A stretch of DNA of 64,000 nucleotides from NCBI RefSeq assembly GCF_000007305.1, contig NC_003413.1, positions 1,724,141 to 1,788,140 on the forward strand, written 5' to 3'. A model generated the notes under the pieces. It had not been told where the DNA came from. It saw only the letters and a program-made list of their open reading frames with translations, and searched no databases. Both the position numbers and the translations under genes were made by a program. The stretch is from Pyrococcus furiosus DSM 3638. Its GTDB lineage: Archaea > Methanobacteriota_B > Thermococci > Thermococcales > Thermococcaceae. Shown here one piece after another: positions 1 to 64,000 of this stretch; the first letter of the stretch is position 1; every line of letters begins with the position of its first letter.

Positions 1-755
1 CTAAATTTTTGGAAGAAGGCTATTCTCCGACAGCAAGAGATGCCCTAAGATTTCTAGCAAAGTTAAGAGCCAAGGGGTATTCAATTAGGAGCATTAATCT
101 AGTTGTACAAGCCTTAAAGGCCTATTTTAAGTTTGAAGGACTCAACGAAGAAGCTGAGAGGTTAAGGAATCCAAAAATCCCTAAAACATTACCAAAAAGC
201 CTGACTGAAGAGGAAGTAAAAAAGTTAATTGAAGTTATTCCAAAGGATAAAATTAGAGATAGACTCATAGTTCTTCTTCTCTATGGAACAGGCCTAAGAG
301 TTTCCGAGCTCTGCAATCTTAAAATAGAGGATATTAACTTCGAAAAAGGATTTTTAACTGTGAGAGGGGGAAAAGGTGGAAAAGACAGAACAATCCCAAT
401 TCCACAACCCCTCCTAACCGAGATAAAAAATTATCTGAGAAGGAGAACTGATGACAGCCCATATTTGTTTGTAGAGAGTAGGAGAAAGAATAAGGAGAAG
501 CTCTCTCCAAAAACTGTGTGGAGAATATTAAAAGAATATGGGAGAAAAGCAGGAATAAAAGTCACACCTCATCAACTAAGACATAGCTTCGCCACTCACA
601 TGCTTGAGAGGGGAATAGACATAAGGATAATTCAAGAGCTCCTAGGCCATGCGAGTTTGTCTACAACTCAAATTTACACTAGGGTGACAGCTAAACATCT
701 GAAAGAGGCCGTTGAAAGGGCAAACCTATTGGAAAATTTAATTGGAGGTGAGTAA
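1..755 (+). CDS. xerA: Tyrosine recombinase XerA (5' end cut by window)
   Basis: Site-specific recombinase of the lambda-integrase family; archaeal XerA resolves chromosome dimers at a dif site. The reading frame is open to the window edge, so the start lies upstream; the TTG at 9 is probably not the true start. Counting from that TTG, the catalytic set is complete: Arg about 97 (GTGLRVSEL), Lys about 122 in the beta-hairpin, His188 and Arg191 (HQLRH), His214 (LLGHAS) and the nucleophile Tyr223 (QIYTRV). The N-terminal SAM-like core-binding domain is only partly visible. The stop codon directly abuts the next ATG and the overlapping Shine-Dalgarno, so it probably shares a transcript with the pantoate kinase gene. 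Confidence in the family is very high. Confidence 0.95.
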
Positions 756-1661
756 ATGCTAATTAGAGCCTTTGTTCCGGCTCATATAACAGCTTTTTTT
801 GTTCCAATAATTAGAGATAACCCTCAAGATTCAGGCTCCTTAGGAGCGGGGATAAATCTTGAGAAAGGAACAAACGTATTTCTAAACATTGAAGAAGGGC
901 TTGAAAGACATATTCATGTTGCGTTTAATGGTGAACCCGTAAAAAAAGAAGAAGCACCTATAACCATGCATGTGGCTAATAAAATAGTGCCAGAAGACTT
1001 TGTCGGAGAAATAGAAATCTGGCAGTATTTTGATTTCCCAACTGGATATGGATTTGGCAATAGTGCGGGGGGAGCCCTTGGTTCAGCCTTAGTGCTGGGA
1101 TATAAGTTTGGAGGAACAGTGCTTAGCCTAGCAAAAATAGCTCATGAAGCTGAGGTTGTCCATAAGGGTGGATTAGGAGATGTAGTAGCTCAACTCACCG
1201 GAGGAATTGAAATTAGAATAAAAGAAGGAGGCCCAGGAAAGGCTATTGTTGACAACATAATTAACCATGAATATAAAGTTCTTGCAATACCAATCGGAGA
1301 GCTAAGAACAAAAGAAGTCCTCGATGATGATGTTATAAGAACGATAGAAAAAGAGGGCAGAATAAGTCTTCAGAGATTACTTCAAAATCCTACACCAGAA
1401 GTTTTAATGAATGAAGCTCGAAGATTTGCGGAAGCAACTGGACTGTTAAGCAATGACTTATTGGAAATTGCAAGGGAGATAGACAAGGTCATATTCCTCC
1501 CTTCATCAATGATAATGCTCGGAAAAAGCATATTTGCACTTCTTAGAGATGAAGAAGAAAAAAAAGTAAAAGAAGTCCTAAAAGATCTTGATCTGCACTA
1601 TGAAATTTGTAGGGTGTATTGGGGAAAGCCCTTAGTGGAGAGGTGGATACCAAATGAGTAA
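756..1661 (+). CDS. Archaeal pantoate kinase (GHMP family)
   Basis: Phosphorylates pantoate to 4-phosphopantoate, the archaeal route to coenzyme A together with phosphopantothenate synthetase. The 301-residue protein carries the GHMP ATP-binding loop GYGFGNSAGGALGSAL near residues 94-110, an N-terminal PAHITAFF segment and a second Gly-rich motif HKGGLGDVVAQ. ATG 756 is preceded by a perfect GGAGGTGA that overlaps the end of xerA, which fixes the start. The 3' end overlaps the next small gene by 8 bases. Distinguished from mevalonate and homoserine kinases by overall similarity to the COG1829 type; the family assignment is strong and the substrate rests on the archaeal precedent. Confidence 0.88.
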   Translation: MLIRAFVPAHITAFFVPIIRDNPQDSGSLGAGINLEKGTNVFLNIEEGLERHIHVAFNGEPVKKEEAPITMHVANKIVPEDFVGEIEIWQYFDFPTGYGFGNSAGGALGSALVLGYKFGGTVLSLAKIAHEAEVVHKGGLGDVVAQLTGGIEIRIKEGGPGKAIVDNIINHEYKVLAIPIGELRTKEVLDDDVIRTIEKEGRISLQRLLQNPTPEVLMNEARRFAEATGLLSNDLLEIAREIDKVIFLPSSMIMLGKSIFALLRDEEEKKVKEVLKDLDLHYEICRVYWGKPLVERWIPNE

Positions 1662-1869
1662 GGATTTGCTTTTCTGGCTAACTATACTTCTAGTGTTGAT
1701 TTCAGGATACTTGAGTTATAGAAAGAAAAGAATTGAATCACTAACTACCGCCGGACTTGCAGGAGGATTTGCACTTTCATTCATGCTGTATGAAAAGTTC
1801 CCAGTATTATTTTCATTCCTCCTAGGTTTTATAGCAACTTTTGCATTTGAATGGACAAGAAAACGCTAA
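1654..1869 (+). CDS. Small membrane protein, function unknown
   Basis: A 71-residue protein with two hydrophobic segments, about residues 5-22 and 31-62 (the second may be two short helices), and basic ends. ATG 1654 has GAGGTGG upstream inside the pantoate kinase gene, which it overlaps by 8 bases, so it looks like a translated, coupled gene. The end overlaps the convergent trm1 stop by 4 bases. No recognised domain; no function can be assigned. Confidence 0.7.
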
Positions 1870-3011
1870 TTTTTCCTCATTACTTCAACAAAAACCTCGT
1901 AAGGAGCGTTAGTCTTTATTCCAGTTGGAGAAAAGTGTGTTCTCGTCGCCTCATACCCCATGCTTTTTAGCTCTTTTATTATTTCTCCAAGTTTCTTTGG
2001 TTCTATCTTGAGCCTTTTTCCCAGGGCGTGGGTATCATAGAATAGAGGGATGTCTAGCTCTTCATGAAGCATGTGGAGTAACTTCAACACTTCTCTATAA
2101 TTTGCAACTTCAAATCCAGACACCAGGAGCTCCAACATTTCACCCACAACTTTTTCATTCTTTAGAGGGCCAAGCCAAAGAGGACCATAGGCGTTTGGGC
2201 GAGTCGAAAGGAAAGATTTTTCCACTTCAAACCTTCCAGTCTTTTCATCAAAGTAAACATATCCAAGATTTTCTAGAGTCTCATCTCCTTTCTTTGCCCC
2301 ATCTTTAAGTTTTACAAATGCTCTAAAGTAATGATCCTTGTAATATGCAAGGAGCACTTCCATTCCCAGGTCATACTTTGCAGCATACCGAGCTATCACT
2401 CCAACTAAAATCCTTGTTCCAACCTCATGACACAGTTCTCCCCTCAAGGGAACTGCTAGGTACTTCCTCAAGCATGCCTTTGGATGAGCTCCACAAAGAG
2501 GAGCACCGTCGGTAGCGGTAACTCCCAATATCCCCTTTCTTTTGACGCTCCTAAGAGCGGTATCTAAAAATTCCATTGGAGACCCAAAAGGGTCGAGATC
2601 TATGAAATGAAAGTACCTATGCTTTTCTGCCATAAGCCTATTTGCATCATCATTATTGATTACTATTGTCTTTTCACCTTCAAAAATTGCCCTTTTAGCG
2701 TTCTCTTTTAATGTTCCCTTAAAGTTTAATAGGACGTTCTTTTTCATGAGTTCATAAGCTAATTCATTAATGTCATTCATCCAAATTTCTTCTGCAGGAG
2801 TCTCTAAGGCAAACCTAATTCCCCGAATTCCAGTTGCAGAAAGTGCATCCAAAACAATCTTAGGTTTTAGAACATTCAATAGCAAAACAACTACATCCCT
2901 ATTTGGAGCCATTCGAGGATTATAAAAAACAGGAGAATCATAAATAGTTTTTGCTTTGGGAACTAAAACTTTAGCTTTCCCCTCATGAACTTCAAATAAT
3001 TCCATAGACAT
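1866..3011 (-). CDS. trm1: tRNA (guanine26-N2)-dimethyltransferase Trm1
   Basis: SAM-dependent enzyme that forms N2,N2-dimethylguanosine at position 26 of tRNA. The 381-residue length is normal for the archaeal enzyme. Visible features are an N-terminal segment with [22 protein letters not shown], the SAM-site [16 protein letters not shown] near residues 55-70, the catalytic-loop motif DLDPFGSP near 138-145, and the zinc-type cysteines of the central part ([12 protein letters not shown]). Transcribed leftwards directly after the L35Ae gene (4-base gap), so the two probably form an operon linking ribosome and tRNA maturation. Function confident. Confidence 0.95.
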
Positions 3012-3015
3012 CCCA

Positions 3016-3279
3016 TTAGACTATTTCCACATAATCTCCTAAGGCCTGTCCTGGAAGTCCTTTTTCAAACCTGGCCCTTACTGCCCCCTTTGTCCCATGA
3101 ACTCTAACTATTTTGCCCTTCAAAATCTTTCCACTTGGACTCTTCCAGAGAACAAGTCTCCCTATGAGTTTTGAAGCTTCTTCCCTACTGTTGACGTCTA
3201 GAGGCTTAATTATCATTACATTGTTGTGTTGGTTCTCCTTACTCCTTCTGTAACTTAGAACGACTCCCTTTATCCTCAT
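3016..3279 (-). CDS. rpl35ae: Ribosomal protein L35Ae (eL33)
   Basis: An 87-residue basic protein of the large ribosomal subunit, found in archaea and eukaryotes. Typical L35Ae features are the N-terminal [20 protein letters not shown], the central [23 protein letters not shown] and the C-terminal [19 protein letters not shown]. First gene of a leftward pair with trm1. Immediately upstream (3280-3370) is an AT-rich gap shared with the rightward gene at 3371, so it carries divergent promoters. Confidence 0.95.
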
Positions 3280-3370
3280 TCTCTCACCCCAGCCTAATTT
3301 TATTATGTTGTTTTTTAAAGATTATTCCCAAGCAAAAAACATTTATAGGTGACCATTCACTCATGCAAAC

Positions 3371-4039
3371 ATGAAAGATTCTATGTTCTTGTATGAATTT
3401 GATCTATTTCGATACTCGAAGGATCTCACAGCATTGTCCTTTTTACTGCTCATAGGCTCCTCTCTTACAGTGCACTGGGTTTCTTTATCAATGAGTTCTT
3501 CTAGGGATCTCCTACATTATCTTGTTCTTCCCCTAATACTTGTTGTAATCCTCCACGAAGGCCTTCATGCCCTCACAGCAAAACTTAGCGGAGCCAAGAC
3601 CAGCTTAGGAGTATTAACTAAATATGGGATCATTTTAGCCGTTTATGTTGGCATTAACACTCCTCTTCCAGTTAAAAAAATAAGATACATCACTATAGCT
3701 CCAATTATTATATCCATTGTGGCGTTCTTCTTTTCCTGGGTTACATATTCTCCCTTCTGGGCCATATTGTACATTTTCAATACCACTGGAATAGTTGGTG
3801 ATCTGATAGTCTTCCTAGTTCTTTCAAAGATGCCCTCCGATGCCATTGTTGTAGATGAGGGGACTATTATGAAGTCAAATGCAGAATTTCCAGAACCTTA
3901 TCCATCTTGGTTCTCTAAGCTTATCATTGGGCTTGCAGTATTGGTATTCCTCTATATTCTCACAAACATTAGAATCGAATTTGAAGTTGTGGGTACTCTT
4001 CCTAATCAGACAATGCCAGTAAATAGTCACTTTGAGTGA
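3371..4039 (+). CDS. DUF3267-like predicted membrane metalloprotease
   Basis: A 222-residue integral membrane protein with about five hydrophobic helices (roughly 20-40, 48-65, 85-100, 105-150, 180-200). The sequence HEGLHALTAKLSG near residues 60-72 is an HExxH zinc-binding motif of the kind found in the DUF3267 putative zincins and site-2-type intramembrane peptidases. No second metal-binding motif is obvious. It stands alone, between divergent rpl35ae and downstream gap. The last codons overlap a TGM-like element proposed for gap. The peptidase activity is inferred from the motif only; substrate unknown. Confidence 0.6.
   Translation: MKDSMFLYEFDLFRYSKDLTALSFLLLIGSSLTVHWVSLSMSSSRDLLHYLVLPLILVVILHEGLHALTAKLSGAKTSLGVLTKYGIILAVYVGINTPLPVKKIRYITIAPIIISIVAFFFSWVTYSPFWAILYIFNTTGIVGDLIVFLVLSKMPSDAIVVDEGTIMKSNAEFPEPYPSWFSKLIIGLAVLVFLYILTNIRIEFEVVGTLPNQTMPVNSHFE
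4027..4039 (+). promoter_or_regulatory. TGM-like (TrmBL1-type) site upstream of gap
   Basis: An inverted repeat TCAC-N5-GTGA with the same spacing as the Thermococcales glycolytic motif TATCAC-N5-GTGATA; the outer positions match imperfectly. It lies upstream of the AT-rich promoter boxes (TTAAAAT at 4049-4055 and TTTATAAT at 4061-4068) and overlaps the stop codon of the preceding gene. A site upstream of BRE/TATA is the arrangement expected for TrmBL1 activation of gluconeogenic genes. The match is partial, so binding is an inference. Confidence 0.45.
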
Positions 4040-4087
4040 AAACAACCCTTAAAATTTCATTTTATAATCTAAATCTGGTGAGGTAAA

Positions 4088-5092
4088 GTGAAAATAAAGG
4101 TCGGAATTAATGGATATGGGACAATTGGAAAGAGGGTAGCCTACGCCGTAACTAAGCAAGATGACATGGAGCTCATAGGAGTTACAAAAACTAAGCCTGA
4201 TTTTGAAGCTTACAGAGCAAAAGAACTTGGAATCCCAGTATACGCCGCAAGTGAGGAATTCCTTCCAAGATTTGAAAAAGCTGGATTTGAGGTTGAAGGA
4301 ACACTCAATGACTTGTTGGAAAAGGTAGACATAATTGTAGATGCAACTCCCGGAGGAATGGGAGAGAAAAATAAGCAACTCTATGAGAAGGCGGGAGTTA
4401 AGGCTATTTTCCAAGGGGGAGAAAAAGCTGAAGTTGCTCAAGTTTCTTTTGTAGCTCAAGCAAACTATGAAGCTGCCCTTGGAAAAGATTACGTGAGGGT
4501 TGTCTCTTGTAACACTACAGGGTTAGTGAGAACTCTCAATGCAATAAAAGATTACGTTGATTACGTATATGCCGTAATGATTAGGAGAGCTGCCGATCCA
4601 AACGACATTAAGAGAGGACCAATAAACGCTATAAAACCGAGCGTAACAATTCCTTCCCACCATGGACCAGATGTGCAAACTGTAATCCCAATAAACATAG
4701 AAACTTCTGCATTTGTAGTCCCAACAACAATTATGCATGTTCACTCAATAATGGTAGAGCTTAAGAAACCCTTAACCAGGGAAGATGTTATTGACATTTT
4801 CGAGAACACAACGAGAGTACTCCTTTTTGAAAAGGAGAAGGGATTCGAGAGCACTGCTCAGCTAATAGAATTCGCTAGGGATTTGCACAGAGAATGGAAC
4901 AATCTTTATGAGATTGCAGTGTGGAAAGAAAGCATAAATGTAAAGGGCAATAGACTCTTCTACATACAGGCAGTTCATCAAGAGAGTGATGTAATTCCCG
5001 AAAATATAGATGCAATAAGGGCAATGTTTGAAATTGCCGAGAAGTGGGAAAGCATAAAGAAGACAAACAAGAGTCTCGGCATACTTAAATAA
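4088..5092 (+). CDS. gap: Phosphorylating glyceraldehyde-3-phosphate dehydrogenase
   Basis: Archaeal class II GAPDH, 334 residues, interconverting glyceraldehyde-3-phosphate and 1,3-bisphosphoglycerate. In Pyrococcus glycolysis uses ferredoxin-dependent GAPOR instead, so this enzyme serves gluconeogenesis. The Rossmann motif [13 protein letters not shown] is at the N-terminus and the catalytic Cys is in VVSCNTTGL near residue 141. The start is GTG at 4088, preceded by GGTGAGG at 4077-4083. A TGM-like element sits upstream. The next gene, 56 bases downstream on the same strand, encodes a small encapsulin-like protein, a pairing described for family 4 encapsulins. Confidence 0.96.
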
Positions 5093-5148
5093 CTTTTTCC
5101 CAACAAATTTTTTAAGCTTTGAATGCTATGTTAGTATGCGTGTGAGAC

Positions 5149-5448
5149 ATGGAGAACAACAACATAATGTCCCAAGTCAAGGAAATTATTGAAGCTGCAA
5201 TAAAGGAATTAGAAGATGACGGATTTGAGCCAGATATAATCTTAGCTGGCCCTATCTTTATAAGATATCTACCCGAAGATGTCAGACTGAAAGTTTATGA
5301 AATTGAGGAACTAGGAAGTGATGCAATTATAGCAGATTCTAAGTATCTCGGCCAAATTAAGAAAGCAGCCAAAAGAATATCAATTGATCCTCTTCTCCAA
5401 GAAAAAGAATGGGAAAAGATAATTGAAGAGATACCTACTCAAGAATAG
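5149..5448 (+). CDS. HK97 A-domain protein, family 4 encapsulin-like
   Basis: A 99-residue protein that I read as the stand-alone A-domain of the HK97 fold: a helical N-terminus (about 8-24), then alternating strands and helices with [44 protein letters not shown] near residues 35-85. Such truncated encapsulins (family 4) are described from hyperthermophilic archaea next to genes for sugar-phosphate or redox enzymes, GAPDH among them, which are proposed cargo or partners. Here gap lies 56 bases upstream on the same strand. ATG 5149 follows GTGAG at about 5141-5145 and an AT-rich box near 5107-5120, so it may also have its own promoter. Fold assignment is by recognition, not by search; whether it assembles or binds GAPDH cannot be seen. 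Confidence 0.72.
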
Positions 5449-6040
5449 GACCTATTCTCTTTTTCAGAATATATCCCAGTCCTCCACCAATTATAATTCC
5501 AGACACTGCCTGAACTATGTCATTGTAGAATTCAGCTACGGCGCCACCTGGGCCGTATAGAACGTATGCTACAGATACATAACCGAGAACCATGACTATG
5601 CCTCCAAGAACGGTTCCCAGAAGAATTCTTCCATAATTTGTGGTTCCTTTAGAGAACCAGCCCACTATTACACCTTCAGTTCCTTTTATTACCAGCGTAA
5701 AGAGGGCCCAGGATGGATAACCAATTACATCTGCCAAAGCCGAACCAACTCCTCCAGCAAATCCTCCAACTAAAGGTCCAAAGAGAACTGCAACTAGCAT
5801 TATCATTATATCTCCAAAGTTCAAGTAACCCTGAGACGCGGGAATCGGAATTCTAACAAGCATTGTGGTTACCGTTACTGCAGCTGCAGATAGGGCTGAG
5901 ATCGCCACAATTCTTGCAACCCTAAACTTCTCCCTGTTAATGAATATGTAAGCAAAGTACCCAATCGCTACTAGCACGACAATTATCTTAAAGTATGTAG
6001 CATAAGCCTCTAACGTTGCCTCATTCATTGGCATCACCAT
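5435..6040 (-). CDS. ECF transporter S component, probably for a thiamine precursor
   Basis: A 201-residue polytopic membrane protein with about six helices and the Gly/Ala-rich substrate-component pattern ([35 protein letters not shown] at roughly residues 75-110). S components bind a vitamin and dock on a shared ECF energising module, which is not encoded here. The gene is divergent from thiL across a 54-base gap, which suggests a thiamine or hydroxymethylpyrimidine substrate; this is inference from position. Its 3' end overlaps the convergent encapsulin-like gene by 14 bases. Confidence 0.75.
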
Positions 6041-6094
6041 TAAATTAAAACTTGACGATAAATATAAACCTTTAACTTGTTATGGTGAGGAAAG

Positions 6095-7009
6095 ATGAAA
6101 GAGACCGAAATCATCAAGTTGTTTCAAGAAGAATTGAAGTCAAAAGTGCTTGGAGACGATGCAGGATTTATAAAACTTGGGGACAGATGGCTATTACTAA
6201 CAAATGACATGTTAGTGTGGAGAACAGATGTTCCCGACTTCATGACCCCCGAAGAAGCTGGAGCAAAAGTTGTTACAATGAACGTAAGTGACATAGCAGC
6301 CATGGGAGGAAAGCCGATAGGATTCTTCTTTTCTCTGGGACTTCCAAGAGATATTAACGAAAAAACACTAAGAGAAATTGCCAAAGGAATTAAAAGAGGG
6401 ACTAAAAGGTACAATGTGGAGGTTCTAAGTGGAGACACAAACGAGAGCAATGAGCTTGTTATAGACGGAGGAGCCATTGGAGAAGCAGAAAGAATTCTCT
6501 TGAGAAGTGGTGCAAAACCTGGAGAGGTGGTTTGTGTTACTGGAGATCTTGGTAGGCCTCTAACTGCCCTTCTACTATGGTTGAAAGGAGAAAAAATTCC
6601 CAGGGAGATAGCTGAAAAAATGAAAAATCCTATTGCAAGGGTAAGGGAAGGGTTAGAATTAGCAAACTACGCAAGCTCAGCAATTGACATAAGCGATGGA
6701 CTATCGAAGGAACTCTGGGAGATATCAAAAGCGAGTAAAGTAAAAATAGTTATAGACCCAAATTCGCTTCCAGTACATGAAAAGGTTAAAGAGATCGTTA
6801 AAAACCCAGTAGAAGTTGCTCTTGCCAGTGGAGAGGAGTTTGAACTTGTGTTCACGATATCCCAGGAGTATTTGGACATCCTAAGCTTTGAATTTTCTAT
6901 AATTGGAAGAGTCGAAAAAGGAGAAGGAGTGTATACAACAACAGGAGAAAAAGTGCCAATGCGTGGATGGGAACATTTTGCTGGTGGTAATAATGATATT
7001 GGAAGTTAG
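6095..7009 (+). CDS. thiL: Thiamine-monophosphate kinase ThiL
   Basis: Phosphorylates thiamine monophosphate to thiamine pyrophosphate. The 304-residue protein has the AIRS/ThiL pattern: GDDAGFI near residue 19, the metal/nucleotide segment MNVSDIAAMGGKPIGFF near 66-82, LSGDTNES near 112, and the second-domain DISDGLSKELWEI. ATG 6095 follows GGTGAGG. The end overlaps the start of ogt by 17 bases, so translation is probably coupled. No TPP riboswitch was recognised in the short leader. Confidence 0.93.
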   Translation: MKETEIIKLFQEELKSKVLGDDAGFIKLGDRWLLLTNDMLVWRTDVPDFMTPEEAGAKVVTMNVSDIAAMGGKPIGFFFSLGLPRDINEKTLREIAKGIKRGTKRYNVEVLSGDTNESNELVIDGGAIGEAERILLRSGAKPGEVVCVTGDLGRPLTALLLWLKGEKIPREIAEKMKNPIARVREGLELANYASSAIDISDGLSKELWEISKASKVKIVIDPNSLPVHEKVKEIVKNPVEVALASGEEFELVFTISQEYLDILSFEFSIIGRVEKGEGVYTTTGEKVPMRGWEHFAGGNNDIGS

Positions 7010-7517
7010 GAAATTCCAAGTAAAAAATAAAGCAGTTTACATAGGGACATTAAGTGAGGACAAGATTTTTGGAATTATATTTTCTATAGATGAGCCGGAA
7101 GTTATAAGGCATAGAATACCAACGCTAATTAACTTTCTTGAAAAAAGGTTAAACAAAAAACTTGAGATAAAGGAGGGAAATAGCGGATTTTCGGATGTTG
7201 TCTTTAAAACCCTTATAGGAAAAATAAGTAACGAAGAAGCAGCAGAGTTCATTGAAGTCTCCTATTTAACAAAATTTGAAAGAAAGCTGTATATCTATTT
7301 AGTGGAAAACGTTAAAAGAGGAGAGGTAATAACCTATGGAGAGCTTGCAAAGATACTAAACACTTCATCAAGAGCAGTTGGAGCAGCTGTAAAGAGAAAT
7401 CCCTATCCAATAATAGTCCCCTGTCATCGAGTAATAGGCAGGAAAAATCCCTACTTGTATACTCCAAAACCCGAATATAAAAAGTTCCTATTGGAGGTGG
7501 AAGGATGGACAAGCTAA
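6993..7517 (+). CDS. ogt: Methylated-DNA--protein-cysteine methyltransferase
   Basis: Suicide repair protein that takes the methyl group from O6-methylguanine to its own cysteine. The active-site motif IVPCHRVIG and the Asn-hinge/helix segment SSRAVGAAVKRNPYP are present in the C-terminal domain, preceded by an N-terminal domain of low conservation. I take ATG 6993 (174 residues, the usual size) because it is preceded by GGTGGT; a longer frame beginning at 6903 would lie wholly inside thiL and adds a low-complexity Lys/Gln tail unlike the family. It overlaps thiL by 17 bases and the next gene by 13 bases. Confidence 0.93.
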   Translation: MILEVRKFQVKNKAVYIGTLSEDKIFGIIFSIDEPEVIRHRIPTLINFLEKRLNKKLEIKEGNSGFSDVVFKTLIGKISNEEAAEFIEVSYLTKFERKLYIYLVENVKRGEVITYGELAKILNTSSRAVGAAVKRNPYPIIVPCHRVIGRKNPYLYTPKPEYKKFLLEVEGWTS

Positions 7518-8521
7518 AGTTGTACGTAGCTGGATTTCTCGCTCTAATTATAGGTATAGCAGGATTTATAGTGTGGAAGTGGGGCTTTTGGATGCTAATT
7601 AGAATAATTTTAAGCCTGGGATTCCTGGGACTAACATTAATGCTAGCGTTTTTCTTGGCCCTAACAATATATGCAGAGAGCTGGAAATATGCTCTCCTCC
7701 TCCTGCCATTCACAATTATTTCAGGATATGCTACTTATCTTTCAATAACTTGGCAGAAACTCAAAGTAATTGGAGGGATTATATTATTCTTCATAGCCGT
7801 CTTAGCTTTCGGGATATGGTACATAAGCGAACCCGACCTAAGCATTACCGATAGGTTCAGGAGTGCAGAAAAGCTAGAAAGGATGGGGAAATATAAGCAG
7901 GCAGCAAGAAAGTATGAAAAAGCTGGAAACTATCTAAAGGCAGCGGAAATGTACCTAAAGCTAGGATGGCTGGAAAGTGCTGCCTGGGCATATGAAAAGG
8001 CTGGGGAGTATGCAAAGGCCGCCGAACTCTATGAGCAGCTCTATGAGAAAGAAAAGGACACCTACTATCTTAAGGAGGCCCATGAATACTGGAAAAAAGC
8101 AGGAAACATGGAGAGAGCTGCAAAAGCTTTGGAAAGATATGCTCAAGAGGAACCATGGTTCTGGGAGGATGTAGCTAAGTTGTACGAAGAACTTGGAAAT
8201 CAGGAAAAAGCCCGAGAAGCATGGATGAAAGCATTAGAATATTACAAAGGAGAAGCTCAAGAAGAGGGAGTATTTTGGGAAGATGTGGGCAACATAGCGA
8301 GAAAGTTGGGGATGGAAGAATTAGCAAGAGAAGCTTATCAAAAGTTCCTAGAGTACTGCCTAAAGGAAGCCGAAGAGGATCCAATGTGGTGGAAACATGT
8401 TGCTGAGGCTTATGAATATTTAGGGGAGAAAGAGAAAGCGGAAGAAGCTAGAAAGAAGTATGAAGAATATAGGCAAAAGATAATGAAGAGCAACGAAGAA
8501 ACGTCAAACTTCCCCTCATAA
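7505..8521 (+). CDS. Membrane-anchored TPR protein
   Basis: A 338-residue protein with three or four hydrophobic segments in the first 105 residues, followed by a cytoplasmic-type array of tetratricopeptide-like helical pairs from about residue 115 to the end. Repeats of the form GKYKQAARKYEKAGNYLKAAEMYLKLG recur roughly every 20-40 residues, rich in Glu, Lys, Tyr and Trp. Such domains serve as docking platforms; the partner is unknown. ATG 7505 has GGAGGTGG upstream and overlaps ogt, placing it third in the thiL-ogt operon. Confidence 0.75.
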   Translation: MDKLKLYVAGFLALIIGIAGFIVWKWGFWMLIRIILSLGFLGLTLMLAFFLALTIYAESWKYALLLLPFTIISGYATYLSITWQKLKVIGGIILFFIAVLAFGIWYISEPDLSITDRFRSAEKLERMGKYKQAARKYEKAGNYLKAAEMYLKLGWLESAAWAYEKAGEYAKAAELYEQLYEKEKDTYYLKEAHEYWKKAGNMERAAKALERYAQEEPWFWEDVAKLYEELGNQEKAREAWMKALEYYKGEAQEEGVFWEDVGNIARKLGMEELAREAYQKFLEYCLKEAEEDPMWWKHVAEAYEYLGEKEKAEEARKKYEEYRQKIMKSNEETSNFPS

Positions 8522-8543
8522 TCTCTTTTTTTGAAGTCAACAT

Positions 8544-8549
8544 TATAAA
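8544..8549 (+). promoter_or_regulatory. TATA box for the H/ACA guide RNA
   Basis: TATAAA about 28 bases before the first paired base of the RNA (8573), the spacing expected for archaeal TBP-dependent initiation. Confidence 0.6.
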
Positions 8550-8570
8550 CGTCTTAATGTAAAATAATTA

Positions 8571-8788
8571 ACGCCCCCGCAAGCGAGGGCTTGGCTGATC
8601 TTAATGAGGCCAGGTGCGACGCGGGGGCAACAGCCCGGCCTCAGCGAGGTCCCCTCGGGAGGTGCCTTCCGCGTCACGGAGTGCCGTGACCGGGGGTAAC
8701 CCTGGCCGGGCACAGGCCCACCTGGGTTAGCCCGCCTGAGAATGCATACATGCTACGATGAGGGCGGGTGTTACGGGTGGGCCACATA
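8571..8788 (+). ncRNA. Three-hairpin H/ACA guide RNA
   Basis: A GC-rich island of about 218 bases in AT-rich surroundings made of three consecutive hairpins, each closed by a perfect 8-bp stem and followed by ACA. Stem 1 pairs 8573-8580 with 8621-8628, ACA 8630-8632; its upper stem CTTGGC/GCCAGG ends in a K-turn or K-loop with two TGA elements (8596-8598 and 8604-8606). Stem 2 pairs 8633-8640 with 8704-8711, ACA 8712-8714, with an inner hairpin 8673-8690. Stem 3 pairs 8715-8722 with 8776-8783, ACA 8784-8786; upper stem 8731-8736/8763-8768 with TGA at 8737 and 8759. This is the layout of archaeal pseudouridylation guides bound by Cbf5, Nop10, Gar1 and L7Ae. Targets were not determined. Confidence 0.88.
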
Positions 8789-8808
8789 TAAAATTCCAGG
8801 TGAGGGGT

Positions 8809-9408
8809 ATGATTCGCTTCATCCTAGATACCAGCATTTTCGTTAATCCAGACGTAAGGAAGAAGTTTGGGAATACCCCAACTGAGGCCATGAAAACCTT
8901 CCTCAAATACGCTGAGAAGCTCTTTGGAAAAGTTGAATTTTACATGCCCCCTGGGATCTACAAGGAAGTCAAAAACTTCTTGGAAGATATTCCCCCCGAG
9001 ATGGAACTTTACATAATAAAAAAACCTCCAAATGTTCACGATATAAAAATCCCCGCATTCGTAGTCTATGAGCTAATAGAGGATATAAGAAGGAGAGTTG
9101 ACAAGGGACTTAGAGTAGCAGAGAAGGCTGTTAGAGAGAGCGTAATAGACACCAACAACGTTGACAAAATAATACAAAAGCTGAGAAGAAATTACAGAAA
9201 AGCTCTAAGAGAGGGAATTGTTGACAGCACTGAAGATTTTGAGCTTATACTGCTAGCAAAGGAGATCGACGGGATTATTGTATCAGCTGACGTTGGAATT
9301 CTCACTTGGGCAGAGAAGATGGGAATTAAATGGGTTGATGCATTTAAATTTAAAGAACTATTAGATGAGCTAGTAGAAAAGGTTGAAAGTGAAAAGGAAA
9401 GGAAATGA
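8809..9408 (+). CDS. RNA-free ribonuclease P (HARP)
   Basis: A 199-residue PIN-like nuclease of the family once called RNA ligase partner and now known as homologs of Aquifex RNase P, which cleave the 5' leader from pre-tRNA without an RNA subunit. The N-terminal FILDTSIFVNPDVRKKFG carries the first catalytic Asp (about residue 6), and the C-terminal segment DFELILLAKEIDGIIVSADVGILTWAEKMG holds the remaining acidic site. ATG 8809 is chosen because GGTGAGG is at 8799-8805; a longer frame from 8758 would run through the H/ACA RNA. The start lies only about 20 bases after that RNA. Archaea that carry HARP usually also keep RNA-based RNase P, as here (Rpp30 at 40615). Confidence 0.88.
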   Translation: MIRFILDTSIFVNPDVRKKFGNTPTEAMKTFLKYAEKLFGKVEFYMPPGIYKEVKNFLEDIPPEMELYIIKKPPNVHDIKIPAFVVYELIEDIRRRVDKGLRVAEKAVRESVIDTNNVDKIIQKLRRNYRKALREGIVDSTEDFELILLAKEIDGIIVSADVGILTWAEKMGIKWVDAFKFKELLDELVEKVESEKERK

Positions 9409-9410
9409 AA

Positions 9411-9692
9411 TCAGACCTTTCTCTCTAGAACGATCTCAATAGTTGAAGTGTTTGTTGTTCTACCGTCTGCAGTTGGAAGCTCCTCAGTACCGATCTTAAT
9501 CTCCTTAATGTCAACGGTGTCCTTGAGGAACCTGTTTCTGACGATTTCTGCTACATCAACAGCTCTGCTAATAGCCCTACCACGGGCCTTTATTGAGACC
9601 TCCTTTGCTCCCTCGTTGAACTGGGTTATTACGGCTAGGACATAGTTCATAACAGGCTTCTTTCCAATGTAAACAACGTGCTCCTCAGCCAT
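9411..9692 (-). CDS. albA: Chromatin protein Alba
   Basis: A 93-residue DNA- and RNA-binding chromatin protein. Family hallmarks are [20 protein letters not shown] at residues 7-26 (including the Lys region that is acetylated in Sulfolobus), [24 protein letters not shown] and a beta-hairpin with [20 protein letters not shown] that grips the minor groove. GGAGGTG precedes the ATG. Convergent with the HARP gene, 2 bases apart. It may coat chromatin or participate in RNA metabolism. Confidence 0.96.
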
Positions 9693-9794
9693 CTCTTGCC
9701 ACCTCCTGAGTTTGTCATCAACGAAATGTTGAGATACAGTTAAATACTTTTCGGTCAGCGTCCAAATTAATGTTGAAGAAAAAGGTAAAGGAAA

Positions 9795-12185
9795 TCAGCC
9801 TCTGGCCTGCTTGAACTTCTCTTGGACTTTGAGGTAGTATTCCATGGTTTCTTTACTTACTGAAGGTCCAATCTTCTTTAATGCCTCTTCAAAGTCCTTC
9901 ATTGTTACCTTAGCCACTTTCCTTATTTCGTCAGCTTTCATGCCTTCCTTGATTATTCCTTGCTCAAGGGCCCTTCTCATGGCATTTAGTGCTGCTTCTC
10001 GGCAGACTGCTGCTATGTCTGCACCAGTGTAACCTTCAGTCCTCCTGGCCAACTCTTTCAAGTCAACGTCATCAGCCAATGGCATGCCCCTAGTGTGAAC
10101 CTTGAAAATCTCAAGCCTAGCCTTCTCATCAGGAGCTGGAACTAAAATAAGCCTATCAAAACGCCCAGGCCTCAACAAAGCCGGATCAATAATATCCGGC
10201 CTATTAGTAGCACCAATAACCACAACACCACTATTCTCCACTATACCATCCATTTCTGTCAGTAGCTGGTTGATTATTCTGTCGGTTACTCTATTGACAT
10301 CAGTTCCTCTTGTTGGTGCGATTGCGTCGATTTCGTCTATGAAGATTATTGCTGGGGCTGCTTGTCTGGCTTTTCTGAAGATTTCCCTAATCCTCTTCTC
10401 ACTCTCACCAACCCACTTACTCAAAACCTCAGGCCCACGAATGGCAATAAAATTAGCCTGACTCTCAGTAGCAACAGCCTTAGCCAGCAAAGTCTTACCA
10501 GTCCCAGGAGGACCATACAACAAAATCCCCTTAGGCGGAGTTATTCCAAATGCCCTGAAGGCCTCTGGGTATTTGAGTGGCCATTCTACTGCTTCTCTTA
10601 GTTGTTGTTTTACTTCTTCTAGTCCTCCGATATCGTCCCAGTGGACGTTTGGAATCTCAATGAGAACCTCCCTAAGAGCAGAAGGCTCCACCATCTTCAA
10701 AGCCTCATAGAAATCCCTCCTAGTTACCTTAAGCTCTTCTAAGACCTCTCTTGGTATCGTTTCTGCTTCAAAGTCTATCTTACCCTCTCTTATGAGCCTC
10801 CTCAGTGCTGCCATTGCTGCCTCTCTTGCCAATGCGGCCAAGTCAGCACCAACGAATCCATAAGTAACCTCAGCCAGCTCCTCTAATAGCTTGTCAATAA
10901 GTCTTGCTTTAACCTCTTCATATAGATCTTGGCTTATTCTTTTGAGCACTTGCTGAATTTCTTCTTCTTTAGCCTTGCTGACCTGATCTATTGCCCTGTC
11001 AATAACATCCTTGAACTTCTCCTCCCCTCTTAGCTCTTCGAGAATCTTTAGAACATCATCCTTCCTAAAGTCTGGCTCTATTGGCATTCCTCTTGTGTGG
11101 ATTTGGAGGATTTCCTTCCTACCCTGCTTGTCTGGAATGCCTATTTCTATTTCTCTGTCAAACCTTCCAGGCCTTCTCAAGGCTGGATCAATGGCATCTG
11201 GCCTGTTTGTGGCACCTATGACTATGACCTTTCCTCTGCTCTTTAATCCATCCATTAAGGTCAATAACTGAGCAACAACTCTCTTCTCTACTTCTCCAGT
11301 AACTTCTTCTCTCTTTGGAGCAATTGCATCAATCTCATCAATGAAGATTATTGCTGGTGCATTTTCTTCTGCCTCTCTAAACACTTCTCTTAGTCTTTCT
11401 TCGCTCTCTCCATAGTACTTGCTCATTATTTCCGGACCATTAATTGCAATGAAGTAAGCATTAGCCTCATTGGCAACAGCCTTAGCCAGCAAAGTCTTAC
11501 CAGTCCCAGGAGGACCATACAACAAAACACCCTTCGGAGGCTCAATACCAAGCTTCTCGAATAGCTCTGGGTGCTTTAGTGGAAGCTCTATCATCTCTCT
11601 TATCTTCTCTATTACATCTTTTAGACCACCAATGTCTTCGTAAGTAACTCCTGTTGTTATTCTTTTCTCTACTTCTTTTACAGGTCTTTCACTGACATCA
11701 AAGTCTGTAAATTCTGTAATCTGAACAACTCCAGCTGGCTGAGTTGTTGTTACTACAAAAGTTAGCTCCTGACCAAGAACACCTACCTTAATGTAGTCTC
11801 CTCTAACTACTGGCCTTCCAATTAACCTTTCGTGTAGCCATTCAATGAAGTCCCTTCCAAATCTTATTGGCTCTGTTGGAGCCAATACTACTTTTCTAGC
11901 CTCTTTAACGTCAGCTTTTCTTACAATTACTTCATCGCCAAGTCCAACTCCAGCATTCTTTCTTATTGTACCATCCATTCTGATAATTCCAAGCCCCTCG
12001 TCTTCGGGGTATGCTGGCCAAGCTATTGCTGCTGTATTCTTAGTTCCTATGATCTCAACAACATCTCCTGGTGATATTCCTAGCTCTCTCATCGTTTCCC
12101 TGTCTATTCTTACTATGCCCCTACCAACATCTCTCTGATAAGCAGAGGCAACCTTAAGCTTAACTTCCTTCTTCTTCTCACTCAT
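9795..12185 (-). CDS. Cdc48/p97-type AAA+ ATPase
   Basis: A 796-residue double-AAA unfoldase that probably feeds the proteasome. The order is an N-terminal double-psi-barrel/4-alpha-beta domain (1-175), D1 with Walker A GPPGTGKT near 225-232 and Walker B IIFIDEID near 281, and D2 with Walker A near 560 and Walker B near 618, each followed by arginine-finger GRFDR motifs. D1 carries an extra helical insertion of about 60 charged residues between RGMPIEPD and [13 protein letters not shown]. No intein is present. A 55-bp stretch encoding the Walker A region is identical in D1 and D2. The gene has a Phr-like heat-shock operator upstream, and the next gene upstream encodes Hsp20 under a similar operator. 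Confidence 0.95.
10471..10525. repeat. 55-bp direct repeat, copy in D2 of cdc48
   Basis: Identical, base for base by eye, to 11473-11527. It encodes the Walker A region of the second AAA domain. Confidence 0.85.
11473..11527. repeat. 55-bp direct repeat, copy in D1 of cdc48
   Basis: Partner of 10471-10525. It encodes the Walker A region of the first AAA domain with identical codons, although the flanking parts of D1 and D2 differ at the DNA level. Confidence 0.85.
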
Positions 12186-12202
12186 CTTTCCTCACCTCAA
12201 TA

Positions 12203-12227
12203 TTTTGATTACCAATGGTTACTAAAA
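12203..12227 (-). promoter_or_regulatory. Phr-type heat-shock operator of cdc48
   Basis: The 25-bp element reads (plus strand) TTTTGATTACCAATGGTT followed by ACTAAAA, an imperfect palindrome matching the element before hsp20 at nearly every position. It lies between the TATA region (12235-12252, minus strand CTTTATAAA preceded by BRE-like CGAAAA) and the start codon, as expected for Phr, which represses these two genes in Pyrococcus and is released on heat shock. Confidence 0.8.
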
Positions 12228-12356
12228 CTCTTAAGGTTTATAAAGTTTTCGATATTGGTTATGATCCAAGGATTTTGAAAATAAAAGGAATTAATTGATA
12301 ATAGAACCAATACCTCCAAAAATATTTCCAAATATCAAGAAAGAAGGGTACTAAAG

Positions 12357-12860
12357 CTATTCAACTTTAACTTCGAATCCTTCACTCTCCTTCTTTGTTG
12401 GGTGCTTCTTTGGAACTCTGATCTCAAGCACTCCGTTGTTGTACTTGGCCTTTGCCTTCTCTGGAATAACTTCTTCTGGAAGCCTGATGGCTCTTCTATA
12501 CCCTGTAAAGTATCTCTCTATTCTCACTGCTCCTTCTCTTTCTAATTCTTTCTCCCTCTTAACTGTGGCCTCAATGTATACTGTATCCTCTGTAACCCTC
12601 ACTTTGATGTCTTCTTTTCTCACTCCTGGAAGCTCTGCCGTGATTACAAACTCATCTCCGTTGTCAAAGATATCAACGAATGGCTCTCTCCAGACTTCTC
12701 CTACTCTCTCCTCATACATTGCTGGCTCGCTCCACCTTCTGTAAGTCCAGAGCCTTGGCCTGCTGAAGAATTCATCGAACATTGCATCAATTTCCTCTTG
12801 TATTTCCCTTATTAGGTCGAATGGATCCCATATGTCCCATCTTCTTATTCTCCTCACCAT
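12357..12860 (-). CDS. hsp20: Small heat shock protein Hsp20
   Basis: An ATP-independent holdase of the alpha-crystallin family that forms large oligomers and binds unfolding proteins. The N-terminal arm (about 1-50) begins RRIRRWDIWDPFDLI; the alpha-crystallin domain (about 55-150) contains FVITAELPGVRKEDIKVRV and the consensus LPEEVIPEKAKAKYNNGVLEI; the C-terminal IRVPKK supplies the I-x-V anchoring motif. I choose ATG 12860 (167 residues) because GGAGGGGGTGA lies just upstream; a GTG three codons earlier overlaps that Shine-Dalgarno. Controlled by a Phr-type operator. Confidence 0.95.
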   Translation of the reverse strand: MVRRIRRWDIWDPFDLIREIQEEIDAMFDEFFSRPRLWTYRRWSEPAMYEERVGEVWREPFVDIFDNGDEFVITAELPGVRKEDIKVRVTEDTVYIEATVKREKELEREGAVRIERYFTGYRRAIRLPEEVIPEKAKAKYNNGVLEIRVPKKHPTKKESEGFEVKVE

Positions 12861-12879
12861 CTCTCTCACCCCCTCCCAC

Positions 12880-12904
12880 TTTTGGTTACCATTAGTTATT
12901 AAAT
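12880..12904 (-). promoter_or_regulatory. Phr-type heat-shock operator of hsp20
   Basis: Reads on the plus strand TTTTGGTTACCATTAGTT followed by ATTAAAT. It agrees with the cdc48 element at 12203-12227 in the shared pattern TTTTGRTTACCAWTRGTTA. The minus-strand TATA (TATTTATAAA, about 12914-12923, with BRE-like CGAAA at 12922-12926) lies just upstream, so the operator covers the predicted transcription start. Confidence 0.82.
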
Positions 12905-13168
12905 TATTTGGGGTTTATAAATATTTCGATAAGAGTAGAATTTACCGAACAATCAAAAATACTCCAAAAAAGACCTTAGAATCTAAAAAGCATTGATTAA
13001 ATTATTTCTAAAGCGTTTTATTTGGTTAAAAGAGAATGCTAGAGGTTTAGCTTTATCAGTGTTTTCAAAAATTATTGTGAATGGAAATACTTATAAACAC
13101 AGCGAGGAGTAAAATAGAAACAGTAAATTCTCTCCACGAAGAGCATAGATCTCCTATAGGTGTTTAAA
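12905..13168. other. Intergenic region between hsp20 and flippase-like gene
   Basis: Apart from the hsp20 BRE/TATA at 12914-12926 and a likely rightward promoter (ATACTTATAAACAC near 13088-13101), I see no gene, RNA hairpin or repeat here. The leader of the rightward gene would be about 45 bases long. Confidence 0.5.
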
Positions 13169-14083
13169 ATGAAAAAGAAAAGATTGTTTAGTCTTATAGC
13201 GTTCTTGATTTCTCTGGCGTATCTTTACAAAAGTATAGATCTAAAGGAGCTTCCAAGCGCAATAAGTGAGGCCAACTATTTCTATCTAACAGTAGCTTTT
13301 CTATTGTCGATTCTCACAGTATTGCTAGGAGCTCTTAGATGGTATCTAGTTATGAGAATGGTTCAGAACACCAGTTTCAGGAGAACTCTTCAAGCCTTTA
13401 TAAGTGGATACTACCTCATGGCAGTTTTGCCTCCAACATTGGGACATATAACAAAGGTAAAACTTGTTGGAGGGGATTATTTTCTAGCTCTTTCTTCTCT
13501 TGCGTTTGGAATTGCAATTGAGATAATTATCGTTCTCTCATTTGCCTTGATCTTGTTTGGGTTCACAAAATTAGGACTTTTTGGTTTGGGTATAATCATT
13601 CTCGCCTTTGTCTACGACAAAATATTCCACAGGGCAGCCCTTATAGTTTTTAAACTTTGGGAAAACCTGGGGCTCAAGAAAGTTCCCAATCTCTTAAAAA
13701 ACTGGTGGCAAAGGCTTTATCTTGGGTGGAAAAAAGCAAAGGAAAGTAAACTAACATTTGTATCAACTTTTTTAATTTCATTTGCAGTAATAATTCTCCA
13801 AGTTTTTGGCTTGGTCTTTGTAGGAAAAGCATTTTTACTGGATATACCAATCAAGAAGGCATTCTATGCTTTTATAATGAGCGTTGTTTTTGCCTCTCTA
13901 AGTGGGATCCCTTCTGGAGTTGGGGCTAACGAATTTGGAATTCTTGTAGGAATTGGCTCTTCTACAAAGGCTGCTCTAACTGCCTTCATCTACAAATTCA
14001 TATTCCAATACCAGTACTCAATAATTGGCGCATTTGTATTCTATAAACTTCTGAGTGGTGGAAATGAAAGTAGCTCTAGTTAG
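13169..14083 (+). CDS. Flippase-like membrane protein (LPG synthase TM / UPF0104 type)
   Basis: A 304-residue integral membrane protein with about eight hydrophobic helices. The arrangement and the C-terminal motif SGIPSGVGANEFGILVGIG match the family of lysylphosphatidylglycerol-synthase transmembrane regions, many of which are linked with lipid or glycan transfer. ATG 13169 follows AGGTG with good spacing; an upstream GTG at 13160 is less likely. It overlaps the following glycosyltransferase gene by 20 bases, so the two probably work on the same lipid-linked glycan. The substrate is unknown. Confidence 0.72.
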   Translation: MKKKRLFSLIAFLISLAYLYKSIDLKELPSAISEANYFYLTVAFLLSILTVLLGALRWYLVMRMVQNTSFRRTLQAFISGYYLMAVLPPTLGHITKVKLVGGDYFLALSSLAFGIAIEIIIVLSFALILFGFTKLGLFGLGIIILAFVYDKIFHRAALIVFKLWENLGLKKVPNLLKNWWQRLYLGWKKAKESKLTFVSTFLISFAVIILQVFGLVFVGKAFLLDIPIKKAFYAFIMSVVFASLSGIPSGVGANEFGILVGIGSSTKAALTAFIYKFIFQYQYSIIGAFVFYKLLSGGNESSSS

Positions 14084-15200
14084 TGATTGGTATTACCCAA
14101 AGATTGGAGGAGTAGCGAGTCACATGCACAATCTAGCAATCAAACTCCGAGAGAGGGGACATGAGGTTGGGATAGTTACGAATAACAGAGTTACAGGGAA
14201 AGAAAAAGAACTTGAAAAGTATGGAATAGACCTCATTAAGATTCCTGGGGTCGTGAGCCCTCTTTTGGAGGTAAACATTACCTATGGATTAAAATCATCA
14301 GAGTTAAATGAATTTTTGAATAATTTTGATGTAATTCACTCTCACCATGCGTTTATGCCACTTGCCTTAAAGGCTGTAAAGGCTGGAAGAACCATGGAAA
14401 AAGCAACACTACTCACAACTCATAGCATTTCTTTTGCCCACGAGTCAAAACTCTGGGACACTCTAGGGCTTACAATACCTCTCTTTAGGAGTTATCTGAA
14501 ATATCCCCATAGGATAATAGCGGTAAGCAAGGCCGCAAAATCTTTTATAGAGCACTTCACATCAGTTTCTGTATCAATTGTACCCAATGGGGTTGACGAT
14601 ACACGCTTCTTTCCAGCTAAACACAAAGATAAAATAAAAGCCAAGTTTGGACTCGAAGGGAATATAGTCCTTTATGTAAGCAGAATGAGTTACCGTAAAG
14701 GTCCTCACGTCCTTTTAAATGCATTCTCCAAAATAGAGGATGCTACTCTTGTAATGGTAGGAAGTGGGGAAATGCTTCCCTTTTTAAAGGCACAGGCCAA
14801 ATTTTTAGGAATTGAAGAGAGAGTTGTATTTATGGGATATGTGCCAGATGATGCTCTTCCAGAAGTTTTTAGAATGGCAGATGTTTTTGTCTTACCCTCA
14901 GTCTCAGCAGAAGCATTTGGTATAGTTGTGCTCGAAGCAATGGCATCAGGAGTCCCAGTTGTAGCTACAGACGTTGGTGGAATACCTGAAATCATAAAAG
15001 AGAATGAAGCTGGCCTTCTAGTGCCCCCTGGGAATGAGCTTAAGCTGAGAGAAGCCACTCAAAAGCTTCTCAAAAATGAAGAATTAAGGAAATGGTATGG
15101 GATGAACGGGAGAAAAGCTGTTGAGGAAAAATATTCTTGGGACAAGATTGTTGTAGAGATAGAGAGAATTTACAGCGAAGTTTTGGAAGAGCAATCTTAA
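14064..15200 (+). CDS. GT4-family glycosyltransferase
   Basis: A 378-residue GT-B fold enzyme. The N-terminal Rossmann half starts with [23 protein letters not shown], typical of acceptors of the phosphatidylinositol mannosyltransferase type. The C-terminal half has [18 protein letters not shown] and the GT4 EX7E-type motif [26 protein letters not shown] near residues 285-310. It is coupled by overlap to the flippase-like gene upstream. ATG 14064 is preferred to GTG 14055. The likely role is addition of a nucleotide-activated sugar to a membrane lipid or glycan; donor and acceptor cannot be told. Confidence 0.88.
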
Positions 15201-15226
15201 TATATTTTAGCCTTACATCTTCTCTT

Positions 15227-16111
15227 ATGAAACTAGACGTAATATGCATGGGAAATCTCAACTACGACATAACCTTTATGCTAGAAAGATTCCCTGAGTT
15301 CCACGAAAAAGTAAATGCCAAAAAAGTTTACACAGGCTTAGGAGGTTCTGCAGGGAATACAGCAACTTGGTTGTCCTTCCTGGGATTAAGAGTCGGGTTC
15401 ATTGGAGCTGTAGGAAATGATGACTTTGGAAGGCTACACTTGGAATTTTTCGAAAAGATAGGGGTAGATACCAGGGGGATTAAAGTTGTAGATGAACCAA
15501 CTGGAGTTGCCGTAATGATGGTAATTGGAGAAGATAAGAGGATTGTCAAATACCCAGGAGCTAATAGATTTAAGGAAGTAAAGGAAAATTACCTAAAGCT
15601 CGCAAGACACCTTCACCTTTCTTCAAACCCTCTTCCACTTGTTGAAAAGGCCGTAAATTTAGCCAAAAATCTTGGTCTAACAGTGTCCTTCGACCCAGGT
15701 GAAATGGAGGTTCCTAAGCATATTGAAGAAAAGATTGACATTCTAATGATGAATGAAGACGAATTCAAGAGGAAGTACGGAAGCTTAGAAAAAATAACGG
15801 AGTTAAAGTCCAGAATAGCTATAGCAACTCTCAATGGTGGTGGAGCTTTAGTTAGGGATGAGAATGGAAATGTTTATGAGATAAGAGGACTATCTGCAAA
15901 GGCCATCGATACAACTGGTGGAGGAGATTCCTTCGATGCTGGATTTATCTACGGCTATCTAAATGGATGGGATGTAAAGGATTCTGCCAAACTCGGAATG
16001 TTACTCGCCTATCTAACTGTCCAAAAGGTGGGAGCGAGAAGTGCAGTAATTCCACTGGATGAAGTCAAAAAGATAGCAAAAGAGCTGGGCCTAGATCTAC
16101 CATTTCAATAA
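15227..16111 (+). CDS. PfkB-family sugar or nucleoside kinase
   Basis: A 294-residue ribokinase-fold enzyme. The N-terminal signature [30 protein letters not shown] is near residues 39-68 and the C-terminal anion-hole motif [20 protein letters not shown] carries the catalytic Asp near residue 228. ATG 15227 is taken; a frame opening at 15137 lies inside the preceding glycosyltransferase. A TATA-like TTAATATATTTTAG at 15198-15211 sits about 25 bases before the ATG, so the message is probably leaderless and independent. The exact substrate is open. Confidence 0.85.
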
Positions 16112-16926
16112 CTCTTAAGTCCAATCTCTCTTGCCCTTCTTTCTGCCCACCTGTAAGTGAGAACGCCCAACAATGTGTATATAATTGATATTAAGCTCAG
16201 ATACATTATTTCTCCTGCACTCTTTGACAGCCCCACCAACGCCACTTTTCTTACAGCTTCCGTTGTTGGAGCATAGGGAAGTAATTTTGCCATGATTTGC
16301 AGAGGTTTAGGAAGGATTTTCACTGGATACATAGCCCCACTCAGAGCAAAAACGAGCATTTCTAAGATGTTTACAAATGGCCCAGGGTCTTTTAGATAGA
16401 TAACTATTCCAGCCGCCATAAGTCCAAGACCAATCATTCCAAAGGCTCCAACTATTAACACGATAATTCCCTTAAGCAAATTTACAAAATTAATTTCAAG
16501 GCCAAAGATTACCCAAAATAAGGGAATATATACTCCCAGGTACAAAAGGTCTAGAATTAGCCTAACTACTATACTTCCCAGGAAAAACGTTATTCTTCTC
16601 ATGGGAGCGGCAAAAGAACTTTCAAGGGTTCCTGCATATAGCTCATCAACAATACTCCACACAAAACCACTCATAAATGTCATTCCAAAAGCTAGAACCA
16701 TAAACCCAAGTATTGCAAAAGTTAGATAATCAGAATATCCCGTAAGCTCAGCCAATGCTTCTGAAGTCCTTTTTCCTGTCAACCCAAGTCCAATCAAAAG
16801 AGCATTACCTGCGAAGAAGAATCCCATTAAGATATCGCTAACAAACCACGCCTTATAACTCAAAAATATTTTCCAATTTTTTCTCGCAACACCTTTTAGA
16901 GCCTCAAGTTCTTCAGTAACCCCCAT
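16105..16926 (-). CDS. ABC-2 type transporter permease (second)
   Basis: A 273-residue membrane protein with about six hydrophobic helices in the ABC-2 pattern, ending in a basic tail. It overlaps the stop of the adjacent permease by 14 bases and is last of a three-gene exporter operon (ATPase, permease, permease). The family exports drugs, polysaccharides or natronal-type ions; the cargo is not evident. The 3' end overlaps the convergent PfkB kinase by 7 bases. Confidence 0.85.
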
Positions 16927-17716
16927 ATCCCATCATCCTCGTTACTTTTTCTGCCCACTTGAACACTGCCAAGCTTATCGCCCAATAAACAGGAAGGAGA
17001 ATGAGCATGGCTGTTATTTCATTAACTACAGATGAATAGCTCAATCCAATAAAAATCTTCCTAACGGCACTAGTTGCGTGAGTTAGGGGAATAATCCAAG
17101 AAATCTTCCTCACAATTTCAGGTAACGTGGATAGGGGAAAGAAAACTCCAGAAAGGAAGAGAATAACAAATTCAAAGATATTAGCTAGGGGGCCAATATT
17201 TTTGAGCATCATAACTAAGCCAGCAAAAACTATTCCAAATCCGAGGAAAGTTACGAAGGCAAGCGCTATTATTGGGATAGCTTTTGCAACATAGATTGCA
17301 GAGACTTTTATATCAAAAATTACGACGCCAAGGGCAAATACCAGGAGCATTATAATAGAATCCATCATCATCCAAGAAATTGCAAGACCCATTATCATTT
17401 TTAAAATTCCAATTGGAGCCATGACATTGCTTTCGAAGGTTCCCCTCTGAAGCTCTCTTCTAACTCCCCATACGGAGGCTTCCATAGGAGAAACTGAGAC
17501 CCACCAAAGAACATATCCAATAAGAACATAAGTTGGATAATCCCCAACTCCTGTAGCTTCCTCTAATAGTCTAGAGAATCTACCTCCTAAAATAGCCTGG
17601 CCAAAGTAAACGAACTGTAGGAGAAATACTAACCCAACTAAAATTGAGCTTATTACCCTTAAAGGATACCTAAAGAACATCCTGAATTCTTTGTCAATTA
17701 TGGCCAAGAGGCTCAA
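16913..17716 (-). CDS. ABC-2 type transporter permease (first)
   Basis: A 267-residue, six-helix permease homologous in layout to its neighbour (both have RxxxRRELxxGTxESxxxAP-like amphipathic segments near residues 85-100: VRRELQRGTFESNVMAPIG here). The start is a TTG at 17716 that overlaps the end of the ATPase gene by 4 bases, indicating coupled translation. Probably heterodimerises with the second permease. Confidence 0.85.
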   Translation of the reverse strand: MSLLAIIDKEFRMFFRYPLRVISSILVGLVFLLQFVYFGQAILGGRFSRLLEEATGVGDYPTYVLIGYVLWWVSVSPMEASVWGVRRELQRGTFESNVMAPIGILKMIMGLAISWMMMDSIIMLLVFALGVVIFDIKVSAIYVAKAIPIIALAFVTFLGFGIVFAGLVMMLKNIGPLANIFEFVILFLSGVFFPLSTLPEIVRKISWIIPLTHATSAVRKIFIGLSYSSVVNEITAMLILLPVYWAISLAVFKWAEKVTRMMGYGGY

Positions 17717-18669
17717 TCTCTAAGCCCCCTACCAGTGAGCTTTATGAAGACATCTTCTAGAGTGGGCTCCTCCACTTCAACGGAGAGAACCTTCGCATTA
17801 TTTTTGACCAAAAACTCCACTAACCTGGGAATTTCTTCCTCATCAATGCTTCCCCTAAGAATCGCGACCCCTTCTTGCTCTTCAACCTTTGCCAATCCAA
17901 AAGGATTACTGCCAGGATAATTTCGTACCTTAACTTCCACTATTGTATTATCCCTCACCATCTTTTTCAGGCCTTCAGGAGTATCAAGGGCTATAATCCT
18001 TCCATGGTCAATTATTGCTATCCTATCACAAAGTTCCTCAGCCTCCTGCATGTAATGAGTTGTTAGAAGAACTGTTTTTCCTTCTTCGTCAACCAATTTT
18101 CTCACAAGTTCTCTAACGAAAACAGCGCTCTGCACATCTAGCCCCAAGGTTGGCTCATCTAAGAAGAGAACCTCAGGGTCATTTATGAGGGCTTTAGCTA
18201 TGGCAAGCCTTTGCTTCATCCCCCTAGAATAGTTCATTACAAGATCATTCCTCCTCTCCCAAAGCCCCACCATTTCAAGAAGTTCCTTTATTCTTTTCTC
18301 AGCTTCTCTCCTGGGAACATAGTAAATACTCGCAAAGTATCTAAGGTTTTCATAACCCGACAAACGCCAGTAAAGTGTCCTCTCACCTTCTGCAACTAGA
18401 TTTATTCTCCTTCTAATCTCTCTGGGTTCTTTAACTACGTCATAACCCAAAACTTTGGCAACTCCAGAAGTTGGTTCAAGTAGAGTTGTAAGAATTTTTA
18501 TGGTAGTAGTCTTCCCAGCTCCATTTGGCCCTAAAAGGCCAAAAAGTTCACCCTTCTTTACGCTAAATGTTATCCCCTTAAGGGCCTCAAAGTATTCGAC
18601 TTTTCTGAAGGGAAGAGGAATCTTTTTGGGATAAAGTTTTCTTAGATCCTTTACTTCAACAACTTTCAT
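17713..18669 (-). CDS. ABC-2 exporter ATPase (DrrA/CcmA type)
   Basis: A 318-residue ABC ATPase. Walker A is GPNGAGKTTT near residues 47-56, the signature is NYSRGMKQRLAIAKAL, Walker B is VLFLDEPTLGLD and the H-loop is LLTTHYMQEAEELCD. The last 80 residues form the DrrA-type regulatory tail. It drives export through the two permeases encoded downstream. First gene of the leftward operon; the promoter lies in 18670-18734. Confidence 0.93.
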   Translation of the reverse strand: MKVVEVKDLRKLYPKKIPLPFRKVEYFEALKGITFSVKKGELFGLLGPNGAGKTTTIKILTTLLEPTSGVAKVLGYDVVKEPREIRRRINLVAEGERTLYWRLSGYENLRYFASIYYVPRREAEKRIKELLEMVGLWERRNDLVMNYSRGMKQRLAIAKALINDPEVLFLDEPTLGLDVQSAVFVRELVRKLVDEEGKTVLLTTHYMQEAEELCDRIAIIDHGRIIALDTPEGLKKMVRDNTIVEVKVRNYPGSNPFGLAKVEEQEGVAILRGSIDEEEIPRLVEFLVKNNAKVLSVEVEEPTLEDVFIKLTGRGLRD

Positions 18670-18734
18670 CTCTCTTCAGTTTTGTAAAGACTTAGAGAAT
18701 TTTAAAAATGTTATGTGATTTTTGTTGATAGGTT

Positions 18735-19523
18735 TTATTTCTTAAAGTTTAGAGAATGAAACCCTTCGTCAGAAACCGTCACATTAAATTCAAATGTTGT
18801 TGGCTCAAACTCTTTGCTTGGAGATTTAATGATGATCATTCTCTCTTTTATTTTATCTTCTTTTCTTTCCTCTAATAATGACTGGAAGACTATAACTATA
18901 TCAGACAAGCTTGCTGTCCAGGCAATAAACTTCTTAGACACAATATCAGTGTTTAAGAGGAAAATATCTACAATCTTCCTCTTTTCATACATATTGGCTA
19001 TCCACGCAACCTCAGTATTGAGTAATTTAATTGCAACATCTTCCCCAACCATTGTAGTGAGCCCATCCAGGATATATACTAACTTCACGATCTTCCTATC
19101 CCCTACAACTGGGAATATCTTCTCGTAATATATGTTGGTAATCTTTGGATGTAGTGTTTCGGGAGTTAAGTCTGGAATCTGAAAACTCATTCCATTATAA
19201 GAAGGAACATTGTACTTTGAACCAAATACATCAACAATTAATAACTTGTTCTTTTTTGCTACCTCGTGAATGTCCAAACCTACAAACATAGCTCTAGAAG
19301 CCAACTTTATTACAGGTAAGGTGTAGTTATGGATAACACCAAAGGAATTCTTATGGAGTAATTTCTTGAATATTTCAAATCCTAGGGCCCATCCTAATGA
19401 GAATGCATCATACATTATTGTAACAATGGTACCTTTACCCATAAGCTCGCTTCCAAATATGTAATCCAACTCCTCCACATCAAATAGCCTTGTATCTTCT
19501 TCACTTCTCTCATACATTACCAT
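18735..19523 (-). CDS. DUF257-family protein (copy 1)
   Basis: About 262 residues, resembling the Thermococcales-specific DUF257 family: RecA-like alternating strands and helices (TIVTIMYDAFSLGWALGFEIFKKLL, LLIVDVFGSKY, KLVYILDGLTTMVGEDVAIKLL) but without a recognisable Walker A. I choose ATG 19523 because GAGGGGA lies just before it; TTG 19535 and ATG 19517 are alternatives. A second family member is at 22119. Function is unknown; the fold suggests a degenerate KaiC/RadA-like protein. Confidence 0.65.
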   Translation of the reverse strand: MVMYERSEEDTRLFDVEELDYIFGSELMGKGTIVTIMYDAFSLGWALGFEIFKKLLHKNSFGVIHNYTLPVIKLASRAMFVGLDIHEVAKKNKLLIVDVFGSKYNVPSYNGMSFQIPDLTPETLHPKITNIYYEKIFPVVGDRKIVKLVYILDGLTTMVGEDVAIKLLNTEVAWIANMYEKRKIVDIFLLNTDIVSKKFIAWTASLSDIVIVFQSLLEERKEDKIKERMIIIKSPSKEFEPTTFEFNVTVSDEGFHSLNFKK

Positions 19524-19668
19524 ATTTCCCCTCAAACATTAGTTTTGGACAATATTTAAAAAGTTTTTGCAAGTTATGGATTATATGCAGATATATCTCA
19601 AATTCTGTTGGCCCATGAACATTTAATTATGTAACCCTTATCTTTTATCCAACGTGTAACAGGGAACT

Positions 19669-20193
19669 TTATTCCGATGATACTATCTTGATAAGCCTTA
19701 TTATGTCCTTCACCTCAAGAATACCATGAACTTTTCTTTCCTCATCTATAACTGGAAGGTGATGCTTCCCAGTTTCAACCATAAGTTTTATTGCATTCCC
19801 TAAGTTATCATCAATTTTAATTGTTATGGGCTTCTTAACCATGATATCCTCTACTCTCGAAGCTCTTGTAAGTCCGTATTTTTTCAGCAAACCAATTCCA
19901 ACTATAGAATACCTCCTGGGAGGCATGAAGTAGTGAAGAATGTCCTTCATGGTTATGAATCCAACAAGTCTGTTCTCATCATCAACAACAACTGCTGATG
20001 TCTCCTCAACGTTAAACATGGCTATTAACTCAAAGAGAGGAGTTTCAGGCTTAACCTTAAGAAAATCTCTATCCATAACTAAGCTGACAGGGACTTTCGA
20101 GATGTACCTCAGATTATGGCTTAGCTCCTCTTTTCTAGCGAGCATAATTAACTTTCTTTTACTCATAATTCTCGAAATTTTCCTATTTTTCAT
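19669..20193 (-). CDS. CBS-domain protein
   Basis: A 174-residue protein made of a basic N-terminal segment (1-38) and a tandem pair of CBS motifs (about 38-95 and 115-172), with VMDRDFLKVKPETPLFELIAMF and VEDIMVKKPITIKIDDNLGNAIKLM as the two repeats. CBS pairs bind adenosine-type ligands and act as sensors. It is translationally coupled to nreA through a TAATG stop/start overlap. The role in this operon is unknown. Confidence 0.82.
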   Translation of the reverse strand: MKNRKISRIMSKRKLIMLARKEELSHNLRYISKVPVSLVMDRDFLKVKPETPLFELIAMFNVEETSAVVVDDENRLVGFITMKDILHYFMPPRRYSIVGIGLLKKYGLTRASRVEDIMVKKPITIKIDDNLGNAIKLMVETGKHHLPVIDEERKVHGILEVKDIIRLIKIVSSE

Positions 20194-21410
20194 TACACTA
20201 CCCCCAGGAAGGAAGTTAAACTTCTCTGCTTAAATCTTGTAAGGGTCCAACTCTTCTTGAGGTATTCCTCTAGGGGATGTTCTAATATATTTCCTATCTG
20301 ATTTAAAGCTTCCGCAAGATTTTCAAACTTAATGGGCCCTTTTTCTAATGCTTTCTTAACCCCAACCCTAATTTGCCAAACTCCAACTGGGGCATAGTAT
20401 GCAGGCGTTACCTCCCTAAACACTATTATTCCTGCCTGTCTTTTTCTCTTCCTTAAGTATTCAAGAACGCTGAGGCGAGCAGCGTAATAAGCCCCAGTAG
20501 TTTGCTCTGCATATCCTTTAAGACCCCTAAAGTCTTCATAGTCATGAATAACCGAAGGTTTGGAGGTCCCAAAGAGAGAGCCCTTAAGCCAAACTTCAAG
20601 TAATTCAAAAGAATACGTCATCGGAAGAAGCAAGACAACGTACCTGTTTCCCAGGAATTCATGATGATAAACCTCGAAGTTATCAATTATAGGATTTTTC
20701 AAAATGTTTTTGCGAAGATAATTCCCTATTGTATCCTGAACTGCAGTAATACTCCATCTAGTGGGAACTATTCTCTTTTTCACGCCTAACAGTCCAGCCG
20801 AAAGCAGTCTAATTATATAATATTCATCAAAACCCGACTCATATAAGCCAATAATTGCTTCTCTTGCCTTAAGTTCATCAGATATCGTTTTATCTACCTT
20901 TCTCGGCACTTTTGGATTATCGACGACTTTGAACACCTTTAATTTCCCCCTAGGCCCAAGAGGAGGAGCAAATTCTTCTGGTAAAATATTAATGGCTGGT
21001 TTTTCCTTAAGAATAACTTCACTATCCACAGGCTTTATAGACATGGCTAGCTCTTGAAGAGAATCAATGAGCTTGGAGGATTTTCTAACGTCCACATTGA
21101 CCTTTGCCTCTCCCAAAACTAAGAGAGACCTAAACCTGATTACATCCTCTATTCTCACATTTTCCCAGGATAATGGGCTGTCCATATATTGCGTATCTCC
21201 TTGGATGGGTGGAACGAGGGGACCTACTCTTACGTAGGGATATCCATGCTCACCAACAAAAATACTTGGAGGAGAAGAGCCAAAAAAATCTTCCCTGTTT
21301 ACTAGAGGGGAGACTTCCTTTATAATTCTAACTTTCTGCAATATCGGGCAGACAGGCCTTCCACACAATAATTTTCTTCCTTTACATAAAGCACATAGTT
21401 GAGAGTTCAT
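20193..21410 (-). CDS. nreA: DNA repair protein NreA
   Basis: A 405-residue archaeal protein linked to DNA repair in Haloferax. The N-terminus holds a zinc-finger-like CALC...CGRPVC pattern (residues 6-20). The middle shows the conserved FVGEHGYPYVRVGPLVPP and DTQYMDSP. The C-terminus ends in QRSLTSFL, a PCNA-interacting (PIP) box of the Q-x-x-L-x-x-F-L type. The PIP box suggests recruitment to the sliding clamp. It heads a two-gene operon with the CBS protein. Confidence 0.86.
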   Translation of the reverse strand: MNSQLCALCKGRKLLCGRPVCPILQKVRIIKEVSPLVNREDFFGSSPPSIFVGEHGYPYVRVGPLVPPIQGDTQYMDSPLSWENVRIEDVIRFRSLLVLGEAKVNVDVRKSSKLIDSLQELAMSIKPVDSEVILKEKPAINILPEEFAPPLGPRGKLKVFKVVDNPKVPRKVDKTISDELKAREAIIGLYESGFDEYYIIRLLSAGLLGVKKRIVPTRWSITAVQDTIGNYLRKNILKNPIIDNFEVYHHEFLGNRYVVLLLPMTYSFELLEVWLKGSLFGTSKPSVIHDYEDFRGLKGYAEQTTGAYYAARLSVLEYLRKRKRQAGIIVFREVTPAYYAPVGVWQIRVGVKKALEKGPIKFENLAEALNQIGNILEHPLEEYLKKSWTLTRFKQRSLTSFLGVV

Positions 21411-21512
21411 CTTGCATTTTATAGAACTTTGAGAATTTTAATCTTTTGGACATAGAAAACGATATAAGCTGTTAGATCTAATGACAATTGAAAACCTGAC
21501 AGGTGATGAAAA

Positions 21513-21758
21513 ATGGTGAGGGCATATATTTTATTGACAGTTGAGATAGGAAAAGTACAGAAGGTTATTGAGGAAGTAAAGAAAATACCGGGGGTTATAA
21601 ATGCTGATGCAGTTACTGGGCCTTACGATGCAATAGTCCATATTGAGGCTTCTGACCTAGGAGAACTAACAAGAAAAATCCTTCATGACATTCATAACAT
21701 AGATGGAGTTATAGACACAACAACTGCGATAGTTGTTGAGATGGAGGAAGAAGAGTAA
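21513..21758 (+). CDS. Stand-alone Lrp/AsnC ligand-binding (RAM) protein
   Basis: An 81-residue protein consisting only of the effector domain of Lrp/AsnC regulators (VRAYILLTVEIGKVQKVIEEV, GPYDAIVHIEASDLGEL, IHNIDGVIDTTTAIV), without a helix-turn-helix. Such proteins bind amino acids and form ring oligomers. GGTGATG precedes the ATG. It is convergent with srp19, whose stop is adjacent. Confidence 0.88.
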   Translation: MVRAYILLTVEIGKVQKVIEEVKKIPGVINADAVTGPYDAIVHIEASDLGELTRKILHDIHNIDGVIDTTTAIVVEMEEEE

Positions 21759-22061
21759 CTACGCACTCCTTCTTCTAAACTCTCTAATTTTCTGAGCGAT
21801 TAATTTTAGGGATTTTGACTTACCATACGGACTTTCCAAAACTATCATGCCAAAAGTTCTCAATTCTTCATCAATTCCAGAGAGCCTAGGGTTTAGTTTA
21901 TCTTCCTCTACTCTAATAACTTTGAACTTTAATTCCTCAGCAGCCCTTACTATTTCCTCTACCCTAGGACTTTCGACTGCTATCGACCTGGGAACTATTC
22001 TACCATACTTCCTTGACAATCTTGAGTCAAGCTCACTTGGCCATACTACAAACCTTCCCAT
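21759..22061 (-). CDS. srp19: Signal recognition particle protein SRP19
   Basis: A 100-residue RNA-binding protein that clamps the tips of helices 6 and 8 of 7S RNA and prepares it for SRP54. Characteristic are VVWPSELDSRLSRKYGRIVP at residues 5-24, AVESPRVEEIVRAAEEL, and the basic C-terminus YGKSKSLKLIAQKIREFRRRSA. Divergent from the DUF257 gene at 22119. The 7S RNA gene itself is not in this window. Confidence 0.95.
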   Translation of the reverse strand: MGRFVVWPSELDSRLSRKYGRIVPRSIAVESPRVEEIVRAAEELKFKVIRVEEDKLNPRLSGIDEELRTFGMIVLESPYGKSKSLKLIAQKIREFRRRSA

Positions 22062-22118
22062 TTATTACCCCTCAACATTTAAAAGCTATAACTTTAAAAA
22101 CGATTTGGAGGGGATAAA

Positions 22119-22733
22119 ATGAACTTGCGAGTTTTGGGAAAGATACTATTAGATGAAATGAGAAACGGAGATGTTGCAATAGTTGAATACTCAAGCTCAT
22201 CACCAATCCACAGGCTAGTTTGGGGTGAGATAATCCTAAAATACGTTGATAGATATGAGTTTGTGATAGACGACTTCTTTGGAATTGGTGATGTAATGTT
22301 TAGGACATATTTAAGGAGGATATCGTCTCCAGATGAATACACTAAAATCATGGAGAAAACAAAGAATATAAAGGCAATAAAAATTGGGCCCGGAAAGATT
22401 AGTTATGCTAGTAAAGTCGAAGAATTACCCCTCACGTATAACCTTTCAGAATTCATAAAACTTTACTACCCAATCATAAGAGATATCTTAGCAAAATCTT
22501 CCAAAAGAGTGTTTTTTATAACATTGGGACTTTCACAATACCTATACCTCGGAGAAGCCAAAGCTTTAGAAACAATACTTTTGAGTAGAAGTGTTTTGCC
22601 AATTGAAGACTGGACCTCAATATACTTCCTAAATACGGACGTAGCTCCTGAAAAAGCCGTCGCGGCATTAGAAGAGATTAGCCCAATAGTGATCCAAGTT
22701 AGAAACAATGAAATTCTGGTGAAGAAGATATGA
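22119..22733 (+). CDS. DUF257-family protein (copy 2)
   Basis: A 204-residue paralogue-type protein of the same family as 18735-19523, with shared order of strands (GDVAIVEYSSSSPIHRLVWGEI; FVIDDFFGIGDVMF; VFFITLGLSQYL). No Walker A is present. The last base pairs overlap the trmI start by 4 (ATGA), so it is translationally coupled to a tRNA methyltransferase gene. ATG 22119 is preceded by GGAGGGG. Function unknown. Confidence 0.68.
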   Translation: MNLRVLGKILLDEMRNGDVAIVEYSSSSPIHRLVWGEIILKYVDRYEFVIDDFFGIGDVMFRTYLRRISSPDEYTKIMEKTKNIKAIKIGPGKISYASKVEELPLTYNLSEFIKLYYPIIRDILAKSSKRVFFITLGLSQYLYLGEAKALETILLSRSVLPIEDWTSIYFLNTDVAPEKAVAALEEISPIVIQVRNNEILVKKI

Positions 22734-23491
22734 TTAAAGAAGGGGAAAAAGTTCTCCTCGTTGATCCCAGGGGAAAGAAATACATTATTACTGTAGGAAA
22801 AAAGGATTTCCACACAGATTTGGGCATACTAAAGCTCGAAGAGATAGTTGGCAAGAATTATGGGGAGAGCATAGTAAGTCATAAGGGATATGAATTCAAG
22901 ATCTTAAAGCCGAAAATTGTTGATTTAATTGAAAAAATGAAAAGAGGCCCTCAAATAGTTCATCCTAAGGATGCTGCACTAATTGTGGCCTATGCAGGAA
23001 TTTCCCCAGGAGATTTTATTGTAGAGGCTGGGGTTGGGAGCGGGGCACTAACGCTCTTTTTAGCCAATATCATTGGCCCCACGGGAAGAATTGTTAGCTA
23101 TGAGATCAGGGAAGATTTTGCAAAGCTCGCTTGGGAAAACATAAAATGGGCTGGATTCGATGACAGAGTTGAAATCAAGATAAAAGATATCTATGAAGGA
23201 ATAGACGAAGAGAACGTTGATCATGTTATTCTTGACCTTCCTCAACCTGAGAGAGTTGTAGAGCATGCTGCAAAAGCTTTAAAGCCCGGAGGTTATCTTG
23301 TTGCATATCTCCCCTGTGCGAACCAAGTAATAAGGCTTCATGAAAAACTAGCAGAATTTAGGGATGTATTTCTAAAACCTAAGACCATCGATGTTGTTGT
23401 CTTTGAACAAGAGGTTAAAAAGGAATGTATAAGACCTAGAACGACAATTCTAGCTCATACTGGTTATATAACTTTTGCAAGAAAAAGGTAA
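22730..23491 (+). CDS. trmI: tRNA (adenine57/58-N1)-methyltransferase TrmI
   Basis: SAM-dependent enzyme that makes m1A at positions 57 and 58 of the T-loop. The 253-residue length is usual. The N-terminal beta-barrel (1-75) precedes the Rossmann domain with motif I VEAGVGSGALTLFLA near residue 101, motif II ETEx-like YEIREDFAKLA, and the catalytic-site DLPQPERV near 165. A conserved pair of Cys (PCANQ, KECIRPR) is visible. The stop is immediately followed by an antisense C/D guide RNA. Confidence 0.94.
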   Translation: MIKEGEKVLLVDPRGKKYIITVGKKDFHTDLGILKLEEIVGKNYGESIVSHKGYEFKILKPKIVDLIEKMKRGPQIVHPKDAALIVAYAGISPGDFIVEAGVGSGALTLFLANIIGPTGRIVSYEIREDFAKLAWENIKWAGFDDRVEIKIKDIYEGIDEENVDHVILDLPQPERVVEHAAKALKPGGYLVAYLPCANQVIRLHEKLAEFRDVFLKPKTIDVVVFEQEVKKECIRPRTTILAHTGYITFARKR

Positions 23492-23553
23492 TCAGACGAG
23501 AGGGGGCTCATCATCGTTTTTAGAACTCAGGGTACCGTGAAGTTCATCATCAA
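23489..23553 (-). ncRNA. C/D box guide RNA, antisense after trmI
   Basis: Read on the minus strand: C box ATGATGA (23550-23544), guide ACTTCACGGTACC, D' box CTGA (23530-23527), C' box ATGATGA (23514-23508), guide GCCCCCTCTCGT, D box CTGA (23495-23492). Spacing fits archaeal 2'-O-methylation guides of about 50-65 bases. The first guide complements GGUACCGUGAAGU, close to a conserved 23S rRNA segment. By the N+5 rule the methylated base would be the C in GGUAC. Confidence 0.87.
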
Positions 23554-23590
23554 GCTATAATCTCTAAATACCCTCTTAACATTACCGAAA

Positions 23591-23600
23591 TTTTTATATA
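23591..23600 (+). promoter_or_regulatory. TATA box for tRNA-Val
   Basis: TTTTTATATA about 27-30 bases before the mature 5' end of the tRNA at 23627. Confidence 0.6.
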
Positions 23601-23626
23601 TGCTCTGATTTGGTAGAGTTATGGGC

Positions 23627-23703
23627 GGGCCCGTGGTCTAGCTGGTTATGACGCCGCCCTTACGAGGCGGAGGTCCGGGGTTCGAATCCCCGCGGGCCCA
23701 CCA
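23627..23703 (+). tRNA. tRNA-Val (anticodon UAC)
   Basis: A complete cloverleaf: acceptor GGGCCCG pairs with CGGGCCC, D-arm with TAGCTGGTTA, anticodon stem CCGCC/GGCGG enclosing loop CTTACGA (anticodon TAC at 23661-23663), and T-arm CGGGG TTCGAAT CCCCG. The discriminator is A and CCA is encoded. No intron. It reads GUA codons. Confidence 0.97.
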
Positions 23704-23825
23704 TAAAGGGAACATTAACAATCTGACAAAAATTTTCTGTTATCATTCACATTTATCTGCCACATTATTATTGCCTTTTTAGAAAGCTTTTTATTCCACT
23801 TTCCTTCAAAAGGATTGAGGTGATG

Positions 23826-24075
23826 ATGAGGAGGGATCGACTTTGCTAAATTACCCAAATCTGCCCAGCTAGTTCTGAAAGTTCTTGAAGAACCCATGTC
23901 TTCCAAGGAAATTGCAAAAAGAACAAATCTTTCTGAAAGAACTGTTAGGTATGCAATAAAGCTTCTAAAAGATTCTGGAATCGTAAAGGAGGTTTATCTT
24001 TTGCAAGATGCGAGGAAGAGAGTATATGTTTTGTCAGAGAACTTTAATGACATCCTCGAAGGTAGTCCTACTTAG
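23826..24075 (+). pseudogene. Small HTH regulator with an apparent +1 frameshift near its start
   Basis: The frame 23836-24075 encodes 79 residues with a winged-helix pattern (KSAQLVLKVLEEPMSSKEIAKRT, SERTVRYAIKLLKDSGIVKEVYL) typical of small archaeal MarR-like proteins, but the first in-frame ATG (23896) would cut the domain. An ATG at 23826 with GAGGTG upstream is in another frame; deleting one G from the GGG at 23833-23835 joins it in frame as Met-Arg-Arg-Ile-Asp-Phe. So either the gene is frameshifted, the sequence has an extra G, or a non-standard start is used. It overlaps the convergent gene at 24034 by 42 bases. The ending is intact. Confidence 0.6.
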
Positions 24076-24531
24076 TTCTTCCTCAAATTTTACTCCCAAC
24101 TCAGCTATTTCCTCTGGAGTTATAACTTCCCCCTCCTGGGAATTTATTCCTGGGCAACTCTCGTCATAGTATAACCACAACATTCTTCCCTTATATTGAA
24201 CGGGTTCCTCTCCTTCAACTCCAAGTGGTCTTTTTGACACCATAAACGGATAAATTCTACAGATTAGAGGCCTAATAGGATGGATAGTGCATTTTCCAGT
24301 CCCAGGGTCATGGAAAATACATCCAAGATCCCATTCCCTCACACTTAAAACAAATCTAATATTCCCACCCTCAATTGAAAACGTGAGGAACTTTTGGGGA
24401 TCATGCCCAGACCCAACTAATCGTTTAATATCCGACACCGTAAGATAGACATGTCTTCCCCTACAACAATCCAGACAAAATAGGCACTTAAACCTAACAG
24501 GAGTTATGAAAGGTCTCGGCTTGAATCTCAT
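24034..24531 (-). CDS. YkgJ-type cysteine-cluster protein
   Basis: About 165 residues with the Cys pattern of the YkgJ/COG0727 family: FKCLFCLDCCRGRHVYLT near the N-terminus, then LGCIFHDPGTGKCTIHPIRPLICRIYPF, suggesting a metal or Fe-S cluster. The chosen ATG 24531 (MRFKPRPF) lies about 25 bases after a TATA-like element (TTAAATATA), consistent with a leaderless message; a GTG at 24564 would add 11 residues. Function of the family is unclear. Convergent overlap with the HTH gene. Confidence 0.72.
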   Translation of the reverse strand: MRFKPRPFITPVRFKCLFCLDCCRGRHVYLTVSDIKRLVGSGHDPQKFLTFSIEGGNIRFVLSVREWDLGCIFHDPGTGKCTIHPIRPLICRIYPFMVSKRPLGVEGEEPVQYKGRMLWLYYDESCPGINSQEGEVITPEEIAELGVKFEEELSRTTFEDVIKVL

Positions 24532-24592
24532 GGAAGGCCAAAATGGATAACCTATATTTAACACTTTTCCCTAATACTTATGGGTGAGATTG

Positions 24593-25384
24593 ATGAAACC
24601 CATATGTGAGTTGATTAGCCTCAAAGGTAAGAGGGCCCTTATAACTGGAGCAGCATCAGGGATAGGAAAAGCAACTGCATTCAGATTTGCTGAAGCTGGT
24701 GCTGATCTTTATCTAGTGGATATAAATGAAGAGGGTTTAAAACTTGTAAAGGAGCGAATACAAGAAAAATACGACGTAAACGTTGAAATATTTAGAGTTA
24801 ATTTAGCTAAGAAGCAAGAGATAGACATACTTTGGAAGTTATTAGAGGGCAGAGAGCCAGATATTCTGGTAAACAATGCAGGTGTTTATTGGTTTAAGGA
24901 TTTTGTTGAAGTTGATGAGGAATTCTACAGGAAAGTTATGGCAATTAACCTAGATTCAGTTTTCTGGATGTGCCAGCATTTCATTAGGAGAAGAAAAAAT
25001 CGGGGAGAAGTAATAATAAATGTGAGCTCAATAGAGGCTTTTCTACCCTTTGCAAAAGGTTTAGTCCATTACGACACAGCAAAGCTCGGAGTCGTGGCTT
25101 TAACTAGAGCAATAGCTAGAGAATATGGAAAGACCATTAGAGCGAATGTTGTAGTTCCTGGAGGAATAGAGACCGAGGGGGTTAAAAAGCTAAAGAAAGA
25201 GGCAATAGCAAAATTTGATATGGAGAAGATCTCAACATCGCTCCACTTTAACGCTAGATTACCTATGGGCCGCTTTGGAGATCCCGATGAAGTAGCAAGA
25301 GTTATTTTATTCTTAGCCAGTGACATGGCAAGCTACATTAATGGGGCAGTAATTCCAGTTGATGGTGGCTTTCTGTCAGCCTAG
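24593..25384 (+). CDS. Short-chain dehydrogenase/reductase
   Basis: A 263-residue classical SDR. The cofactor motif is TGAASGIGKATAFRFAEAG near the N-terminus, followed by NNAG (VNNAGVYW), the catalytic Ser in NVSSIEA and YxxxK as YDTAK. The acidic residue after beta-2 (YLVDINEEG) suggests NAD rather than NADP. GGTGA precedes ATG 24593; GTG 24584 is an alternative. Substrate unknown; sugar or alcohol dehydrogenases of this shape are common. Its end overlaps the convergent lipoprotein gene by 9 bases. Confidence 0.88.
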   Translation: MKPICELISLKGKRALITGAASGIGKATAFRFAEAGADLYLVDINEEGLKLVKERIQEKYDVNVEIFRVNLAKKQEIDILWKLLEGREPDILVNNAGVYWFKDFVEVDEEFYRKVMAINLDSVFWMCQHFIRRRKNRGEVIINVSSIEAFLPFAKGLVHYDTAKLGVVALTRAIAREYGKTIRANVVVPGGIETEGVKKLKKEAIAKFDMEKISTSLHFNARLPMGRFGDPDEVARVILFLASDMASYINGAVIPVDGGFLSA

Positions 25385-25975
25385 AGATATAACTCCGCTA
25401 GCAACAATTTCATCATCTTTCTTTACCATAACCTCTACTGTATTTTCTGAAATCTTTCGCGCATAGACTTGAAACTCTGGAGTCTTAGTGCCAAAACTTC
25501 CCAGTAGTACCTCTCCAGAAATTTCATCTAGTTTTGCCTTATAGGTGAACTCTCCTCTTTCCTTGGGGATTATTCTTACTTTCCCCCTAAAAGTCTGGTT
25601 GTTGTAGGCTATAGCTACGGAAACTTCATCTGCTAAAAGATACATCGTATTCTTTAATTGCCTTCCATCTACAGCAACTTCAAAGTCCTGTGGAAGGAAA
25701 GAAGGCCGAAACTCATAGAATGTTAAAGACAGTGTAGAATTGTCCAAGATAACATTCACGGTAAATCCTTTCACACTTGCTTCACTAAACAGCTTCTCCA
25801 CCTCTTCTCGAATTTCTTGAGGGACCTCAAAGGATCCAACAACTTCATTAGTCAGGCATACTCTCTCTACCTTTTCCCCAATTGCTGTTTGTGTAGTTAC
25901 CTTTGTATTTATGCATCCACTACTAAGAATGATAGCAATAATACCCAATATAAATATAGTTTTTGCTGACTTCAT
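25376..25975 (-). CDS. Predicted lipoprotein, function unknown
   Basis: A 199-residue protein with an N-terminal hydrophobic signal and a lipobox-like ILSSGC near residue 20, so the mature protein is probably anchored outside the membrane. The rest is beta-rich with no recognised domain. The start at ATG 25975 is chosen over upstream starts that lie within the elp3 coding region. Divergent from elp3 with a 61-base gap holding both promoters. Confidence 0.7.
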   Translation of the reverse strand: MKSAKTIFILGIIAIILSSGCINTKVTTQTAIGEKVERVCLTNEVVGSFEVPQEIREEVEKLFSEASVKGFTVNVILDNSTLSLTFYEFRPSFLPQDFEVAVDGRQLKNTMYLLADEVSVAIAYNNQTFRGKVRIIPKERGEFTYKAKLDEISGEVLLGSFGTKTPEFQVYARKISENTVEVMVKKDDEIVASGVISLG

Positions 25976-26036
25976 ATTTGTTTGTTGTAATTTACTACTT
26001 ATAAAGATTTCTAATAAGACAAACATTTTAAAGGCT

Positions 26037-27833
26037 ATGCCAGAAGTGTATGAAGAAATGAGCGATGAAGCTTTCAAGGCTGCAATAGAAGAAATTGTAA
26101 ACGCACTCCTGTCTGGAGAGATAAAGAGTAGGGAAGAGTTAGAGAGGATTAAGGTAGAGGTGGCTAAAAAGTACCACCTTCCAAAGTTTCCAAAGAACTC
26201 CGACATATGGAAAGCCCTTCCCAAAGATGCAAGAGAGAAGTTTAGAGACCTTCTAAAAAAGAAACCTACAAGAACGATAAGTGGAGTAGCAGTAGTTGCA
26301 ATGATGACGAAACCCTTCCCATGCCCCCATGGGAGATGTATTTACTGCCCAGGTGGACCAGCAGTTGGTTCACCTCAAAGTTACACTGGAAAAGAACCCT
26401 CAGCTTTGAGAGCCTCTCAATACGCTTATCATCCTTACATAATAATGATGGCCAGGCTAAAGCAACTCTACGATATTGGCCACCCAATAGATAAAGTCGA
26501 AGTTATAATACAAGGCGGGACATTCCCTGCAACTGATCTAGACTACCAAGAATGGTACATCAAGTGTGCCTTTAAAGCCATGAATGATTTCTGGTACTTT
26601 AAGGACATAGAAAACTTGGAGGAAAAGCTAGTTCGCCTAATTCTGCTAAAAGATGAGTCGGTTCTTAATGAAGATCCAAAGTTTAGGAAAGCCTGGGAAA
26701 AAACCCACAAGAAAAAGTTCTATTATTTAGAGGAGGAGCAGAAAAAGAACGAAAAAGCAAAAGTTAGAATGGTTGGTTTAACAATTGAGACGAGGCCCGA
26801 TTGGGCATTTGAGAGACAAATTGATAGGATGTTAGCTTTTGGGACAACTAGAGTCGAGCTTGGAGTACAAACAATTTTCAACTTCATTCATGAAAGGGTA
26901 GGAAGAGGGCACGGAGTTGAAGAAATAATTAAGGCTACTCAACTCCTGAGGGATGCTGGGTTAAAGATAAATTATCACATAATGCCCGGACTCCCTGGGA
27001 GCAACTTTGAAAGGGACCTTTACGTTTTTAAGACGATATTTGAAGATCCGAGATTTAGACCCGACATGTTAAAGATATATCCAACCCTCGTAACTAGAGA
27101 TGCTCCCCTCTACGCATGGTATAAGGCTGGTCTGTATAAGCCTTACACTACAGAAGAGGCCGTGGAGTTACTTGTTGAGGCGTATAAGATATTCCCCAAG
27201 TGGGTTAGGGTCATGAGAATACAGAGGGACATCCCCTCCCACTTAATTGTTGCGGGTGTTAAGCACTCAAATCTAGGACAACTTGTATTTGAGGAACTTG
27301 TAAGGAGGGGAATAAGACCCAGGGAGATAAGGTTTAGAGAGGTAGGCCATCAAATGCAGAAGTTTGGAAAGATGCCCGAAATAGAACACATTAAATTGCT
27401 TAGAGAGGATTATGAAGCTGGGGAGGGAACAGAGATATTCCTAAGCTTTGAAGATGTGAAGAATGACATACTCATAGGTTTCCTAAGGCTGAGAATTCCG
27501 AGCGAAAAAGCCCACAGAAAGGAGATAAACTGCTGTCCCTCAGCCATAGTTAGGGAGCTTCACGTCTACGGACCCATGGTTCCAATAGGGGAAAAGCCGA
27601 AGTACGAATGGCAGCATAGAGGGTATGGAAGAGAACTCCTAGCTGAAGCTGAAAGGATAGCAAGAGAGGAGTTTGATGCAAAGAAAATGCTTATTATTAG
27701 TGGAGTTGGAGTTAGAGAGTACTACAGAAAATTCGGCTATAGAAAAGATGGACCATATGTAAGCAAGAGACTCGACAAGAGGTATGCAGATTACAAGAGG
27801 ACAAATAGGTTTGACGCCGAGCTAAATACTTGA
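26037..27833 (+). CDS. elp3: tRNA carboxymethyluridine synthase Elp3
   Basis: A 598-residue radical-SAM and GNAT enzyme that installs carboxymethyl groups on wobble uridine of tRNA, working alone in archaea. The [4Fe-4S] motif is [12 protein letters not shown] near residue 100. The N-terminal tRNA-binding part, the radical-SAM barrel and the C-terminal acetyltransferase domain ([31 protein letters not shown]) are all present. ATG 26037 is taken; a longer frame beginning at 25911 overlaps the lipoprotein gene. Convergent overlap with xpb by 12 bases. Confidence 0.95.
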
Positions 27834-29165
27834 CCTTCTTCTTTTTGATATTCTAACCTCACTAGTCCCAGAAGAAATTAGTTCATACAATATTGCCTTT
27901 TCCTTTCCTGGAGCCGGTCTTAATATCCTCCCAAGCCTCTGGATAAATTCTCTAGAAGATCCAGTACCACTGATTATAACTCCCACACTGGCATCAGGAA
28001 CATCTATTCCTTCATCGAGAACTTGACTACTCACTATTGCTTTATATGCTCCTTTTCTAAACTTTCTTAGAATCTCACTTCTCTCCGCTTTATAGGTTTT
28101 GTGAGTTATCGCAGGAATCAAGAACTTTCTAGATATTAAGTAGACTAAATCATTGTGCCTAGTAAAGATTATTATCTTCTCTCCCCTATGCCGCTCAAGA
28201 ATTTCTCTGAGCTTCTCTAGCTTTTTAGTTGAATTAAAAGCAATTTTTCTTGCCTGTTCTAAGGCTCTTAGGGCTTTAAATGCCTCATTATCATTTGCAG
28301 TACTCAAAACTATCCGCTGGAAATCTTTTAGGCTGGTAAACTGAATTCCCCTCTTTTCAACATATCTCTTAAACCTCTCATAATATTTCCTATACTCCTC
28401 CCTTTCTTCCCTTGTTAAGGGAACATGGATCCTCACAACCTCATAGTTTGCAAGGTATTTTCCAACAAGTTCAGAGGGCCTTTTCTCATAGATTATTCCA
28501 CCTATCAACTCGGGAAACAACTCATGAAGATTGTCAGCTCTTTCGGGAAAGGCAGTCAATCCAAGCCTATAGGGGGCGATGCTCATCTGGGCTATGTTTC
28601 TATAAGCTTCAGATGGTAGATGATGGCACTCATCAAATACAAGGAAGAGAAATTTATCCCCAAGGAGCTCAGCATTTATGTAAGCAGAATCATAAGTAGT
28701 TACAGTTATTGGCTTTAGTTCTTTTTTTCTCCCCGAAAACTCTCCAATTTCTCCAAATATGGACAATCTTTCCTTCCACTGCTCAAGAAGGGCCAAAGTT
28801 GGTACAACTACCAAAGTAGAAACCGACAACCTCCTAATGATCTCCAGAGCTACTATCGTCTTCCCAGCCCCAGTAGGCAGTACTATTATTCCTCGCCCCA
28901 CTCTCATGAACTTCTTTACAGCCTCTCTTTGATAATCCCTAAGCTCAAAGTCAAACTCAACATCGTAAATTGGAGATGGAATAATGTTATCTATGACATG
29001 ATCCTCAAAATCAACACCTTCCGACTTTAGAAACTCTACAATATCCTTATACTTGTAGGCCAAAGCTCTATATGCTTTCACTCTTTCATCCCACTTGGCC
29101 ATGGGAATGTGAACCCTTCCCTTAATGAGAACTGTCCCCTTGTCATAATATAATTCAACCTTCAC
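27822..29165 (-). CDS. xpb: XPB/Rad25 DNA helicase
   Basis: A 447-residue superfamily 2 helicase. The N-terminal damage-recognition-like domain (1-70) precedes helicase domain 1 with Walker A LPTGAGKT near residue 100 and DExH box FDECHH, the RED-like [14 protein letters not shown], and domain 2 with [24 protein letters not shown] and QRLGRILRP. It pairs with the Bax1 nuclease, which is encoded divergently 51 bases away, for nucleotide-excision repair-type unwinding and incision. Confidence 0.94.
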
Positions 29166-29215
29166 ATTCCCAGGGTTGAGAAATTCCTTTTAAATCCCTT
29201 TACCCTATAAGCGAT

Positions 29216-30343
29216 GTGTTGCCTAAGGAACTTTTAGATGCAACAAGAAGAAGAGGGAAGATTTATTTAAAATTTGCAAGTGAAGAACACTTTAGGCTAG
29301 CTAGAGCAGTAATTCTTGCGTTTAAATCAAGTGTTGGACAAAAATACGAAGATCTTCAAGAGAAGTTAAGGCATATGGAGAGGGCTGAGAACTATAGAAA
29401 GGTTAGAGGATTTGCAAAGATTCTTGAGAGAGAGTCGGAGTTTACAACATCTTCATCCTTAGATCCATTGGAGGTCAGAAGGTTCCTCTTTAGCAGGGGG
29501 TATGTAACGAGTGAAATTGAAAGGGCTAAGATAATTGCAGAGGCCGCAACTTACTTCAACACAACTCCAGAAGAAATTGAAAGAGCTATGTTTGCAGATA
29601 GAGAAGAGGAAAAAATCCTAACAAGAGTTCCAGGGATAAGTGAAGAAGAGTTAATAAGAAGATACAATCTCTCCCTTCTCCAAACTCTCATGTTTAACTC
29701 TGCAAGAATGAGTTTTCGGGTCTCAGAAAATCACAAGAGGATTTTTAGGCTAATAAAGCTCTTGGGTTTGATGTATGAGATAAGTGGGGAAAATATAGAA
29801 ATCACAGGGCCTGCATCAATTTTAAAGATGACGAGGAAATATGGAACTTCTATGGCAAAACTAATTCCAGAGATAGTGAAGGCCAAAGAGTGGGCGATAA
29901 AGGCCGAGATAATAGAGGACAAGAGAGTTTACTTCTTTGAACTCTCAAGTGAAGATGATATCTTACTACCCAAACTCGAAGTAAGTGTGGAGTATGATTC
30001 CTCCCTTGAAAGGGAGTTTGTAACTAAAATAAAGAGAATCCTGGGAGTGGAGGTCATAAGAGAGCCAGGGATAATTAAGGCTGGCCAATATGCCTACATA
30101 CCTGATTTCCTCATCAGAAAGAACGGAAAGGAAGTTTACGTTGAAATTGCAGGTTTCTGGACTAGAAGTTATATTAAATCAAAGCTAGAAAAACTTTCCA
30201 ATGTTGACGTGAAAATGCTAATAATAGTCAATGACGAGCTTTTGGCAGATAAACTTGGTAAAATTCACGACGTTATAGTTATGAGAAAGGGAAAGATCCC
30301 TTATAAAGAAGTCATCTTAAAGCTAAAAGAGATGCTGAATTAG
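29216..30343 (+). CDS. bax1: Bax1 nuclease (DUF790), XPB partner
   Basis: A 375-residue protein of the DUF790 family that binds archaeal XPB and cuts near bubble junctions. The nuclease core is in the last third: YIPDFLIRKNGKEVYVEIAGFWT gives the PD-(D/E)xK motif. The start is GTG 29216 (TTG 29219 possible); an out-of-frame ATG overlaps it. A TATA-like TTTTAAATCC at about 29188-29197 lies about 25 bases upstream, so the message is probably leaderless. The end is pressed against an antisense C/D guide RNA. Confidence 0.88.
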   Translation: MLPKELLDATRRRGKIYLKFASEEHFRLARAVILAFKSSVGQKYEDLQEKLRHMERAENYRKVRGFAKILERESEFTTSSSLDPLEVRRFLFSRGYVTSEIERAKIIAEAATYFNTTPEEIERAMFADREEEKILTRVPGISEEELIRRYNLSLLQTLMFNSARMSFRVSENHKRIFRLIKLLGLMYEISGENIEITGPASILKMTRKYGTSMAKLIPEIVKAKEWAIKAEIIEDKRVYFFELSSEDDILLPKLEVSVEYDSSLEREFVTKIKRILGVEVIREPGIIKAGQYAYIPDFLIRKNGKEVYVEIAGFWTRSYIKSKLEKLSNVDVKMLIIVNDELLADKLGKIHDVIVMRKGKIPYKEVILKLKEMLN

Positions 30344-30397
30344 TCAGCTCTGATGGATTTCATCACATCTCAGCTCCCCGATTCCTCATCATACATT
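30341..30397 (-). ncRNA. C/D box guide RNA, antisense after bax1
   Basis: Minus strand: C box ATGATGA (30392-30386), guide GGAATCGGGGAG, D' CTGA (30373-30370), C' GTGATGA (30366-30360), guide AATCCATCAGAG, D CTGA (30347-30344). Both guides are 12 bases. The RNA touches the stop codon of bax1. Predicted targets are complementary to the guides (CUCCCCGAUUCC and CUCUGAUGGAUU), but the rRNA or tRNA site was not identified. Confidence 0.85.
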
Positions 30398-30440
30398 AAC
30401 TTTATTTTTTTGAAGGTCTATTTATATTTGGGGGATAGCA

Positions 30441-31610
30441 ATGAAAAGATTTTACATTGCTAATGAAGATGAGATAAAGGCGGGAAAAACTACTGATGTC
30501 TATTTCTTGAGAACAAAAAAGATCCTCGAGGTTAAGAACATAAGAAAAAAGGTTCTTGCTGACGTAACAACAACCTCCCTCCCAAACAATTGGAGATGGG
30601 GAGTTTTAGTCGGGGTTGAAGAAGTAGCAAAACTATTGGAAGGAATTCCAGTTAACGTTTATGCCATGCCAGAAGGAACTATCTTCCATCCATATGAGCC
30701 AGTGTTACAAATAGAAGGGGATTATGCAGACTTCGGTATCTATGAAACGGCCCTCCTGGGAATGCTAAGTCAAGCTAGCGGAATAGCAACAGCAGCCTTA
30801 AGAATTAAGATAGCTGCTAAGTTTAAGCCAGTGTATTCCTTCGGAATTAGGCATATGCACCCAGCAATTGCTCCGATGATTGATAGAGCCGCGTTTATTG
30901 GAGGATGTGACGGAGTTTCTGGAGTTTTGGGAGCAGAAATGATGGGAGAAAAAGCTGTGGGAACTATGCCCCACGCATTGATTATAACTGTTGGCGATCA
31001 AGTTAAAGCCTGGAAATACTTCGATGAGGTCATTGAAGAGGAAGTTCCTAGGATAGCCCTAGTAGATACATTTTACGATGAGAAGGTCGAGGCTGTTATG
31101 GCAGCTGAAGCCCTCGGCAAGAAACTATTTGCCGTGAGACTAGACACTCCAAGCTCAAGAAGAGGGAACTTCAGGAAGATAATTGAAGAAGTTAGATGGG
31201 AGTTAAAGGTTAGAGGATATGACTGGGTGAAGATATTTGTCTCAGGAGGACTTGATGAAGAGAAAATAAAGGAAATAGTTGACGTTGTAGATGCTTTTGG
31301 AGTTGGAGGAGCTATAGCAAGTGCAAAGCCAGTAGACTTTGCCCTAGACATTGTGGAAGTTGAAGGAAAGCCAATTGCAAAGAGGGGAAAGCTTAGCGGT
31401 AGGAAGCAAGTGTATAGATGTGAAAACGGACACTACCATGTAGTTCCTGCCAACAAAAAGCTTGAGAGATGTCCAGTTTGTAATGCAAAAGTTGAACCAT
31501 TGTTAAAGCCAATTATCGAGAATGGAGAAATTGTAGTTGAGTTTCCAAAGGCTAGAGAGATTAGAGAATACGTACTTGAGCAAGCTAAGAAATTTAACCT
31601 CGAGATTTGA
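30441..31610 (+). CDS. Nicotinate phosphoribosyltransferase
   Basis: A 389-residue enzyme of NAD salvage that joins nicotinate to PRPP. The type II phosphoribosyltransferase pattern is visible, with FGIRHMHPAIAPMIDRAAFIGGCDG in the middle and VSGGLDEEKIKEIV and FGVGGAIASAKP later. The C-terminal tail has a zinc ribbon (CENGHYH...CPVCNAK). GGGGGAT precedes ATG 30441. Adjacent to the C/D RNA on the left; no operon partner. Confidence 0.92.
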   Translation: MKRFYIANEDEIKAGKTTDVYFLRTKKILEVKNIRKKVLADVTTTSLPNNWRWGVLVGVEEVAKLLEGIPVNVYAMPEGTIFHPYEPVLQIEGDYADFGIYETALLGMLSQASGIATAALRIKIAAKFKPVYSFGIRHMHPAIAPMIDRAAFIGGCDGVSGVLGAEMMGEKAVGTMPHALIITVGDQVKAWKYFDEVIEEEVPRIALVDTFYDEKVEAVMAAEALGKKLFAVRLDTPSSRRGNFRKIIEEVRWELKVRGYDWVKIFVSGGLDEEKIKEIVDVVDAFGVGGAIASAKPVDFALDIVEVEGKPIAKRGKLSGRKQVYRCENGHYHVVPANKKLERCPVCNAKVEPLLKPIIENGEIVVEFPKAREIREYVLEQAKKFNLEI

Positions 31611-31764
31611 CTTCTATATTTTCCACATTATTCCTCGTGTAATACTTTGTTGGCAATTGAAAATGAACTACTCCATGGATACTATACTCCCTTCTTTGGT
31701 ATTATATAGATAACTTATCCAAAAAATTTAAATATTTTAAAATTGAGTTAGTAGTTAAATATTT

Positions 31765-33096
31765 GTGGTGGTGGTGTTGGGTTTGAGGTGGGTTATTGTT
31801 TTGTTACTTGGTTTTGTGGTTTTGGGTTCTTTTGGGAGTGCGGGTAATGATAAGGCCTGTCAGCCAGTAAAATATTGGGTTTTTGAGAATGGCCAGTGGG
31901 TTGAGAAGAGTGAGCCTAGAATCTGGTGGTATTGTCAAGAACCCGAGAAAATTAAGAATTTTGAAGGATTCGCATTTAAAGAAAAACCCTACGGATTACT
32001 CAAGAAACCAGAATCAATAATATTACATCAGGCTGCAAGAGAGTTAAGCCAACTAGTGGGGATTGACGAGCTTAATGGAGAATCCTCTAGAAACCTCTCA
32101 TCTTACGGAGGAATGTTCATTGACGAGAATAAAGGGTTAATCTTTGTCTACGTGAGAGATGAAAAAGATAAAGAGAAAATAAGGAAAGCATTAGAAAAAT
32201 ACAAAGGAAAAGTAAACGTGGCGTTTTTAAAAGGCAAATACAGCTTCGAACAACTAAAAGAAGAAGGAGAAAAAGCGAAAGAACTATTTAGGAGTAGGGA
32301 ATTAGGCATTACGTGGTTGAGTTATCAAAATTCTAAAAATCGGCTGATTATAGGACTAGAGAGTGTTTCCCCTAGGAATCTGGAGTTACTTAGTGGACAC
32401 CTTGATAAGTTAAGAATACCCAAGGAAGCAGTTATTGTAGAAGAAATCGATCTAAAGCCTTTGAATATAGAAAATTATGGTAAACTCTCATTAATACAAC
32501 CTCTTTCTAGGAATGATGTGATACGGCCTCTAATGGGAGGGATACAGTTTCAAGTCCCAGGTCATAATTATTGTACTTTAGGTTTTCCTGCAGAAAAAAA
32601 TGGAATAGTCGGAATGGTCACCGCAGGCCACTGTACTGATGAAGGTGCTCCCGCGTATCAACCAGACACTTCCGACCCAAGTTACTATATAGGAAATGTT
32701 GAGATAAAACTTTGGTCTCCAGCCCAAGGAGACATGGCATGGATAAAAACAACAGTAGGAGTCACTCCTAAAGTTTATCCTTACTTTATTATTAAAGGAT
32801 ACAAGCCATATAGATATCAATATGTTGGCTCCACTGTTTTGAAGAGTGGAAGGACTACAGGACTGACTGGTGGCATTATACTCGATATCTCGACCAGTTT
32901 AGAAATCCGTACAACTATGGAGGTGGCTCCTGGAGATAGTGGATCTCCAGTATTTTATTGGTGCCAAGGACAGGCCTATAAATATGTACAAATCTATGGA
33001 CTACTCTATAGGTGGGATCCTGATGAAGAAACGTCCACGTATCTATCCATTGATGACGTGCTTAATAACCTTGGAGTAGAGTTAATAACCGGGTGA
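31765..33096 (+). CDS. Exported chymotrypsin-fold serine protease with prodomain
   Basis: A 443-residue protein: signal peptide (first ~25), a prodomain (about 30-250) and an S1-type catalytic domain. The triad is visible: His in GMVTAGHCTDEG, Asp in GDMAWIKT, Ser in APGDSGSPVF. The order and prodomain resemble streptogrisin or alpha-lytic protease precursors. The start is uncertain among a run of GTG codons (31765-31776) and TTG 31777 or 31783; GTG-rich DNA there is strikingly G/T-rich. Signal peptide and prodomain suggest secretion and self-activation. It opens an accessory cluster of exported proteins with short gaps. Function as a defence or scavenging protease is inference. Confidence 0.85.
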   Translation: MVVVLGLRWVIVLLLGFVVLGSFGSAGNDKACQPVKYWVFENGQWVEKSEPRIWWYCQEPEKIKNFEGFAFKEKPYGLLKKPESIILHQAARELSQLVGIDELNGESSRNLSSYGGMFIDENKGLIFVYVRDEKDKEKIRKALEKYKGKVNVAFLKGKYSFEQLKEEGEKAKELFRSRELGITWLSYQNSKNRLIIGLESVSPRNLELLSGHLDKLRIPKEAVIVEEIDLKPLNIENYGKLSLIQPLSRNDVIRPLMGGIQFQVPGHNYCTLGFPAEKNGIVGMVTAGHCTDEGAPAYQPDTSDPSYYIGNVEIKLWSPAQGDMAWIKTTVGVTPKVYPYFIIKGYKPYRYQYVGSTVLKSGRTTGLTGGIILDISTSLEIRTTMEVAPGDSGSPVFYWCQGQAYKYVQIYGLLYRWDPDEETSTYLSIDDVLNNLGVELITG

Positions 33097-33107
33097 GGTG
33101 AAGAAGT

Positions 33108-34487
33108 ATGAAAAGAATTTTTAAAGTCACTTTCATGTTTTTTATTCTCCTATCTCCTGAACTAACTATAGCATATACCACAGTAAACCCCCTATGGAGC
33201 CTAAACACTCAAGTAAAAAGCATTGATGTTTCTAAAGACTATGTCCTAATAATCTCAGACGCCTTATATTTATTCGATAAGGTCGGAAATGAAATCCTAG
33301 AAATGCCAACTCCTCTGTGGGCTGGGCTTGTAGATGAAAATCTAGTAATACTCGAAAATGCAAATAAAACTATTCACGTTACTTGGATAGACCTCGCGAA
33401 TAAATCCTCAACATCATACGCTATAAAGATTAAGAACTTTCCTCCATGGATTATCGCAAAAGGAGAAAAATACGTAGTGGTTCTTGATTTTGAACCTGGG
33501 GGGAATTCCACCTTTTATGTCCTCGACAAGTATGGGATAGCATGGAAATTGAGATATGCCATGGCTGTAAAAGAAATTAAGGTGAAAAATGAGTCAATTT
33601 ATGTTCGGAGTTTCAGCAATATTTACAAATTTAAAGAAAAGCGAGAATGGGTGATCGATTTCCCAATATGCATTTTCCCACGAAGTTTTGATGTATACAA
33701 TAATTTTACTGCAGTCTTCCTAAATAATGGAACATTACTCATGACAAAGAACGCAAAGAAAGTTTGGAGCAAGAACATTGAATTTAATTGGGCTAGGATA
33801 TATGAATGCGCTTATGCAACATATCTCTCACCCCTATATGCCAACTTAGGATTTTTAGGAGATAAGTTGCTAGTTGCTATAGACAACAAGATTATGCTGT
33901 ACGATATCAATGGAACTATATTATGGAGTTTTAAACTAGATGGAAATATTACAAAACTAGTAACCTCTAATTTCCTGGCCATTGCAATAACTTCCAATAG
34001 GATATATTTTATCTCAAAAGATGGAGTTCTAGGAAGCTATTTAATTAATGTTAAGCATGCTAGGGTTTCCAACCTAAACGCAGTGATAGTTGACTCTAAA
34101 ACAATATATTTCTTCACCTTTGAACCATTTGTGACTATTACAGACGTTGACAAAAATATAGGGAGGAAAATATTTGCCAATAAACCAATAGATCTCCAGA
34201 TTGTGCTTGGAAAAGCCGCAGCAAAATTTGTTAACGCAACATTCACTAGGGATACAATGAAGTTTAATGGAAATATTTACAGAAGCATTTGGCGAAAAAA
34301 GGATTATTGTATAATTCAACCCGAAGATAGGAGGATATTCATACTAGGAACACATAGGTTTGGAACCGAGGCTTGTCTACTTTATTATAAAGTGAGGAAG
34401 ACAAAAGAGATTACACTACTTAAATGGGAAGATTCAAATGGAAACAGTAAAGTGGAATTAAATGAGATCGAAGTTATTATTCAGTAA
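33108..34487 (+). CDS. Exported beta-propeller-like protein
   Basis: A 459-residue protein with a signal peptide (1-22, ending around IAY) and a long beta-rich body with recurring WSL, LYLFDKVGNEIL, VYVFxKDG-type strands, looking like PQQ or WD-type propeller blades. Several N-x-S/T sequons are seen. Gene starts 12 bases after the protease stop with GGTGAAGA upstream, so probably cotranscribed. No enzymatic motif found. Function unknown; may bind or guide the protease. Confidence 0.7.
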   Translation: MKRIFKVTFMFFILLSPELTIAYTTVNPLWSLNTQVKSIDVSKDYVLIISDALYLFDKVGNEILEMPTPLWAGLVDENLVILENANKTIHVTWIDLANKSSTSYAIKIKNFPPWIIAKGEKYVVVLDFEPGGNSTFYVLDKYGIAWKLRYAMAVKEIKVKNESIYVRSFSNIYKFKEKREWVIDFPICIFPRSFDVYNNFTAVFLNNGTLLMTKNAKKVWSKNIEFNWARIYECAYATYLSPLYANLGFLGDKLLVAIDNKIMLYDINGTILWSFKLDGNITKLVTSNFLAIAITSNRIYFISKDGVLGSYLINVKHARVSNLNAVIVDSKTIYFFTFEPFVTITDVDKNIGRKIFANKPIDLQIVLGKAAAKFVNATFTRDTMKFNGNIYRSIWRKKDYCIIQPEDRRIFILGTHRFGTEACLLYYKVRKTKEITLLKWEDSNGNSKVELNEIEVIIQ

Positions 34488-34498
34488 TACTTATTCAT

Positions 34499-34516
34499 AA
34501 CCTCAACAGGTTTTTT
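34499..34516 (+). terminator. Hairpin and T run after the propeller gene
   Basis: AACCT-CAAC-AGGTT hairpin followed by TTTTTT, 12 bases after the stop at 34487. Probably ends the protease-propeller transcript. Confidence 0.45.
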
Positions 34517-34665
34517 AAAAACAGAATCAAGATTTTGACTATATGTCAAATTTTATCTCCCATTTAATTTATGTCTTGTAATATTGGCAAATATAAATTA
34601 AAAAAAGTATAAATAAAACAATGTGAAAAATAACTAATACAACAATTTAGCAGGAGGTATAAAAT

Positions 34666-35190
34666 ATGAAGAAGTTATCTGCATTATTTGTTGTATTGTT
34701 AGTTATTGGGACAGTAGCACAAATAGTAGCTGCTCAAACAGCAGATAGTAGAGAAGTTGCTCCACAAGATGCAGGTGGGTATTGGGAGTTGTGGAAAGTA
34801 GAAAATGTGAAATATGTTGGAGTAACTTACGGATTCTGGAAAACTGTAAAAGAAGCCTATGGATATGCTGGCCAGGAATATTCCTTCAGCAGTTGGATAG
34901 CATGGTCACATAAAATTAGTGGCAGTGTGATGGTAGCATATAGTGTGCTTTCTGCATCCCTAGGTTTTGATGTGACTGCTACTGGAGTTGTTAAAGTATC
35001 TATTAGTGGGAAATTTGAGCATGATGCACAAGTTGTAGCTTTCCAAATAAGACCGAAATATGAAGAATATGAGGTTACCCAGAGAAAATATATTCATATT
35101 GATGGACAAAATTATCCAACTGGAGAAATAAAAAAAGCATTGGTTAAAAAGTTCCTATTTTATCAAGTACGAGTCAAACCTCTAAATTGA
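34666..35190 (+). CDS. Small exported beta-rich protein, unknown
   Basis: A 174-residue protein with a clear signal peptide (1-25, ending AQTA). The mature part is rich in aromatic and small residues (SGSVMVAYSVLSASLGFDVTATGVVKVSISGKF) and looks like a beta-sandwich; a bacterial-type pore-forming or bacteriocin-like fold is possible but not shown. GGAGG at 34653-34657 precedes ATG 34666. Preceded by a 178-base AT-rich gap with its own promoter. The next gene overlaps it by spacing of 11 bases, so the two are probably coupled. Confidence 0.7.
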   Translation: MKKLSALFVVLLVIGTVAQIVAAQTADSREVAPQDAGGYWELWKVENVKYVGVTYGFWKTVKEAYGYAGQEYSFSSWIAWSHKISGSVMVAYSVLSASLGFDVTATGVVKVSISGKFEHDAQVVAFQIRPKYEEYEVTQRKYIHIDGQNYPTGEIKKALVKKFLFYQVRVKPLN

Positions 35191-35201
35191 AGGTGAATAA
35201 T

Positions 35202-36053
35202 ATGAGAGCAAAGAAAATTAGTATTTTCATATTTCTTTTTCTTATTGGAGCGAGCTACATTTATTCACATGTTCCAAACGAGAGTGTATTTCTAGTCCCA
35301 GATGCTTACATTTATGGTGAACTCAATGACACAGTGCTAATTAGGGTCTACTGGATTGGAACAGATTTCAAAGAATATAACATTATAAAGAACTCTAATT
35401 TAAGCATTATAGGTTTAGATGGCTTTGCGACACTTAAAAAAGCTAAGATAAAAGAAACACTAAAGTACCATGATCCAATGATTAGGGAGTTAACATTCGG
35501 AATATATCTCACGTTAAACAAAACAGGTATTTATAAGAAGAATGTCACCCTGATAATAGAGAATAAAAAAGAAAGTTACCATAAAGAACTCAGTGCGAAA
35601 TGGATCTTTGAAATTTCTCCCAAGCAGAATCATTCTCTAAAGATAACTGATATGATTGAACTAGAAGTGGGCTTTTTTGGGAGAAATGTTTCTCCCGAGT
35701 GTATGTTTGCAGTGAAAAACATAGGTACACAACCGCTAACTGTATTAGGGGTTCAATACAACATATCTGATCTTCAAATTGAGGAGGTAACATACATCAA
35801 TGCAACTAATCTTGACGAAATCGAGAACAATACAAAAGAAATCAGATTACCACTAAAAGGACTAACACTTAACCCTAATGAAAGCAAAGTTATAATAGTC
35901 CACTTTAAAAAGGACGATTTCAGGTACCCAAGAAAGCCAGCCGCAATTAGATTTAAGATAGTCTACAAAGAAAAAGACAAAATTTATGCAATTCCACTTG
36001 TATATACCTACGAGATCGTGCCAATTCCAGCTCCAGAGCAACTTAAAGAATGA
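35202..36053 (+). CDS. Exported or membrane-anchored beta-rich protein
   Basis: A 283-residue protein with one N-terminal hydrophobic segment (signal or anchor, ~6-25) and a beta-rich body with many Asn/Ile/Lys residues and N-x-T/S sequons (NDT, NLS, NKT, NVT). ATG 35202 is preferred because AGGTGA lies 6 bases upstream; a TTG at 35187 would overlap the preceding stop. No domain recognised. Likely the last gene of the exported-protein cluster. Function unknown; Fn3/Ig-like folding is a guess. Confidence 0.68.
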   Translation: MRAKKISIFIFLFLIGASYIYSHVPNESVFLVPDAYIYGELNDTVLIRVYWIGTDFKEYNIIKNSNLSIIGLDGFATLKKAKIKETLKYHDPMIRELTFGIYLTLNKTGIYKKNVTLIIENKKESYHKELSAKWIFEISPKQNHSLKITDMIELEVGFFGRNVSPECMFAVKNIGTQPLTVLGVQYNISDLQIEEVTYINATNLDEIENNTKEIRLPLKGLTLNPNESKVIIVHFKKDDFRYPRKPAAIRFKIVYKEKDKIYAIPLVYTYEIVPIPAPEQLKE

Positions 36054-36131
36054 GTATATTTTACTTCTCTTCCCCTTCTTTATGCTTCCCATTTTATTCC
36101 TTGAGATATAAAAATATAAATGAAAAAGAAA

Positions 36132-36341
<210 letters not shown>

Positions 36342-36369
36342 TCACCAGAGTTTTACTATCATCCTGGAG

Positions 36370-36385
36370 ATATAAACCTTTCGTC
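36370..36385 (-). promoter_or_regulatory. BRE/TATA promoter of ferredoxin
   Basis: Minus strand reads CGAAAGGTTTATATC: BRE CGAAAGG followed by TATA TTTATATC, 35-50 bases before the start codon. Confidence 0.75.
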
Positions 36386-36410
36386 CTAAAAAGGTTATAA
36401 GAAAGAGGTG

Positions 36411-37841
<1,431 letters not shown>

Positions 37842-38711
37842 TCAAATCACCCCCTTAGCCTTAAGCTCTTCCATATATTTCTCCAGAGCTAATTTTTCCA
37901 ACTTGGCATAGAACCCCACTCTGTGAATCAGCTCATCCCAATCTACTTGATATGCGTCGAATTCTGGGCCGTCTACGCATGCGAATTTGACTTCACCACC
38001 AACTGTAACCCTACAAGCCCCACACATCCCAGTCCCATCAACCATGATGGGATGGAGGTCAACCTTCATTGGGACACCATACTCTTTTACAACTTCAAAT
38101 ACCTGCTTTTGGTCTCCAACTGGGCCGACCATAAATACTAAATCCCAGTCTTCACTTTCTAAAAGCTCTCTAACCTTTTCTTTGAGTCTTTGAGACACGT
38201 TTTTCATGTTAGCTAAGAAGTCCTGATTTGGATTCAATGGGACAGGTTCTACAATGTGCCTGGTTACTGCCTTCTCAAGTTCTTCCTTGAGAATTACCAT
38301 TGGCTCGAAAGTTACGTGAAGTGTTGTTACGTCATTTCCTATTTCCTGCCAGGCTTTTGCAATTGGATACACTTCCACTATTCCAGTATAAGCACCTATT
38401 GCAAGTATTTTTCCAAACTTTTCCATAGGAACTGGCGTCCCTAGTGGTCCCGCTACGTTTAACAGTGAATCCCCTTCCTTAAGCTCCACTGCCATCCTCA
38501 TTGTTGTCTTTCCTCTTGTAAATACTATTAGAACTATCCACCCCTCTTCTCTATCCCACATTACAGGAGTCAAAGGAATTCTTTCTCCGTTCGGAAAGGC
38601 TCTAACTATGACGAACTGTCCTGGCTGAACTTTTTTAGCTACGTGAGGTGCGTAAACTTTATACCAGGTATTTCTCATTGCGATTTCCTTTTTCTCGAGG
38701 ATTTTATACAT
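37842..38711 (-). CDS. NfnA/SudB-type FAD, [2Fe-2S] oxidoreductase small subunit
   Basis: A 289-residue subunit with a ferredoxin-NADP reductase fold (FAD/NAD binding, residues about 1-220) and a C-terminal [2Fe-2S] motif DGTGMCGACRVTVGGEVKFACVDGP. One cluster ligand may be Asp, as reported for Pyrococcus sulfide dehydrogenase. The start is ATG 38711, with GGAGGTG upstream; GTG 38720 is an alternative. The stop abuts the large-subunit ATG. A SurR-like site lies in the promoter. Confidence 0.93.
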   Translation of the reverse strand: MYKILEKKEIAMRNTWYKVYAPHVAKKVQPGQFVIVRAFPNGERIPLTPVMWDREEGWIVLIVFTRGKTTMRMAVELKEGDSLLNVAGPLGTPVPMEKFGKILAIGAYTGIVEVYPIAKAWQEIGNDVTTLHVTFEPMVILKEELEKAVTRHIVEPVPLNPNQDFLANMKNVSQRLKEKVRELLESEDWDLVFMVGPVGDQKQVFEVVKEYGVPMKVDLHPIMVDGTGMCGACRVTVGGEVKFACVDGPEFDAYQVDWDELIHRVGFYAKLEKLALEKYMEELKAKGVI

Positions 38712-38756
38712 GATGAACACCTCCGATCACGTGAACATTTTTGAACATACTCAAAT

Positions 38757-38765
38757 GTTGTGAAC
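38757..38765 (-). promoter_or_regulatory. SurR-type site at the NfnA promoter
   Basis: GTTGTGAAC is a perfect GTT-N3-AAC match to the SurR motif of Thermococcales sulfur response. It lies between the TATA (TTTATAAA, 38775-38782) and the start codon at 38711, so binding would interfere with transcription start. GTGAACATTTTTGAACAT nearby repeats half-sites. Confidence 0.6.
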
Positions 38766-38850
38766 ATTGAGTGTTTATAAAGATATTGTAAACCAAAGGT
38801 TATAGAGCATAAGAGAAAATTACTTAAAATCCCTTGAATATGAAGGTGCG

Positions 38851-40128
38851 ATGACAAAAGTATACATTGAGAACTATGGATGTGCGAGAAATAGAGCAGA
38901 TGGAGAGATTATGGCAGGCCTACTTTTGTCTTCAGGTTATGAGATAGTAGAAGGAGAAGAAAATGCTGACATTGTTGTTGTTAATTCATGTGCCGTAAAA
39001 GATCCCACAGAAGTAAAGATTGCGAGGAGAATAAGAGAGTTATTAGATAGGGGAAAGAAAGTTATAGTTACAGGATGCCTTCCTCACGTTAATCCCGATG
39101 CTATTGATGAGAGAGTGTCAGCAGTTTTGGGAGTTAAAAGCATAGACAGAATAGTTCAAGCAGTGGAATATGCCTTAAGAGGTGAGAAGCTCATAAGTGT
39201 CCCTGACTGGAGAAAGAGAAATCTTGATAAGCTAGATTTTCCCAGGTTAAGCCCGAGAGGAGTTCACTTTATTCTCCCAATTGCTGAAGGGTGTTTAAAT
39301 GGTTGTACCTACTGTGCCACTAGATCAGCTAGAGGAGTCCTCAAAAGCTACTCTCCAGAGAAGATTGTTGAATGGGTAAAGTGGGCCATTAGACAAGGGT
39401 ACAAAGAAATTTGGCTTTCAGCGGAGGATACGGGATGCTACGGATTCGACATAGGAACTAACCTAGCAAAGTTATTAGATGAAATTACAGCAATAGAAGG
39501 CGAATTTAGGATTAGGGTTGGAATGATGAATCCAAATCATGTATTGAAGTTCCTAGACGAGCTTATAGAAGCATACAAGGATGAAAAAGTTTACAAGTTC
39601 CTTCATTTGCCAGTTCAGAGTGGAGATAACGAAATTTTGAGAAGAATGGGGAGAACATACACAGTGGAAGAATTTGAGGAAATAGTTAACGCTTTCAGAA
39701 GAGAGTTTCCAGATCTAAATTTACATACGGACATAATAGTTGGTTTCCCAGGAGAAAGTGAAGAAGCATTTCAAAGAAGTTTAGAGCTAATCAAGAGGAT
39801 AAAGCCCGATAAAGTAAATGTATCTCGCTATTCCCCAAGACCTGGGACAATTGCAGCTAAGTGGAAGCAACTCCCAGGATGGGTCGTCAAGGAGAGGTCA
39901 AGAATTATGCACAGGGTGAGACTTCAGATAAGCTATGAAATCAACCAGAGATACGTAGGTAGGAAAGTCGACATTCTCGTTCATGGAGAAGGAAAGAAAG
40001 GAAATGTTGATGCCGTAACGATGAATTACAAGCACATAATAATCCCAAGAGGAGAAAAAGGAGAATTCGCTAGGGCAAAGGTAAATGGAGCCACTTCCAC
40101 TTATCTTCTTGGCGAGATAGTAGACTAA
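38851..40128 (+). CDS. tRNA t6A37 methylthiotransferase (CDKAL1/e-MtaB type)
   Basis: A 425-residue radical-SAM enzyme converting t6A37 to ms2t6A in tRNA. The N-terminal MTTase domain has Cys in IENYGCARNRAD, VVNSCAVKD and VTGCLPH (auxiliary cluster); the radical-SAM motif is EGCLNGCTYCATRSARG near residue 151; the C-terminal TRAM domain begins near 365. ATG 38851 follows GGTGCG. Divergent from the Nfn-like operon. Confidence 0.92.
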   Translation: MTKVYIENYGCARNRADGEIMAGLLLSSGYEIVEGEENADIVVVNSCAVKDPTEVKIARRIRELLDRGKKVIVTGCLPHVNPDAIDERVSAVLGVKSIDRIVQAVEYALRGEKLISVPDWRKRNLDKLDFPRLSPRGVHFILPIAEGCLNGCTYCATRSARGVLKSYSPEKIVEWVKWAIRQGYKEIWLSAEDTGCYGFDIGTNLAKLLDEITAIEGEFRIRVGMMNPNHVLKFLDELIEAYKDEKVYKFLHLPVQSGDNEILRRMGRTYTVEEFEEIVNAFRREFPDLNLHTDIIVGFPGESEEAFQRSLELIKRIKPDKVNVSRYSPRPGTIAAKWKQLPGWVVKERSRIMHRVRLQISYEINQRYVGRKVDILVHGEGKKGNVDAVTMNYKHIIIPRGEKGEFARAKVNGATSTYLLGEIVD

Positions 40129-40171
40129 ACTTTTTAATCTTCAAATTCCAAATTTATTCTAGGGGATGACA

Positions 40172-40639
40172 ATGAAAGGGCGGTTGCAAGCTCATAACAT
40201 TAGGATTAGAACATTCATCCACGCAACTGAGGATCCAGAGAAAGTTCTTGAAGCATTGGAAACCTTATTCCCCGAAGATATATCGCCAAAGGATGTAGAG
40301 TTTGAAATTATAGAAACTGAAGGTTATTTCGGAAACCCCATATTGGTTCTTGATGCTGAGCTTAAGCATTCAAGAAATATAAGAAAATTTCTCGAAAATC
40401 TTAGGAACCTCCTAAGCGAAGAAGACAAGAAATACTTGTTAGAGCACATAGAGGAAAAAGTAGACGAAACTGGAACATTCTACATTAGGTTCGATAAGCA
40501 AAAGGCCTATTTGGGAGAGGTAAAGGTCAGTGAAGGAGAGGATGTTATTCATTTAAGAATTAAGGTCAAAGCATTTCCAATGAGGAAGGAAAGCGTTGTT
40601 GAAGCAGTGAAGAAATGGCTGGAGGGAGAAATGGAGTGA
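40172..40639 (+). CDS. RNA-binding protein (COG1325/UPF0201-like)
   Basis: A 155-residue protein with a mixed alpha/beta body ([41 protein letters not shown]), predicted RNA binding and associated with exosome/RNase P gene neighbourhoods in archaea. ATG 40172 with GGGGATG upstream is preferred to ATG 40166. The following Rpp30 gene overlaps it by 25 bases, so it is translated with RNase P. Confidence 0.72.
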
Positions 40640-41259
40640 AGTTTGTAGAGATGGACATTAGAAGCAGAGAAGCTTATGAACTTGCTGAGGAGTGGTTCGA
40701 TGATGTTGTTTTTTCGTATGAAATCCCTCCAGGAGTTTTAGATAAAGAGAGACTTAAAGAAATTAAGAAAGAATACGGAAATGTTGCGATTACTTTAATT
40801 AATCCAAAGCCTTCTCTCGTAAAAGAGGCTGTTCAGAGATTTAAACAAAATTATCTAATCTACGTGGAAAGCAGCGATCTCAGAGTTGTGAGGTATTCCA
40901 TCGAGAGAGGTGTAGACGCAGTTATATCCCCCTGGGCAAATAGGAAGGATCAAGGCATTGACCATGTCTTGGCTAGGATGATGAATAAGAGAGGGGTGGC
41001 CCTGGGATTCTCTCTAAGGCCTCTTTTACATCAAAATCCATATGAGAGGGCAAATGCATTAAAATTCATGAGAAAGGCATGGACACTCGTAAATAAATAT
41101 AAGGTTCCACGATTTATTTCTTCCTCAGCTAAGGGAAAATTTCAAGTCAGAGGAGTAAAAGAATTGATCAGCTTGGGGATAGCAATTGGGATGGAAGAGG
41201 TACAAGCCAAAGCATCACTCTCCTTTTATCCACTTGGAATTCTGGAAAGACTTAAATAA
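40615..41259 (+). CDS. rnp3: RNase P protein component 3 (Rpp30)
   Basis: A 214-residue PHP-like alpha/beta-barrel subunit of archaeal RNA-based RNase P, which pairs with Pop5 to activate the catalytic RNA. Hallmarks are [75 protein letters not shown], and [26 protein letters not shown] at 40636 (VKFVEMD) with GGAGGG just upstream is an alternative start giving 207 residues; I keep the 40615 start because the related Pyrococcus horikoshii protein also begins with a short Gly-rich tail. Confidence 0.93.
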
Positions 41260-41297
41260 CATTTTTATTTATCCAAACTATAAAGGAGGGTGGGGAT

Positions 41298-42485
41298 TTG
41301 GAGATAGATCCAATGTTTTCTCCTCCTGAGGAAATTGAGAGAGAAGCTAGAAAGCTATTAAAAGAGGGTAAAATCAAAGATGGTATCACACTCCTAGTTA
41401 GAGCTGCAAAAAAGTATGAAGAGAGTGGAAAACCCAGGGAAGCTGCTACCCTCTACAAAGAAGCTGCTCTCCTTTTGACACACAATTTTGGACTTAAAAA
41501 GCAGGCAAGACCTTTAATGGTGAGAGCAGCATACCTCTATGTGAAACTCTTAGAGAGGGAGTTAGATCGTTCAGAGGTAAGCTTAGAGAGACTAACTGGG
41601 TTAAGTCTAAATGTTATTGAAGCATTTACCTTCCTAGAAGATAAAGAGCACGTCAGAAAGTATGCCACGGAGTTTGCAAACCTATACGCCGATTTAGGAG
41701 CTAATTATGAGGAAGCAGAAGAGATAGAATCTGCAATTGTAGCTTATGAGGCCTCATACAGATACTATGATCTCTTGGGAGATAAGGAAGGAGTTAAGAA
41801 AATAGCAAGTAGACTCGTAGAAATTTTCAGCAGGATAGCGGAAGAGGCCGTGGCAAATGAAGATTATGTAAAGAGTGGGGAAACCTTCGAAAAGGTTGGA
41901 AATTACATAAAGAGCATTTTTGGATACGACGAGAGATATACTGAGCTAATGGAGACAGCAGGAAAACACTATGAGAAAGCTAGTAAGCTTGCATATGCAG
42001 AAGGAGACTTAGAAACTATGGCGACCCTATTACTAAGAGCCCAATATGCATACCTCCTAGCTAGAAACTTTAACAGAGCTAACCTTATTGGAATAAATTT
42101 AGTGAAAATCTTAAACCAAGTAATAGACACTCTCAGGGCAACAGAAAGGTATAGAGATGCAGGAGACAAGCTCATGGAACTTGCAGAAGCGCTAATAGGG
42201 ATAGGAAGGTTCGAAAATGCTATGAAAGCATACAAAGAGGCCTTATACGAAAGCGAAGGGAAAGTATACTTCAGGGCAAGAATAAGGATGGCAATAGTGA
42301 AATATCTTGCAGCAAAGGAGAAAAGCCTTGAATACCTAAAAGCTCTAGATGCTATTGAGTTTCTAATGATGCACAACAGATTTCTGGAGGTAATTGATCT
42401 AGCGGAGAAAATCATTAAGAAACATGAGGAAGGAGACAGAATATTGAAAATGTTGTATGAAGCGGAGGGATATCATCTCGAATGA
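41298..42485 (+). CDS. Helical repeat (TPR-like) protein
   Basis: A 395-residue alpha-helical protein with a series of TPR-like repeats (LKEGKIKDGITLLVRAAKKYEESGK, and GRFENAMKAYKEALYESE at the end). No catalytic motif. The start is TTG 41298, preceded by GGAGGGTGGGG. The 3' end overlaps the convergent glycosyltransferase by 13 bases. Function unknown; a docking protein. Confidence 0.7.
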   Translation: MEIDPMFSPPEEIEREARKLLKEGKIKDGITLLVRAAKKYEESGKPREAATLYKEAALLLTHNFGLKKQARPLMVRAAYLYVKLLERELDRSEVSLERLTGLSLNVIEAFTFLEDKEHVRKYATEFANLYADLGANYEEAEEIESAIVAYEASYRYYDLLGDKEGVKKIASRLVEIFSRIAEEAVANEDYVKSGETFEKVGNYIKSIFGYDERYTELMETAGKHYEKASKLAYAEGDLETMATLLLRAQYAYLLARNFNRANLIGINLVKILNQVIDTLRATERYRDAGDKLMELAEALIGIGRFENAMKAYKEALYESEGKVYFRARIRMAIVKYLAAKEKSLEYLKALDAIEFLMMHNRFLEVIDLAEKIIKKHEEGDRILKMLYEAEGYHLE

Positions 42486-43630
42486 CCAAACCATCTCTCA
42501 ATTAGGTAATCCTTCTGCTCCAAGAACACCTTTGCCCTCCTTCTTACTAATTTTTCTGCTTCTACTGTTGGCATGTCCATAGTCTTTATTACAAAGTCTG
42601 CTGTCTTTGCAAAGTAAAGAGGAATTAACGGTTCAGCATTCTTCAATATTCCCAATTTATATGCGACAGCCCCATCAAACAGCACTTTAGCCCATAGTTC
42701 ATCTGGGAAGTCAAAACTCTCAAGAACCTTTTCCACTCCGAAATATGTTTCTGGAGCCAATGCTTTTTTCAAAATTTCTTTCTCTTTATAGAACAATTCC
42801 CTAGCCCTCTGCTTTAGCAGCTCAAGATTGACTTTAACTTCCTCTGGCTCCCCAGAAACTTCTTCTCCCCATGTCTCAACAGGTTTAATTTCTTTGACAT
42901 TCTTCCAAATGTTCTCATATTTCTTCATTAGCATGTAAAGTGTTCCCACTACCTGATTGAACATTGGGCCCAAAGATGAGGCAGGATCCTTTGGATTGTG
43001 GATTTTCATTCCTAGGCTTACTTGAACAACTTTCTTCTTATTGGCTATTGCCGTTGTTGTTAGGAATATGTCAACTCCAAATCTAGCAACATCGGTCTTC
43101 CATACTTCCTCATCTTCTAGATAAAGGTCAATCATTTTTGCAGAGATTCCAAAGTCCCCACCTATTGGCTGTCTGATGTCAAACCCATACAGCGAAGCTG
43201 TCATTGGATAGGCTATGTTATTTGTTATAGTTCCATCCCATTTATGTCTTAGATAGAGAGGAGCCACAAAATCATACCCTTCTTCAATCGGTTTTGCAAA
43301 TTTGTAGATCCACTCAGGAGTAATGCTCCTCAAATCACTATCCACAAATACTACAGCATCTGCATCTCTTTCTCTTGCAAATTCCATAATTTCCTTCATA
43401 GCACTCCCTTTCCCTGGGATTGGCCATTTATAGACAAAGCTATGCACCTCGACGCCTTCAGGGACGCTAGTCGAGAGAACTACATCTCTAGTTCCATCAG
43501 TGCTTCCCCCATCTGCATTAACTATAATCCCTCCTCCAAAGTACTTTTTGAGACCTTCTGCGGCTTGCTTGACAACAAAGCCAATTGTATCAGCATTGTT
43601 GTAACTTGGTATTCCCACGACAACTTTCAT
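42473..43630 (-). CDS. GpgS-like glycosyltransferase (GT81/GT2)
   Basis: A 385-residue GT-A enzyme. The donor-binding region has GIPSYNNADTIGFVVKQAAEGL at the N-terminus and DSDLRS (DxD) near residue 100, followed by RHKWDGTITNNI and RQPIGGDFGISAKMI, the signature of glucosyl-3-phosphoglycerate synthases. In the family this enzyme starts synthesis of glucosylglycerate-type solutes. P. furiosus is better known for mannosylglycerate and di-myo-inositol phosphate, so the true product should not be assumed. ATG 43630 follows GGGGTGA. Confidence 0.8.
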   Translation of the reverse strand: MKVVVGIPSYNNADTIGFVVKQAAEGLKKYFGGGIIVNADGGSTDGTRDVVLSTSVPEGVEVHSFVYKWPIPGKGSAMKEIMEFARERDADAVVFVDSDLRSITPEWIYKFAKPIEEGYDFVAPLYLRHKWDGTITNNIAYPMTASLYGFDIRQPIGGDFGISAKMIDLYLEDEEVWKTDVARFGVDIFLTTTAIANKKKVVQVSLGMKIHNPKDPASSLGPMFNQVVGTLYMLMKKYENIWKNVKEIKPVETWGEEVSGEPEEVKVNLELLKQRARELFYKEKEILKKALAPETYFGVEKVLESFDFPDELWAKVLFDGAVAYKLGILKNAEPLIPLYFAKTADFVIKTMDMPTVEAEKLVRRRAKVFLEQKDYLIERWFGHSR

Positions 43631-43737
43631 GACACTCACCCCATGAAAAACTTAGCTTTGGTAACTAAAAATTTTTTTGTGCTGAATTTGGCAATATCTT
43701 TTTAATCATGGGGGAATAATATAATATGGTGGTGAGA

Positions 43738-44784
43738 ATGGTAGAAAGGTTAAAAGTAGGTGTTGTGGGTTGTGGAAATATCTTTAATCTCGCTCACAAG
43801 CCAGCATTGAAAGCACTAAGACACCTAGCTAAAGTAGTGGCTGTGATGGATATTAACGAAGAGGCTGCAAAAAAAGCTGGAAAAGAATTGAATGCCAAAG
43901 TATATACAGACCTAGATGAATTTCTGAACGAAGACATGGATGTAGTAGAGGTTTTAACACCAACATACACCCACGCTGAGATAGCAATAAAAGCCCTAAA
44001 GGCTGGAAAGCACGTAATCGTTGAGAAGCCTATAGCCTTAACGGTAGAAGAAGCAAAAGAAATGATAAAAGAAGCAGAACAACAAGGCCTTAAACTCTTT
44101 GTAGGTCATGTGAGAAGGTTTGACAAGAGATGGATCCAAATAAAGGAGGTCATAAAGTCCAGGAACATACTACCAGTGCAGATAAGAAAAACTGAAGTTC
44201 AACATCTTCCATTCCCAGCCGACTATTGGTACTGGGATGAATCCAAGAGTGGAGGAGTTGCACTAGATTTAGGGGTTCACGTAACTGACTTTCTTAGATG
44301 GTTCTTTGAAAGCGAACCAATAGAAGTTTTTGCCGTAGGAAAGGCCATAAGAGGCGAAGCAAGAGTTAACAAAACCTTTGATCACGTAATAATGTTCATA
44401 AAGTTTGAAGGAGAAAAAACTGGAATCGTCGAAGTGAGTTGGAGCTATCCACTCCCAGCCAAATATGGAGTCTTCTACCACCACCTGGACATCATAGGAA
44501 AGAATGGAAGAATTAGATATACACCCTTAGATGCTCCAGTGGTGGGAGTTGTAAAGAGTAGTTTTGAGATGCCTCGCTTTTCCCCAATGCTCTCAACGTT
44601 TCCAGAAGCCTTTGAAGCTGAGCTAAAGCACTTCTTCGAATGCATTAGGTCAGAATGTGACCCGATCGTTACAGCTAAAGACGCATTGATAGCCTTATAT
44701 ATAGCTGAAAAGGCAAGAGAGAGTATAAGAAAGGGCGAACCAGTTAGATTGAACGTGGAGGAGCTGACCTCCTCCTCGCCGTGA
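43738..44784 (+). CDS. Gfo/Idh/MocA oxidoreductase (first), C-terminus altered by insertion
   Basis: About 348 residues. Rossmann motif GVVGCGNIFNLAHKP begins the protein, and EKPIALTVEEAKEMIKEAEQ (the EKP motif) sits near residue 95. The family oxidises or reduces sugars and inositols with NAD(P). The reading frame runs into the left end of the TnpB element and stops at 44784, so the last few codons (TSSSP) probably derive from the element. A related gene follows the element. ATG 43738 after GGTGGTGAG is chosen. Confidence 0.86.
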   Translation: MVERLKVGVVGCGNIFNLAHKPALKALRHLAKVVAVMDINEEAAKKAGKELNAKVYTDLDEFLNEDMDVVEVLTPTYTHAEIAIKALKAGKHVIVEKPIALTVEEAKEMIKEAEQQGLKLFVGHVRRFDKRWIQIKEVIKSRNILPVQIRKTEVQHLPFPADYWYWDESKSGGVALDLGVHVTDFLRWFFESEPIEVFAVGKAIRGEARVNKTFDHVIMFIKFEGEKTGIVEVSWSYPLPAKYGVFYHHLDIIGKNGRIRYTPLDAPVVGVVKSSFEMPRFSPMLSTFPEAFEAELKHFFECIRSECDPIVTAKDALIALYIAEKARESIRKGEPVRLNVEELTSSSP

Positions 44785-46066
44785 ATGGCGAGGGTTCCCA
44801 CAGGGAACACCCTCCCCACGGTCGCCCGTGCTTCATTGGGCAGGTTGGTGTCATCGGGCACGGTCAGAGGCACCCTCACCATAAGGTAAGCGAAAAGTAT
44901 TTAAAAGCTTTACGCAAAAAACATAATGAGTGCGTGAGATGAAGCTCACGCTAAAGATGAAAATGAGACCATTAACAAGGAGCAAAGAATGGATGCTAGA
45001 ACAATCTATAGAAGCCTTCAAGGCCTGTGTAAATGATTGGCTTAGTGCAATTGCTCAGCTTGGGGAGAAGCCCAACAGGGGCAACCTCCATAGATTTGCT
45101 TACAGAGCAATTAGGGACAAATACCCCCAGCTACACAGCAATGTTGTCCAAGATGCCATGAACTTGGCAATCGAAATCTATCGCTCTTGGCTCAAGAACG
45201 GAGGAGAATTTCCGAAGTTTCGCTCTGATGTTATTTACTTTAAAGGTGTTGATGTTAGGATAGAAAATAACGGATTGGTTGTCCCTTTAATGGGGAGGAG
45301 GGTTTATTTGCCACTATACGTTCCAAAGAAGTACAAGAAGTATCTTCAATACAAACACGGTAGAGTTATTATAAAACGTGTTGACAAAGATTGGTATGCG
45401 TTGGTCTCGGTCAATGTTCCAGAAAAAGAACCAATAAAGCCCGTTGGAACAATTGGGGTGGACTTGGGATACTACAACTTGTTGGTGGCAAGCGATGAAA
45501 AGGGAAGAGTAGTTATGAGGGTTCAAGGGGACATATTAATAAGGCATAAGGAACATATGGAAAGGTTGACTGCTAGAAGGCAAGAGAGGCTTATGAAAAA
45601 GTTCGGCATTTATGCTAGGACAAACCACAAAGACAGGAGGTTTGTCAATGACTTAAACCATAAAATTGCTAAAGCACTTGTTTTAAAGGCAAAGCAGTTG
45701 AATAGGGCTATTGTCCTTGAGAAGCTGAAGGGGCTGAAAAAGCAAAGGAGGCCGAAACTATTGAGGAAAATTTTACACCTTTGGAGCTATGCAGACTTGA
45801 TAGCAAAAATAGTTTACAAGGCAAAGCTATACGGTGTGCCAGTAATTTTTGTAAGCCCGAGAGGGACTTCAAAGACGTGTTCAAACTGCGGTTACTACGT
45901 TAGAACTTTCAAAGATGATAGAGTGTTTAGGTGTCCAAAGTGCGGCTTTGTGGCTGATAGGGATTATAATGCCTCAATAAATATTGCGAAAAAAGGTTTG
46001 GAAGAATTAAGAAAGCGGACTTTCCTCCCCACCCTAAAGGACGAGGCTTCCAGCCCACAAGGATGG
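44766..46066 (+). mobile_element. TnpB-only insertion element (IS605/IS1341 type)
   Basis: A ~1.3-kb element with tnpB but no tnpA, inserted between two Gfo/Idh/MocA genes. The left end (44766-44930) is GC-rich and highly structured: CCTCGCC/GGCGAGG stem at 44788-44809, GGTTCCC/GGGAACA and CCGTGC/GCACGG stems. The right end has a CCTC...GAGG hairpin near 46025-46049. Exact ends could not be fixed; bounds are approximate. No target-site duplication is expected for this family. Confidence 0.72.
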
Positions 46067-46069
46067 TGA
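44939..46069 (+). CDS. tnpB: RNA-guided nuclease TnpB
   Basis: A 376-residue TnpB. The RuvC-like nuclease is complete in appearance: Asp in GVDLGYYNLL (about residue 175), Glu in VLEKLKGL (about 261) and Asp in ADRDYNASI (about 342), with the zinc finger CSNCGYY...CPKC between. The ATG at 44939 is preferred to a GTG at 44930. The N-terminal wedge region is present. TnpB proteins use an RNA from the element's right end to cut target DNA and favour element retention. It is likely active or recently so, since no frameshift is seen. Confidence 0.9.
   Translation: MKLTLKMKMRPLTRSKEWMLEQSIEAFKACVNDWLSAIAQLGEKPNRGNLHRFAYRAIRDKYPQLHSNVVQDAMNLAIEIYRSWLKNGGEFPKFRSDVIYFKGVDVRIENNGLVVPLMGRRVYLPLYVPKKYKKYLQYKHGRVIIKRVDKDWYALVSVNVPEKEPIKPVGTIGVDLGYYNLLVASDEKGRVVMRVQGDILIRHKEHMERLTARRQERLMKKFGIYARTNHKDRRFVNDLNHKIAKALVLKAKQLNRAIVLEKLKGLKKQRRPKLLRKILHLWSYADLIAKIVYKAKLYGVPVIFVSPRGTSKTCSNCGYYVRTFKDDRVFRCPKCGFVADRDYNASINIAKKGLEELRKRTFLPTLKDEASSPQGW
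45980..46066 (+). ncRNA. Possible omega RNA at the right end
   Basis: The tnpB 3' part and the right end contain the hairpin CTCCCCACC...GGACGAGG, resembling the conserved right-end structure of TnpB elements (CCCTAAAGGACGAGG). If the guide RNA follows the general scheme, it spans the last part of tnpB and the sequence just beyond the element. No promoter is visible; ends are guesses. Confidence 0.4.
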
Positions 46070-46075
46070 TGTGAG

Positions 46076-47083
46076 ATGGTAAGGTTTGGGATTATAAGCT
46101 ACGCTCACCCTCACGCGTTGAGGTATGCCCCCGTAATTAAGGCGAGCAGAAGGGCTAAGCTTGTTGCAATATCAGGAGATGGGCCGAACTCTGGAGTTGC
46201 AAAGTTAGAAGCTAAGAAGTATGGAGCAAAATTCTATCCAACATATGAAGAATTGTTAAAGGACAAAACAATAGAGGCGGTTTACATTGCTACTGAAACA
46301 TACAAGCACAAAGAAGTAGCAATAAGAGCTGCAGAAGAGGGCAAGCACATACTCCTAGAAAAGCCAATAGCACTAACTCTAGAGGATGGGAAGGAGATAA
46401 TAAAAGCGGCAAGAAAAGCTGGAGTTAAGCTAATGGTTCCATTCAATCCCAGGTTCACTCAACCATTAAGAAAGGCCAAAGAAATGATAGAAAACAACGA
46501 GATAGGAAGGTTAGAGTACATCTATGCAATTTCAGAGTATGTAAAGCCACCAATGTTCTTAGAGGGCCTAGATACAAGCTGGTTCTTTGACGTAAGGAAG
46601 AGTGGAGGAGGAGGCTTCATGGATACGGCACCCCATGGAATAGATTCACTCTTCTGGCTTACGGAGAGTGATCCAGTGGAGGTTTATGCCGACATAGGAG
46701 CAAAGATATGGGGATTTAAAGTTGACGACATAGGAACCGCACTCATTAAGTTCAAAAACGGAGTTGTTACCCTACTAACAGCAGGGTGGGCGAATCCGAA
46801 AGGATACCCCGTGGGACTAGAGATGAAGTACTACATAGTCGGTGACGATGGGTTCCTTGATATAAGAACAGCTTATCCAGACTTCACAGTATATCAAGAC
46901 AAGACCGAAAAGATTTACTGGGAGAGGGCAGATATAGAGGGGATAATTAACTCATTTATAGATGCAATTCAGCAAGATAAAGAACCTCCAATAACGGGAG
47001 AAGATGCACTCAAGAATTTAGCAGTAGTCCTTGCAGCATATGAATCCTCAAAAACAGGAAAAACAGTAAAGATAGAGATTTAG
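46076..47083 (+). CDS. Gfo/Idh/MocA oxidoreductase (second)
   Basis: A 335-residue oxidoreductase. The EKP motif (LLEKPIALTLEDGKEI) and KSGGGGFMDTAPHGIDSLFWL are diagnostic, with NAD(P)-binding near the N-terminus (IISYAHPHALRYAP differs from the usual GxGxxG). Its start (ATG 46076) is 6 bases after the tnpB stop, with GGTGATG upstream. Before insertion of the TnpB element it was presumably cotranscribed with the first family member; both may act on the same sugar or polyol. Confidence 0.88.
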   Translation: MVRFGIISYAHPHALRYAPVIKASRRAKLVAISGDGPNSGVAKLEAKKYGAKFYPTYEELLKDKTIEAVYIATETYKHKEVAIRAAEEGKHILLEKPIALTLEDGKEIIKAARKAGVKLMVPFNPRFTQPLRKAKEMIENNEIGRLEYIYAISEYVKPPMFLEGLDTSWFFDVRKSGGGGFMDTAPHGIDSLFWLTESDPVEVYADIGAKIWGFKVDDIGTALIKFKNGVVTLLTAGWANPKGYPVGLEMKYYIVGDDGFLDIRTAYPDFTVYQDKTEKIYWERADIEGIINSFIDAIQQDKEPPITGEDALKNLAVVLAAYESSKTGKTVKIEI

Positions 47084-47086
47084 CTT

Positions 47087-47776
<690 letters not shown>

Positions 47777-47777
47777 T

Positions 47778-47794
47778 TATCACCAATCGTGAAA
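47778..47794 (-). promoter_or_regulatory. TGM-like (TrmBL1-type) site upstream of tpiA
   Basis: TATCAC-CAATC-GTGAAA matches TATCAC-N5-GTGATA at 11 of 12 defined positions. It lies between the TATA (TTTAAGAATA, minus strand, about 47804-47813) and ATG, a position expected for repression in the absence of maltodextrin. It also contains the GGTGAT Shine-Dalgarno. Confidence 0.65.
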
Positions 47795-47810
47795 ATTTAC
47801 TTCAATATTC

Positions 47811-49967
<2,157 letters not shown>

Positions 49968-50022
49968 CCCACAATAAAAGGCTAAAAATGCAAAGCTTAA
50001 AAGATTCAACTTGGGTGTAACT

Positions 50023-51108
50023 ATGAAGGCACCAGATTTGGGAATTAGGATAGGCGTTTTTGAGCATGGAAAAAGAAATAGCATCTCTGATGTCAAGGGA
50101 GTTAAAGTTGGTCACGTTACTCTCATAAAAGGAAGGGGAAAATTGATCCCAGGTAAAGGACCCGTAAGAACTGGAGTCACAGCTATTTTACCTCATGATG
50201 GGAACATATATAAAGAGAAAGTTTTAGCAGGCGCTTTTGTAATGAATGGATATTCTAAGCCAGTAGGGTTAGTTCAGCTGTGGGAACTCGGGACCATTGA
50301 AACGCCAATAATTCTCACGAACACCTTAAGCATAGGAACAGCAATAGATGGGTTACTTGACTATGTTCTCAGGGAAAATGAGGACATAGGGGTCACAACA
50401 GGGTCAGTGAACCCTCTTGTTTTGGAGTGTAATGACTCTTACCTCAACGACATAAGGGGAAGGCATGTAAAGAGAGAGCACGTTGTTGAGGCAATTGAAA
50501 GTGCTTCAAAAGATTTCGAAGAAGGGGCAGTTGGGGCAGGAACTGGAATGAGTGCATTTGAATTTAAAGGGGGTATAGGGTCTTCCTCAAGGATTGTGGA
50601 GGTGGAGGGAAAGAAGTATACAGTTGGAGCTCTAGTCTTGAGCAACTTTGGGAAGAGGGAAGACTTAACAATAGCAGGAGTCCCAGTGGGATTAGAGCTT
50701 AAGGACTGGCCTGGGAGAGGTGGTAGTGGAAAGGGAAGCATAATAATGATTGTGGCTACAGATGCTCCTCTAACAGCAAGACAGCTCAACAGATTAGCTA
50801 AGAGGGCTGTCGTTGGGTTAGCAAGGACTGGAGGTTATGCCTACAACGGAAGTGGAGATGTAGTGGTTGCCTTCTCGACAGCAAACAAGATAAAACACTA
50901 TGAGAAGCAAGAGATTTCCATTAGAGCTCTTCCAGATTCGGTGTTATCTCCCATATTTAAAGCTACAGCTGAAGCTGTTGAAGAGGCAATTATTAATTCC
51001 CTCCTCCAAGCTAAAACTATGGATGGAAGGGACAATCATATAAGGTATGCTCTTCCCAAGGAAGAGTTAGTGAGGATAATGAAAAAATACGGGAGGATTG
51101 AGGAATGA
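50023..51108 (+). CDS. DmpA/P1-family aminopeptidase
   Basis: A 361-residue self-processing aminopeptidase of the DmpA type. The presumed autocatalytic cleavage and nucleophile Ser are at GKGSIIMIVATDAPLTARQLNRLAKRAVVGLARTG (Gly-Ser bond, about residue 240), giving alpha and beta chains. N-terminal features TGVTAILPHDGN and NTLSIGT fit the family. ATG 50023 with GGGTG before it is preferred to TTG 50011. Its stop overlaps the start of the next gene by 4 bases. Confidence 0.85.
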   Translation: MKAPDLGIRIGVFEHGKRNSISDVKGVKVGHVTLIKGRGKLIPGKGPVRTGVTAILPHDGNIYKEKVLAGAFVMNGYSKPVGLVQLWELGTIETPIILTNTLSIGTAIDGLLDYVLRENEDIGVTTGSVNPLVLECNDSYLNDIRGRHVKREHVVEAIESASKDFEEGAVGAGTGMSAFEFKGGIGSSSRIVEVEGKKYTVGALVLSNFGKREDLTIAGVPVGLELKDWPGRGGSGKGSIIMIVATDAPLTARQLNRLAKRAVVGLARTGGYAYNGSGDVVVAFSTANKIKHYEKQEISIRALPDSVLSPIFKATAEAVEEAIINSLLQAKTMDGRDNHIRYALPKEELVRIMKKYGRIEE

Positions 51109-52164
51109 AGTTCATAGTTAAAACCCAAATGGACATGGAAGCTGTGGCTGGAAACTACATCAAAGAAATTCTCCCAGACGCTAAAGTTACAATAGCCCCA
51201 GAGGGATATCCTGGGATAGTTATAGTAGAGAGTGACAATGAGAAAGCTCTAGAAAAGATATTGGAGGTTCCAGAGGTCGAGAAAGTTTATCCAGTTTTAA
51301 TAGAAGTTCCAGCAACACTCGAGGATATTAAGGGAGCTGCAGAGGAGATAGTAAAGTACATAAAAGAAGGCGAGAGCTTTGCTGTTAGAACAAAGAAGAG
51401 AGGAAAGAGGGACTTTTCAAGCGTGGACGTGAACGTTGTACTTGGTGCCAGGATCAAAGATTTGACAAATGCTGAAGTGAACTTAAGCTATCCAGACAAA
51501 GTTGTTCAAGTTGAAATAATTGGAGACAAAGCGTATATCTCAGTAATCCCAGGAGAAGAATATCTTAAGTGGAAAAAATATCCCAAGGACAAGCCAGACT
51601 GTAGGAAACTGTTCAAGAAGCTAACAATCGTTCAGATGCCCTATTGGGGAGATTATAAAACAGCTAGAGCTTTTGGAGAAAAGATAGGCAGGGCAGCCCA
51701 GGCCTTTGAAGTTAAAGAGCTAATAATAGCACCCAAGGAAAAGATGAACGCCTACGAGCTTATGGCGTTTATAAGGGGAGTAAAGGAGGGACAAGAGAGC
51801 AGATATCAAATTCAAAAGGAAGCCTACCCCTGGGAAGTTGAAAAAGTTCCCGTAAGTGTTTGGGACCTCTACCAGGTAATTAGAGACAAGAGAAGGAGCA
51901 GGAGGTTAATCATAATTACAGATCCAAAAGGACCTACTCTTAACGAAGTCAAAGATAAGCTTGCAAAGGACATGTATTACGCCAAGGAAGTTGTGGTTTT
52001 CATAGGGTCAAGGGAGGGCATTCCAGTAGGCTTGTTTAGGTTTGCAGATTATGTAGTTGATTTAGCCCCCTACATGACTTTTGCAACCGAGCATGGGATC
52101 CCAGCAACACTAGTGGCTTTGTGGACTATATATGAAGAGGAACTTAGGAGGAGAGGTGAGATTA

Positions 52165-52181
<17 letters not shown>
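51105..52181 (+). CDS. THUMP plus SPOUT predicted RNA methyltransferase
   Basis: A 358-residue protein: N-terminal THUMP-like RNA-binding domain (about 1-170; AAEEIVKYIKEGESFAVRTKKRGKRDF) and a C-terminal SPOUT methyltransferase-like domain (about 180-345), with the SAM-pocket pattern IGSREGIPVGLFRFADYVVDLAPYMTFATEHGIPATLVAL. It may methylate tRNA or rRNA; the target is not known. It overlaps the upstream peptidase gene by 4 bases, and the C-terminus overlaps a small ORF. Confidence 0.78.
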
Positions 52182-53330
<1,149 letters not shown>

Positions 53331-53377
53331 TCACCCATATGATCGTGAGTCTTCAAGGTGGGTATGACTGAGGGAGT

Positions 53378-53389
53378 TATATATTTTAC
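53378..53389 (-). promoter_or_regulatory. TATA box of radA
   Basis: Minus strand reads TAAAATATATAA about 50-65 bases upstream of the radA start; no other regulatory repeat seen. Confidence 0.55.
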
Positions 53390-53463
53390 TAAGGGTTTTT
53401 AAAGGGAAAGATTTTGAGAAATATTTCCTAAAAACGTTTTTTCTAGAAAATGCAGAAATAAAA

Positions 53464-54084
53464 TTACTGATTCTCAGCAGATATCGAATCATAGCCCTCA
53501 TAGATTTTGAGCTTTCTTCTCGCTCTACCTTTTATTGCATGACCCATTAGCCTTACTATGTTTTCGGCCTTGGCCTTGCCACTCCTCATGAGCTTCTTCT
53601 CTGTCTTTATCATCTCAACTTTGAAGGTGTAACCTCCAACTTCTATTACTTCTCCCACCACGAATTCTTCCTCTCTATCCACAACTACCTTAAATGACTG
53701 AGTTATTCCTCCTGGGAGATATATTGACACTCCGAAGACCTTTGGGTATGTTAAGCTCTCGCCCCAAATTGTCTGTATCTCTGCTACTTTGGCCTTTCTC
53801 ACTCTTTTTCCTCCTGGAAGCTCTATGCTAAGTACTTTCACTTGGTCGTTTTCTATCTCAATAACATCTCCTACCTTTATTACCTCATCCTCAGGGAGCA
53901 CAGCCTTCTCCCTGAAGCTTCTCTCATGTTTGCTAACTATTACTGGAATCTCCCTCAATTTTGGGAGTGTGATCATCCATACGTAACCGCATTCGTTGCA
54001 CCTTAGAGTCACCTCTCTCCCCCTCTCTTTAATGACCTCTACATCCTCACTTCCACACTCAGGACAAACATAATACTCCTCCAT
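53464..54084 (-). CDS. HVO_0476-like zinc-finger protein
   Basis: A 206-residue protein with an N-terminal zinc ribbon (CPECGSEDVEV...CNECGYVW) and a beta-rich C-terminal body (about 60-180). It resembles the COG1326 zinc-finger family. GGTGAGC precedes ATG 54084; GTG 54093 is an alternative. Located between radA and a metallo-beta-lactamase gene, transcribed leftwards. Function unknown; possibly nucleic acid binding. Confidence 0.75.
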   Translation of the reverse strand: MEEYYVCPECGSEDVEVIKERGREVTLRCNECGYVWMITLPKLREIPVIVSKHERSFREKAVLPEDEVIKVGDVIEIENDQVKVLSIELPGGKRVRKAKVAEIQTIWGESLTYPKVFGVSIYLPGGITQSFKVVVDREEEFVVGEVIEVGGYTFKVEMIKTEKKLMRSGKAKAENIVRLMGHAIKGRARRKLKIYEGYDSISAENQ

Positions 54085-54144
54085 TTTGCTCACCTTAAAA
54101 AAGGCTAATTAATTAAGTTAAGAACTTTTGCATGGTGAGGAAAA

Positions 54145-54921
54145 ATGAAGGTTGTGATATTGGGCTCAGGTTCATACAGTGGGACACCAAAGCCATTGTG
54201 TAACTGTGAGAATTGTAGCATTGCAAGGAGAAATCCAGCCTTTAGAAGGACAAGATTTTCTCTCTACATAGAAGAGGGAAAAATACTAGTGGACCCAAGT
54301 CCAGACCTTCATTATCACCTAGAGCGCTTAAACAAAAAAGTAGAGAATGTGTTTATAACCCACGCTCATTTTGATCACATATTTGGAGTACCAGATCTTC
54401 AAGTTTACAAAAAACTTATTATTTCGTCAAATACACTTGGCATAAAAGTTGCAAAGGAACTCTCTAGGCTTGCCTTTGGAAGTGAAGTCCCTTCTGGCTA
54501 TGAGTGGAGGTATGAGGAGCTTCAATTTTGGAATGAATATTCATTTGACAACTTTAGGGTAATTCACTTCCCAGTTATTCACTCTCTCGAAATTGCTGGG
54601 GGTTATCTCTTTGAAATCAAGGGAAGGAGAATAGGGGTTACAGGGGATACAGGGCCAGAGATACTGAAAGATGAAAAAGTTAAAAAGCTACTAGAGGGAG
54701 TTGATATCCTTATAGTTGAGATGACAAAGAGAGAGTCAATTCCAGGAGTCCACCTTGGAGTTTCAGACTCCATAGAATTTGCAAAAGTTGTTGGAGCAAG
54801 TTATACTGTCTTTGCTCACATAAGTCATACTAACTATTCACATGAAGTTCTAGAAAAGAGAGTTCGAGAATCAGGAGTACAGGGAGAAGTTGCAAGGGAC
54901 TTTACAATCATTGAGGTGTGA
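54145..54921 (+). CDS. Metallo-beta-lactamase-fold hydrolase (PhnP-like)
   Basis: A 258-residue MBL-fold protein. The zinc motif HAHFDHIFG (HxHxDH) is near residue 75, followed by later His residues (HFPVIHSLEIAGG, HISHTNYSHE) and the Asp of VTGDTGP. N-terminal GSGSYSGTPKPLCNCENCSIAR carries the Cys-rich patch typical of the PhnP-type phosphodiesterases. Substrate may be a cyclic phosphodiester or another phosphate ester. The stop overlaps the antisense C/D RNA. Confidence 0.85.
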   Translation: MKVVILGSGSYSGTPKPLCNCENCSIARRNPAFRRTRFSLYIEEGKILVDPSPDLHYHLERLNKKVENVFITHAHFDHIFGVPDLQVYKKLIISSNTLGIKVAKELSRLAFGSEVPSGYEWRYEELQFWNEYSFDNFRVIHFPVIHSLEIAGGYLFEIKGRRIGVTGDTGPEILKDEKVKKLLEGVDILIVEMTKRESIPGVHLGVSDSIEFAKVVGASYTVFAHISHTNYSHEVLEKRVRESGVQGEVARDFTIIEV

Positions 54922-54974
54922 TCAGCCCCTAAGGTCTTCATCATCCTCTCAGCAATCCGCCTTTTCATCACACC
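54920..54974 (-). ncRNA. C/D box guide RNA, antisense after MBL gene
   Basis: Minus strand: C box GTGATGA (54971-54965), guide AAAGGCGGATTG, D' CTGA (54952-54949), C' ATGATGA (54944-54938), guide AGACCTTAGGGG, D CTGA (54925-54922). Its C box contains the stop codon of the DUF92 gene (TGA, 54970-54968), so the RNA overlaps this coding end, and its 3' end overlaps the MBL stop. Guides complement CAAUCCGCCUUU and CCCCUAAGGUCU; rRNA site not determined. Confidence 0.87.
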
Positions 54975-55660
54975 AGTAGGAGGAACAGCGCCATTCCCAA
55001 TAGTCCTCCTAAGAGAGTTGCTATAAAGTTTGTCATGTTGTTCCCAAAATACCCATTCTTTTCAAAAGTAGCTCCAATTAAACTATCAATATTTGCCCCT
55101 ATTAAGCCAGCCAAGGTGACAGAAACAATCATCTGAATTCCATACTCAGTTAGAGATAGTCCAAAGAGAGATATTACAAAAGCTCCTAATAAAGCAGCAA
55201 ATTCGCCTGCAAAGCTTACTGCTCCTTCTTCTCCAGGTTTCGCAGGTTTCAAATTCGTTATAATCCTGGGATTCTTTCCAAAAACTTTTCCAATTTCACT
55301 TGCAAGAGTATCAGCATTCGCAACTGCTATGGACGAGAGAACTCCTGCCCACCCAAAATCCTGCTTTATTATAAACTCTACAATGACAAAAAGCAATGGG
55401 GCTAAGCCGTTTCCAAGAACGTTTCCTACGCTCCTGATACTTTCATCTATTAGACCCATCTTTCTCTTTTCTCTGTACCTAAATTTTGTTGCAAGAGTTC
55501 CCATAACTAGAAATGCCAACAATGCAATAAAGGGTATAATTCCTCCTAAGGTTACTATAATGACCCCTAAGAGCAGGGCAGCTATTATTCCCTTTATGTC
55601 AAGCGCTTTTGTTTTGTAAGTGACATAGGCCATCGCTAAGATTGCTAGATAAGCCCACAT
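54968..55660 (-). CDS. DUF92 (TMEM19/VTE6-like) membrane protein
   Basis: A 230-residue membrane protein with about six hydrophobic helices and the conserved motifs SVGNVLGNGLAPLL and ANADTLASEIGKVFGKNPRIITNLKPAKPGEEGAVSFAGE. In plants a relative is a phytyl-phosphate kinase; a CTP-dependent lipid kinase role is possible. The ATG at 55660 lies about 25 bases after GATATAAATA, suggesting a leaderless message. The end is fused to a C/D guide RNA. Confidence 0.8.
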   Translation of the reverse strand: MWAYLAILAMAYVTYKTKALDIKGIIAALLLGVIIVTLGGIIPFIALLAFLVMGTLATKFRYREKRKMGLIDESIRSVGNVLGNGLAPLLFVIVEFIIKQDFGWAGVLSSIAVANADTLASEIGKVFGKNPRIITNLKPAKPGEEGAVSFAGEFAALLGAFVISLFGLSLTEYGIQMIVSVTLAGLIGANIDSLIGATFEKNGYFGNNMTNFIATLLGGLLGMALFLLLV

Positions 55661-55992
55661 TGGTAGTTTCTCACTATCCGTGCTATTTATATCTTTTTCC
55701 TCCTTTATTCTCCGTAAAAAGTATTCCCCACCAATATAGTAAGCTCATAAGGGGTGGTTTTGGTTAATTTTTGTAATTTTGTTCATCAATGAAAGCCCAA
55801 AATTAAAAAAGACTAGGAACTATCAGATTTTTCAAAAAATTGTCGAAAAGGATAAGAAAAAACCCAAGAAGGCATGATATTTACGGGACAAAACTAAAAT
55901 ATCCCGATAATTTCTTTTCACTATACCAAAAAACTTTAAAAGTATCCCCATTCCAGTATCAAAATGTAAATAGAAGGTGGGGAGGTGAGAGA
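55661..55992. other. Intergenic region upstream of speH
   Basis: Contains the DUF92 promoter (55685-55694, minus strand) and a likely speH TATA (ACTTTAAAAGT near 55932-55942). The frame of speH stays open leftwards to 55840 but lacks a Shine-Dalgarno and is not family-like. No gene or RNA structure was found. Confidence 0.5.
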
Positions 55993-56412
55993 ATGGATAC
56001 AATAGGATATCACTATGTTGTTGAAGCTGCTGGTTGCGATCCTGAAGTCATCGCTGACCCAAACAAGATTAGAGAGATCTTTCTCGAAGCAGCAAAAGTA
56101 GGAAACATGGAAGTTAAGGCTAGCTACTTCTTTAAGTTCTCACCTATGGGGGTAAGTGGAGTTGTCATAGTTGCCGAAAGTCACATTTCCGTCCACACTT
56201 GGCCCGAGAAAGGATATGCTGCTTTAGATGTCTATACATGCGGTGAAAAAGCAGATCCAGAAAAGGCCGTTGATTACATCTTAGAGAAGTTTAAAGCAAA
56301 GTACGCTCACGTATCAGAATTAAAGAGGGGGATTGAGGAGGAAGATAGCACATTTACTCATACCATCCTAACCTGGGAAGAAAAACTTGACAGAAGAAAC
56401 GGCAACAAGTAA
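55993..56412 (+). CDS. speH: S-adenosylmethionine decarboxylase proenzyme
   Basis: A 139-residue pyruvoyl enzyme of polyamine synthesis making decarboxylated SAM, used by aminopropyltransferases. Self-cleavage at the Glu-Ser bond in VVAESHISVHTWPEKGYAALDVYTCG forms the pyruvoyl group. The ATG 55993 is preceded by GGAGGTGA. The 99-base extension of the frame to 55840 is rejected. Followed by a long T run terminator. Confidence 0.95.
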   Translation: MDTIGYHYVVEAAGCDPEVIADPNKIREIFLEAAKVGNMEVKASYFFKFSPMGVSGVVIVAESHISVHTWPEKGYAALDVYTCGEKADPEKAVDYILEKFKAKYAHVSELKRGIEEEDSTFTHTILTWEEKLDRRNGNK

Positions 56413-56481
56413 TTCTTCTCTTCCTTGGCTTTTTCTTGATGCTTTTCTATTTCTACCTAATATGGGTTTTAGGGCTCAATG

Positions 56482-56493
56482 TTTTTTTTTTTT
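56482..56493 (+). terminator. T12 tract after speH
   Basis: Twelve consecutive T residues in the plus strand about 70 bases after the speH stop. Oligo-T tracts terminate archaeal transcription. No stem is needed. Confidence 0.65.
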
Positions 56494-56593
56494 GTGATGA
56501 ATATTCCAAGGTAGAAACACTTAAATATTCTTGGCAAATTATAGTATATTGAAGTTAGTAAAACCTATAGTGCCTAGTGCGGGGGTGATTAAG

Positions 56594-57337
56594 ATGGTAA
56601 GAAGAGTTAAAACCGGAATACCTGGAATGGACGAAATTTTACACGGTGGGATACCTGAAAGAAACGTAGTTTTACTAAGCGGTGGCCCAGGTACAGGAAA
56701 AAGTATCTTTAGTCAACAGTTCCTCTGGAATGGCCTCCAAATGGGAGAACCAGGAATATACGTTGCTTTAGAGGAACACCCTGTCCAAGTTAGACAAAAT
56801 ATGGCCCAATTTGGCTGGGATGTCAGAAAATACGAAGAAGAAGGATTATTTGCAATGGTAGATGCATTCACAGCTGGAGTGGGCAAAAGCAAAGAATATG
56901 AGAAGTACATCGTTCATGACCTTACAGACATTAGGGAGTTCATAGAAGTGCTTAGGCAAGCAATAAGGGACATAAATGCAAAGAGGGTGGTGGTTGATTC
57001 AGTTACAACACTCTACATAAACAAGCCTGCCATGGCTAGAAGCATAATTCTTCAACTCAAGAGAGTTCTAGCCGGAACTGGATGTACAAGCATCTTTGTT
57101 AGTCAGATAAGCGTTGGAGAGAGAGGTTTTGGTGGCCCAGGTGTAGAGCATGGTGTTGATGGAATAATTAGACTGGATCTTGATGAAATAGACGGTGAAC
57201 TTAAGCGTTCTCTCATAGTTTGGAAGATGAGAGGTACAAGCCATTCAATGAAGAGACATCCTTTCGACATAACTGACAAGGGAATTATAGTATATCCAGA
57301 CAAGGTATTGAAGAGGGGTAGGATTTACGAACTCTAA
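56594..57337 (+). CDS. KaiC-like RecA-superfamily ATPase
   Basis: A 247-residue single-domain KaiC-type ATPase. Walker A is [10 protein letters not shown] near residue 27; [12 protein letters not shown] precedes it; Walker B is [10 protein letters not shown] near 133. Start ATG 56594 follows GGGGGTGA. Followed 15 bases later by a coiled-coil HTH protein, with which it may act as a switch. Archaeal KaiC-like proteins are regulatory ATPases; target not known. Confidence 0.85.
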
Positions 57338-57352
57338 AGGAGGTGAGGAAAG

Positions 57353-58162
57353 ATGAGTGTAGAAGTTCCCCTAAATCCAATTACAAGAAGTGAAATCCAC
57401 CAGTTAGAGAGCATACTACTATTCGCCACGCTATTTAGGCCAGAAGTTATTGAACTAATAAAGGACCCAGCAGAAAGATTAACATGGGTCGACAGCCTAG
57501 CAGTGGCTGCAGGAGCCATAGCAAGAGAGAAGGCTGGAATGACAGTTAGTGAAATAGCCAGAGAACTAGGTAGGACTGAGCAGACGATAAGGAAACACTT
57601 AAAGGGAGAGAGCAAGGCTGGCCAATTGGTCAGGGAGACCTACGAGCTAATAAAGCAAGGAAAGCTTGATGAGTTGATAAAGACCATTGAAATGATAGAA
57701 AAAGGTGGATTAAGAGAGGTAGTCGCCAAAGAAGAGTACGAAAAATTGTTGCAAGAATATGAAAAGTTAAAACAAGAGTATGAAGCAATAAAAGAAAAAG
57801 TTGAAGCAGCAGAGCTTGAAAGCTTAGAAAAAGCCAAGGAAGAAATAGAGAACCTAAAGAAGAAGCTTCAAAAGTTAGAAGAAGAGAAAAAAGAGCTAGA
57901 GAAAGAACTCAAGGAACAGAAAGTAAAACTTATAGAATATGAGGCAAAAGCTAAGAGGGCAGAGGAGTTGGAGAACAAAGTCAAGGAGCTTGAGCAACTA
58001 GCAAAGGAAAGTGAAGAACTAAAGAAGAAGCTTGAAGAAGTACAAGCAGAGGCAGAAAAGGCAAAGGAACTAGAAAACAGGATTAAAGAGCTTGAAGAAG
58101 AAATAACAAAACTTAAGGATGGAATTAAGAAGGCAAAAGAAATTTTGGAATCCCTTCTCTAA
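57353..58162 (+). CDS. HTH protein with long coiled coil
   Basis: A 269-residue protein: residues 1-60 helical, HTH around 65-90 (MTVSEIARELGRTEQTIRKHLKGE), then a coiled coil from about 120 to the end with heptads (EEYEKLLQEYEKLKQEYE, ELEKELKEQKVK). Partner of the KaiC-like ATPase 15 bases upstream; both are likely one operon (GGAGGTGAGG before ATG). May be a regulator or a chromosome-structure protein. The stop overlaps malK by 4 bases, convergent. Confidence 0.8.
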   Translation: MSVEVPLNPITRSEIHQLESILLFATLFRPEVIELIKDPAERLTWVDSLAVAAGAIAREKAGMTVSEIARELGRTEQTIRKHLKGESKAGQLVRETYELIKQGKLDELIKTIEMIEKGGLREVVAKEEYEKLLQEYEKLKQEYEAIKEKVEAAELESLEKAKEEIENLKKKLQKLEEEKKELEKELKEQKVKLIEYEAKAKRAEELENKVKELEQLAKESEELKKKLEEVQAEAEKAKELENRIKELEEEITKLKDGIKKAKEILESLL

Positions 58163-59271
58163 AGTATTGCTTTTCCTGTTTTTTTGTTGAATATGTGGAT
58201 TTTTTTCATGTCGAAGACAATGTCTATTTCGTCTCCTTCTTTGACTCTTGATTCTCCTGGGAATTTTGCTGTTACTATCAATCCTCCAATGCTTATGTGC
58301 ACGATTTTTTCTCCACCGAGGTTTTCGATTATATCAACAACGCCCCTAGCCATATTCTCCCCGGGAATCTTTACTTGGGCAAAGAGTGCGTCGTAAATGT
58401 CTTCAGGCCTAATGCCAAAGATGACCTCCTTCCCAACGTAATCCTGCAGGACTTCAAATTGATCTGGGAGTAATTTAAGCCTAAACTCACCAAAGTCCAA
58501 GAACCCATCCTCAGTAATCGTAGCATCCAGGAAGTTCATTGGTGGTGATCCAATGAAACCAGCGACGAAAGTATTTGCTGGCTTTTCATAAACCTCCTCT
58601 GGAGTCCCAACTTGTTGTAATACTCCTTGATTCATCACAGCAATCCTATCACCCATGGTCATTGCCTCAACCTGGTCGTGGGTTACGTAGATTGTAGTCA
58701 CGCCCAATTGCTTTTGGAGTTTTTTAAGTTCAGCACGCATCTTCACCCTTAATTTAGCATCTAAGTTTGACAATGGCTCATCCATTAGGAAGACTTGAGG
58801 TCTCCTAACAATGGCCCTTCCTAGTGCCACACGCTGCCTCTGCCCACCACTCAACTCTCTCGGCTTTCTATTTAAAAGCTCGGTCAACCCAAGCATTTCT
58901 GCAACTTCCCTAACCCTCTTGTCAATCTCCTGCTTTGGAACCTTCCTAAGCTTTAGTGGAAAGGCGATGTTCTCATAAACAGTCATGTGGGGGTACAATG
59001 CATAGCTCTGGAAGACCATGGCAATATCCCTATCCTTTGGTGGAACAAAGACTCCCTTCTCTGGATCAGCGACGAGCTTATCCCCAATGTAGATTTGACC
59101 TTTTGTTGGTTCCTCCAAACCAGCAATCATCCTTAAAGTTGTAGTCTTACCACAGCCCGAGGGGCCGAGGAGGACTAGGAATTCACCATCCCTAACCTCC
59201 AGCGTTAAATCCTTCACCGCAGTAAAACTCCCAAACTGCTTCCAAACACCCACAAGCCTAACACCAGCCAT
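58159..59271 (-). CDS. malK: Maltodextrin ABC transporter ATPase MalK-like
   Basis: A 370-residue sugar-ABC ATPase. Walker A GPSGCGKTTTLRM near residue 37, signature LSGGQRQRVALGRAI, Walker B VFLMDEPLSNLDAKLR, H-loop VTHDQ, and a C-terminal MalK/TOBE regulatory domain (about 235-370). It energises the MalFG permease encoded at 62665-64000. It lies downstream of the amylopullulanase gene on the same strand. The 3' end overlaps the HTH coiled-coil gene. Confidence 0.94.
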   Translation of the reverse strand: MAGVRLVGVWKQFGSFTAVKDLTLEVRDGEFLVLLGPSGCGKTTTLRMIAGLEEPTKGQIYIGDKLVADPEKGVFVPPKDRDIAMVFQSYALYPHMTVYENIAFPLKLRKVPKQEIDKRVREVAEMLGLTELLNRKPRELSGGQRQRVALGRAIVRRPQVFLMDEPLSNLDAKLRVKMRAELKKLQKQLGVTTIYVTHDQVEAMTMGDRIAVMNQGVLQQVGTPEEVYEKPANTFVAGFIGSPPMNFLDATITEDGFLDFGEFRLKLLPDQFEVLQDYVGKEVIFGIRPEDIYDALFAQVKIPGENMARGVVDIIENLGGEKIVHISIGGLIVTAKFPGESRVKEGDEIDIVFDMKKIHIFNKKTGKAIL

Positions 59272-59310
59272 TTCTCTTCCCTCCTTGAAAAAATTTAAAG
59301 TAAAGTGAAG

Positions 59311-59730
59311 TCAGCTCCTTCTTCTTAAAACACCTAGAGCTGCCAATAGTACAATCAATCCAGGACCACATATTCCCCCTTGCGTTTCTGTTCTTGCAGG
59401 TTGGGTAGTAGTGGTTTGTGTTGGTGTCTCTTTTGTTTCTGTTGGTGTGGTAGTTGTCGTTTCAGTTGGAGTTTTGGTCTCAGTCCTAGTTTCTGTTGGC
59501 GTCTGGGTTTCAGTCTGAGTTGGGGTTTCCTCTTCTACCTCCTCCTCTTTCTCACCACTTCCGCTTACTAGTGTTATCATGTATACTGTAGCCAGCTCTT
59601 TCTTCTCTACGTCATAACTACTTAGTTGCTCCTCCTGGGTGGGCTTAAATCCTTCTGGAACGAGCATATCAACTACTCTAGGTGCAAGGTTGTCCACTAC
59701 AGCCTGCGATCTGCCCCTCCAAGCTTCCAT
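59311..59730 (-). pseudogene. Amylopullulanase C-terminal part (frameshifted fragment)
   Basis: Continuation of the amylopullulanase in another frame: residues after the shift read AVVDNLAPRVVDMLVPEGFKP, then a Glu/Thr-rich linker (TPTQTETQTPTETRTETKT-like, about 80-125) and a C-terminal CGPGLIVLLAALGVLRRRS segment, a CGP-CTERM-type sorting signal with a hydrophobic helix and basic tail. The ATG at 59730 is inside the upstream frame. Family enzymes normally carry this tail, so one frameshift separates it (see 59697-62654). If translated only by the upstream frame, the enzyme lacks the anchor. Confidence 0.8.
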
Positions 59731-62654
59731 TGCTCTGCTTCAACAGCAACTGGCCTCCACTTGTCAGGCCCATAACCATCTTGAGAACCTACTAAGACTG
59801 CTGCATAGAGCCCATAGTCCCCAATTGAGAGATACTTCTTTGGAAGTTTCACTATTACTGCATTCTTAGTTGGATCTGCGCTTATCTGCATCTCACCTTG
59901 ATAAACAGTTCCATTAGCCAGCACTATTAGATTACCATAATCCCACCCAGCAATTCTAAATGCTACGTCCCAGGGGTGTTCTGGGTCAAGCTGAACATTT
60001 GCACCAGGTCCATCTGGGAACATCTTGATTGCTGAAGTATTACCTCCCTCTTTGAAGTCAAGATACACTTCAATGATTTGCAAGCTGAATCCATTAGGCC
60101 CATTCCATGGGTTTCCACCAAGCTCCTTGAAGTAAAACTCCATGACGTATGCGTCGGTCTGTTCTAGCATTCTGAACCTAAGCAAGTCAAAGGCCCCCTC
60201 TACAAATACCTTGTCTGTTGGATAAGTGTATGTTCCTGGCCCGTGATCATCTCCCTCTGGATCTGCTATATCTACCAGCACCACTCCTTTTACTTGGACT
60301 GGTAGTTTGAGGTTAACTGGAGTAGTTATTACCTCTAACATTCCCAGCTCATCTACTGTTGAAACTGCGAAGTAGAAGTCTTCTGGAGTCTCTAGGTATT
60401 CAAATGGAACAATAACTTCAATTTCATCCCCATTTACGCTTACCTGAGCCTCTCCAATCTTCTCATAACCCTCATAGTCAGTGGCGTTGTATATTTCAGC
60501 TTTTCCATCCTTGTATACAATGTGCTTAGTTATCATTAACCCAACGCTATCCCTTACAAATGGGAACACATCATATCTAATCTTATCGGGTTTCTTCTGT
60601 AGAAGTGTAAAGGTGTTGCCAATCCTCTTGTCCTTCTCATAAATGCTTATTTCAAACTTATCAAGGCTACCTTTTATTATGAAGTGAAGTCCCTGGGAAT
60701 CAAAGAAGACTTTTACCCCTTCAGCCACTGGAGATAAGCTTGAGTACTCTTTCACATCTCCCTCTTTTAGCCCTTCTAAGGCTCTTACTGTGTAAGGAGC
60801 ACCATCTGGGAAGTAGTTTCCATAGAGATAGCTTGGAGGCTCAACTCCTGCTAACTTGTAGATTTCGTAAAGATATGTCTTGAAGTATCTGTCAAAGGAG
60901 TAATCTTGCCCACTATCTTGATCATTTCCATACCACCAGAACCAGTCACTTGCCTCAGCCCTGAGTAAGTACTCATAAGCCTTTTCCCAGGAAGCGCTGT
61001 CCATTTTGTCTTTGTTCTCCATTAAGGTTCTTCTCGCTAAATATAGCCAATACCATGCATAGTTTTCTTGTGGCTCACCTATCCATGTCGAGAGCGTTCC
61101 ATCAATCCAACTTGACTCTGGCCACTGCATTTCTTCAGTAACTCCTGCGAGATCATAGAGCTCACCTAGGGAGTTAGCCACTTTAAGAGCTTCTACTCTC
61201 TCTTCTGTAGTAAAGTCCAACCTCTCCATCATCTGAGGAGTGAGCTTGTTTGCCTTGTCTCCGTAGAGCTGAATGTACTCGGTGGGAGTTAGAGTTCTAA
61301 TTAAACCAGCCTCTTGAAGCTCTGATAGCCTCTTGTACAGTGTCTCAAGGAAGAGTTTCCCATCATAGGGATAGTGCTCCCAGGGATTCTCTCCATCCAA
61401 TGTTATTACATAGACCAAGGAACCATCATAGTTGTACTTTTGAATCTTAAGGAGCTCATTTATGAAGTCTTCAACGGCCTCATATTGGTTCATTCCGCTG
61501 TATCTGAATCCAACTCTGTCACTTAGATCGTGATTTCTTGGGAACAAGTATATCTTCTTTCCATTGAACTCCGCTACCCACGGTCTATAATAGTTTTCAA
61601 TGCTATATGGAATGCCCATTCTCTCCAGCACCATTTGATCAGTCATTACCCATTGCCAGCCATTCTCAGCCAAAATTTCTAACGTCTTGTCATTAAGTGC
61701 CGATTCTGCAGCCCAACCTCCCCTAGGAGTTGCTACTCCCCCTCCGAGGTACTTCTTGTATAGCTCGTGAGCCTTCTTTACATGGGCATCAAAGTCTTCA
61801 CTCCATCCAAAGTCGTTAAGTATTGGGCCAATTGGGTGAGCGTAAGGAACAACTGTAACTTCAACGTTTCCATTTCCAAGAAGAAGGTTTATTTTCTCAT
61901 GCTCCTTGAAAGTATTGTTTAGCAACCACATCTGGTGGTAGAGAACTGTCTTTAAGTCTTCCCTTGTGTATCCTCCTTCATCAACTTTGTCGTAGAGGGC
62001 CTTTAATTCAGGAGTGCTGATTATGTAATTGTAATCTATCCATGCAAGGTTGAAGAGAACCGCAAGGTCAATGTAATCTTGCTCCGTGAATTCGTTTGTA
62101 ACTGCAACTTTTTGCTCCTCTAGAGGGAGGTTGGCATACTTTTGCTTTGCAGCTAACATCTTGTCTTTAAGCTCAGTATACCTATCCCAGAAGTCTCTTA
62201 TTGGGTTGCCATTCTCGTCTGTAACGGGCTCTCCATTCCAAGGAATTGTGTGATCAAAGAACCCTCCTGGGGCCTGAAGCATAAACCATTTCTCATCATA
62301 AGTTAGAGGCTCACCATTGGCGATTTTCTCCGAAATTATCTGGTAGATGTCCTTTGCTCCATTCATGTAGTCAGCTAACTGAGCTATCAGAGACCCAGAT
62401 AAGTCTATGGTAACGTGAATGTCTGGAAATTCCGTTAGGTAGTGTGCCATCTTCCAATAGTTATTTGCCGCATGTAGCCTAACCCAAGGCCTAGTATAGA
62501 TGCCCTGCACGGGATCATAATAGTAGGGTTGGTGTTGGTGCCAAACTATTATGACGTTTAATGGCTTTGGCTCCTCAGCTTTTACAATGTTGTTTGCTCC
62601 CAGCATGCTTCCAAAAATTAGAAATACTAAGAGGAGAGAAAGCTTCCTACTCAT
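59697..62654 (-). CDS. apu: Amylopullulanase (GH57), extracellular
   Basis: A 985-residue exported enzyme that cuts alpha-1,4 and alpha-1,6 bonds of starch and pullulan. It has a signal peptide (1-27), GH57 catalytic domain with HQHQPYY, nucleophile Glu in GGWAAESALND (about residue 317), and the ITLDGENPWEHYPYDG motif, followed by beta-domains. Ends abnormally WKLGGADRRL then stop; relatives continue ADxQAVVDNLAP. The other frame resumes at 59730, so a single base (in GATCGCAGG) appears to be missing. Located between malG and malK in the maltodextrin cluster; products would be taken up by this transporter. ATG 62654 with GAGGTGG is chosen. Confidence 0.93.
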   Translation of the reverse strand: MSRKLSLLLVFLIFGSMLGANNIVKAEEPKPLNVIIVWHQHQPYYYDPVQGIYTRPWVRLHAANNYWKMAHYLTEFPDIHVTIDLSGSLIAQLADYMNGAKDIYQIISEKIANGEPLTYDEKWFMLQAPGGFFDHTIPWNGEPVTDENGNPIRDFWDRYTELKDKMLAAKQKYANLPLEEQKVAVTNEFTEQDYIDLAVLFNLAWIDYNYIISTPELKALYDKVDEGGYTREDLKTVLYHQMWLLNNTFKEHEKINLLLGNGNVEVTVVPYAHPIGPILNDFGWSEDFDAHVKKAHELYKKYLGGGVATPRGGWAAESALNDKTLEILAENGWQWVMTDQMVLERMGIPYSIENYYRPWVAEFNGKKIYLFPRNHDLSDRVGFRYSGMNQYEAVEDFINELLKIQKYNYDGSLVYVITLDGENPWEHYPYDGKLFLETLYKRLSELQEAGLIRTLTPTEYIQLYGDKANKLTPQMMERLDFTTEERVEALKVANSLGELYDLAGVTEEMQWPESSWIDGTLSTWIGEPQENYAWYWLYLARRTLMENKDKMDSASWEKAYEYLLRAEASDWFWWYGNDQDSGQDYSFDRYFKTYLYEIYKLAGVEPPSYLYGNYFPDGAPYTVRALEGLKEGDVKEYSSLSPVAEGVKVFFDSQGLHFIIKGSLDKFEISIYEKDKRIGNTFTLLQKKPDKIRYDVFPFVRDSVGLMITKHIVYKDGKAEIYNATDYEGYEKIGEAQVSVNGDEIEVIVPFEYLETPEDFYFAVSTVDELGMLEVITTPVNLKLPVQVKGVVLVDIADPEGDDHGPGTYTYPTDKVFVEGAFDLLRFRMLEQTDAYVMEFYFKELGGNPWNGPNGFSLQIIEVYLDFKEGGNTSAIKMFPDGPGANVQLDPEHPWDVAFRIAGWDYGNLIVLANGTVYQGEMQISADPTKNAVIVKLPKKYLSIGDYGLYAAVLVGSQDGYGPDKWRPVAVEAEQWKLGGADRRL

Positions 62655-62664
62655 TTCCACCACC

Positions 62665-63912
62665 TCATTCTTTCAATCCACCGACAGTTAGGCCACTTCT
62701 AATGTAGTTTTGAGCAAGCATGAACATTATAAACACGGGAAGTGCAAATAGTAACGCTGCAGCTGCAAAGTAGTTCCAGTCAATTCCCCTTCCAATTCCA
62801 CCCATTAGGGTGTATATCCACACTGAGAGAGGTTGATTCTCCTCGGTTAACAATAGGCTTGCAAGGATGAATTCTGTCCACCCTCCTATGAATGACATAA
62901 CTGCTACCGTAGCAATTCCTGGAAGAGCCATTGGGAGTAATACGTATCTTATTATCTGGAGATAGCTTGCTCCATCAACAAGTGCGGCCTCGTCAAAGTC
63001 TGGACTTATAGAGTCTATGTAACTTTTGAGAAGCCAAGTGTTGAATGGAACGCTACCTGCAGCGTATATTATGGCCAAAGCTGGAAGCTTGTTGTAGAGG
63101 CCTAGCTTTACGAGCATACCATAAAGGGCTATCAATCCCGCTATTCCTAAACCTCCTGCTACCTGGGTAAACATCAGGTAGAAGTATAGTATGTGCTCTC
63201 TTCCAAAGAACTTGAGCCTTGAGAATGCATATGCAGCCGGAACTACGAAGAGTAAAGTCAGGAACACAGTTAATGTTGCAAGAATTAAGCTATTCCTAAG
63301 GTGGTGGAAGAACTTTGAGTTTACGAACTTCCCAATCGCTGTAAGTTCAGCCTTTCCAGAGTCTCTTATTCTTATAAATCCAGCTAATTTTCCTTCTGAG
63401 ATTTTTAACCCATTGACTTCCCCTGACTTCAGGGTAACGTTCTTTATTACACCAAGCCCTATGGTACCGTCTGAATTAACCCTAGTTAAGGAGATTATTC
63501 CACTAATCTCAGCCTTTAGATTTCCTTGAACTTCATTAACCTGTTGGGATAACTCAAATGACAATCCACTAACTGGAACTTCAAATCTTATACCTGTAAA
63601 TGGACCGTATTTAACTTCACCTTTTATAACTCCGTTTTCAACCTGAAGCTTTCCCCCAACTATTTTTGCCGATCCTTCTAGTGTCCCTGTAAATTCTTCT
63701 GAAATTCTAGTTCCCTTTAACCCAAAGAGTACTTCCCCATAAGCTTCCCCAGTAACTTTATCAGGTATTAAATCTAATTCAGTTGTTGCTATTGTCGCAG
63801 CCGGTTTTATGGAAACCGTGAATATGTAGTAAACTGGGAAGAGGATTAAAAACATGACCACTATTGCCAAAAAAGTCATTATTCCAGATTTTATAAGCTC
63901 ATCTCTCCTCAT
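62665..63912 (-). CDS. malG: Maltodextrin ABC permease MalG
   Basis: A 415-residue permease. One N-terminal TM helix (about 12-32), then an unusual ~150-residue extracytoplasmic insertion of beta-rich repeats (about 40-200), then five TM helices, with the EAA loop EAALVDGASYLQIIRYVLLP near residue 315. The insertion is far longer than in bacterial MalG. It overlaps the end of malF (ATGA). Imports maltodextrins with MalF, MalK and a binding protein upstream of the window. Confidence 0.93.
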   Translation of the reverse strand: MRRDELIKSGIMTFLAIVVMFLILFPVYYIFTVSIKPAATIATTELDLIPDKVTGEAYGEVLFGLKGTRISEEFTGTLEGSAKIVGGKLQVENGVIKGEVKYGPFTGIRFEVPVSGLSFELSQQVNEVQGNLKAEISGIISLTRVNSDGTIGLGVIKNVTLKSGEVNGLKISEGKLAGFIRIRDSGKAELTAIGKFVNSKFFHHLRNSLILATLTVFLTLLFVVPAAYAFSRLKFFGREHILYFYLMFTQVAGGLGIAGLIALYGMLVKLGLYNKLPALAIIYAAGSVPFNTWLLKSYIDSISPDFDEAALVDGASYLQIIRYVLLPMALPGIATVAVMSFIGGWTEFILASLLLTEENQPLSVWIYTLMGGIGRGIDWNYFAAAALLFALPVFIMFMLAQNYIRSGLTVGGLKE

Positions 63913-64000
63913 TCTTTAGCACCCTCCTGTAATCTTGTTATCTTAACATTCACGTACATGTAAATTGCCAGAATTATTGTGGCAATGATCATCACGGCTG
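63909..64000 (-). CDS. malF: MalF permease, C-terminal end (window edge)
   Basis: The last ~30 residues of a permease (AVMIIATIILAIYMYVNVKI...EGAKE) are visible, ending in TGA that overlaps the malG ATG. Its identity as MalF is from position before malG and the terminal TM helix. The rest is beyond the window. Confidence 0.75.
   Translation of the reverse strand, partial: AVMIIATIILAIYMYVNVKITRLQEGAKE

Follow-up and report, generated by a model that had tools for sequence, protein, structure and literature searches.

A Family 4B A-domain encapsulin-like gene behind gap in Pyrococcus furiosus, and its deoC-linked relatives in the Thermococcaceae

The window, by which we mean the whole stretch of DNA analysed here (64,000 nucleotides from Pyrococcus furiosus DSM 3638), carries a glyceraldehyde-3-phosphate dehydrogenase (GAPDH) gene followed by a small gene on the same strand, which we call the 4B gene, and by a transporter gene on the other strand, which we call the ECF gene:

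4088 to 5092, plus strand: gap, archaeal type II (phosphorylating) glyceraldehyde-3-phosphate dehydrogenase; GTG start, 334 aa
5093 to 5148, plus strand: 56-bp spacer with an A/T-rich stretch, a possible TATA element for the 4B gene without statistical support in the window
5149 to 5448, plus strand: Family 4B A-domain encapsulin-like protein, 99 aa; ATG start; PF08967, NF041191
5435 to 6040, minus strand: ECF-type transporter S component, convergent with the 4B gene; PF07155, E 1.7e-32

The spacer measures 56 bp because the last base of the gap stop codon is 5092, and the 3' end of the ECF gene runs 14 bp into the 4B gene. The gap product scores 627.9 bits against TIGR01546 (cut-off 232.9) and 528.7 bits against NF003251, also matches PF02800 (E 1.7e-33) and has a PDB relative in 2czc (E 1.5e-207); its DNA is closest, at 80% identity, to that of G015, one of the genomes called gap-type below, in which gap is the gene upstream of 4B. 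In keeping with its origin, the window encodes an L35Ae protein that is identical, over 87 of 87 residues, to chain Bc of the P. furiosus entry 4v6u. Directly upstream of gap in the window lies an ORF for a DUF3267 putative zincin peptidase (3371 to 4039); the ORF lists of the eight gap-type loci, L147 to L154, hold nothing comparable upstream of gap.

A sequence-only reading of this locus had placed a 99-residue product at 5149, on the same strand and 56 bases past gap, and the coordinates agree. It had further taken this product for a truncated, family 4 encapsulin-like protein, which is borne out by a family in print and by scores above both cut-offs: 128.4 bits (E 1.1e-37, cut-off 31.4) against PF08967, “Putative type 4B encapsulin shell protein”, and 124.2 bits (cut-off 90) against NF041191, “family 4B encapsulin nanocompartment shell protein” (encap_f4b). 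PF08967 is the only Pfam match of the protein at E up to 1, its core covering residues 4 to 81 and leaving a C-terminal tail. These scores, together with an ORF kept open as 4B in 83 relatives from 83 genomes, make the 99-aa ORF more than a chance reading frame. A strict encapsulin would have the complete HK97 fold, E-loop and P-domain included, and be able to close a shell; here we found 99 residues and no match to PF04454. Family 4B genes are also expected to follow a gene for GAPDH or DeoC, and this is what we see, both in the window, behind gap, and among the relatives (8 gap-type, 75 deoC-type).

Family 4, the A-domain encapsulins, was defined by Andreas and Giessen in 2021 (PMC8346489), whose main text places the GAPDH and DeoC operon types, treated as separate, within Family 4B only, names glyceraldehyde-3-phosphate as the substrate common to both enzymes, and cites a proteomics study for a stable complex of GAPDH with the A-domain protein in P. 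furiosus. The association of truncated encapsulins with GAPDH in hyperthermophilic archaea, also put forward by the sequence-only reading, is thus in print as the Family 4B GAPDH operon type. Since family, operon type and complex all figure in that paper, the gap-4B pair of the window is an already known system. The same main text calls the function of A-domain encapsulins speculative, and nowhere in it is there a mention of ECF, transporter, riboflavin or convergent genes. In the open-access literature, titles revealed no subsequent experimental work on family 4, the matches to PF1875 looking unrelated; the available text of a Thermococcus kodakarensis interactome paper contains neither encapsulin, DUF1884, GAPDH nor deoxyribose, and names glyceraldehyde for another enzyme only. 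A 2024 review states that families 3 and 4 still await experimental characterisation, a statement hard to square with the complex for which PMC8346489 cites proteomics.

As to the fold, a single-sequence AlphaFold2 model was poor (pLDDT 60.5), and with it Foldseek found no PDB match at E up to 0.001, the best being 2pk8 at E 1.1, and no HK97 capsid among the best 50 of 153 matches. By sequence, 2pk8 is related to the 4B protein with E 3.4e-9 in phmmer and 1.9e-30 by profile, and it is the single plausible relative in the profile search of the PDB. That search also returned pentatricopeptide-repeat chains, namely PPR10 at E 0.008 and designed proteins with E values as low as 5.8e-10 but no stretch that passes alone; we rejected them as chance or repeat matches. 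An hhalign comparison of PF08967-type proteins with family 1 encapsulins gave a probability of 0.1%, no better than the gap, deoC and ECF controls, with an alignment that fell on the N-terminal part, off the shell domain; it is a weak comparison because both alignments hold little sequence diversity (Neff 2.7 for 117 distinct PF08967-type proteins, of which 77 remained after filtering, and Neff 1.6 for the 10 family 1 proteins). The A-domain-like fold attributed to the 4B protein rests on 2PK8 and on the comparison in the main text of PMC8346489.

We then surveyed 94 Thermococcaceae genomes. PF08967 has a match in 92 of them (91 above the cut-off), and these same 92 account for all its occurrences among 115 genomes of the wider phylum; gap has a match in 89 of the 94. 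Searching the window protein directly against genome contigs gave no 4B relatives, and the loci were therefore gathered through gap and genome searches; 49 loci gathered through gap had no 4B gene by phmmer or profile. We mapped a 4B copy in 83 genomes, that is, 84 loci with the window. The gene upstream of it is gap in eight genomes (G013 to G020, whose gene content we take to be of the Pyrococcus type) and deoC in 75, or 9 against 75 with the window included. Read from the other side, 88 gap loci (87 genomes plus the window, six with less than 600 bp downstream, and leaving out the partial gap matches of G061 and G088) contain a 4B gene within the fetched downstream stretch in eight cases, G013 to G019 and the window; the G020 copy lies beyond that stretch. 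The spacer between gap and 4B measures 48 to 70 bp in eight of the nine loci and 1488 bp in G020. Between the two genes of G020 there is a tryptophan/tyrosine permease-type gene on the other strand (L154, 3442 to 4545). With start codons called mechanically, deoC overlaps 4B in 74 of the 75 deoC-type loci, and the overlap is exactly 4 bp in 34 of them.

A conserved linkage to gap throughout the Thermococcales, which the sequence-only reading had proposed to check, did not hold up: it is confined to those 8 of 83 genomes, one lineage by the ECF tree described below, the other 75 having deoC instead. The earlier interpretation is thus upheld in part, for the family assignment and the association with GAPDH. 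With gap linkage restricted to one lineage and deoC upstream elsewhere, GAPDH looks like a derived partner of the 4B protein rather than the defining one.

The constant neighbour lies on the other side. A convergent ECF S-component gene adjoins 4B on the opposite strand in all 84 mapped loci, in both enzyme contexts, with 3' ends that range from an overlap of 21 bp to a distance of 18 bp and overlap by exactly 4 bp in 63 of the 84. In quick trees that carry long-branch warnings, the ECF proteins of the nine gap-type loci group together (SH-aLRT 100), and so do the gap-type 4B proteins (SH-aLRT 76, 97 columns); these groupings and the invariable ECF gene point to one gene pair found in two enzyme contexts. 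The gap DNA tree, from an alignment in which base composition differs among many rows, sets G020 apart from the other linked genomes, and a tree constrained to keep the nine in one clade is worse by 46.2 log-likelihood units (p-AU 0.063). The ECF tree supports a single origin of the gap-4B arrangement, the gap tree not placing G020 with the rest. Just beyond the ECF gene, thiL (thiamine-phosphate kinase) is found in the window and in all eight gap-type genomes; in G032 and G011 it lies a long way from 4B and the ECF gene.

The gap-type genomes differ in what they lack. PF01791 matches only once per genome in these eight, and at least twice in 81 of the 86 others (three have one match, two have none). 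The one such sole match that we tested, a 227-aa piece in G013, resembles a class I fructose-bisphosphate aldolase at 411.5 bits, short of the 430 that this model requires; it scores above the threshold of the wider subfamily NF005556 (276.6 bits, threshold 241), and the models listed for it include none for deoC. A true deoC protein used as query had no match in any of the eight genomes. By these two queries, deoC is absent from all eight gap-type genomes. The class-III aminotransferase flanking the deoC-type cluster is 97% identical in G032 and 81% in G011; its best match in the eight gap-type genomes reaches 59 to 60% only. From its spread, we infer that deoC-4B is the older arrangement. 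One further genome, G005, is Pyrococcus-like at gap and, where one of its contigs ends, matches deoC over 21 residues (L294, 4060 to 4153), which is either binning contamination or an exception.

No 4B locus was mapped in 11 of the 94 genomes. Four of these are G005, G006, G054 and G060; in the other seven, deoC adjoins the ECF gene without an intact 4B gene. We found no 4B gene between the two in G008, G080, G083, G085, G090 and G092, and in G088 there is a 38-residue remnant ORF, probably a decaying 4B copy, that overlaps the end of deoC by 4 bp (L234, 2105 to 2221). Five of the seven are present in the gap DNA tree and need five changes there, many forks being open. The missing gene is likely a loss in these genomes, in which case 4B seems dispensable.

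Has GAPDH adapted to its small neighbour? The 80 full-length GAPDHs (9 linked, 71 unlinked) all have 334 aa and closely similar C-termini, and linked and unlinked proteins are consistently distinct at position 147 only (Val against Thr, Ser or Ile). Cargo of a strict encapsulin carries a dedicated targeting peptide; no such peptide particular to linked genomes appears in these 80 proteins, a comparison that one common to all 80 would escape. The 4B protein does differ: its C-terminal tail is extended and shows [LI]P behind a conserved Trp in 9/9 gap-type and 0/75 deoC-type copies, a descriptive count, as the pattern was written after viewing the alignment and the gap-linked copies form one lineage. 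As for a promoter of its own, the best TATA-like match in the window spacer is equalled by 794 of 1000 shuffles; G015 has a full TATA match (43 of 1000 shuffles as good), G017 a match of 7 of 8 letters (325 of 1000), and for the remaining six of the eight intergenic regions the best match was equalled 779 to 995 times in 1000 shuffles.

The reading we favour, to which we give about an even chance, takes the 4B protein for an accessory subunit, small and structural, whose client changed from DeoC to GAPDH. It would bind the product of the gene immediately before it, and perhaps stabilise or cluster that enzyme, with no closed shell around it; the DeoC aldolase would be its partner in most of the Thermococcaceae examined, and in the Pyrococcus lineage, where deoC is missing and the 4B-ECF pair stands behind gap, GAPDH would have become the partner in one change, presumably in that direction. 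The small size and the sole Pfam match speak for such a subunit, and a functional link is argued for by the substrate that both upstream enzymes use and by the P. furiosus complex reported through PMC8346489. One has to keep in mind that the constant ECF linkage, the apparent dispensability of 4B and the unchanged GAPDH call for caution, as do the gap-4B spacers, so unlike the overlapping deoC-4B genes, the position of G020 in the gap tree, and an HK97 relation recovered neither by Foldseek nor by profile comparison. A stronger version, in which 4B would be a portable accessory subunit for glyceraldehyde-3-phosphate enzymes that on loss of deoC swapped its client to GAPDH and gained its C-terminal tail, we regard as possible but rather doubtful.

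Several of these cautions are what one would expect if the gap neighbourhood were incidental, 4B simply travelling with the ECF gene, from which its overlapping 3' end makes it hard to separate, until a chance rearrangement landed the pair behind gap. The pair persists across both enzyme contexts, deoC and ECF stay adjacent in the seven genomes without an intact 4B gene, GAPDH bears no sign of adaptation, and the gap-4B spacers are real gaps, with a permease gene intervening in G020. Chance would nevertheless have had to pick two alternative enzymes sharing a substrate, and it leaves unaccounted for the stable complex cited in PMC8346489, the deoC-4B overlap in nearly all loci (as called mechanically) and the tail peculiar to gap-linked copies, albeit a pattern chosen afterwards; we therefore hold this account to be unlikely, though a serious contender. 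The constant ECF gene, and thiL just past it in the window and all gap-type genomes, could also mean that 4B is a small ligand-binding or regulatory protein tied to a compound imported through the ECF transporter, its enzyme contacts being secondary. Convergent genes are, however, not expected on one transcript, thiL is distant from the pair in G032 and G011, and we identified no ligand site in the 4B protein, so that this strikes us as improbable. Slightly more improbable still is that 4B proteins form pentamers or a small closed shell enclosing or sequestering the enzyme, as proposed for encapsulins generally: the main text of PMC8346489 builds its shell hypothesis on 2PK8, which resembles the A-domain located at the five-fold axis, but about 100 residues with no full-length shell domain, a 2PK8 crystal that is a dimer (its authors suspecting the tag, according to that text) and a GAPDH without a candidate targeting peptide between linked and unlinked genomes all tell against it.

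If the stronger, portable-subunit version is true, nature has run a partner swap on a virus-derived fold in these genomes, which may teach how A-domain encapsulins recognise enzymes. Material for direct tests is at hand in related 4B proteins with two natural partner enzymes and in genomes that keep deoC without 4B, and the lineage-specific 4B tail may mark the enzyme binding site. By the same comparison, “GAPDH cargo” is one lineage's feature, the transporter gene being the constant neighbour of 4B.

Among known systems, the closest is the Family 4B GAPDH operon type in the main text of PMC8346489, which agrees with the window gene in its Pfam and NCBIfam family, in its length of about 100 aa and in lying directly past gap; it is the window system itself. 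Unlike in that account, the GAPDH and DeoC types look here like one gene lineage whose upstream enzyme was exchanged and whose ECF neighbour stayed. The Family 4A protein PF0899 (2PK8) is related to 4B, with 32% identity in the Foldseek alignment, and differs from it in its neighbours, hydrogenase or OsmC genes according to the same text, and, over the ten 4A rows of our alignment A1, in a longer inter-helix loop and in the lack of the C-terminal Trp-containing tail of 4B. Family 1 encapsulins (PF04454), for which the main text of PMC8346489 claims a common HK97 ancestry with 4B, are full-length shell proteins, unlike the 99-aa 4B protein, with no profile similarity detectable in what was a weak test; they occur in 10 of the 94 Thermococcaceae genomes (L235 to L244), against 92 for PF08967.
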